A stretch of DNA of 32,567 nt from a virus, in the IMG/VR virus record IMGVR_UViG_3300025314_000342, positions 1 to 32,567 of that record; one strand, written 5' to 3'. The first letter of the stretch is position 1. Every line of letters begins with the position of its first letter. This document shows positions 1-32,567 of the stretch, one piece after another. A program made the position numbers and the translations under genes. Under the pieces are notes generated by a model, which saw only the letters and a list, made by a program, of their open reading frames with translations, ran no database searches and was not told where the DNA came from.

Positions 1-2
1 AT

Positions 3-68
3 CAACAGTTTGGTATGTTGTTTGATAGAATGGAGAACGTAGGTATTATTAGAGTAGACGCACCATAA
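3..68 (+). CDS. 3' end of an upstream virion gene, probably the major capsid protein (partial)
   Basis: An open frame enters from the left edge and ends with TAA at 66-68. The visible tail reads FDRMENVGIIRVDAP after a few residues. No start is in the window. A strong hairpin follows it and small virion genes come next, which is where the major capsid gene normally lies in tailed phages. The identification as capsid protein therefore rests on position; 21 residues are too few to prove it. Confidence 0.5.
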   Translation, partial: QQFGMLFDRMENVGIIRVDAP

Positions 69-83
69 CATGAGTAAATAATC

Positions 84-116
84 GAGGGAGAGGGGCAACT
101 CTCTCCCTCTTCTCTT
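84..116 (+). terminator. hairpin terminator after the probable capsid gene
   Basis: A perfect 9-bp stem pairs GAGGGAGAG (84-92) with CTCTCCCTC (101-109) around an 8-nt loop and is followed by the pyrimidine-rich TTCTCTT. The T tract is imperfect, so read-through into the endonuclease gene is likely. It sits 15 nt after the stop of the preceding gene. Confidence 0.6.
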
Positions 117-126
117 GGAGAATAAA

Positions 127-585
127 GTGAATGAAGCTTTTGGCTTTTGGTTATCTGGTATTACAGATGGTGAAGGTTGTTTCCTTATTGAACTACAAAA
201 ACCTAACAAACATCAACCACACGTTAAGTATCGTGGTAGTTTTGCAATAGCATTACGTGCCGATGATGTATATATTCTTAATCAAATAAAAGTAACTCTT
301 GGATTTGGGCATGTTTATCCTAAACCACGTTCTGCTAAAGTTAAAAACTCTAAACCACAATTCGTTTATAGAGTTTCTTCTATAGAAAATTGTTGTGAGT
401 TAGTGAACTTATTTGACAAGTACCAATTACAATCAAAGAAACTTAACGATTACAAAGTATGGAAAGAATTTATACTGTATAAGAAACAACACTTCGGCAA
501 TTTTGACAATACAATTGATTATATAAACACACTTGAGACTTTTTACAAACAGTTGAAAACTGTTAGAGAGTTTCCCAAGAGATGA
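127..585 (+). CDS. LAGLIDADG-family homing endonuclease (free-standing)
   Basis: This predicted site-specific DNA endonuclease would promote its own spread by cutting alleles that lack it. The protein is 152 residues from GTG 127, chosen because GGAG (117-120) lies 6 nt upstream; an in-frame TTG at 115 has no ribosome site. Near the N-terminus the motif FGFWLSGITDGEG is a LAGLIDADG helix, with the catalytic acidic residue at D14. Only one clear motif is visible, so the enzyme probably acts as a homodimer. The remainder fits the small single-motif LAGLIDADG fold. It lies between the capsid terminator and the next virion gene, with no intron visible around it. The coding style is more AT-rich than its neighbours, consistent with mobile origin. 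Confidence 0.85.
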   Translation: MNEAFGFWLSGITDGEGCFLIELQKPNKHQPHVKYRGSFAIALRADDVYILNQIKVTLGFGHVYPKPRSAKVKNSKPQFVYRVSSIENCCELVNLFDKYQLQSKKLNDYKVWKEFILYKKQHFGNFDNTIDYINTLETFYKQLKTVREFPKR

Positions 586-623
586 GAGGTTCAAAACTTG
601 GTACGTGTAAAGGAGAAAGAAAT

Positions 624-1118
624 ATGGAGACAAAATTTCCTAAGATTTACAGGAAAGCTATTAAAGGTGCTGTTGGTGGACGTATGTTAACCGATAGGGG
701 CAAGGAAGAAGAGTTCCTTCTTGTTGGTGACCCTGCGAAGGCAGACCCTACTCGAATTACTGTGGAAGTTCCTAATGCTGAGTGCGAAAAGTTTTTCATA
801 AGAAACAACAAACCCGCCCTGGTGAATGGTTACTTGATTGAAATCACAGATGGTGGTGAAGTGTCGTTTGATGAAACTAATGCAGTTAGCGATGGGTATT
901 TGAAAGACTTATTGAAGTTACCTTATACCAAGATGAAAAAGAGAGTAGAAGAGTTCACTTCGCCTGTTCCTGTTAACAGACTGCTCACATTCGCATTAGA
1001 GGATAATAAACCATTCAAGACTGTAGAGTTTTTGAAGGTTTCCTTAGCAAAGTTACAAGGTAAATTTGCACCTTCTGTGGCTGAGTCTGATAACGTAAAA
1101 GTTAAAACTATAGGCTAA
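624..1118 (+). CDS. hypothetical virion-module protein
   Basis: I do not recognise this 164-residue protein. ATG 624 is chosen over an in-frame ATG at 582 because AAGGAG (about 609-614) is well placed. The sequence is soluble and charged, with no membrane segment or Cys cluster. It contains a beta-rich first half (EEFLLVGDP, TRITVEVP, GYLIEITDGG) and a helical second half (LLKLPYTKMKKRVEEF). Its position just downstream of the probable capsid gene suggests a head protein (decoration, head completion or neck). That is inference from gene order only. Confidence 0.6.
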   Translation: METKFPKIYRKAIKGAVGGRMLTDRGKEEEFLLVGDPAKADPTRITVEVPNAECEKFFIRNNKPALVNGYLIEITDGGEVSFDETNAVSDGYLKDLLKLPYTKMKKRVEEFTSPVPVNRLLTFALEDNKPFKTVEFLKVSLAKLQGKFAPSVAESDNVKVKTIG

Positions 1119-1137
1119 ATTAAAGAGGGAGATAGTG

Positions 1138-1650
1138 ATGTCTTCCTCTATCGGAGTGACAGTGGAAACAACTACATTAGCATATTTGCTACCTCAATTG
1201 AGGAGACAACTATCTGACTACACTGTACCCTACACTTTTGATGATACATTGCTATCAGGTCTATTATTGGACTCAGTAAAGGCGTTAGGTCGCAGATGGA
1301 GTAATAGGTATCGTATTGCAACTGTTGATAGTGTGGCAGATTTAGTAGTAAGGAGTGATGATTCTTCCTTATTCGAGTTTTCTGAACCACCTGTAATACA
1401 GTCGCAAGATGAACGTGCCATTGTCTTGCAAGCCTCTATTATGGTAAAGAGTAGCAAGAAATGGAGTGAATCTGGTAGTGCAATGAGTTGGAGAGATGAA
1501 GAGATTTCATACTCTAACATCGAATCAGCACGTCAGAGAAGTTCAACTCTTCAGGACGATATAAGTGAACTAAATGCTATGTTCCCTGTCAAACTTGCTC
1601 GTACAAGAATGGGAAGATTATATGGATGGACACAGGATTGGGATAAATAA
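1138..1650 (+). CDS. putative head-tail connector / head completion protein
   Basis: The protein is 170 residues. ATG 1138 is preferred over the adjacent in-frame GTG 1135 because AGAGGGA (1124-1130) sits 7 nt upstream of the ATG. It begins with a helical segment (LAYLLPQLRRQLSDYTV) and continues LLLDSVKALGRRWSNRY. It ends with a segment (DEEISYSNIESARQRSS followed by LQDDISELNAMF) resembling the C-terminal helices of small phage connector-type proteins. Gene order (after the capsid gene, before the tail terminator) fits a head-tail connector. The family assignment is tentative; another small neck protein is possible. Confidence 0.5.
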   Translation: MSSSIGVTVETTTLAYLLPQLRRQLSDYTVPYTFDDTLLSGLLLDSVKALGRRWSNRYRIATVDSVADLVVRSDDSSLFEFSEPPVIQSQDERAIVLQASIMVKSSKKWSESGSAMSWRDEEISYSNIESARQRSSTLQDDISELNAMFPVKLARTRMGRLYGWTQDWDK

Positions 1651-1677
1651 ATATTAGTTGATTTATATTTGACTGTG

Positions 1678-1709
1678 TTGGCATTGAGTGATTTCTCAAT
1701 CCAATGTTT
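1678..1709 (+). terminator. possible weak terminator hairpin
   Basis: TTGG (1678-1681) plus ATTGAG (1683-1688) pairs with CTCAAT (1695-1700) plus CCAA (1701-1704), with a single bulged C and a 6-nt loop. TGTTTTATT follows. It lies in the 91-nt gap before the metallophosphoesterase gene. The stem is AT-rich, so termination would be partial at best. Confidence 0.4.
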
Positions 1710-1741
1710 TATTAAACTTTTTGGATTAAAAGGAGAGGACT

Positions 1742-2452
1742 GTGGAACAAGATAAAAAGGAAAGGCTGGTTCTGAAGATAATTCAGATTTCGGACTTACA
1801 CATAACAAAACATAGAGATTTACTTGCACCAATGATTTCTGCCATAAACAACGAACCAGTTGATTTGGTGGTGGTGACTGGTGATGTAGTCCATGAGAGT
1901 ACCAAAGAACTACTACAGATAGCTCGTAACGATTTGAATCAGATACGACACAAGGTAGTTGTAATACCTGGTGACTACGACAAAGGTGAATTGTGGAATG
2001 AATACTTTGGTAAATCTCGTCTTAACTCAATCAACCTTAATGGTTATTGTCTTGATTTTGTTGATACTTCATTTATGAGGCATAGGTTCTTTGATGGATG
2101 GAGTGATGTAATTAAGACAGAAGACCCCGAACAGTATGCGTGGTTGAAAGAGCAACTGAAGATTGACAAGTATCACATCATCTTTTCTCATCACCCATTT
2201 TGGGTGACACCAAAGAAAGAGGGTGACGAGTTCTTGACGGACAATGTAAGAGCACTTTATTCAGGTCACTTGCACGAACCAAGTAAGGTGTATTTCAAGT
2301 ATGATAAACCAAGGAGACATTTCCCTAACGGTTACATGCTTACTCCACTTAAATTTCACGGAAATTCGTGCTATGTGGTTATCTTGGTAAAAGATAACGA
2401 TGAAATAGTAAACATACCTAGAGTTGTAACACCAAAAAGAACAGCGTGGTAA
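1742..2452 (+). CDS. calcineurin-like metallophosphoesterase
   Basis: This is a predicted two-metal phosphoesterase of 236 residues from GTG 1742, with AGGAG 9-10 nt upstream. The family motifs appear in order: D18-L19-H20 (ISDLHIT), G-D48 (VVVTGDVVHES), PGDYD around D78, S149-H150-H151-P, and G175-H176-L177-H178. The third motif is normally G-N-H/D, but here it is G-D-Y-D. The Asn that binds metal and substrate is replaced by Asp, which may alter activity. The substrate cannot be read from sequence (phosphodiester, nucleotide or phosphoprotein are all possible). It lies inside the head-gene block, an unusual site for an enzyme, and its last 7 nt overlap the next gene. Confidence 0.85.
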   Translation: MEQDKKERLVLKIIQISDLHITKHRDLLAPMISAINNEPVDLVVVTGDVVHESTKELLQIARNDLNQIRHKVVVIPGDYDKGELWNEYFGKSRLNSINLNGYCLDFVDTSFMRHRFFDGWSDVIKTEDPEQYAWLKEQLKIDKYHIIFSHHPFWVTPKKEGDEFLTDNVRALYSGHLHEPSKVYFKYDKPRRHFPNGYMLTPLKFHGNSCYVVILVKDNDEIVNIPRVVTPKRTAW

Positions 2453-3027
2453 AGGTATTGAAGAACAAGATTGAAGTAGTCTGTCAAGTGTGCGGTAAGC
2501 ATAAATTAGTTTACGATAACCCTAACCAATCGTTTAAGTATTGTTCTAGTAGGTGTTATCAAAAGGCACGTGGTGCTGTCAAAGGTGGAATGGTTGAAAT
2601 TACGTGCAAACATTGTGGTAATAAGAAACTTGTTCCACATAAAGAAGTTATAAGAGGACAACACCAGTATTGTAGTAAACATTGTGCGGCAATTGAACTG
2701 GAACAAATTCCACCACAAGGACATAATCATACTTGTTACTATAGGGGATTTAATTTTAGGTCAAAGGGTGAGGCTAGATTTGTTGAACTTTGTGACTTGT
2801 TGCACCTAGATTGGAAGTATGAACCAGAACATTTCAAATTATCAGACAGTATCTATATCCCTGATTTTTACTTACCTAAATTTGATAGGTGGGTAGAAAT
2901 AAAATGTAGGATAAACGATAAACAAGAAAAAACTGAAGAGTTCTCAACAACTCATAGTCTTGATATTTTATTTGCTAAAGATTTAGATAAATTAAGGAGA
3001 GGATTGGATTATGGATGGAAAAATTAA
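2446..3027 (+). CDS. PD-(D/E)XK endonuclease with N-terminal zinc fingers, probable homing endonuclease
   Basis: The protein is 193 residues if GTG 2446 is used; TTG 2458 is an alternative start. The N-terminal third has two Cys4-type fingers (CQVCGKH then YCSSRC; CKHCGNK then YCSKHC), probably DNA-binding. The C-terminal half is a PD-(D/E)XK core: E109 in SKGEARF, D140 in IPDFYLP, and E151-I152-K153. Spacing and context (YEPE before PDFYLP) match small phage nucleases of this fold. It overlaps the end of the phosphoesterase gene by 7 nt and the start of the glycosyltransferase gene by 17 nt, so it is embedded in the late operon. Homing activity is inferred from this context and from the other homing-type genes nearby. 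Confidence 0.75.
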   Translation: MVKVLKNKIEVVCQVCGKHKLVYDNPNQSFKYCSSRCYQKARGAVKGGMVEITCKHCGNKKLVPHKEVIRGQHQYCSKHCAAIELEQIPPQGHNHTCYYRGFNFRSKGEARFVELCDLLHLDWKYEPEHFKLSDSIYIPDFYLPKFDRWVEIKCRINDKQEKTEEFSTTHSLDILFAKDLDKLRRGLDYGWKN

Positions 3028-4312
3028 ATTGCTTTGGGTGGGCGATAGCCCCGCATCTAGCACTGGCTTTGGTCGTGTTTCTCAAGCAACGTTAGAGAAT
3101 TTGTACCAGACAGGTAAGTACGAGATTTCGGTATTAGGAATCAATCACACAATCGGTGACCCTCACCGTTATGAGGGTATGTTCAGAATTTATCCATCAC
3201 GTTCAAAGGGTGATGTGTATGGATTTAACAGGGTTGAGGAAGTAATCACCAAGGAGAGACCAGATGTCATTCTCATAAATAATGACTTGTGGATTGTTGG
3301 TGAATACGTTAAACTCATTCCAAAGGATAATAGGATTGTAACCTATTCCCCAGTTGACGCATTACCAGTTCAGGATGCTTGGTTAAAACCAATAGAAAAG
3401 GTTGGTGCTAAAGTTGTAGTATATACTGAGTTTGCAAAAGCTGGTGTATTAAAAGCTAAGAATATTGATAGCATCGAGATTATTGGTCATGGTGTGGATA
3501 CTGATGAGTTCTATCCTGTAGAGGATGCTCGTAAGTTCCTAGCCAATATACCACAAGATGCTTTTGTTATTCAGAACGTCAACAGAAACCAACCAAGAAA
3601 AAGACTTGACTTGTTCCTCAAAGCAATGCAGTTATTCTTGAGTCGTCTTCCAGAAAGCGATAGAAAGAATGTATTGTTCTACTATCATGGCACGATGAGA
3701 GATGTTGGTTGGAACTTGGTTGCACTAGCTCAGAGATGGGGTATTGACGATAGATTCTTGATTACAGACCAGCGTAATATGAACCCTGCACAGGGTGTCA
3801 CGTTACCGATGCTTAACAAAATCTATAATTGTGCTGATGTTCATGTTCTTACTTCTATGGGTGAAGGATTCGGATTGAGTCCGTTTGAGAGTGCGGCATG
3901 TGGGGTTGCTCAGGTCGTACCTGACCACTCTGCTTGTAGTGAATTATGGAATGGCATAGCACCACTGATTAAAATCAAGGATTGGGAAGTTCTCACTGGT
4001 GGAATTAACACTGAGGGTGGTGTTATAGACATAGAGCATTTGGCTGATATTCTTAATGACCTTTATTTTCATCGTGAAAAGGTAAAAGAACTTGGCAAGA
4101 AAGCCTATGAGTTTGCTAGTCAGGAAAGATTCTCTTGGAGTTATGTGGCTCACCAGTTCGATAATGTACTTAATACGGTACTAAGTTCCGATAGTTATCT
4201 GTCAAAGAAATACATTGAGGAAGATAAACCTCAGACGATTGAAGAAGAAAAAGTACCTGTAGCGGGTGAAGCTAAACATGACAATAACATTTCCGCAGAC
4301 GAAAGCAACTAA
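3011..4312 (+). CDS. GT4-family glycosyltransferase
   Basis: This retaining nucleotide-sugar glycosyltransferase has a GT-B fold and 433 residues. The N-terminal half begins KLLWVGDSPASSTGFGRVS, a glycine-rich acceptor-side loop. The hinge contains IIGHGVDTDEFYP near residue 158, followed by NRNQPRKRLDLFLKA, the usual start of the donor domain. The donor site shows the EX7E motif, with E285 and E293 in GEGFGLSPFESAACG. The C-terminus, after about residue 395, is a Glu/Lys-rich tail. ATG 3011 follows AGGAGAGGA. Its place among capsid and neck genes suggests it modifies a virion protein or a host surface glycan, but DNA modification cannot be excluded. The donor sugar is unknown. Confidence 0.9.
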   Translation: MDGKIKLLWVGDSPASSTGFGRVSQATLENLYQTGKYEISVLGINHTIGDPHRYEGMFRIYPSRSKGDVYGFNRVEEVITKERPDVILINNDLWIVGEYVKLIPKDNRIVTYSPVDALPVQDAWLKPIEKVGAKVVVYTEFAKAGVLKAKNIDSIEIIGHGVDTDEFYPVEDARKFLANIPQDAFVIQNVNRNQPRKRLDLFLKAMQLFLSRLPESDRKNVLFYYHGTMRDVGWNLVALAQRWGIDDRFLITDQRNMNPAQGVTLPMLNKIYNCADVHVLTSMGEGFGLSPFESAACGVAQVVPDHSACSELWNGIAPLIKIKDWEVLTGGINTEGGVIDIEHLADILNDLYFHREKVKELGKKAYEFASQERFSWSYVAHQFDNVLNTVLSSDSYLSKKYIEEDKPQTIEEEKVPVAGEAKHDNNISADESN

Positions 4313-4730
4313 AGATGCTATAAGAGACGCAATTGGACAAGTTGTCACCTTTGTTTTAGAGGGTGTGGCAACTCCTTGTCCTGTGTGTAGTGGTCTAGAC
4401 CAATATGACCCAGTAAATGAGTCTAGTCTTAATTCATTCTGCACGACTTGTTCTGGATTGTACTGGATAGTTGCAGATGTTTCTTCAGGTATCGTGGCAC
4501 ACGTTAGATGGAGAACTGCTGACCAACCTAACATGGACGTTGGTGGGGAGACTATGGAAGGTGATGTTTCAATCACAATAAGTATAGATGACCTATCAAA
4601 TGCTAACATAGTAAAGATAAAGCACATAGTTGCGGACTCTAGAAAAGTTCAAGTGTATCGTACTATATATAGAGGTGTTCCCACCAGAGATAGAGTGAGG
4701 TTTATATGCAAGGAATGGGGAAAGGAATAG
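4278..4730 (+). CDS. small zinc-binding head-tail protein (head-closure candidate)
   Basis: The protein is 150 residues from ATG 4278; an in-frame GTG at 4266 is less likely because the GGGTGAAG site fits the ATG. A Cys4 cluster (ATPCPVCSG and, about 20 residues later, FCTTCSG) predicts a structural zinc ribbon flanked by beta-rich sequence (VTFVLEGVA, VSITISIDD). Small Zn-ribbon proteins of this layout occur among neck and head-closure proteins of tailed phages. Here the assignment rests on that pattern and on gene order. The start lies inside the end of the glycosyltransferase gene. Confidence 0.5.
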   Translation: MTITFPQTKATKDAIRDAIGQVVTFVLEGVATPCPVCSGLDQYDPVNESSLNSFCTTCSGLYWIVADVSSGIVAHVRWRTADQPNMDVGGETMEGDVSITISIDDLSNANIVKIKHIVADSRKVQVYRTIYRGVPTRDRVRFICKEWGKE

Positions 4731-5381
4731 ATGCCTAATGTTGGGGACATAAAACGTGGTGATAAGTCCCAACTATATGTTTATCACGCTTGTATTGATT
4801 GTAGCAAGGAACGTTGGGTACAGTATGTAAAAAGTAATGCAGTACACCTCAAATGTGCTTCTTGTTCCAAGATAGGTAGAGTTCAGTCGGAAGAAACTAA
4901 ATTGAAGCGGGCAATTAGTAATACAGGTAAAAAGAGAACTGTTGAAACAAGAAGTAAAATTAGTTGTGCTGTTATGGGGTTAAAACGAACACCAGAATAT
5001 GTTCAGTGGTGGATGGATAATGTTAAGTCTAGACAGGGTGTGGGCGATAAATCTCCCCATTGGAAAGGTGGTAGGACACCATTGTGTCAAATGATAAGGA
5101 CTTCTAAAAAGTATGACAGATGGAGAACAGATGTCTTTAACAGAGACAACTTTACATGCGTAAAGTGTGGATATAAAGGAAACAGATTACACGCACACCA
5201 TAAGAAGGCGTTTGCTGTGATATTGGATAACAATAATATTACTACATATGATGAGGCAATGATGTGCGAAGAATTATGGGACGTGAGTAATGGACAAACT
5301 CTTTGTTCAGATGTTTGTCACGACCACGAGCATGGAGGAAAGGTATCAGGATGGAAACGAAGAATGATTTCGCAGGTTTGA
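4731..5381 (+). CDS. HNH homing endonuclease with NUMOD3 DNA-binding motif
   Basis: The protein is 216 residues and starts on the base after the preceding stop, with AAAGGA just upstream. Its order is an N-terminal Cys4 ribbon (ACIDCSK, CASCSK), a NUMOD3-type DNA-binding repeat (SEETKLKRAISNTGKKRT then VETRSKISCAVMGLKRTPE), and a C-terminal HNH nuclease domain. The HNH core reads FTCVKCGYKGNRLHAHHKKAF, with the second half in SNGQTLCSDVCHDHEH. The HH pair and the CxxC / CxxxC metal ligands look intact. This architecture is typical of phage homing endonucleases. Its 3' end overlaps the start of the next small gene by 31 nt, which suggests that the insertion was accommodated without breaking that gene. 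Confidence 0.88.
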   Translation: MPNVGDIKRGDKSQLYVYHACIDCSKERWVQYVKSNAVHLKCASCSKIGRVQSEETKLKRAISNTGKKRTVETRSKISCAVMGLKRTPEYVQWWMDNVKSRQGVGDKSPHWKGGRTPLCQMIRTSKKYDRWRTDVFNRDNFTCVKCGYKGNRLHAHHKKAFAVILDNNNITTYDEAMMCEELWDVSNGQTLCSDVCHDHEHGGKVSGWKRRMISQV

Positions 5382-5581
5382 CGGAGCTAGAGATAGTTCG
5401 TCTGATTCAGAAGAAAAAGAAGAGATATTGTGCAATCGCACTAAACGATATTGAAGAAGAGATAAACGACCCTGAATTGTTCAAGAAGATAAGGAAGATT
5501 TTCCTTGATAACATGAATAGTTTTACTAGGAGTATGTTCACGGTAGTGGGCATTCAGGTAGAGGGTATCGAGGAAGAGTAG
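5351..5581 (+). CDS. small hypothetical protein, virion module
   Basis: The protein is 76 residues, acidic and helical (IEEEINDPELFKKIRKIF). ATG 5351 is chosen because a longer in-frame start at 5303 would extend deep into the HNH gene without support; GGAGG lies at 5334-5338. I do not recognise the family. It lies between two HNH genes and probably belongs to the original head-neck gene set. TAG at 5579-5581 overlaps the GTG of the next gene (TAGTG). Confidence 0.6.
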   Translation: METKNDFAGLTELEIVRLIQKKKKRYCAIALNDIEEEINDPELFKKIRKIFLDNMNSFTRSMFTVVGIQVEGIEEE

Positions 5582-6060
5582 TGGAACAGTTTACCAAGAC
5601 TTGCACCAAATGTGGTCAAGCAAAAACTGTTGACTTGTTTTGCAAAGACAACACCAAGAAGGACAAATTAGCGTGTTGGTGTAAAGAATGTCAATCTACT
5701 AGAGCAAAGACTTGGTGGGGTACTCATAGAGAGTTTATTTTACCAGGACTTAGGTTGAATTCTCCAATTAAAAGACTGGAACAAAAAACACGAGTCTTAC
5801 TTCACTACGGTAATGGTAACTTAGCGTGTACTAATTGTGGTGAAACCGATATTAGGTGCTTGTCTATTGACCATGTAGATAATAATGGTGGTATGCATAG
5901 GAAGGACTCTACTATTGCTAGTTCCAATATGTATTATTGGTTGGAGAAAAATAATTACCCCGAAGGATACCGAACTTTGTGCATGAACTGCCAATTTAAG
6001 AAGTCTTTTCAGGTTAATGGTTACGGAGCAAAGTATGTGGGGTCCGAAGTTTACACATAA
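5581..6060 (+). CDS. HNH endonuclease
   Basis: The protein is 159 residues from GTG 5581, with one base shared with the preceding stop. The N-terminal Cys4 ribbon (CTKCGQA, CWCKEC) is followed by a phage-type HNH domain: ACTNCGETDIRCLSIDHVDNN, then YYWLEKNNYPEGYRTLCMNC. The D-H pair in SIDHVDNN and the CxxC pairs are intact. The YPEGYRTLCMNC ending is characteristic of phage HNH enzymes. It overlaps the next gene by 26 nt. A role in homing is inferred from family and context; other HNH roles in phages (packaging-associated nuclease) are less likely at this position. Confidence 0.85.
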   Translation: MEQFTKTCTKCGQAKTVDLFCKDNTKKDKLACWCKECQSTRAKTWWGTHREFILPGLRLNSPIKRLEQKTRVLLHYGNGNLACTNCGETDIRCLSIDHVDNNGGMHRKDSTIASSNMYYWLEKNNYPEGYRTLCMNCQFKKSFQVNGYGAKYVGSEVYT

Positions 6061-6898
6061 TATATCACTTTTCTATCCACAGGCAATACTAAACTACTTC
6101 GGCATAACTGCTGAGAATCCAGCATATCCCGATTTGATAGTTAGAGTTACTGTAGTTATAGAAGATGTGGTTTTGGAAACTGCGAAGGAACTTAACGACC
6201 TATTAAAAGCGGAATTCCACAAAGACCTTTTGGATATAGAGGAATATGCAATCCTTGGTGGCTATTCATTAGCACTGGAAACAGCACTATCCTCCCCAGT
6301 ACACGTAGGTGTAGTATGGGGTCCAAAATTGGTTCAAGCTAAGTTTGTAGATACTGATGCGTTGGGTGGATTACCAGAGTTGCAGGAAGTGCAACACGAA
6401 GCCTATCCTCAAGGTACAGGAAATCTTGGTGCATGGGTATCATTATACAGAAGATGGTTGGATGGAACTGATAGTAGTATCGGTGATACACTACAAGAAC
6501 GTATAAGCATAATGCTAGGAAGGGGAATTGCTCCGTTTGCAGAGTTAATCGAAACAGGCAATGAAATGTACCCCGCTTATCCTCATCATGCTGGTAAACA
6601 TACTCTAGAAGGATTTATACCAACCTATAGAAGATTGATGCGTAACGCATACCAGAAGGTTATAGCACTTGTAGAACCAATGATTTTGAATGTTCTTCCA
6701 AAAACATTACAACCCGAATCTGTCGTGGTTGATGAGGTGTCTAAGGCTGGATTCAGTTGGAAGTCAAGGACAGGACAAGAGATATTCTTGTTACCTAAGT
6801 CATTGAAAATGGATAGTCACAATCGTCTTGTTGGTTCTGGTTATATACTATCTAAGGGTCAAATAATAAAAAGTTGGTACGGATGGTTACCTAAATGA
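6035..6898 (+). CDS. hypothetical neck / virion structural protein
   Basis: The protein is 287 residues from ATG 6035, supported by GGAG at 6025-6028; an in-frame ATG at 6017 has a poorer site. Features include an acidic helical N-terminus (IEDVVLETAKELNDLL), a Gly/Tyr-rich middle (HEAYPQGTGNLGAWVSLYRRWLDG is the longest recognisable stretch, seen here as consecutive short motifs), and a beta-rich C-terminus ending WYGWLPK. No known domain is recognised. Position between the head-closure candidate and the tail terminator suggests a neck component. The stop TGA overlaps the next ATG (ATGA at 6895-6898), implying translational coupling. Confidence 0.55.
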   Translation: MWGPKFTHNISLFYPQAILNYFGITAENPAYPDLIVRVTVVIEDVVLETAKELNDLLKAEFHKDLLDIEEYAILGGYSLALETALSSPVHVGVVWGPKLVQAKFVDTDALGGLPELQEVQHEAYPQGTGNLGAWVSLYRRWLDGTDSSIGDTLQERISIMLGRGIAPFAELIETGNEMYPAYPHHAGKHTLEGFIPTYRRLMRNAYQKVIALVEPMILNVLPKTLQPESVVVDEVSKAGFSWKSRTGQEIFLLPKSLKMDSHNRLVGSGYILSKGQIIKSWYGWLPK

Positions 6899-7404
6899 CA
6901 GCAACAGGAAAATTCAGGAACGAAGATTTAAGTGTCTATTTCTTCATTAAGGGTATTGACATAGGTGGTGGTAAGACGTTAGGTGACATTGCTACTATCG
7001 TTGATGGTTATCCTTATAACGAAATAGAACAAAGCACATTGGTATTACCCACCATATCGGTTGAAGTTAGGTTAACCACTGATGAAGAAGCTGGTGAATT
7101 GGGTGCTAGTTGGTTCAGACGTAGTTGGGCGGTGGATGTGTTTGCTAACAACGATACTCAAAGAGACGACTTCTCAGACAAGATATTCCAATCAATAGAC
7201 AGTTCAATACCGATTAAAGATTACTCTGTAGGTTTCAGAAAGGAAACTGGCAAAAGTCTTCTTGGTACTGATTTGAGAATCATAGAGTATATGACACCTA
7301 GTAACAGAAATATCAGACCAACCTACGCTTTCAACCTATATGCAAAGATTAAATATTGGAGAACGACCATCTCATTCGAGACGGTCTCAACTCAAGCGAG
7401 TTAG
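6895..7404 (+). CDS. putative tail terminator / tail completion protein
   Basis: The protein is 169 residues. The pattern LPTISVEVRL, then SWFRRSWAVDVFANNDTQRD, then FSDKIFQSIDSSIPIKDY is typical of tail-completion proteins: a beta-strand pair followed by an amphipathic helix. These form the ring that stops tail-tube growth and joins tail to head. It is translationally coupled to the preceding gene and is the last gene before the tail tube, as expected. A 9-position stem with one mismatch (7365-7373 with 7378-7386) lies near its 3' end. Confidence 0.6.
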   Translation: MTATGKFRNEDLSVYFFIKGIDIGGGKTLGDIATIVDGYPYNEIEQSTLVLPTISVEVRLTTDEEAGELGASWFRRSWAVDVFANNDTQRDDFSDKIFQSIDSSIPIKDYSVGFRKETGKSLLGTDLRIIEYMTPSNRNIRPTYAFNLYAKIKYWRTTISFETVSTQAS

Positions 7405-7586
7405 GTAAGGATAGGAAAAGGGTGTGGTGGGATTACAAGGTAGGATAGGATTATAAAAATAAATGGAAAAATAACTCTCTCGGTTTGGGCGAATGAGATA
7501 TTCGGATTGATAAAAAGGAAAGGTTTGCTCGTGGATTAAATAAGGGCAATTGGTAAACAAGGTTTTAGAGAGAGAAAGAGGAAAAA
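7405..7586 (+). other. non-coding leader before the tail-tube gene
   Basis: These 182 nt lack any convincing reading frame in an otherwise gap-free operon. Small hairpins occur (7389-7402 at the previous stop; 7490-7504), and there is a purine-rich stretch up to the ribosome site AGAGG (7577-7582). I see no consensus promoter. It may be a late promoter of non-sigma-70 type or an mRNA-stabilising leader for the abundant tube protein; this is inference. Confidence 0.4.
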
Positions 7587-8753
7587 ATGAGCAAAAGAGT
7601 AGCAATTCCTAGCAAGGACGTAAAGCTAAGAATCGTAGGTCCAAAAGCCGATTTCTTCGCACATCGTGTTCAGAGATTGGATATGCCAGCTACGCTACCT
7701 AACACCACAATTAACGAACTTGGTAACCCAGGTCACGCTGGTGTTGTTACGGATGTTCCAGAGGTAACTTCTACCTTCCAAGCGTTTGATGTATCTCACA
7801 AGATATTCTCGTACTTGACTGGTCAAGACCCTGCGACATTCCCTGCAATTGGTGTAGATGTTAGCAATCTTGGTTATGTTGACCTAATTGGTTATATCAA
7901 AGAGGCAAGCATTGCTGAGATGTTGAAGTGTGTCCATGTTAAATACATGAGAATCACCGACTTCACATTTACTTATTCAGTTGATGGTGAAAGCACAGAA
8001 GAGTATTCTTGTGCTGGTAGTGAAAAGAGATACTTCTCTAATGACGTTATCGTTGATTCAGGTAACTTGATTGGTGGTAACTTCACGTTGTCTTATACAC
8101 CAAAACAGTTAAAGAATAGTGATTATCTTCTAAGTTTCATCGTAGATGGAGTGTGGAAGGAAGAGGGTACTGATTATTCCGTTATTGGCACTACTGTTAC
8201 TTATACTGGTGGTACAACTGAACCTATATTGGCAGTTTATCACACTCTAAGTGGTGTAATGGCATGGACTAACATTTCTGACGCAACAGTTCCTATCGCA
8301 ATTCGTGGTAAGAACATCCCTGTCAAGATTGGCGTTGAGAATATGTACAGAGTCCAGAGTGTAACAATTCGTGGTACATTCCCTAACACTAAGGTACTTG
8401 AAATGGGTAACGTTTCTGTGGTTGGTTACGTAACTGAACCACCTGATATTAGTGGAGACATCACAGTTCTTGATACTGACAACGAAATCGTTGCATTGTT
8501 AACAACTGGTGCTATCACTGATACTGACAAAGAATACGGTGTAAATGAGTACGAAGAGCAGAGTTTGTCACTAAGCGTACAGTTAAGAGACCCTGCGGAT
8601 AACGCAACTGTTAAGAAGTCTGTTAAGATTCCTACAATGAGAATCACTTCTGAAGGCACATCTTCTAACGTTGGTGGTAACTTGACACAAACCTTTGCAT
8701 TCATGTCTAATGATGGTCAGTGCATTGTATATTCTGGTGGTATACCTGCTTAA
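7587..8753 (+). CDS. major tail (tube) protein
   Basis: This 388-residue protein would polymerise into the tail tube through which DNA passes. The N-terminal region contains LPNTTINELGNPGHAG followed by TDVPEVTSTFQAFDVS, a loop and strand pattern typical of major tail proteins. The C-terminus has a further tube-like or Ig-like beta domain (QSLSLSVQLRDPADNATVKK). It lacks cysteine-rich or membrane segments. Position (after the terminator protein, before the assembly chaperones and tape measure) strongly supports the role. It has its own leader and a strong terminator downstream, as expected for the most abundant tail protein. No sheath gene accompanies it. Confidence 0.8.
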   Translation: MSKRVAIPSKDVKLRIVGPKADFFAHRVQRLDMPATLPNTTINELGNPGHAGVVTDVPEVTSTFQAFDVSHKIFSYLTGQDPATFPAIGVDVSNLGYVDLIGYIKEASIAEMLKCVHVKYMRITDFTFTYSVDGESTEEYSCAGSEKRYFSNDVIVDSGNLIGGNFTLSYTPKQLKNSDYLLSFIVDGVWKEEGTDYSVIGTTVTYTGGTTEPILAVYHTLSGVMAWTNISDATVPIAIRGKNIPVKIGVENMYRVQSVTIRGTFPNTKVLEMGNVSVVGYVTEPPDISGDITVLDTDNEIVALLTTGAITDTDKEYGVNEYEEQSLSLSVQLRDPADNATVKKSVKIPTMRITSEGTSSNVGGNLTQTFAFMSNDGQCIVYSGGIPA

Positions 8754-8758
8754 ATAAC

Positions 8759-8777
8759 CTTATAGTCATTCTATAAG
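8759..8777 (+). other. small hairpin after the tail-tube stop codon
   Basis: CTTATAG (8759-8765) pairs perfectly with CTATAAG (8771-8777) around a 5-nt loop, starting 5 nt after the stop codon. No T tract follows. It may protect the 3' end of the mRNA or act together with the terminator 37 nt downstream. Confidence 0.4.
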
Positions 8778-8813
8778 ATTGAAAGGAAATTGGCGTAGAT
8801 TACGTCTATTTAC

Positions 8814-8875
8814 AAGGGGAGTCTTTAATGACACAGCTTTAATTAGTTGTTTCTGCGGACTCCCCTTATTTTTTT
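8814..8875 (+). terminator. rho-independent terminator after the tail-tube gene
   Basis: A perfect 10-bp stem pairs AAGGGGAGTC (8814-8823) with GACTCCCCTT (8858-8867). It encloses a 34-nt loop and is followed by ATTTTTTT (8868-8875). The long loop is unusual. The element lies in the middle of the structural operon, so some read-through, or a promoter further on, must serve the downstream tail genes. Confidence 0.75.
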
Positions 8876-8887
8876 ATGAGAGGCAAT

Positions 8888-9139
8888 ATGGAAAAAGATA
8901 CTAAGAAACAGAACAGAGGTTATAATAGATACCCTTACAGAGAACCTGTAGAGGACGTAAAACCAATGGTAGAAGTTAAACCAACACCACCCGCTCCAAG
9001 AGTTCCTACGGAAACTGAAAGGAGACAGACGGTGTGTGTGCTAAACAACATTCAGTGGGAAGATATTCTTGCATCGCTATCACTTGTTGATTTTGATGCG
9101 TTTGTCAGTAGGAGACTGAAGATACGTTCTAAGAGATAA
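8888..9139 (+). CDS. small hypothetical tail-module protein
   Basis: The protein is 83 residues from ATG 8888 (AGAGG 4-8 nt upstream); an in-frame ATG at 8876 lies at the end of the terminator T tract and is less likely. It has a basic N-terminus (KKQNRGYNRYPYREP), a Pro/Val-rich middle (VKPMVEVKPTPPAPRVP) and a short helical C-terminus (WEDILASLSLVDFDAF). I do not recognise the family. It sits between the tube protein and the assembly chaperone, where small accessory proteins are common. Confidence 0.55.
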   Translation: MEKDTKKQNRGYNRYPYREPVEDVKPMVEVKPTPPAPRVPTETERRQTVCVLNNIQWEDILASLSLVDFDAFVSRRLKIRSKR

Positions 9140-9168
9140 CACAAAATAAAGGTAAAGAGAGGCATGGA

Positions 9169-9861
9169 ATGAGTAAACTTTCAAAATTATTTAGATGGTC
9201 TAGAAAAATAGACATCAAAGACGGTGAAAAGGTTCTTGATACGGTCTATCTTAGACTGGTTGGCGACAACGATTATCAAGAATCAAGGGATATGGCTCTG
9301 AAACACAGTAAGATGATGCGTGTGGCACTAAGAAATAAGGACAGTGCAGAACACAAGTCAAATTTTGGTGACATTGATTCCTTGACAAAGGATGAGATGA
9401 TTATGGGCATCACTATTGGTGAGTTGTCTAACTATAGGGATGAAGCACTAATGAATCTCCCTGAAAAGGACAAACCTGAACTTCCTGATAATGCTACTTT
9501 GGAGCAACAGGAATTATTTGATGCCCAGGTAAAGAAAACAAGGGAAGATAGGGTTCAGTCAATCGCAGACTATATCGAAAAGAAGTCTGAAGAGAGAAAA
9601 ACTGAACTTCTGAAGATAGAGGATATTGTTCAGATAAAATCTTTGTATGTTACCTCTGTCATAAACATTAGATGTGAGGAAGAGTTCACCAAAACATTCA
9701 GAGAGTATCAGATATACAAAGGTACGTTTAAGGATGAGGTAATGACTGAACTCGCTTTTGACTCATTTGATGAGTTCTTAAATAGTGCTCCACAGTTGAA
9801 GTCACTGTTAATGTCTGCTTATATAAATCTGGAACTCACTGGGGAAGACTTAAAAAACTAG
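9169..9861 (+). CDS. tail assembly chaperone, upstream (G-like) part
   Basis: The protein is 230 residues in the zero frame. It is highly charged and helical, with a Lys/Glu-rich central coiled-coil region (SIADYIEKKSEERKTELLK). It ends at TAG 9859-9861, directly after the slippery sequence. Position immediately before the tape measure gene and the -1 frameshift signal identify it as the G-type chaperone that binds tape measure protein and recruits tube subunits. A three-codon ATG-GAA-TGA at 9164-9172 overlaps the start codon (ATGA) and may couple translation; AGAGAGG provides the ribosome site. Frameshifting would yield a fusion of about 327 residues with the downstream part. Confidence 0.8.
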   Translation: MSKLSKLFRWSRKIDIKDGEKVLDTVYLRLVGDNDYQESRDMALKHSKMMRVALRNKDSAEHKSNFGDIDSLTKDEMIMGITIGELSNYRDEALMNLPEKDKPELPDNATLEQQELFDAQVKKTREDRVQSIADYIEKKSEERKTELLKIEDIVQIKSLYVTSVINIRCEEEFTKTFREYQIYKGTFKDEVMTELAFDSFDEFLNSAPQLKSLLMSAYINLELTGEDLKN

Positions 9862-9899
9862 CTGAAGACAATGCGTTTGTGGGGGTTTGGCGTATTGTC
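9852..9899 (+). promoter_or_regulatory. programmed -1 ribosomal frameshift signal
   Basis: The heptamer A AAA AAC at 9852-9858 is in the correct phase with the zero frame (TTA AAA AAC TAG). After an 8-nt spacer, GACAATGCG (9867-9875) pairs with CGTATTGTC (9891-9899), giving 9 pairs including one G-U around a 15-nt loop. Slipping back one base continues with CTA at 9858 into the downstream open frame. Heptamer, spacing, stem and overlapping frame all match the classical tail-chaperone frameshift. Confidence 0.88.
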
Positions 9900-10151
9900 A
9901 AAGACTTGAAATACCCTCTTCACAGTAGTCTTAGACATATTGATGTGTCAGAGTATCCTTACACCATAAATTTCGTGATAAAGAAGAGGATGCAGATAGA
10001 CTCGTACTTTGAGTTACCAGAAGAAAAAAGACCTCCAAGAAGCATTTGGGATTATCCTTCTAAACTTACAGAGTGGTTTGAAAATGCTTTTTCAGACGGT
10101 AAGAAACAGAATGAATTTACACTACCTGTTGATGAAGAAAAGATAGAGTAG
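9858..10151 (+). CDS. tail assembly chaperone, frameshift extension (T-like) part
   Basis: This frame is entered by the -1 shift at 9852-9858 and adds 97 residues to the upstream protein. The extension contains VKDLKYPLHSSLRHIDVSEY and ends in the acidic FTLPVDEEKIE. A GTG at 9879 lies in frame but has no convincing ribosome site (the stretch before it is not AGGAG-like), so independent translation is unlikely. In the lambda G/GT system the T part contacts the tube protein; the same role is inferred here. TMP translation starts 11 nt downstream. Confidence 0.8.
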   Translation, partial: LAEDNAFVGVWRIVKDLKYPLHSSLRHIDVSEYPYTINFVIKKRMQIDSYFELPEEKRPPRSIWDYPSKLTEWFENAFSDGKKQNEFTLPVDEEKIE

Positions 10152-10162
10152 TGGAGTGAAAT

Positions 10163-13100
10163 ATGGCAAACATCATTCAATCAGTAAAAGATGCTTTCAA
10201 CCAGCAAACACAAAAAAGTATTGCTGATACAACGAACAAGATACGCCAATACTCTATGGAGATGGCTAGAGCGAACAAGGAAACTGCAACCTTTTCGTCT
10301 GATGCTGTTAACAGGGGTAGAATCACACTAGAGAACTTCGGTAGAACGTTTGACAACGCTACCAGAAAGGTTTTGGTGTGGCAGGTTGCTATCATGTCCG
10401 TTTACGGCGTGATACGTAAAGTTGGCGAAGTTATTCAGGACTGGAAAGACCTTGAATTAACACTAGCTAGAATCAGTATTACAACTGGTGCTGTTGGTAC
10501 ACAACTACAGAACTATTTTAGGCAAGTTGCCGATATAGCTGTAGAATTTGGTATGCCTATTAAACAGACCTTAGCAGGTATGGACTTGGCGTTGAGAGCT
10601 ACGGCTAGTCTTGGTACTGGTGCAAAGAAAACTGCTACTGCTATTCAGTTATTGAGAGACGCATCTATACTTGCAAACCTAACTGGTATGCAATATGGTC
10701 AGTCTATGGATATTTTGGTTGGTGCTTTGAGACAGACTGGTTTGAGTCTAGACCAAGGTATTAAACTACTTGACAAGTGGGTAGCTGTATCCAAGACTGC
10801 GGCTGTATCTGTTGCTGACTTGTCTCAAGGTTTTGCTATCATGGCAGATGCGGCAGAGGCGGCTGGTTTGACTGTTGACCAAATGAACGGTCTTGTTGCG
10901 GCATTGAGTGAAAAGGTTACATTAAGTTCAACCGAAATCGGTAACGCTATCAGGTCTTTGATGTCAACCTTGTACAACCAAGCGTCTATAACTGCACTAC
11001 AGAAGTATGGTGTTGCTGTAAAAGATACTGCTGGTGAAGCAAGAAACTTTTGGGATATTATGACCCAATTGTCTTCAATGAGAGTAGCTGGTGTTCTTGA
11101 TGATTCCGCATGGTTGAATATAGCTAGAGCGGCAGGTGGTGGTGCTCGTAGATATGCTCAATTCTTGGCATTGTTAGACTCCATTCCTACTGCTATGAGA
11201 GTAGCAAACGTTAGTACGAATGCTCAAGGTGACGCTGTTGATGCCAATGCAAAGATTGTTGAGACATTAACCAACACTTGGGATAAATTCACAGAATCTC
11301 AGAAGAAATTGTTTATGACAATGGGTTCTCAGTCAGGTGCTATCAGAGATTTGACTAACGCTATTGCTGGTCTAACCAGTTTTATCAATAAGTTAGCTAA
11401 TGCTGGTGCGGGTGTTTGGAATATTGCAAGAGCATTTGCTTTCTTGATAGCTACTCTAGGTGGTTTGAAGGTACTTACTGCGGCATTCAAATGGTTGGGT
11501 GTTGCACCTAGACTCGGCACGTTCCTTGGTGGATTTGCTGGTGTACCTGGGTCTGCTATTGCTGGTACAGGTGGTCAAGCTTCTGCACTAATGGGTATGC
11601 AAGCAGGTGTACAGCAAGCACAGCAAGCGGCAAGAATTGCTCAACTACAAAAGATGGTTGCCATGAGTTCTGGTACTGACGCAATTACACTTGCGGCACT
11701 TACTAAGACACAGCAAGCGGCAAGATTAGCGGCACAGAAAGCAGAACTAGCAATGTTGACTGCTCCATCTGGAATAACCCCAGGTACGGCTGGTATTCTA
11801 GGTCTTGGAGCACTTCGTGGCTTGTTGCCAGGTGGTACTAACCGTCTGGTAAAGGCTGGTTATGCTGTTCCTGCGGGTGGACGTGGAGCAGAGGGTTATC
11901 TATACGGCATGGGTGCATATGGACCTATGTACAACAGAGGTGCAATCCCTGCTGGTGCTCCTCAAGGTATGACATGGAGTAGAATAAGTCAAGGATTGAC
12001 CAAACCTGCTGGTTGGGGTAAAGGTGCGGCTATTGCTGGCGTTGGTGCTGGCATGGCGGCTTATGGTCTAACTGGTGAAGCAATATCATCTGTCGGTGCG
12101 GCACTTGGTTCTGCGGCAGGTATGGCATTTGGTGGTCCTGCTGGAATGGTGGCAGGTGCGGCAATTGGTACACTAATAGGTCACACCATTACTGATGCCT
12201 TCGTTTCTGATGAACAGAGATTAAAGGCACTGTTCCAGAAGATTGCTCAAGATTTCAATGTTGATTTGTCAGGTGCAGTAGCAAAAGCATCTACTCCTGA
12301 AGAAGCTAGAAAACTTGCTGAAGCCGCCGCCCCTACGTTTACTGGAAATAGATTAGCTGAAGCCGCTCCTTTCTGGAAGAGATTGTTAACAGGTGGTGTC
12401 GCTCTTGGTGGACCTGTAAGTCCATCTAACGAGTTGAGTTTCAATGCTCCTTGGGTAAAGAGACCAGGTGAACAGGAGTGGACTAAGGGTCTTGGTGGTC
12501 TTAATTCTTTGAATGATGCTCTTGCTCATGGCGTTATCACTATTGAAGAGTATAGAAAAGCAAAACAGAAGGATTTTATTGCTTGGAACGAACTAAGCGA
12601 TGCGGCTAAGGCATACATGACCATTGTTGATGCTTCTGTAAGTGCTAATAAGGAAGATATACTTGAGTATCAGGCAAAAGCAAAGGCTATTGAAGATGTT
12701 ATAAACTCACAGAGAAAACTACAAGATATTGATAACAGATATAGTGATTCTCAGGCTAGAATCAGAGAGTTAATCAAGAGCAATAATCTTGAACAATGGG
12801 AGTCTGCCAACATGCAGAAATTACTGTCTACTCAGATGAGGATGACTGATGATGAGTATGATAAGCAATTGCAGGTATTGCTTGGTAGTAAATATGGTTA
12901 TGCCGCTCACCTTGAAGCTGTAGAGAGACTAGCTCCTGCCTTGAAGGAACTGGGTCTTACTGTAAATACAATACCACAGGATAAGTGGTTATTGATTCAA
13001 CGTTGGGATATCAATCTTGCTACAAAGATTGTTGAAACCACAACACAACTTACTGACCTAATCAACCGTATTGATTCATTCAAGAACGTAAAGATGGGTG

Positions 13101-14011
13101 ATATATTAACGATACCTGGCGTAGAAGGTACAATTAGCGATATTGAGGGTGTAAGAAAATCTGTTGTTAAATTGTCTGAACAGACTAGCGACCAAGCAAC
13201 TCGTGATAAGTTAACTCAGGCAATCAAGGATATAGACCAGTATTACAGTGACTTGCAGGACAAGCAAGTTGCCGCTCAGAAACTTGGAATGATTAGCCAA
13301 GCCGCTCCTAAGTTCCAGCGTCCAGGTGAAGTAAGACTTATTGATAAGGAAACACTGGATAGTTACAGAAAGAATCTTGGTCAACTTCCAGCATTCACTA
13401 AGTTGGCTGAAAGTTTACGTGAGTTTGATACTTCTGTAGTAACTCTTGTTGACCCTATTACTGGACAGACATTAAGACTAGAAGAGAACACACTAGCTTT
13501 GTCTATGCTTCAGCAAGCAGTTAATGATAATACTGCTCAAGAGAAGAGACTTGAGGCAGAGTATAACTTGCCAGGTTGGTATCAGAAACCTAACAGATAC
13601 AGCACCATGAAGCAACTTGGTGGTGACTTTGGTGGCTTTGGACCTGCCCAGGAAGGTTTGTGGCAGACATGGATGGAATATCTAAAGCAGAACAAGGGTT
13701 ACCAAATTGGTGGTACTGTTCCTGAAACTGGACCTTACTTCCTACACAAGAGAGAGACCGTGACACCAGCAGAAGATGTTGCAAACACCAACTCCATATT
13801 GTCTAACTCATATAGTGTATTACTAAGTTCTCAGGGTTATTTGTCAAGTATTAACCTTGGTATTACAGCTTTGAGACAAGAAATGCAAATGATGAGACAA
13901 ATAATGATAAAGGGTGGTGCTTCATTGGCTGAGGGTGGAACTTCAGATTTTAGTAGAGTTACTAATGCTGATTATGTCGGTGTTAGTAGTCTAGGTGTTA
14001 AGAGGAGATAA
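10163..14011 (+). CDS. tail tape measure protein
   Basis: The 1282-residue protein sets tail length and is ejected with DNA; by the usual rule of about 0.15 nm per residue the tail would be near 190 nm. The N-terminal 350 residues resemble the TP901-type tape measure core (VWQVAIMSVYGVIRKVGEVI, then VADIAVEFGMPIKQTLAGM, then GLVAALSEKVTLSSTEIGNA). Hydrophobic segments lie around residues 420-450 (FAFLIATLGGLKVLTAAF). A Gly/Ala-rich membrane-like stretch covers roughly residues 620-690 (GAAIAGVGAGMAAYGL, AIGTLIGHTITDAF). The C-terminal third is helical. No lysozyme or peptidase motif is seen. Ala-Ala pairs are encoded with GCG or GCC as first codon, avoiding GCAGC and GCTGC. Confidence 0.93.
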   Translation: MANIIQSVKDAFNQQTQKSIADTTNKIRQYSMEMARANKETATFSSDAVNRGRITLENFGRTFDNATRKVLVWQVAIMSVYGVIRKVGEVIQDWKDLELTLARISITTGAVGTQLQNYFRQVADIAVEFGMPIKQTLAGMDLALRATASLGTGAKKTATAIQLLRDASILANLTGMQYGQSMDILVGALRQTGLSLDQGIKLLDKWVAVSKTAAVSVADLSQGFAIMADAAEAAGLTVDQMNGLVAALSEKVTLSSTEIGNAIRSLMSTLYNQASITALQKYGVAVKDTAGEARNFWDIMTQLSSMRVAGVLDDSAWLNIARAAGGGARRYAQFLALLDSIPTAMRVANVSTNAQGDAVDANAKIVETLTNTWDKFTESQKKLFMTMGSQSGAIRDLTNAIAGLTSFINKLANAGAGVWNIARAFAFLIATLGGLKVLTAAFKWLGVAPRLGTFLGGFAGVPGSAIAGTGGQASALMGMQAGVQQAQQAARIAQLQKMVAMSSGTDAITLAALTKTQQAARLAAQKAELAMLTAPSGITPGTAGILGLGALRGLLPGGTNRLVKAGYAVPAGGRGAEGYLYGMGAYGPMYNRGAIPAGAPQGMTWSRISQGLTKPAGWGKGAAIAGVGAGMAAYGLTGEAISSVGAALGSAAGMAFGGPAGMVAGAAIGTLIGHTITDAFVSDEQRLKALFQKIAQDFNVDLSGAVAKASTPEEARKLAEAAAPTFTGNRLAEAAPFWKRLLTGGVALGGPVSPSNELSFNAPWVKRPGEQEWTKGLGGLNSLNDALAHGVITIEEYRKAKQKDFIAWNELSDAAKAYMTIVDASVSANKEDILEYQAKAKAIEDVINSQRKLQDIDNRYSDSQARIRELIKSNNLEQWESANMQKLLSTQMRMTDDEYDKQLQVLLGSKYGYAAHLEAVERLAPALKELGLTVNTIPQDKWLLIQRWDINLATKIVETTTQLTDLINRIDSFKNVKMGDILTIPGVEGTISDIEGVRKSVVKLSEQTSDQATRDKLTQAIKDIDQYYSDLQDKQVAAQKLGMISQAAPKFQRPGEVRLIDKETLDSYRKNLGQLPAFTKLAESLREFDTSVVTLVDPITGQTLRLEENTLALSMLQQAVNDNTAQEKRLEAEYNLPGWYQKPNRYSTMKQLGGDFGGFGPAQEGLWQTWMEYLKQNKGYQIGGTVPETGPYFLHKRETVTPAEDVANTNSILSNSYSVLLSSQGYLSSINLGITALRQEMQMMRQIMIKGGASLAEGGTSDFSRVTNADYVGVSSLGVKRR

Positions 14012-14013
14012 CT

Positions 14014-14424
14014 ATGACTGCTATTACGAGATGGTTTTTTGATTATGGTGGTGGCAACCAGTATAGTTTCCCACGAAATCCAGATAGGAATGGTGGTGAT
14101 ACTAGCTGGATATATGAACCTAAATTAAGCACTTTTGATATTGTTGGTGCTAATGCTCCAACATTTCAGATTGATGGTTTTAGCGGTGCTAGAAGAGTAT
14201 TAAAGTTTACTGCTATAACTGGCACAATGACTCGTGCCTTGCAGGATTTCTTCTTGAGAAAAGAAATCATATCTGGTTGTAGAGACCACTTATACCCAAC
14301 TCATGCTGAGTTTAGTTGCTTCGTAATATCGTTTAATACAACTATTCATCCCACAATCGGTGATTTTCCTGGCTCTGGTGAAGATACTTACGATGTCGAA
14401 ATGACTATCATAAAGATGGACTAA
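14014..14424 (+). CDS. tail-tip protein, unidentified (distal tail position)
   Basis: The protein is 136 residues. Its AGAGGAGA ribosome site lies inside the end of the tape measure gene. It is beta-rich with no cysteine cluster beyond two isolated Cys; short motifs include WIYEPKLSTFDIVG and FTAITGTMTRALQDFF. The position directly after the tape measure gene and directly before the hub protein is where distal-tail or initiator proteins are encoded in siphoviruses. I do not recognise the sequence family, so the role is inferred from order. Confidence 0.55.
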   Translation: MTAITRWFFDYGGGNQYSFPRNPDRNGGDTSWIYEPKLSTFDIVGANAPTFQIDGFSGARRVLKFTAITGTMTRALQDFFLRKEIISGCRDHLYPTHAEFSCFVISFNTTIHPTIGDFPGSGEDTYDVEMTIIKMD

Positions 14425-14425
14425 T

Positions 14426-16060
14426 ATGGGAATAGCTGAAGAATATGCAAAGAGAGTAAAGACACCGATTGCTAAGGCAACGGTAACTACTTTTGTTGAG
14501 GGAGAAAGACCTGGTGTGGATACTCCAGGTTATGATTACTTTCCTGAAGTAATATCATGTGACATCACGTATGGTCTCGACCAAGGTAGCACAACTTGTT
14601 CTCTAACACTAAAAACACCATTAGATATTGATGGTGAATATGTAAGATTCAAACCAATGAATAGGGTTAAGATTGAACAGGGTTGGAATTTGGAGTCTAC
14701 GTATAGAGTCACTTTTTTCGGATTTATTGACAAGGTAGAATATTCTACTCCACCGCAGGTAGTTAGACTTGAGTGTAGAGATATACTCAAACTTGCCCAA
14801 GATAACTACTACATTGCGACTAATCGTAAGGTATATTCTGCTGTGGCTGATGCAAGTGAATTGGATGAAAATGGTGATGCTATGGGTGGACAAGCTATTA
14901 CAGATAGACAAATCCAGAACATTATCACTGATTTCCTCACAGAGAGTGGTATTCCAGAAAGCAGATTATCACTGGATTTTGTTGAGTATCCTGCTTCTGG
15001 TGCTATTATTATCGGTAATAATGCAACTGCTGTATTCGTATATGAATCAGCAATGGATGCAGTTATAAGACTATGCGACCTCGTTGGCTACAGAATTTGG
15101 GCAGATAAGTCTGGTAACGTTCAGTGTAGAGAAGTTAGACCCATTGCTAGTGAGACTGCTTCTCAGGTTTATCAAAGTCAAAAGGAAACATACAACAATG
15201 GTGAAGATTGGACAATTGTCAGAATTGGTAACTTGCTAAGAGTAGAAGCTAGTAAGGACGATGACCTTCGTAACTGGATTGAGGTAAATAACGCTCAGGT
15301 TGGAGAACTTCGTGTAACATCAACGGTTGCTGGTGAATCAGATTTTGTTCCTAATCCACCAGGATACAGAAGGACAGAGGTTAGTTCTTACTTGTTAGAC
15401 ACACCTGAACTTGTGACGGCGGCGGCAACTAGAATTTATACTGATTTGAACAGATTGAGATATACTGCTAGAGCAAGTATTGAGGGTGACCCAAGATTGG
15501 AACTGGGTCAGACTATTGAACTGTATGATGAATATGCTACTATTGTACCTATCAAGTATTTCTTGTATGATTATAGTAGTTCTCTGAAGTCTGGTAATTG
15601 GACAATGGACTTGAGTCTTGTTGGTGGTGCTGGTGATGACCTAGAAGGTTCAGAACCTATAAGTAATATATCACCTGTGGCAATGTTTACTTCTAGAGTG
15701 GAACGTGAGTTCTTATCAGATGGAAGTATTATCACCGAGGTAACAGTTGATGCTTCAGGTTCATATGACCCTGATGGTGCTGTAACAGACCTATCTTATT
15801 TGTGGATATGTTCTGGATACTCAAATCAAACTGGTATGACCCACACTTATGTAGTTTCTGGTGAAGATGTGCAAGCATTGTATGTATCATTAACAGTAAC
15901 AGATAGTGGTACACCACCTCTGAGCAATACATTTAGCAGAACGATTACTTTCCCAACCGTTTCTGGCATACAGTGGAAGACTATATTTGCCGCTACAGCA
16001 ACCGAAGTTTGGGTTACTGACAATGGTGGAGCGGGTTGGTATCATAGGGAGTTATATTAA
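14426..16060 (+). CDS. tail hub / tail-associated protein with PKD domain
   Basis: The protein is 544 residues. Residues 1 to about 400 look like a phage tail hub (gp27/gp44-like): PEVISCDITYGLDQGSTTCS, then VTFFGFIDKVEY followed by VRLECRDILKLAQ, then a long middle with VGYRIWADKSGNVQCREVRP. Residues about 410-510 form a PKD/Ig-like domain (VTVDASGSYDPDG, LSYLW, VSLTVTDSG). The final 35 residues end in VTDNGGAGWYHRELY, which resembles an Asp-box and may mark the start of a propeller-like module shared with the next protein. The hub joins tail tube to receptor-binding proteins; no peptidase motif is seen. Confidence 0.65.
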   Translation: MGIAEEYAKRVKTPIAKATVTTFVEGERPGVDTPGYDYFPEVISCDITYGLDQGSTTCSLTLKTPLDIDGEYVRFKPMNRVKIEQGWNLESTYRVTFFGFIDKVEYSTPPQVVRLECRDILKLAQDNYYIATNRKVYSAVADASELDENGDAMGGQAITDRQIQNIITDFLTESGIPESRLSLDFVEYPASGAIIIGNNATAVFVYESAMDAVIRLCDLVGYRIWADKSGNVQCREVRPIASETASQVYQSQKETYNNGEDWTIVRIGNLLRVEASKDDDLRNWIEVNNAQVGELRVTSTVAGESDFVPNPPGYRRTEVSSYLLDTPELVTAAATRIYTDLNRLRYTARASIEGDPRLELGQTIELYDEYATIVPIKYFLYDYSSSLKSGNWTMDLSLVGGAGDDLEGSEPISNISPVAMFTSRVEREFLSDGSIITEVTVDASGSYDPDGAVTDLSYLWICSGYSNQTGMTHTYVVSGEDVQALYVSLTVTDSGTPPLSNTFSRTITFPTVSGIQWKTIFAATATEVWVTDNGGAGWYHRELY

Positions 16061-18571
16061 ATGGCAACAGTAATTTGGTTTATAGATGCACCTAAGAATG
16101 ATACAGCAGGTGGCTACCTTATGTATAAGGAGCACGATGTTGATGTAGAAGCAGTCTACACATCCAATAGTGCCTTTTATCTTGGCTTCAAATGTCAGAA
16201 GAACTGGTTTTTCCCTCTAGATTTGATTTCTGACCACTATGAAGCTTATTCATACCATTCTTACCTTAAATTCAAGTTGCCTACAACCGCAAGTGGTACA
16301 CTAACTAAGGCTGAATTGATAATTAGACTTGGTAACGCTGGCATGATTATGAATGTTAATCCTATTTACATGGATATTGACATTTACCACAGAGAAGTGT
16401 ACAATGCTTCGGAATTCCCTTGGGCTACTCTCAACGATGATGATTATCCTTCTGGAAGTTGGCACAACGATGGTACAAAGATAGAGAACTTTTATCAGAT
16501 GTGGGCAGATTTCTTGGTTGACGGTCCACATTGGTTACCTGCCGTTGAAGTAACAACTGGCGTTGCTGAGGCAATCAGTAATGGATGGGAATGGGCGGCA
16601 TTCCTATTGACACCTAACTATTCTACACCTCTTGACTGGGATTATGATGAGAGACCTACTGCATATAACCAAGAGATGTGGCTTGGATTTTTCGGTGCTG
16701 TTAATCCTTATTGGGTAGACAAACCTGATTCAGACTATCCATATACTTCTGCACCTGCATGTCCTTGGTTAAAACTAACCTACTCTGGTGGTACAACTCA
16801 GTACGTCCCAGGTGAAGATGTTACCGAAGCTGGCGAAGGTTCTGCAATAAAGTGTGTTGCCGCAGACCCTAAAGCACAGATGGCAATCATCGGGTGTGAA
16901 TCTGGTAGTTTGTGGTATACTTGGAGCGGTGGTAGACAGTACAGTAAGATGTATGAAGCTGACTCTTCAATTACTGCTGTATACACAGACCATGTTCGTA
17001 ATTTCTTGGATTACCCAGGTGATGAAATATCCTGGTTTGGAACAGTAAGCGGTAAGTTATATAGAAGTTTGAACTCATTGTCAACATTCAGTTTGATGAC
17101 TACTTTTGGTGGTTCAATTGTTGAAATAAGAGGTAGTCATTTAACATCTGATAAGGTTGTTGTTGGTATCAATGGTAGTGACGGAACACATGGTTACATA
17201 TATACTACTGTAAATGGTGGTACAAGTTGGAGACTAGCTAAGACCGCAAACGCACCTTTTACTGGCATGTTTGTTCGTGGTGACGAAATACAAACAGTAT
17301 TTAGTGGTGCTGTATCTAGAAGTCCTAACTGGGGTGTAACGTGGTATGATATGATTGGTGACTCATCAACATTTATAGATGTTGGTTTTGACATCCTAAA
17401 CAATCAGAATATAGTGGTTGGTGGTAGTGATGGACAACTATACATATTCTCTGGTGCTGTTGGTGAAGCATATCATCTAAAACCAGGTGCTACTGTATCT
17501 GGTATTGTTACACAAATAGACACCGACTGGGAATCACAGGTTGCCGTTATTGCTACAAATGCTAGATTATACAAAACGACAAGTTGGGGTAGTGATGTGC
17601 TTGAATTGCTCAATCAACCTATCATTGACGTTGCTATTGGTGGTAATGCTCTTGCTATTTATGAACTACCTGACGTTAGTGGCTACGCATTGATGCCTAA
17701 TGGTGATTATAGTGTATCATGGTCGTGTTGTATTGATAGTGTTGGTTGCGGTCAGCCAGGTCCAGCATATAGTTATATTGATGACGATGGCACAGACGAT
17801 AGGTATTTGCACTCTATAGATGGACCACCTTGGAGTGATTGGCATAATGCTATATTCTATCACGAAACATTGGTAGCTAGTGGTTATGATGTAGAATTTA
17901 TTGTTAACAAGGTTTGTCACCGAGACCCAGGTGGTGGAGCGAGTATGCGGTGGATTATACGTTATGGTGGAACTAACTATTATCATAGTGCCGGTACAAG
18001 TAGCGAATCATATGCCTCAGTTATAAACCCTGCTACCTCTACTAAATGGACTGTTGCCTCATTCAATAGTGCTCTACTTGGATTTAGCGAGATGAGTTCA
18101 TCTGTACCTTATGGTTATATGCACCTTGACTCTTTTACTTTCCGAGCATTCGTCAAAAAGAGTGAATTCTTGATGATGGGTAGTGCTCCCGTAAACAGGG
18201 GTGGTGGTCTTGGTAAAACTTTTGTAAACACAGCAGACCCATCAGATATGAATGGTTATGTCAATTATGTGGAGTTCTATGTACAGAACACATGTAACGT
18301 GTCAATTGGTACTTGTTACCAAGTAAGTACAAACCACTACACTGTTCGTGACTACAGGTCATTAGGTTCTTTTGCTCCAGGTCTGCATAAGATATATGTT
18401 GCTCTTGAGGTTAAGGTTGGAGATTTTTTGACAATAAGTGGTAATATATCAATATCTACGTCATTTAATACTGGTAACGTTTCTACTTCCACTTCTGCCA
18501 TACCTTATACAAATGAACTTTTTGTGGCGAACTCATATGTAGCATCTTTCATTGGTGTGGGGTATAGATAA
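16061..18571 (+). CDS. large tail protein with Asp-box (BNR-like) propeller repeats
   Basis: The protein is 836 residues and begins on the base after the preceding stop. Residues about 60-100 (SYHSYLKFKLPTTASG then LTKAELIIRLGN) resemble a DNRLRE-type beta-sandwich. From about residue 260 to 520 there are repeated strands with Asp-box-like turns, notably TVNGGTSW and SPNWGVTW, plus GCESGSLWYTW, GTVSGKLYRS, GGSDGQLYIFS and ATNARLYKTTS. That pattern predicts a beta-propeller of BNR type. The C-terminal third is beta-rich with several Cys. No sialidase catalytic set is apparent, so receptor or glycan binding is more likely than hydrolysis. TAATG overlap links it to the tail fibre gene. Confidence 0.6.
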   Translation: MATVIWFIDAPKNDTAGGYLMYKEHDVDVEAVYTSNSAFYLGFKCQKNWFFPLDLISDHYEAYSYHSYLKFKLPTTASGTLTKAELIIRLGNAGMIMNVNPIYMDIDIYHREVYNASEFPWATLNDDDYPSGSWHNDGTKIENFYQMWADFLVDGPHWLPAVEVTTGVAEAISNGWEWAAFLLTPNYSTPLDWDYDERPTAYNQEMWLGFFGAVNPYWVDKPDSDYPYTSAPACPWLKLTYSGGTTQYVPGEDVTEAGEGSAIKCVAADPKAQMAIIGCESGSLWYTWSGGRQYSKMYEADSSITAVYTDHVRNFLDYPGDEISWFGTVSGKLYRSLNSLSTFSLMTTFGGSIVEIRGSHLTSDKVVVGINGSDGTHGYIYTTVNGGTSWRLAKTANAPFTGMFVRGDEIQTVFSGAVSRSPNWGVTWYDMIGDSSTFIDVGFDILNNQNIVVGGSDGQLYIFSGAVGEAYHLKPGATVSGIVTQIDTDWESQVAVIATNARLYKTTSWGSDVLELLNQPIIDVAIGGNALAIYELPDVSGYALMPNGDYSVSWSCCIDSVGCGQPGPAYSYIDDDGTDDRYLHSIDGPPWSDWHNAIFYHETLVASGYDVEFIVNKVCHRDPGGGASMRWIIRYGGTNYYHSAGTSSESYASVINPATSTKWTVASFNSALLGFSEMSSSVPYGYMHLDSFTFRAFVKKSEFLMMGSAPVNRGGGLGKTFVNTADPSDMNGYVNYVEFYVQNTCNVSIGTCYQVSTNHYTVRDYRSLGSFAPGLHKIYVALEVKVGDFLTISGNISISTSFNTGNVSTSTSAIPYTNELFVANSYVASFIGVGYR

Positions 18572-21207
18572 TGCCTATTACTAAGCGTGAAGCAAAAGAA
18601 ATTGTAGATTGGGTAGTAAGTGAACTACACAGAAAAGGTTTCTTATATCTTACTGATGGTAAGGTTGACTTATCTAAAGTAAGAGTGGGAACTATATCTG
18701 GTACTGCCTCTTTGGGTGGACGTATTTCTGATGGTGCTATTTGGAATAGGCACGTAGCTGAAGACGCCGACATACGAGGAACTAAGGTAAGAATTGCTAC
18801 CACAAGTGAGAGGGGTACTGTTGAACTTGCTGAAGACCTAGAGATTGCTTCTAGTAAAGCTGTTCAAGCTAATGACGCTAGATTACATAGTATCACTGTT
18901 GCCAACGCTACAGAACACGATGCAAGATACTATTGTTTTGACTCAGAAACAGAGTTATTGACTACTAGTGGTTGGAAGCATTATCAACAATTAAACAAGG
19001 GAGAGGGGGTATTTAGTCTTAATTTATTAAATAGTGTGATAGAACAAGACCAAATAAATGGTATTTATCTATATGATTATGATGGTATCCTACAGCACTT
19101 TAATAGCGAGTCTGTTGATATTTTGGTAACACCTGACCATCGTATTGTTGGTTCTATTCATACTAAACAGAAATATTATCTTAACGGTGGTTGGAAAGTA
19201 TTATCTGCTAAGGATTGGTGTGCGAAGAATACTGACATTGTTTTACCCGTAGCTGGTATCTATATTGGTGATTGTTCCCTAAATGATGACCTATTTGAGT
19301 TGCTTGGATGGTTTATAGGTGATGGCGGAATACAGTCTGAGTGTATACAATTATACCAGAAAGAGGGAATAAAATCATCTAGAATACAATATTTACTAGA
19401 TAAACTAAAAATACCTTATTCTATTTATCGTGGTAAGCAGGTAAAAAATGGTTCGTATTTAACATTTAGAATCAATGTTGAAAATAGTAAGTCTTTACTA
19501 CCACTATTTAAGAAAGACTTGTCAGGTATAAATATTCTACCATCAAAAGAAATATTTGATAGATTATTGTATGGACTGATTGAGTCTGATGGTTCTAGGA
19601 ACAATGACACCTCATTTAGGTTTTATCAAAAAGACAGGGTGGTAGTAGATAAAGTTCAATATTTATGTACTCTGTATGGTTATGGTTCTCGTTTACATCG
19701 TGGACACCCAACCGTAGACAATGTGTTAAATATCGTCAATAGGTCTTATACCCACTTAACTCCTAAAAACTTCTCAACCGAGTACTATAAGGGTGTGGTT
19801 TGGTGCGTTAATGTCAACAATGGTACTGTTATTATCAGAAGAAATGGAAAGGTTTCTATCGTAGGTAATACCGAGGCAGAACTCAATGCTGGTCAACTTG
19901 ATACTCGTTACTTTACCGAAACAGAGTTAAGCAGTCAGTGGGGCGCTGACTTAATTGGTATCTCTAATCCTTCTGGTTATTGGGTTGGTGATAGTGTACA
20001 AAACGCTCTTGATGAACTATACAAGCGTAAGTTCAAGTCTTTGTCTGACGTACCTAACGATTATGCTGGTTATGCTGGACAGGTTGTTGCTGTAAGAGCA
20101 ACCGAAGACGGTCTTGAGTTTGTTATTCCAAGTGGTGGTGGTGCTTCTACGTTCCTTGGTCTTGATGACACACCTAGTTCATATGCTGGTCAACAGGGTA
20201 AAGCGGTAGTTGTTAATGCATCAGAAGATGGTGTAGAGTTCATTCTTATCAGTGGAGCGACAACGAGTGGTGGTGGTAGTGATTTCAATCCTGATAGAAT
20301 GTTCAGTTTTGTACCTGAATTTCCTAACGCAATCTTATTTGCTGACGGAGTTACTAACAGTGGTACACTAATCCTTGATTATGATGAGGGACATAACTTC
20401 TATGATTGGACAACTCTGGAAGCAATGGCACAGGATTACGACATCTATTTGAAGTTCTTGATTCCACCAGACCTTAATACTATGGGTAGTGGTATCTATA
20501 TCTGGAATAAATCTGACCCATCTGTTAACACTGGTGTGCGTCTTGTTGAATTTCTTGATAGTGTTGGTGCTAATCTTATTACTGATTCGTTGGCTCAAAG
20601 TAGTGCTTGGACAGAATCATTTTGGGAGCTTTCTGGTGGTACTTGGTATGTCAATACATTGGCAACATTGCACTTTAAGATGCAATCTGACCCATATTAT
20701 CATGCTAGAATTGGAGAAGTAAGACTTCCTTATGTCGTAAAGCAACTTACTACTTCAGTGTTCTCATTTGTTCCAGAGTTCGATGGCTTTATTACTGAAG
20801 CGGTAACTGGTACTAACACTGGCACAATGACTGGTGTATACGATAGTGGACATAATGGATTCAAGTGGACTAACGCTGAGGTATTAACTCAGGATTATGA
20901 CGTTGTAGTAAGATTCAGAATTCCACCTAACTTTACAGCGATGGGTGGTACTTTGTATATGTATAATAAGGTATCAAGTACGTTTGGTAGCACTGGCGTA
21001 AGGTTGGTTGAGCTACTTGATACAAACGGTGTTAATGTGATTACAGCTAATACCAAGAAGAATGCTACTTGGACTGAGAGTACATATGCAATTGGTGCGG
21101 GTACTTGGGAGACTGGTAAATTGGCAACATTAAGATTTAGATTGTTCGCAGATATTGGTGAATCTGCATATCTTGGTGAGGTAAGAATTACCTACACGAC
21201 AGACTAG
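18571..21207 (+). CDS. tail fibre protein, interrupted by an intein
   Basis: The precursor is 878 residues; removing the intein (residues 122-433) leaves a 566-residue fibre. The N-terminal extein has a helical start (REAKEIVDWVVSELHRKGF) and the pattern GTVELAEDLEIASSKAVQANDARL typical of tail-fibre shafts. The junction reads DARYY then TEAELN, a motif repeated as DTRYFTETEL 10 residues later. Two short repeats (YAGYAGQVVAVRATEDGLEF; YAGQQGKAVVVNASEDGVEF) follow, then two copies of a domain of about 150 residues starting FSFVPEF at residues 578 and 731. It is probably a trimeric host-binding fibre. The start ATG overlaps the preceding stop by one base. Confidence 0.8.
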   Translation: MPITKREAKEIVDWVVSELHRKGFLYLTDGKVDLSKVRVGTISGTASLGGRISDGAIWNRHVAEDADIRGTKVRIATTSERGTVELAEDLEIASSKAVQANDARLHSITVANATEHDARYYCFDSETELLTTSGWKHYQQLNKGEGVFSLNLLNSVIEQDQINGIYLYDYDGILQHFNSESVDILVTPDHRIVGSIHTKQKYYLNGGWKVLSAKDWCAKNTDIVLPVAGIYIGDCSLNDDLFELLGWFIGDGGIQSECIQLYQKEGIKSSRIQYLLDKLKIPYSIYRGKQVKNGSYLTFRINVENSKSLLPLFKKDLSGINILPSKEIFDRLLYGLIESDGSRNNDTSFRFYQKDRVVVDKVQYLCTLYGYGSRLHRGHPTVDNVLNIVNRSYTHLTPKNFSTEYYKGVVWCVNVNNGTVIIRRNGKVSIVGNTEAELNAGQLDTRYFTETELSSQWGADLIGISNPSGYWVGDSVQNALDELYKRKFKSLSDVPNDYAGYAGQVVAVRATEDGLEFVIPSGGGASTFLGLDDTPSSYAGQQGKAVVVNASEDGVEFILISGATTSGGGSDFNPDRMFSFVPEFPNAILFADGVTNSGTLILDYDEGHNFYDWTTLEAMAQDYDIYLKFLIPPDLNTMGSGIYIWNKSDPSVNTGVRLVEFLDSVGANLITDSLAQSSAWTESFWELSGGTWYVNTLATLHFKMQSDPYYHARIGEVRLPYVVKQLTTSVFSFVPEFDGFITEAVTGTNTGTMTGVYDSGHNGFKWTNAEVLTQDYDVVVRFRIPPNFTAMGGTLYMYNKVSSTFGSTGVRLVELLDTNGVNVITANTKKNATWTESTYAIGAGTWETGKLATLRFRLFADIGESAYLGEVRITYTTD
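18934..19869 (+). mobile_element. LAGLIDADG intein in the tail fibre gene (312 residues)
   Basis: This is a self-splicing protein element. Block A begins with C122 (CFDSETELLTTSGWK). Block B has T187-P-D-H190 (VTPDHRIVG). The endonuclease has both DOD motifs, LLGWFIGDG with D251 and LLYGLIESDG with D340. Block F contains VVWCVNV, with Cys412 at the usual Asp position, and the element ends KVSIVGN with N433. The first C-extein residue is T434. The boundaries are precise because deletion rejoins DARYY to TEAEL, matching the nearby DTRYFTETEL copy. The penultimate residue is Gly instead of the usual His. Cys1 is present and the class 3 Trp/Thr positions are not, so it is a class 1 intein. Splicing and cutting both look possible. 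Confidence 0.92.
20302..21204 (+). repeat. tandem duplicated fibre domain (two copies of about 150 residues)
   Basis: Copy 1 starts at 20302 and copy 2 at 20761, both with FSFVPEF. Shared landmarks in order are NSGTL/NTGTM, GHNFYDWT/GHNGFKWT, QDYDI/QDYDV, FLIPPDLNTMG/FRIPPNFTAMG, TGVRLVEFLD/TGVRLVELLD, AWTES/TWTES, LATLHF/LATLRF and GEVRL/GEVRI. The copies have diverged substantially, so the duplication is old. Each copy is probably a beta-sandwich receptor-binding module. Confidence 0.75.
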
Positions 21208-21216
21208 GGGTGAAAT

Positions 21217-23583
21217 ATGGCAACATTAGTTTCAGCAAAAGCAGGTAACTTTAATGATGTGGATGCGTGGCATCCATGTCCTAACGTTCTATTAACCATA
21301 TCAGATAACGCAAGTTATGAGTTTAATGCAAATGGTGGTACTTTTGCCTTCACACCTGTATCTGGTTTTGATATGTTGGGTGCGTGGGTAGAAGCTTGGT
21401 ATAACCAAGCACCAGTTTCAGGTATGGTATTAACTTGTTATTTGCAGGAAAATACTGGTTCTTGGGTTAACAGAGCGTCTGGAACATACACAATAACTGA
21501 TGAAGGTTACGGTGCGGGTATTTATTTTGAATTCTCTAGTGCATATCCTGTAACCGCCGCCGCCGTATGGAGACTTGCCTTCACTTCCAGTGCTGGAACT
21601 TATTATCTTGGTGTTACACAAACCACTGATAACTACCTAAGATATGCTATGGTTGCCGCCCACTATCAGACACCTGCAACTGGTGATACATTACTGATTG
21701 CTCATGCTGTTGATATTAACGATGATTTTAGTGCCGTAAACATCAACCACCTCAGAATTGGTAGGTTGGGTGCTATTGATTTTGCAACTAATGCCAACAG
21801 TTACCTACAAGCACTTGGTGCGGCAAGTTACAGTATGGGTGGTGATATTATACTTGGTCAAGAAGGAAGTCCAGTAGCGTCTGGTTATACTGCAACTCTT
21901 GATATTGCTGGATTAACTCATAGAAGTTATAGTACATCAAGAATTATTGCCGAAGGTGAGAAGAGATGGACTAGCTTTAAGTCAAAACTAGCAACTGCCG
22001 CAGGTGGCACGTCATCTGTACTGGATGATGATACTAATTGGTTGGTTGGTGAAGAAATTCTGTTCTGCCCTACTGGTGACGTAGGCGCAAGTTCTGCTTC
22101 TCCTACAGAAGATTATGAGACATTGACTTCTGTGTCTGGTTACACAATTGGTCACACCGCAATATCATATGGACACTATGCGGCTGGTGATTTTAAGGGA
22201 ACGGTTGTTAATTTAACCAGAAATACTAGGATTATCAGGTCTTCTGGTGGTGTTTGCAACATTGCTACTAGCTATGGTAGATGGTCACACATTGACTTAT
22301 ACTGTTGTGAACTAAAGTTAGCGGCATTTACTGCTGAAGTTTCATATACTGTCAATTTTGAAGAGGTTTCCATAAAAGCAGGTGACCAAAACCTATATGT
22401 ATCACAAACTTGGTCAGGTGATGCTATTACGTATACGAAGAATTGCGTCTTCTGTAACTTCCTTTTGGGTTATTTTGGTGGTTATCACTGGACATCTGAT
22501 ACTGTAATATATGCAGACGGAAGTACAACTTCAGACCCAGGTGCTTATTTTTTGTTTTACTATCATAGTATATTCACACACTGTGTAGTGGCTGGAATAT
22601 ATCGTAACACTCGTTTATATTTCAACGGTTGTGATGATTTTTCCGACAATGAGTTCATCGTTTGTGATTCATATAGTGCATCATACCCATCCTTCCAATT
22701 ATTTGGCTATGTGGGTGTGGAAGCTGTAAACTGCAAGTGGTGGAAGAATAATTACCACTTGTTCTACTTTGATGCAAACACTAATACAGGCATAATGACA
22801 TTCGATAATTGTAAGTTTGCGGGAAATGGTGCTACTGGCTATGCTGATTTCTTTAACTCACTGGCTTCAACATACAACGGTATGATTATCTTCAAGAATA
22901 ACTGTGACTTTGAAGGATGGACAGGTAGAACATGTGCTCACGCATTCTATGGTTCATTTGGTAACCTGTTAATTGGTAGTGGTACTAAGTTTGGTTATAC
23001 TACGCCTTATACTGATAGATACTTCAGATTCCTTATTGGTTCTAAGGTTAACATGCACGATATTTGGGCATCAAACTTAGCTATTTACAATGATGGTCTA
23101 AACCTTGGTATCGAGGATTACGTAGCAATACAAGGAGCTAATGGCGACCCTAATTACATTATTTGTTACAGTAATTACGGTTCAAAAATTACGAGAGATT
23201 ATGAGGTATATTATGGTGAATCAGGTCATTCTATAAAGCTTACACCTGCTGTTGGTTACCATAAATTAGCTTTTGCATTGCTACGCTTCTGGATACCATG
23301 TACAGCAAATGAAAAGGTTACAGTCCAGTTCAGATGCAGAAAATCTGCACCTATATTCTATGCTGGTGTATACACTGACACAGTTAATCCTACTGTAACA
23401 TTGAGAAGCTTAGATGAGTTTGATGACGTGGTTACTACAATGGATGCGGCAGATACTAACTGGAACTTAATTACTGTTGAAGGAACACCAACCAGAGATG
23501 GTAGTCTAATTCTTGATATTTGGCACGCAGACTATAATGGTAGACCTATTAACATTGACGCATTTGAGGTAACTTATGGCTAA
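21217..23583 (+). CDS. tail spike/fibre with G8-like domain and beta-helix
   Basis: The protein is 788 residues (site GGGGTGA before ATG 21217). The N-terminal region (about 1-150) is a beta-sandwich (AGAWVEAW-like strands, TYTITDEGYGAG). Around residues 275-335 the sequence NWLVGEEILFCPTGDV, then ETLTSVSGYTIG, then YGHY and VVNLTRNTRI follows the pattern of the G8 domain, which precedes right-handed beta-helices in proteins such as CEMIP. The next 300 residues have short repeated strands rich in N, F, Y and C (TFDNCKFAGNG, IIFKNNCDFEG), consistent with a parallel beta-helix. The last 120 residues are a beta-sandwich (LILDIWHADYNGRPINID). It is probably a glycan-binding or glycan-cleaving spike; no catalytic residues can be assigned. 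Confidence 0.6.
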   Translation: MATLVSAKAGNFNDVDAWHPCPNVLLTISDNASYEFNANGGTFAFTPVSGFDMLGAWVEAWYNQAPVSGMVLTCYLQENTGSWVNRASGTYTITDEGYGAGIYFEFSSAYPVTAAAVWRLAFTSSAGTYYLGVTQTTDNYLRYAMVAAHYQTPATGDTLLIAHAVDINDDFSAVNINHLRIGRLGAIDFATNANSYLQALGAASYSMGGDIILGQEGSPVASGYTATLDIAGLTHRSYSTSRIIAEGEKRWTSFKSKLATAAGGTSSVLDDDTNWLVGEEILFCPTGDVGASSASPTEDYETLTSVSGYTIGHTAISYGHYAAGDFKGTVVNLTRNTRIIRSSGGVCNIATSYGRWSHIDLYCCELKLAAFTAEVSYTVNFEEVSIKAGDQNLYVSQTWSGDAITYTKNCVFCNFLLGYFGGYHWTSDTVIYADGSTTSDPGAYFLFYYHSIFTHCVVAGIYRNTRLYFNGCDDFSDNEFIVCDSYSASYPSFQLFGYVGVEAVNCKWWKNNYHLFYFDANTNTGIMTFDNCKFAGNGATGYADFFNSLASTYNGMIIFKNNCDFEGWTGRTCAHAFYGSFGNLLIGSGTKFGYTTPYTDRYFRFLIGSKVNMHDIWASNLAIYNDGLNLGIEDYVAIQGANGDPNYIICYSNYGSKITRDYEVYYGESGHSIKLTPAVGYHKLAFALLRFWIPCTANEKVTVQFRCRKSAPIFYAGVYTDTVNPTVTLRSLDEFDDVVTTMDAADTNWNLITVEGTPTRDGSLILDIWHADYNGRPINIDAFEVTYG

Positions 23584-24763
23584 AGTTATCAACGTAATGG
23601 ATTTGATTAGATTCGGTAAACCCGAACAGGTTATTACCGATGGTCAAAGTCATTCTTCCGTTAGTGCTGATGTGACTGAGTTTGGTATGCCAATGGATAT
23701 GTTGTATGGTGACCCAAGCGAAAGTGAATCAGTGGAGTCTACGTGGTGGGATAGTGCTTATAAATATAGACGCAAACTAGACATTTATCCAGTTGTTTCA
23801 GGTGTGTCTGTTCCATCTGGTTCTGTTGTAATAGCACATGTTGATGTGGCAACCTTATATGCTCAAAGTAAATGCTTGGCAAACTACGATGACATCAGAA
23901 TAGTTAGATATAATGCTGGTTGGGAAGAGTTACCAAGAGATTATCTAAATGTGGTGTCTCATCCTAGTTTGACTACGACAAGTAGTAAGTTTCTGTTCAA
24001 AACAAATAATGCAATTGCAGTTAGAGACGAGAGTTATTACTTGTATTACGGTAACCCTAGTGCTGGTGTTCCAGCCAGTGGAGTGGTATCAACTTGGGAT
24101 TATCAGGATGATTTCGATGATGCCGCAATTGGTGCTGATTGGACAACCTCTGGTACTGGTGCATTTACCGAAACTGGTGGTTATTTACAGATACAGCATA
24201 CTTCTATAGTATATGCTACTAATGGTGGTTGGGATGATTGCCCTGTTATTTACAAAGCTATTTCTGATGAAGAGATAATGTTAGAAACTAAGATTACTAC
24301 AGAAAGCACACAGAACCATCAAGGTGGTATATTCGTATCAGACGGTACGAGACAGAATGCTATATTATTCGGTTTGAGAGATACTAGCAATACGTTGTAT
24401 GTGCAGGGTTCTTACATAGTATTTAATAAATTGGTGGATTCTGGTACTCTTGCAGGTGCGGTTAACTATTACTATAGGTTGTACATAACTAGGGGTGGTG
24501 GCATCATGGTGTGGTATAGCACCAATGGTACTGCTTGGACATTGTATGGTGCGTGGAATGTTAAGTTTGATATAAAGTGGGTAGGTTTGTTTGTACGTAA
24601 CACCACATCTACTAATAACAACTACCAGAGATTCGAATACTTCTACATGACCAACCGCAGTCTTGCTTCTGCTATTGATGAAGAAGCACCACAATATGGT
24701 AGAAGAATGAGAGGCAGGAAAGGTTTTAAGAACGGTTCACTTGTTCCATTCAACCAGTTCTAG
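23576..24763 (+). CDS. tail fibre protein with DUF2341 and lectin-like domains
   Basis: The protein is 395 residues and overlaps the preceding gene by 8 nt. After an N-terminal linker of about 55 residues comes a DUF2341-type domain: WWDSAYKYRRKLDI, then DDIRIVRYNAGWEELPRD, then YYLYYGNPSAG. It is followed by a concanavalin-like region (DDFDDAAIGADWTTSG, then LQIQ, EIMLETKI, RLYITRGGGIMVWYS) of the type seen in glycan-binding lectin folds. The C-terminus is basic (RRMRGRKGFKNG). This combination occurs in secreted or surface glycan-binding proteins, so a role in host surface recognition is likely. Family names are from pattern recognition by eye. Confidence 0.6.
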   Translation: MAKVINVMDLIRFGKPEQVITDGQSHSSVSADVTEFGMPMDMLYGDPSESESVESTWWDSAYKYRRKLDIYPVVSGVSVPSGSVVIAHVDVATLYAQSKCLANYDDIRIVRYNAGWEELPRDYLNVVSHPSLTTTSSKFLFKTNNAIAVRDESYYLYYGNPSAGVPASGVVSTWDYQDDFDDAAIGADWTTSGTGAFTETGGYLQIQHTSIVYATNGGWDDCPVIYKAISDEEIMLETKITTESTQNHQGGIFVSDGTRQNAILFGLRDTSNTLYVQGSYIVFNKLVDSGTLAGAVNYYYRLYITRGGGIMVWYSTNGTAWTLYGAWNVKFDIKWVGLFVRNTTSTNNNYQRFEYFYMTNRSLASAIDEEAPQYGRRMRGRKGFKNGSLVPFNQF

Positions 24764-24777
24764 CGAGGTGGGGAAAT

Positions 24778-25092
24778 ATGTTGAGGTTTAGTGGTACGAT
24801 GACAAGACAAACAGAAATAATTGATGTTGTAGAGCTAACACCAAACGAGGTGGTAGCGAAGGTCAATGCCGCAAGCAATCAAATCACTAGGGATGATGCT
24901 GTTACCGCCGACACCGTATCTGGATGGTCTGACGTTATACATGAGATAAGAGATTCTTGGAAGCAGAAACCAGACAAGGAAAGAGGTGTCATTTTCAGCG
25001 AACCTACCAGTGGTCACATGGTTGTTTGTGCAATAAACAGAAAGAACACAGGTGATTATGAGTTTATATATGACGACCAACCTGTAGTATAG
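24778..25092 (+). CDS. small hypothetical protein, end of tail module
   Basis: The protein is 104 residues, with GAGGTGGGG upstream of ATG 24778. It has mixed charge (TPNEVVAKVNAASNQITRDD, then KQKPDKERGVIFSEP), one Cys and no membrane segment. I do not recognise it. It lies after the adhesin genes in the same late operon. Confidence 0.6.
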   Translation: MLRFSGTMTRQTEIIDVVELTPNEVVAKVNAASNQITRDDAVTADTVSGWSDVIHEIRDSWKQKPDKERGVIFSEPTSGHMVVCAINRKNTGDYEFIYDDQPVV

Positions 25093-25117
25093 ACCTGTCA
25101 CCTAAAAGGGGCGGAAT

Positions 25118-25603
25118 ATGGCAAGGGATGACGAAAATAAGGTATTGAATACCGTCCGTAGCCCCGAAGACGCTGAAGGTCATAAAGTTGCATTAAAGTA
25201 TGTCTTCAATCCAGAGAAGAAAAAGTTTTATCCTGACAGTGGAGACTTGTATTCAGCAGAACCACAAGTACACCGCCAAAATGTAACTTCAGTGGACAGT
25301 GAAGACCCACCGTTGAGTGCTGGTATTGAGTGTGAGGGTTTTAGAAGATGCATGTTTGACATCATTGTTCAGGGGACTAATATAACTACATTGAAAGTTA
25401 GACTACTTAAATGGAACACGAAAGCTAACTCTTGGTTTCCTAATGGTGTGAGTGTAAAGTTGAACGATGCAGAAGGATTCTTAGCATCAGGTGGCAAAGT
25501 AAGTTTGATAGAAGATGAAGCATTCGGGGCTACGATTTTTTTGAAAGTATCGGAATTTATCGGAGACGCTTTCAACATGGCAATTTATTGTGTCTTGTGT
25601 TAG
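25118..25603 (+). CDS. hypothetical virion-module protein, last gene of the late operon
   Basis: The protein is 161 residues from ATG 25118, with AGGGGCGG upstream. The first third is charged (DDENKVLNTVRSPEDAEG). The rest is beta-rich (FDIIVQGTNITTLKVRLLKW; SLIEDEAFGATIFLKVSEF), resembling a small beta-sandwich such as a tail-tip or head-fibre accessory domain. The stop at 25601-25603 is 4 nt from the first promoter, so it marks the boundary between structural and replication operons. No family is recognised. Confidence 0.6.
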   Translation: MARDDENKVLNTVRSPEDAEGHKVALKYVFNPEKKKFYPDSGDLYSAEPQVHRQNVTSVDSEDPPLSAGIECEGFRRCMFDIIVQGTNITTLKVRLLKWNTKANSWFPNGVSVKLNDAEGFLASGGKVSLIEDEAFGATIFLKVSEFIGDAFNMAIYCVLC

Positions 25604-25607
25604 GGCG

Positions 25608-25636
25608 TTGACAGAATTTGCCTTTCATGGTATAAT
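25608..25636 (+). promoter_or_regulatory. promoter 1 of the tandem cluster
   Basis: TTGACA (25608-25613) and TATAAT (25631-25636) are both perfect sigma-70/sigma-A consensus with a 17-nt spacer. TGG directly before the -10 gives an extended -10. The preceding GGGCG is shared with promoter 2. It directs rightward transcription toward the replication genes. Confidence 0.9.
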
Positions 25637-25675
25637 GGCTGTATAAATTGAGAAAAGGTAAGGTTCTGGCGGGCG

Positions 25676-25704
25676 TTGACAAAATCGAAAAAGTATGCTA
25701 TAAT
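25676..25704 (+). promoter_or_regulatory. promoter 2 of the tandem cluster
   Basis: TTGACA (25676-25681) and TATAAT (25699-25704) are again perfect, with a 17-nt spacer and TGC directly before the -10. It shares GGGCGTTGACA with promoter 1, suggesting duplication, and lies 68 nt downstream of it. Confidence 0.9.
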
Positions 25705-25741
25705 GACTAAAGAAGATAAAAAATGCCACGAAACTTGGGGC

Positions 25742-25770
25742 TTGACAACAGCCAAAAAGTGTGGTAATAT
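25742..25770 (+). promoter_or_regulatory. promoter 3 of the tandem cluster
   Basis: TTGACA (25742-25747) and TAATAT (25765-25770) are separated by 17 nt, with TGG directly before the -10. The -10 has 4 of 6 matches, so it should be the weakest of the three. The expected start leaves a leader of about 18 nt with AAGGAG at 25778-25783 before the SSB start codon. Confidence 0.8.
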
Positions 25771-25794
25771 AAATAATAAGGAGAGTCTAAAAAA

Positions 25795-26568
25795 ATGAGT
25801 GAATTTGGTAAGACTGTGGACGAAAGCAATAGACCGAAGACAAAGGGTAAGGGTAGTTCCGATTACGTGAAGATTGGTAGTGACCATCAGACGGTAATCA
25901 GAGTGTTGGATGCAAAACCAGAAGTGGTTTGGTCACACTTTGTTCCGAAGGGACACCACCAGTTTCCTAAAGCAAATGCTGGTAAGGGAATGAGCTTTAC
26001 TTGTCCTGGGTTTGAGACCTGTCCGATTTGTGCTTGGAACAAAGAGCAGAGAAAGAAAGACGAAAAGACTAAGGATGTTCTGAACGCAAGAAAATTGTAC
26101 ACCTTTAACGTTCTGGACAGAACTTCTGTAACTACCTGTCCTAGTTGTGGTGCGGAACATTACGAAGCTAATAATGCTTATCCAAGTGAATGTGAGTGCG
26201 GTACTGACCTCACCCCTGTTGAGGCAAAAGCACGTAACAAGATTCAAATCATGCAGAAGGGTAAGAGGATTGTAGACCAGTTCAAGTCATTCGAGGAAGA
26301 GCCAGAGCTTGGCGACCTCAGAGGATACGACATCAAACTGGATACAAGAGGAAAGGGTAGCGAGTCAATGACTACTTGCGTTCCCAAGCAGAAGAGCAAG
26401 ATTGACATGAAGAAAGTTGTTGGTGAGGATTGGGAAGCCAAACTCTACAACATCAAAGAGATTGTCGCACCGCTCCCTGCTGAAGCCATAAAGAGAATCC
26501 TTGCTGGTGAGGACTTCTATACAGTTCTTGGCAAGGGTAAAGACGAAACAAAGACGGCTACAAGTTAA
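25795..26568 (+). CDS. gp32-like single-stranded DNA-binding protein
   Basis: The protein is 257 residues and would coat single-stranded DNA during replication and recombination. After a basic N-terminus (RPKTKGKGSSDYVKIG) comes a gp32-like core: QTVIRVLDAKPEVVWSHF, the Cys cluster CPGFETCPICAW, and KLYTFNVLDRT, which is the strand usually following the zinc site in phage SSBs. A second Cys cluster (CPSCGAEH, ECECG) is inserted after it. IMQKGKRIVDQFKSFEEE then GYDIKLDTRGKG completes the fold. It is the first gene after the promoter cluster and has a good AAGGAG site, in keeping with a highly expressed protein. Confidence 0.8.
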   Translation: MSEFGKTVDESNRPKTKGKGSSDYVKIGSDHQTVIRVLDAKPEVVWSHFVPKGHHQFPKANAGKGMSFTCPGFETCPICAWNKEQRKKDEKTKDVLNARKLYTFNVLDRTSVTTCPSCGAEHYEANNAYPSECECGTDLTPVEAKARNKIQIMQKGKRIVDQFKSFEEEPELGDLRGYDIKLDTRGKGSESMTTCVPKQKSKIDMKKVVGEDWEAKLYNIKEIVAPLPAEAIKRILAGEDFYTVLGKGKDETKTATS

Positions 26569-26575
26569 TATAGCG

Positions 26576-26614
26576 ATGGAGCGGTAGGGCATCGGCTTTG
26601 CCGCTCCATTCTTT
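26576..26614 (+). terminator. hairpin terminator after the SSB gene
   Basis: ATGGAGCGG (26576-26584) pairs perfectly with CCGCTCCAT (26601-26609) around a 16-nt loop and is followed by TCTTT. The T tract is short, so termination is probably partial, favouring SSB expression over the genes downstream. Confidence 0.6.
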
Positions 26615-26626
26615 ATGGGGAACGGA

Positions 26627-27163
26627 ATGGTAGCAACATTAGATGAAAACAATCAGAGTCGGAGTTGGTGGTACAATCAACTTAATTTAAGTGATGATTG
26701 GAACTCAATGCCACTAGCAGAACGTACAATCCTGTCAAAGAAGTTACAAAGAGCTTTGTTGGATTTGACGCAACTTAATATGACCCAAAAGGAAATGGAT
26801 GACCTTCTTATTAAGTTTGACCAGTCTACGGTGTGGGATGCTATTTTGGCATTGGATAACTTGGCAGGTAAAGAAGGTAAGACACGTTGGGAATTGCTGG
26901 CTTACTTAAAGAAGACAGCAGATGGCATGTGGAAAGCCCAACATCCAAGTAGACAGATAACGTGGCAACGTAAAGATAAAGAACCTGTCAACAAAAAGGA
27001 AAGATTACCTGCTGATTGGGAGAATGTAGAGAGGAATGACCCGACTAAATTCAATAAGAAGTTTTGTCGAGTCTGTAAACGTAAACTTAGAGTAAACAAC
27101 ACAACTGGTGTTTGTTCTAAGTGTCAGAGTCATGGAAATGGGAAGGACGACAGTGAACATTAG
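26627..27163 (+). CDS. hypothetical Zn-ribbon protein in the replication operon
   Basis: The protein is 178 residues from ATG 26627, which GGGGA (26617-26621) serves; an in-frame ATG at 26615 overlaps the terminator tail. The N-terminal 110 residues are helical (LAERTILSKKLQRALLDLTQ, MTQKEMDDLLIKF, WELLAYLKKTADGMW). The C-terminus is basic with a Cys4 ribbon (FCRVCKRKLR, VCSKCQSH). It lies directly before primase and overlaps it, so a replication role (for example loader or primase partner) is plausible but is inference from position alone. Confidence 0.6.
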   Translation: MVATLDENNQSRSWWYNQLNLSDDWNSMPLAERTILSKKLQRALLDLTQLNMTQKEMDDLLIKFDQSTVWDAILALDNLAGKEGKTRWELLAYLKKTADGMWKAQHPSRQITWQRKDKEPVNKKERLPADWENVERNDPTKFNKKFCRVCKRKLRVNNTTGVCSKCQSHGNGKDDSEH

Positions 27164-28142
27164 TATGAAGGTGGTGGACGACCTCAAAATTCGTTCACGC
27201 AAGACAGACGAAATACTTGGTGTTTGTCCAGTCTGCGATTGCAAAGATGCCAACTTCAATACTAATAAACTTACTTGGAGATGCTGGCATTGTAATGCAT
27301 CTGGTAGGATTATTCCTGATGAGGGATATGTATTCAAGGAAGTAGAAGAACCATCTTTGGACATTCCAGAGGTTAGAAAATTATACTTGTCTCTCGCACA
27401 GAAATATCACAGTAAACTAACGCAACCTGTTCTGGAATATCTAAAAGGAAGAGGATTAACACAACAGACAATTGATAATTTTTTGTTGGGGTTTTGTCCT
27501 ACTGATTTCTTTGATGATTATTCAAATAGGTTAGCAGAAGATTCGGGAATTCTATACCAGAACTATCCAGTATTGACAAACAGAGTGACTATCCCATACG
27601 TAGCAAACGGTGAAGTGACTGATTTGCGTGGTAGGATAGTTAATAGTGTATATACATATAAGGACGGCACTCCAACATATTCTAGTCTTAGTGGTAATCA
27701 CAGAACTAGGGGAGCTACGTTCTTGTTCAACTATGATGTCATAGGCAAGAGTAATCGGGTAATACTTACTGAAGGTGAGTTCAAAGCAATTGTAGGTTAT
27801 CAACATGGATTTCCTGTGGTAGCAATGCCAGGTATTCATGGATGGCAAAAAGAATGGGCAATTCTGTTCAAGGATAAAGAATTGATTCTTGCACCAGACA
27901 GTGATGGTTTTGGTGGCAGTCATTCACCCGCTTATCAGATGGTCAACATGATTGCAAAAGACGTACCAAACGCTAAGGTAGCCATTCTCAGATTGATTAA
28001 GAGAACTGAAAAGGAAGATATTGACTCAATGATTGTGGGTGGTGGTATCAAGACGTTTGAAAGAGCGATTGCGGGAGCACTTCCAGTAGATGTTTGGCTA
28101 AGACAAGAGGAAAGAAAAGGATATGGTAGAAAAAGACAATAA
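27153..28142 (+). CDS. DnaG-type DNA primase (Zn finger plus TOPRIM)
   Basis: The protein is 329 residues from GTG 27153, supported by GGAAGGA (27141-27147); ATG 27165 is the alternative. The N-terminal zinc finger is CPVC (C25, C28) and CWHC (C44, C47) in WRCWHCNASG, followed by a helical segment. The TOPRIM domain has VILTEGEFKAI with E207, and APDSDGFGG with D249 and D251, the metal-binding acidic residues. The protein is shorter than cellular DnaG and lacks a long C-terminal helicase-binding domain. It primes DNA synthesis with the helicase encoded next; the two genes overlap by 20 nt, which suggests coupled synthesis. Confidence 0.88.
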   Translation: MNISMKVVDDLKIRSRKTDEILGVCPVCDCKDANFNTNKLTWRCWHCNASGRIIPDEGYVFKEVEEPSLDIPEVRKLYLSLAQKYHSKLTQPVLEYLKGRGLTQQTIDNFLLGFCPTDFFDDYSNRLAEDSGILYQNYPVLTNRVTIPYVANGEVTDLRGRIVNSVYTYKDGTPTYSSLSGNHRTRGATFLFNYDVIGKSNRVILTEGEFKAIVGYQHGFPVVAMPGIHGWQKEWAILFKDKELILAPDSDGFGGSHSPAYQMVNMIAKDVPNAKVAILRLIKRTEKEDIDSMIVGGGIKTFERAIAGALPVDVWLRQEERKGYGRKRQ

Positions 28143-29613
28143 AGATATTGACGCAATCGAAACTGAACTAGAAACAGTCAGTGAGAATGCTGGTGGTTCT
28201 CAGGACGTTATTGAGGCTGAGGACGAAGAGACAAAGATTCCTATATCTTATGATAGTGCGGAAGAAGCTCTTCTTAGCATGTTTGTGTGGGATGCTGATA
28301 TTGCTACACTAATTGCTCAGAGCGGTCTACGAGATAACCATTTCTTGAAGAGAAAGAACAAGTTATTGTTCCCTGTTCTTATGGACACCAGATTAAAGAG
28401 TGGTGCTTGCACATTCGATATTGTGGCTGATGCTTGTGAAAAGGAAACTCTACCAGATGGACAATCCTTACTTGATGAAATCGGCGGAATGCAAGACCTT
28501 ACAAAAACAATCAATTCATGTCCAGAAGTCATTGACTTGAAGGTTGCTCAAGCGTATATTGATATTGTTATGGAACAGTACAAACTGTCCAGAATCAAAG
28601 AGAATATGCGTTGGATATTAAGTCAGAAGAAGTTTGATGATAACAAGATTATCGAAAAACTCTCTATGGCACAACAAATATTGACAGAGAACCTTAATAG
28701 GTCTGGACTGACTGGATTAGATGAGTTGCTCGTTGAGTCATATGACAGGTTCAAGGAAAGGAAAGCCAATCCAGAAATCTACGAAGGAATTAAGACTGGA
28801 TTTTATTGGATAGACAAGTTCAAGGCAATCGGAAAAAAGAGAGTGTGCGTGTTGGGTGCTCGTACCAACATTGGTAAGAGTATTTTTGTTGGTAACGTAG
28901 TAACTCATATGATAACGCATGACACTAAAACACTTGTGTTCACACCAGAGATGGACAGAGAAACATACGTTGACAGAATGCTGTGTGCTCATGCTGGTAT
29001 TGACATAGACAGATGGAAAGCGGCAATCATTGATAACAAAGAATTGGACATAATATCTGCGGCTAGAACAGGGTTGATAGAGAAAGCGGCACGTAATCTG
29101 TTTATCGAGGACAAAGGTTCTCAGACCTGTAGTTTCATCTTGAACAGTGTTAAACGTCACATGCTTAACCATAAGGTTGATGTGGTGGTAGTTGATTACT
29201 TACAGAAGATGAAGTATTATGGTGATAATACCAAGAGAGCTATTACAGACATTATGGAACGGTTCTGTTCTTTTGCAAAGGACAACAACATATCCTTCAT
29301 CGTAGTAAGTCAGCTAAGACGTAGCGAAGACCCTGAACCTCAGATGAATGAGTTGAAGGAAAGTGGTGACATCGAGAACTTTGCGGATAGTGTAATCCTG
29401 CTTCACCGTAGTAGTACATTCAAGATGGGTGAACGTAACAAAGGTTGGTATAAGATTGAGAAGAATAGACAGGGAAGATTGAGTGACCATGTTGCGTTAA
29501 AGTATGATGAAAACATCTTGAAGTTCACTGAAGTTGATATTCCAGACGAGAATGCTGAAAGTAAGGATAGTTACTTTAATGAAACTGTCGCTGACGAAGA
29601 CCAAGGAAAGTAA
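28123..29613 (+). CDS. DnaB-type replicative helicase
   Basis: The protein is 496 residues. An acidic N-terminal tail (about 1-40) precedes a DnaB-like N-terminal domain (SAEEALLSMFVWDADIATLI), then the RecA-like ATPase. Walker A is GARTNIGKS (G245-S253). Walker B is DVVVVDYLQ, with D358. SQLRR and ELKESGDIENFADSVILLHR are the usual C-terminal helicase motifs, including the arginine-finger region. It would unwind DNA 5' to 3' as a hexamer. ATG 28123 follows a purine-rich AGAGGAAAGAAAAGG. The frame runs to TAA directly before the next ATG. Confidence 0.92.
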   Translation: MVEKDNKDIDAIETELETVSENAGGSQDVIEAEDEETKIPISYDSAEEALLSMFVWDADIATLIAQSGLRDNHFLKRKNKLLFPVLMDTRLKSGACTFDIVADACEKETLPDGQSLLDEIGGMQDLTKTINSCPEVIDLKVAQAYIDIVMEQYKLSRIKENMRWILSQKKFDDNKIIEKLSMAQQILTENLNRSGLTGLDELLVESYDRFKERKANPEIYEGIKTGFYWIDKFKAIGKKRVCVLGARTNIGKSIFVGNVVTHMITHDTKTLVFTPEMDRETYVDRMLCAHAGIDIDRWKAAIIDNKELDIISAARTGLIEKAARNLFIEDKGSQTCSFILNSVKRHMLNHKVDVVVVDYLQKMKYYGDNTKRAITDIMERFCSFAKDNNISFIVVSQLRRSEDPEPQMNELKESGDIENFADSVILLHRSSTFKMGERNKGWYKIEKNRQGRLSDHVALKYDENILKFTEVDIPDENAESKDSYFNETVADEDQGK

Positions 29614-30129
29614 ATGACTAAAAAAGGCAAAGATTTTGAAAGAGAGACAGCCGCACTACCTGGCAAAAGAGTTGTAGGTAAGCACACTGTTGATATTGGC
29701 AGAAGAGTTCCCTATTCTGGTATCTACGGAACTATAAGTGGACAGGCAGATAATGCGGGTGATGTCCATTGGAATCTACCTTGGTTTAATCACGGTAAAG
29801 GTGTTCAGGTAGAGTGCAAGCACGGATATGATGATGCTAAGAAGGGAACGATGTGTCCTACCTGTGGTAAGAAGTTGGACAAACCTATAGAGAACCAGAA
29901 ATCAATGACTATCTATCGTGAGTGGTTTGATAAGCATATGGCACAGGGTGAAGACCTAGATTTTTATCCCCTGTTTGCAATGAAATTTAAGTTCGCTAAA
30001 GAAAGCAAGTTTATGGTGATTCCATTTAGTGCAATGGCTAAAATGCTGAAAGATATGGAAGATTGTTGGCTTGAACTGGAAGAGTTGCGAAATGAGCAAA
30101 AGAAGCAAAGAGCGGCAAAATCTCACTGA
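29614..30129 (+). CDS. PD-(D/E)XK nuclease, Holliday-junction-resolvase-like
   Basis: The protein is 171 residues and starts on the base after the helicase stop. It opens KKGKDFERETA, the Hjc-type N-terminal helix with its acidic residue. The core has GDVHW (D50) and VECKHG (E67-C68-K69). A Cys2 unit (MCPTCGKK) is inserted after the core, and the C-terminus is helical and charged. The pattern fits small resolvase-like nucleases that process branched DNA during phage replication or packaging. An unrelated PD-(D/E)XK exonuclease remains possible. Confidence 0.65.
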   Translation: MTKKGKDFERETAALPGKRVVGKHTVDIGRRVPYSGIYGTISGQADNAGDVHWNLPWFNHGKGVQVECKHGYDDAKKGTMCPTCGKKLDKPIENQKSMTIYREWFDKHMAQGEDLDFYPLFAMKFKFAKESKFMVIPFSAMAKMLKDMEDCWLELEELRNEQKKQRAAKSH

Positions 30130-30298
30130 TGAATTAGAACTAACTGAATATGATATAAATATCAGTAGAATACTCAAGAAAACATCCAAAAACAAGCAAA
30201 AATTAAAGGAAGCAAAAAGGTGGCGTAGTAAGACCTATCGCCAAAGGAAACAGGGTAGATTTATATTCAGGAGAGGAACGAGTAGTGGAGATAATTAA
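30092..30298 (+). CDS. small basic hypothetical protein
   Basis: The protein is 68 residues, very basic (LKKTSKNKQKLKEAKRW, YRQRKQGRFIFRRG). ATG 30092 lies 38 nt inside the end of the nuclease gene; a GGAAGAG stretch upstream could serve it. No family is recognised. The charge suggests nucleic-acid binding. The stop overlaps the GTG of thyX region by 14 nt. Confidence 0.5.
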   Translation: MSKRSKERQNLTDELELTEYDINISRILKKTSKNKQKLKEAKRWRSKTYRQRKQGRFIFRRGTSSGDN

Positions 30299-30875
30299 CG
30301 CATCGGTTACCATAGAAGACCCAATTGACGAGTTGGCAATTCTCACCAAACTTGAGAAAGCTGGTAGAACAGCATACAAGTCAGAGGATAGGATTACGAA
30401 AGGTTCGGCGGAGAAATTCATTCGTGGTATTATTAAGTCAGGACATGGTAGCGTTCTGGAACATGTATACCTCACAGTGAAATTCATTGTTGATAGAGGT
30501 GTGACCCACGAATTAGTCAGACATAGGATAGCATCCTATACACAGGAATCAACCAGATATTGTAACTATAGTAAGAAAGGTGTCGTGTTCATTCGACCAC
30601 CTTGGGATTTCACCGAATCAGACCTCGATTTTCTAGAGTTGGTTGAGAAACAATACAACAAGAAAATTGCTGAAGGTCAGACACCACAGCAAGCGAGAGC
30701 GTATCTTCCCAACTGTTTGAAGACTGAAATAGTTACTACAATGAACATTCGGGAGTGGAGACATGTTCTTGGTTTGAGAACGAAACCAGATTGTCATCCA
30801 CAAATGAGAGAAATAATGAGTATGCTTCTAGCAGAGTTCAAGCAGAAGCTACCAGTTTTGTTTGAGGACATATAA
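30285..30875 (+). CDS. thyX: FAD-dependent thymidylate synthase ThyX
   Basis: The protein is 196 residues and converts dUMP to dTMP with methylene-tetrahydrofolate, FAD and NADPH. The signature RHRX7S is present: R79-H80-R81 and S89 in RHRIASYTQESTR. Flanking motifs match (HGSVLEHVYLTVKFIVDRG; EIVTTMNIREWRHVLGLRT; CHPQMREIM). The start is GTG 30285, with AGGAGAGG about 8 nt upstream. It supplies thymidine nucleotides during replication and sits in the replication operon as expected. It is slightly shorter than typical bacterial ThyX, as many phage versions are. Confidence 0.95.
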   Translation: MEIINASVTIEDPIDELAILTKLEKAGRTAYKSEDRITKGSAEKFIRGIIKSGHGSVLEHVYLTVKFIVDRGVTHELVRHRIASYTQESTRYCNYSKKGVVFIRPPWDFTESDLDFLELVEKQYNKKIAEGQTPQQARAYLPNCLKTEIVTTMNIREWRHVLGLRTKPDCHPQMREIMSMLLAEFKQKLPVLFEDI

Positions 30876-30890
30876 TATGGAGAATAACCC

Positions 30891-31292
30891 ATGAGCGTGA
30901 GAGTTACTAAAGCTTTACGTGAAGCGAAGAAACAAATTGAGCAAGCGAATTATCCTAATGTCACAGGTGTAGGCATAGGGTACAAGAGAATAGACGGAAA
31001 ATCTACTAAAGAGCTTGTTGTGGTTGTTTTTGTTAATAGAAAACTAGGTAAGAAAGACCTATCTATTGATTCGGTTATACCAAAGGAAGTTGTCACGACA
31101 GATGGCAACATACAGACAGATGTAGTTCAGAGTGGTGAGTTTGCAGTAGCTCGTTTAGACGGTTTACTCACAGAATTATGTGAGAGGAAAAGACCCATCG
31201 CTCCAGGTTATTCTGTAGGACATCCAGATGTAAGTGCTGGTACTATAGGTTTAATCGTAAAAAAACCACAGACGGCAAGCTTTGCATACTAA
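30891..31292 (+). CDS. trypsin-like serine protease, N-terminal part (frame broken at A7)
   Basis: ATG 30891 follows GGAG by 8 nt. The zero frame gives 133 residues, with NVTGVGIGYK, VVVVFVNRKLGKKDL and SVGHPDVSAGTIGLIV, motifs of bacterial trypsin-like (S1-type) proteases that begin with this domain. After GLIVKK the zero frame becomes nonsense and stops at 31290. The -1 frame continues with TDGKLCILSNNHVLANINRA, exactly the expected sequence. Joining the two frames at the A7 run (31259-31265) gives a protein of about 316 residues. Without the shift, this part lacks all catalytic residues. Whether this is programmed, a mutation or a homopolymer error is open. Confidence 0.7.
   Translation: MSVRVTKALREAKKQIEQANYPNVTGVGIGYKRIDGKSTKELVVVVFVNRKLGKKDLSIDSVIPKEVVTTDGNIQTDVVQSGEFAVARLDGLLTELCERKRPIAPGYSVGHPDVSAGTIGLIVKKPQTASFAY
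31259..31265 (+). other. A7 slippery run joining the two protease frames
   Basis: The zero-frame codons are GTA AAA AAA CCA, so the seven A form a classical -1 heptamer A AAA AAA in the right phase. A one-base slip back (or one extra A in DNA or mRNA) leads to ACC ACA GAC and the downstream frame. Only a weak hairpin (around 31275-31287) lies downstream; no clear stimulatory structure is seen. Confidence 0.6.
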
Positions 31293-31840
31293 GTAATAAC
31301 CATGTTTTGGCTAATATAAATCGAGCCAAAATTGGTGACCCTATCAGACAACCTGGCTGTTATGACAAAGGAACAGAAAAGGATATTGTTGCCCATTTGG
31401 ATAGTTTCTACCCGATACACATTATAAAACGTGGTAGACGCAATCTACTTGGTGAGAATCGCAACCTGTGTGATTGTGCTATTGCAACTATAGATGAAGG
31501 AATTAAATTTTCTGAGATGGTTGAAAATATAGGAAAACCGACTGGTACTATAAACGGAAGACTTGGTATGAAGGTTCGTAAACTAGGACGAACTACAGGA
31601 TACACCGAAGGAGAAATAATCGCAGTATCAACTACGGTTAAACTCAAAGTCGGTTCAGGGGTTGCCGTCTTTTCTGACCAATTAGTTGCTAGTAAAATGT
31701 GTGAAGAAGGAGATTCAGGTGCGGCTGTGTTTGATAGAGGGACAAAAGTAGTCGGTTTGCTTTTTGCAAGTGGACATGAGGTTTCCCTGATAAACAAAGT
31801 AACAAACATATTTGACGCACTGAAGATTGAGTTACCTTGA
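31265..31840 (+). CDS. trypsin-like serine protease, catalytic part (-1 frame)
   Basis: This frame carries the catalytic residues of an S1-type protease: His in LSNNHVLAN (codon 31301-31303), Asp in NLCDCAIATID (31472-31474) and Ser in EEGDSGAAVFD (31715-31717). GMKVRKLGRTTGYTEGEI and SDQLVASKMC are other family-typical stretches. No good start codon precedes the His. The first in-frame start-like codon, TTG 31307, falls after the His and has no ribosome site, so independent translation would give an inactive product. The active enzyme therefore needs the upstream frame. Its target is unknown; phage protein processing or a host-directed role are both possible. The stop overlaps the next TTG. 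Confidence 0.7.
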   Translation, partial: TTDGKLCILSNNHVLANINRAKIGDPIRQPGCYDKGTEKDIVAHLDSFYPIHIIKRGRRNLLGENRNLCDCAIATIDEGIKFSEMVENIGKPTGTINGRLGMKVRKLGRTTGYTEGEIIAVSTTVKLKVGSGVAVFSDQLVASKMCEEGDSGAAVFDRGTKVVGLLFASGHEVSLINKVTNIFDALKIELP

Positions 31841-32037
31841 AAAATCGTTTCTATAAACTATTTACCAAAGAAGAAATACCTAACAGTAATGAAAGAAGAG
31901 CCGTAAACTGCTTCTATGCTGACATGGTTAAATGCAATGAACGCATAGAGAAGAGATGCAAGAGAGAACTTTATGGCTTATGGATTAACTGCCCAAAACA
32001 AACTGGTAAAAGATACAAAGGAGAAGAGGTTAAATAA
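31837..32037 (+). CDS. small basic hypothetical protein
   Basis: The protein is 66 residues from TTG 31837, which overlaps the protease stop (TTGA); the ribosome site is weak. It has several Lys/Arg and four Cys spread along the chain (VNCFYADMVKCNER, EKRCKREL, INCPKQTG), which could bind zinc. No family is recognised. TAATG at its end overlaps the next gene by one base. Confidence 0.5.
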   Translation: MKNRFYKLFTKEEIPNSNERRAVNCFYADMVKCNERIEKRCKRELYGLWINCPKQTGKRYKGEEVK

Positions 32038-32567
32038 TGATTGATTGGACTTTTGATAAGTCAAAGCGACTAACAGAACTTGTCTGTGACCCTGAAAGGT
32101 ACAGTGAGAGTAAAATCGCTGAGATTATGACGGATGAATTTGGTGAGGACTTTACTAGGGATGCTGTTCATAATAAAATTACACGTCTAGATGCTAGGTC
32201 GCTTCTGGATAGACCAATAACAGACATAATGCCATACTATACAAAGTATAAGGACATTATTCAAAGTGATGATGCTGTCGAGAAAAGGTTTGAGATAAAA
32301 CCAAATCAGATGGTTGTGGAGATTCCAAAAGAGAACCTAAAGATTCTTCATCTTGGTGACCCACATATTCCGTTCCAGCATGATGAGCAAATACAAACCG
32401 CAATGAATCGTAATGCATCTGCGGATATTGTAGTGACAACCGAGGTAATGGATTGTTATTCCATATCACGGTTCAATAAGAACTTGAGCATTCCTTTCGA
32501 AGTCGAGGTAGATAATACGGTTAGATACTTCGAAACATTGAGCGAGAACTTCCCATTGACTATTGTT
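32037..32567 (+). CDS. metallophosphoesterase-like protein with N-terminal helical domain (partial)
   Basis: The frame from ATG 32037 (GGAGAAGAGG upstream) stays open to the window edge, 177 codons so far. The N-terminal 60 residues look like a helix-turn-helix (SESKIAEIMTDEFGED, AVHNKITRL). From about residue 100 a calcineurin-like core begins: ILHLGDPHIPFQHDEQI supplies motif I (D-x-H). Motif II is normally G-D-x-x-D but reads TTEVMD here. CYSISRFNKN and ETLSENFPLTIV match the phage branch of this family. The remaining metal-binding motifs lie beyond the window. The altered motif II may mean reduced or changed metal binding. Confidence 0.7.
   Translation, partial: MIDWTFDKSKRLTELVCDPERYSESKIAEIMTDEFGEDFTRDAVHNKITRLDARSLLDRPITDIMPYYTKYKDIIQSDDAVEKRFEIKPNQMVVEIPKENLKILHLGDPHIPFQHDEQIQTAMNRNASADIVVTTEVMDCYSISRFNKNLSIPFEVEVDNTVRYFETLSENFPLTIV

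Follow-up and report, generated by a model that had tools for sequence, protein, structure and literature searches.

A NAL1-like protease gene in a phage record is very probably split by a private one-base homopolymer contraction, not by a conserved programmed frameshift

Does a trypsin-like serine protease gene that changes reading frame at a run of seven adenines encode a switchable enzyme, or has a base been lost from it? The question is raised by a virus record of 32,567 bases, referred to here as the window, in which plus-strand frames at 30891–31265 and 31265–31840 carry complementary parts of one protease. The 133-aa zero-frame ORF (30891–31292) comprises a NAL1-type N-terminal domain and the initial barrel strands of the protease. 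It ends in ...GLIVKKPQTASFAY*, with its stop beginning at 31290, and its final eight residues (PQTASFAY) lie outside the homology. The homology join of the two parts falls on the A7 run at 31259–31265 (plus strand), where the zero-frame codons GTA AAA AAA place A_AAA_AAA in the phase for −1 slippage. Reading base 31265 twice gives TTDGKLCILSNNHVLAN..., which continues to 31840 as 191 codons and a stop, encodes the catalytic domain (His138, Asp195 and Ser276 in fusion numbering) and completes a fusion of 316 residues. This second frame has no stop in its 191 codons, an intact triad and a normal codon-position composition. Between 31184 and its stop at 31838–31840 the −1 frame is open, and it overlaps the zero frame by 106 nt, within which A_AAA_AAA is the sole slip-phase X_XXY_YYZ heptamer. 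The original prediction of one S1-type protease divided between two adjacent frames, joined on an A7 run in slip phase, with a 133-residue zero-frame product and a fusion of about 316 residues, is borne out by these coordinates and by a single ortholog to which both parts align consecutively, without a change of frame. The same match rules out a chance overlap of two unrelated ORFs.

By its sequence matches, and only with the frames joined, the region encodes one NAL1-like trypsin-fold protease, predicted to consist of an N-terminal NAL1_N domain and a trypsin-fold domain. The fusion matches rice NAL1 structures in the PDB at about 4e-8 by sequence. In Pfam, the read-through protein matched Nal1_C above the cutoff (2.2e-6) and NAL1_N (6.6e-5) and Trypsin_2 (6.7e-4) below it; the zero-frame ORF searched against PF25608 NAL1_N gave 1.5e-5, just under the cutoff. 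The match to phrog_20754, a family of phages and archaeal viruses annotated as protease, spans residues 17–314 (9e-59) and is thus full-length, the difference being that these relatives cross the join in one frame. A putative serine protease of Alphaspiravirus yamagawaense matches fusion residues 13–281. NAL1 itself (NARROW LEAF 1; PDB 7y77, 8has, 8pmg and others) is a plant trypsin-like serine protease with the same order of NAL1_N and then trypsin-fold domain; unlike NAL1, the present protein is phage-borne and shorter, and its frame is broken in the window record.

The predicted structure of the intact phage ortholog has a mean pLDDT of 91, and its best PDB match is NAL1 (E 3.5e-15), with which structure alignment gives about 19% identity, TM-scores of about 0.5 and a high rmsd, the domain arrangement not being superposed. 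The barrel of this model taken alone matches alpha-lytic protease and streptogrisin B, and the intact enzyme is probably an intracellular serine protease. On the ortholog model, the break maps to the hairpin turn between strands 112–116 and 119–124, just before the catalytic His, which places it inside the first predicted barrel and not at a domain border.

The His-Asp-Ser triad is present in HV, D-A and GDSG contexts, and its codons (His138 at 31301–31303, Asp195 at 31472 and Ser276 at 31715) all lie in the second frame. H138, D195 and G274-D275-S276-G277 are invariant in an 8-sequence alignment, and the matching residues are invariant in a 40-sequence alignment. The triad had been said to lie wholly in the second frame, upstream of any credible start. 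Its assignment to that frame stands, and the His138 codon does precede every ATG, GTG and TTG there, but TTG 31307 precedes both Asp195 and Ser276, and ATG 31517 precedes Ser276. A restart in the second frame could therefore give a product lacking His only, or both His and Asp; the mechanical ORF from the TTG (31307–31840, plus strand, 177 aa) would be without the catalytic His. The full triad is found in no single-frame product.

Relatives of the protease were found by profile. Searching the viral contigs directly with the fused protein, or with the helicase alone, returned no relatives, and a DNA search of phage records gave no matches. Eight distant relatives made too diverse a profile for searching; one built from three sequences recovered the NAL1-like family in 58 viral contigs. 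The remark that trypsin-like proteases are uncommon in phage replication operons needs qualifying in view of this number. A scan of genomes gave 571 confirmed matches, of which the best 80 were retained; choosing by score tends to keep intact genes, and no such trimming was applied to the viral set.

The best viral match, locus L010, lies in the 152.8-kb contig G001. Most genes of the window, from its first kilobases to its last gene, match G001 in synteny and in one frame each. The protease of G001 occupies the same slot in a single frame and is about 50% identical; the two parts of the window protease are 57% and 52% identical to it and alike in codon-position composition. Its junction codons are ATT GTG CTG TGT GAT GGT GAA CTG, with no A run. 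An intact single-frame relative without the A7, named beforehand as evidence against a switch, is therefore what this syntenic ortholog provides.

The wider family agrees. Among 146 relatives, in which the genome loci are the best 80 of 571, no gene is interrupted at this position: in 145 the match crosses the junction in one frame, and the remaining one, L061, carries about 60 additional residues in this turn and likewise reads through in one frame without a stop. At the junction, the longest A run ranges from 2 to 8 across the relatives, and A8 is unbroken in L015, L106, L113 and L158. Paired lysine codons occur at this turn in 20 of 145 relatives. Because adjacent lysine codons recur there, a homopolymer at the turn is expected of normal coding. 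The extra residues of L061 (1141–2250) indicate that the turn tolerates changes in length; L011 is likewise longer in this hairpin turn, by about 25 residues near position 10001, and the frame is kept in both. Among viral relatives only L050 is split; the division falls in the linker between the domains, and the protease ORF starts with an ATG of its own. Among the genome relatives, the N-domain of L128 contains an in-frame stop, in a contig of about 3× coverage.

Folding of the RNA around the run was also considered. The 60 nt after the A7 have an MFE of −5.1 kcal/mol, and 90% of the window's 60-mers fold as well or better. There is no stem at 5–9 nt downstream of the run, the sole good hairpin beginning about 33 nt after it. 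The 100-nt downstream fold has a z of −1.98, and 18% of the genome's 100-mers fold as well; being common in the genome and too far from the run, this structure was dropped as a stimulator. Upstream there is only a weak AGG, about 10 nt away. The protease A7 resembles the dnaX- and IS-type A_AAA_AAG and A_AAA_AAA cassettes in heptamer class and phase, but unlike them has no stem close downstream, no evident Shine-Dalgarno stimulator and no conservation. Some proven frameshift sites have no established stimulator (PMC4066793).

The phage itself supplies a control for the protease A7. Its tail assembly chaperone pair, located just before the tape measure gene, consists of a frame at 9169–9861 and a −1 frame to 10151, joined at TTA AAA AAC TAG, with the A_AAA_AAC slip site at 9852–9858 (plus strand) followed by TAG. 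What the protease locus has in common with the gpG/gpGT tail assembly chaperone −1 frameshift of dsDNA phages is an A-rich −1 heptamer where two overlapping frames meet. Across the three phages of this group (the window, G001 and a 71-kb sister contig, G002), the chaperone heptamer A_AAA_AAC and its TAG do not vary, although the proteins here are only 53–73% identical, and the phage very probably uses this site. A used slip site in this phage group is thus strictly conserved. The protease A7 does not look so: unlike the chaperone site, which is kept in three phages, it is found in one record only.

We consider it very likely that a private one-base homopolymer contraction, arising from recent mutation or from faulty base calling or assembly, splits this NAL1-like protease gene, and that the split is not a conserved programmed frameshift. 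The contraction is favoured because the syntenic ortholog in G001 is whole in one frame without an A run, because the break is private to one record and lies inside a homopolymer while its homologs are intact, because the A7 ranks among the window's four longest homopolymers, where an indel of this kind would be expected, and because there is no near stem and a genuine −1 site of these phages is kept without change. In this explanation, the A run of lysine codons at the β-hairpin turn ahead of the catalytic His would have lost one base, either when the record was called or assembled or, not long ago, by slipped-strand mutation of the phage itself. Should the loss be real, the 133-aa zero-frame product would be without any catalytic residue, and active enzyme would arise only via adventitious −1 slippage on the A7; we infer both this indel origin and the leaky expression. 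A mutation or an undercalled A, which the original prediction had put forward as an equally serious alternative, is thereby favoured. Between the two, the evidence tilts slightly toward error, based on the expectation from a GeneTack analysis that homolog-validated frame breaks seen in one sequence are sequencing errors and not genuine indels (PMC3711429). Counting against an error in the record, most other window genes that were compared are collinear with their relatives in one frame, and the possibility that the record is corrupt in general was rejected for the same reason. A pattern scan of contigs found no near-identical contigs with a variable A-run length. Counting against the contraction are the clean second frame, for which a functional frameshift, an error and a very recent mutation would look alike, and the fact that only two close relatives are known, one of them with the gene.

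A genuine recent indel with leaky expression, a 'savior' indel that would lower the dose of protease and leave slight enzyme via slippage on the A7, forms part of the contraction explanation and is by itself rather unlikely. Homopolymers are indel-prone, compensatory frameshifting of indels has been described (PMC5009743), and slippage on A7 is measurable in E. coli, where a 7-A cassette gave 10% frameshifting (PMC3711429), so that some active protease could still arise if the allele is real. The absence of the gene from G002 also counts in its favour. However, such an allele would look the same as a plain error.

The switchable protease of the original prediction would require that programmed −1 frameshifting at A_AAA_AAA set the ratio between the 133-aa N-terminal product and the full protease, and in its lineage-specific form that the enzyme be rationed, with an excess of inactive N-terminal product and active enzyme at a few percent. 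The heptamer is in phase exactly at the homology join and is the only one in the overlap, the second frame is intact, a weak AGG lies upstream, 7-A sites shift in E. coli (PMC3711429) and A_AAA_AAC is very probably in use elsewhere in the phage. Free-standing N-domain ORFs beside the protease (in L050, L091 and L099) further suggest that the family may include N-domain products made separately. These points are outweighed by the absence of both the heptamer and the break from the closest, syntenic relative and of the break from every relative examined (genome loci being the best 80 of 571), by the lack of a stem at 5–9 nt and a 100-nt fold that is unremarkable for the genome, and by a zero-frame product that would end in a hairpin turn inside the first barrel, not at a domain border. 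The switch did not hold up, and we regard it as improbable in either form. A natural fission into two separately translated, assembling proteins, the second started internally, is more improbable still. L050 is split at the inter-domain linker with a separate ATG for its protease ORF, and free-standing N-domain ORFs stand beside full proteases in L091 and L099, but in the window the barrel itself is interrupted, and the first possible start, TTG 31307, comes after the catalytic His, so that a restart product would lack that residue.

Upstream, the protease slot is flanked by ThyX (30285–30875, plus strand; PF02511 5e-46; 79% identical to G002). Downstream are a small gene in a stop-to-stop frame (31831–32036, plus strand), conserved in both sister phages at 61–63% identity, and a gene that runs off the window end (32037–32567, plus strand), 76% and 68% identical to genes of G001 and G002, respectively, and phosphoesterase-like by eye from GDPHIPF, GNHDKR and SHTH motifs in the full G001 protein. 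G002 has the same operon with a 72-aa ORF where the protease would be, and no protease was found elsewhere in that contig. Because this sister contig is without it, the protease looks accessory, and we take it to be an accessory gene of a tailed phage, in its operon for replication and nucleotide metabolism. The thymidylate synthase at this one operon position is also swapped: it is ThyX in the window and in G002 (L071:12000–12617), and ThyA-like in G001 (L010:9339–9986; PF00303 3e-9).

Intein-like and homing-endonuclease-like sequences also occur in the window. A tail-fibre-like ORF (18571–21207) carries an intein-like insert at residues ~122–433 (CFDSETELL...SIVGN; LAGLIDADG_3 1.9e-9), and the insert stretch has no match in G002/L071. 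Homing-endonuclease-like ORFs lie between structural genes at 115–585, 4731–5381 and 5581–6060, with matches to LAGLIDADG_1 (1e-18) and NUMOD3 (5e-5) and one HNH-like by eye.

Within the protease family, intein-like insertions are located directly after the catalytic-His motif in two phage proteases, L056:8606–10690 and L064:9995–11239, both with LAGLIDADG_3. In L056 the insertion is of about 348 residues (SNNHVLAA|CFDDETEVL...IWSGN|SNDASVGD), and in L064 (SNNHVLGN|CLDEETEVL...) it runs off the locus. Free-standing N-domain-like ORFs (L091:259–519, L099:2962–3258, L128:3122–3409 and L050:10007–10237) adjoin full, split or stop-bearing protease genes; that of L091 matches PF25608 NAL1_N above the cutoff (3.2e-7), and a separate regulator or inhibitor is a possible role for these products. 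On Rhizobium plasmids (L004:322–3903 and L006:1–2861), a radical SAM protein and a HEXXH-motif putative peptide modification protein are encoded ahead of a NAL1-like gene, and on other plasmids the match lies inside a protein annotated as a DNA/RNA non-specific endonuclease.

One candidate recoding switch is struck from the list by this analysis, which also illustrates a cheap test: a slip site under suspicion is compared with another of the same phage that is conserved. The intein-like insertions and the recurrent small N-domain genes are more interesting than the frame break. For the family, the analysis indicates that phage replication operons carry NAL1-like proteases as accessory genes, a group widespread in viral contigs.
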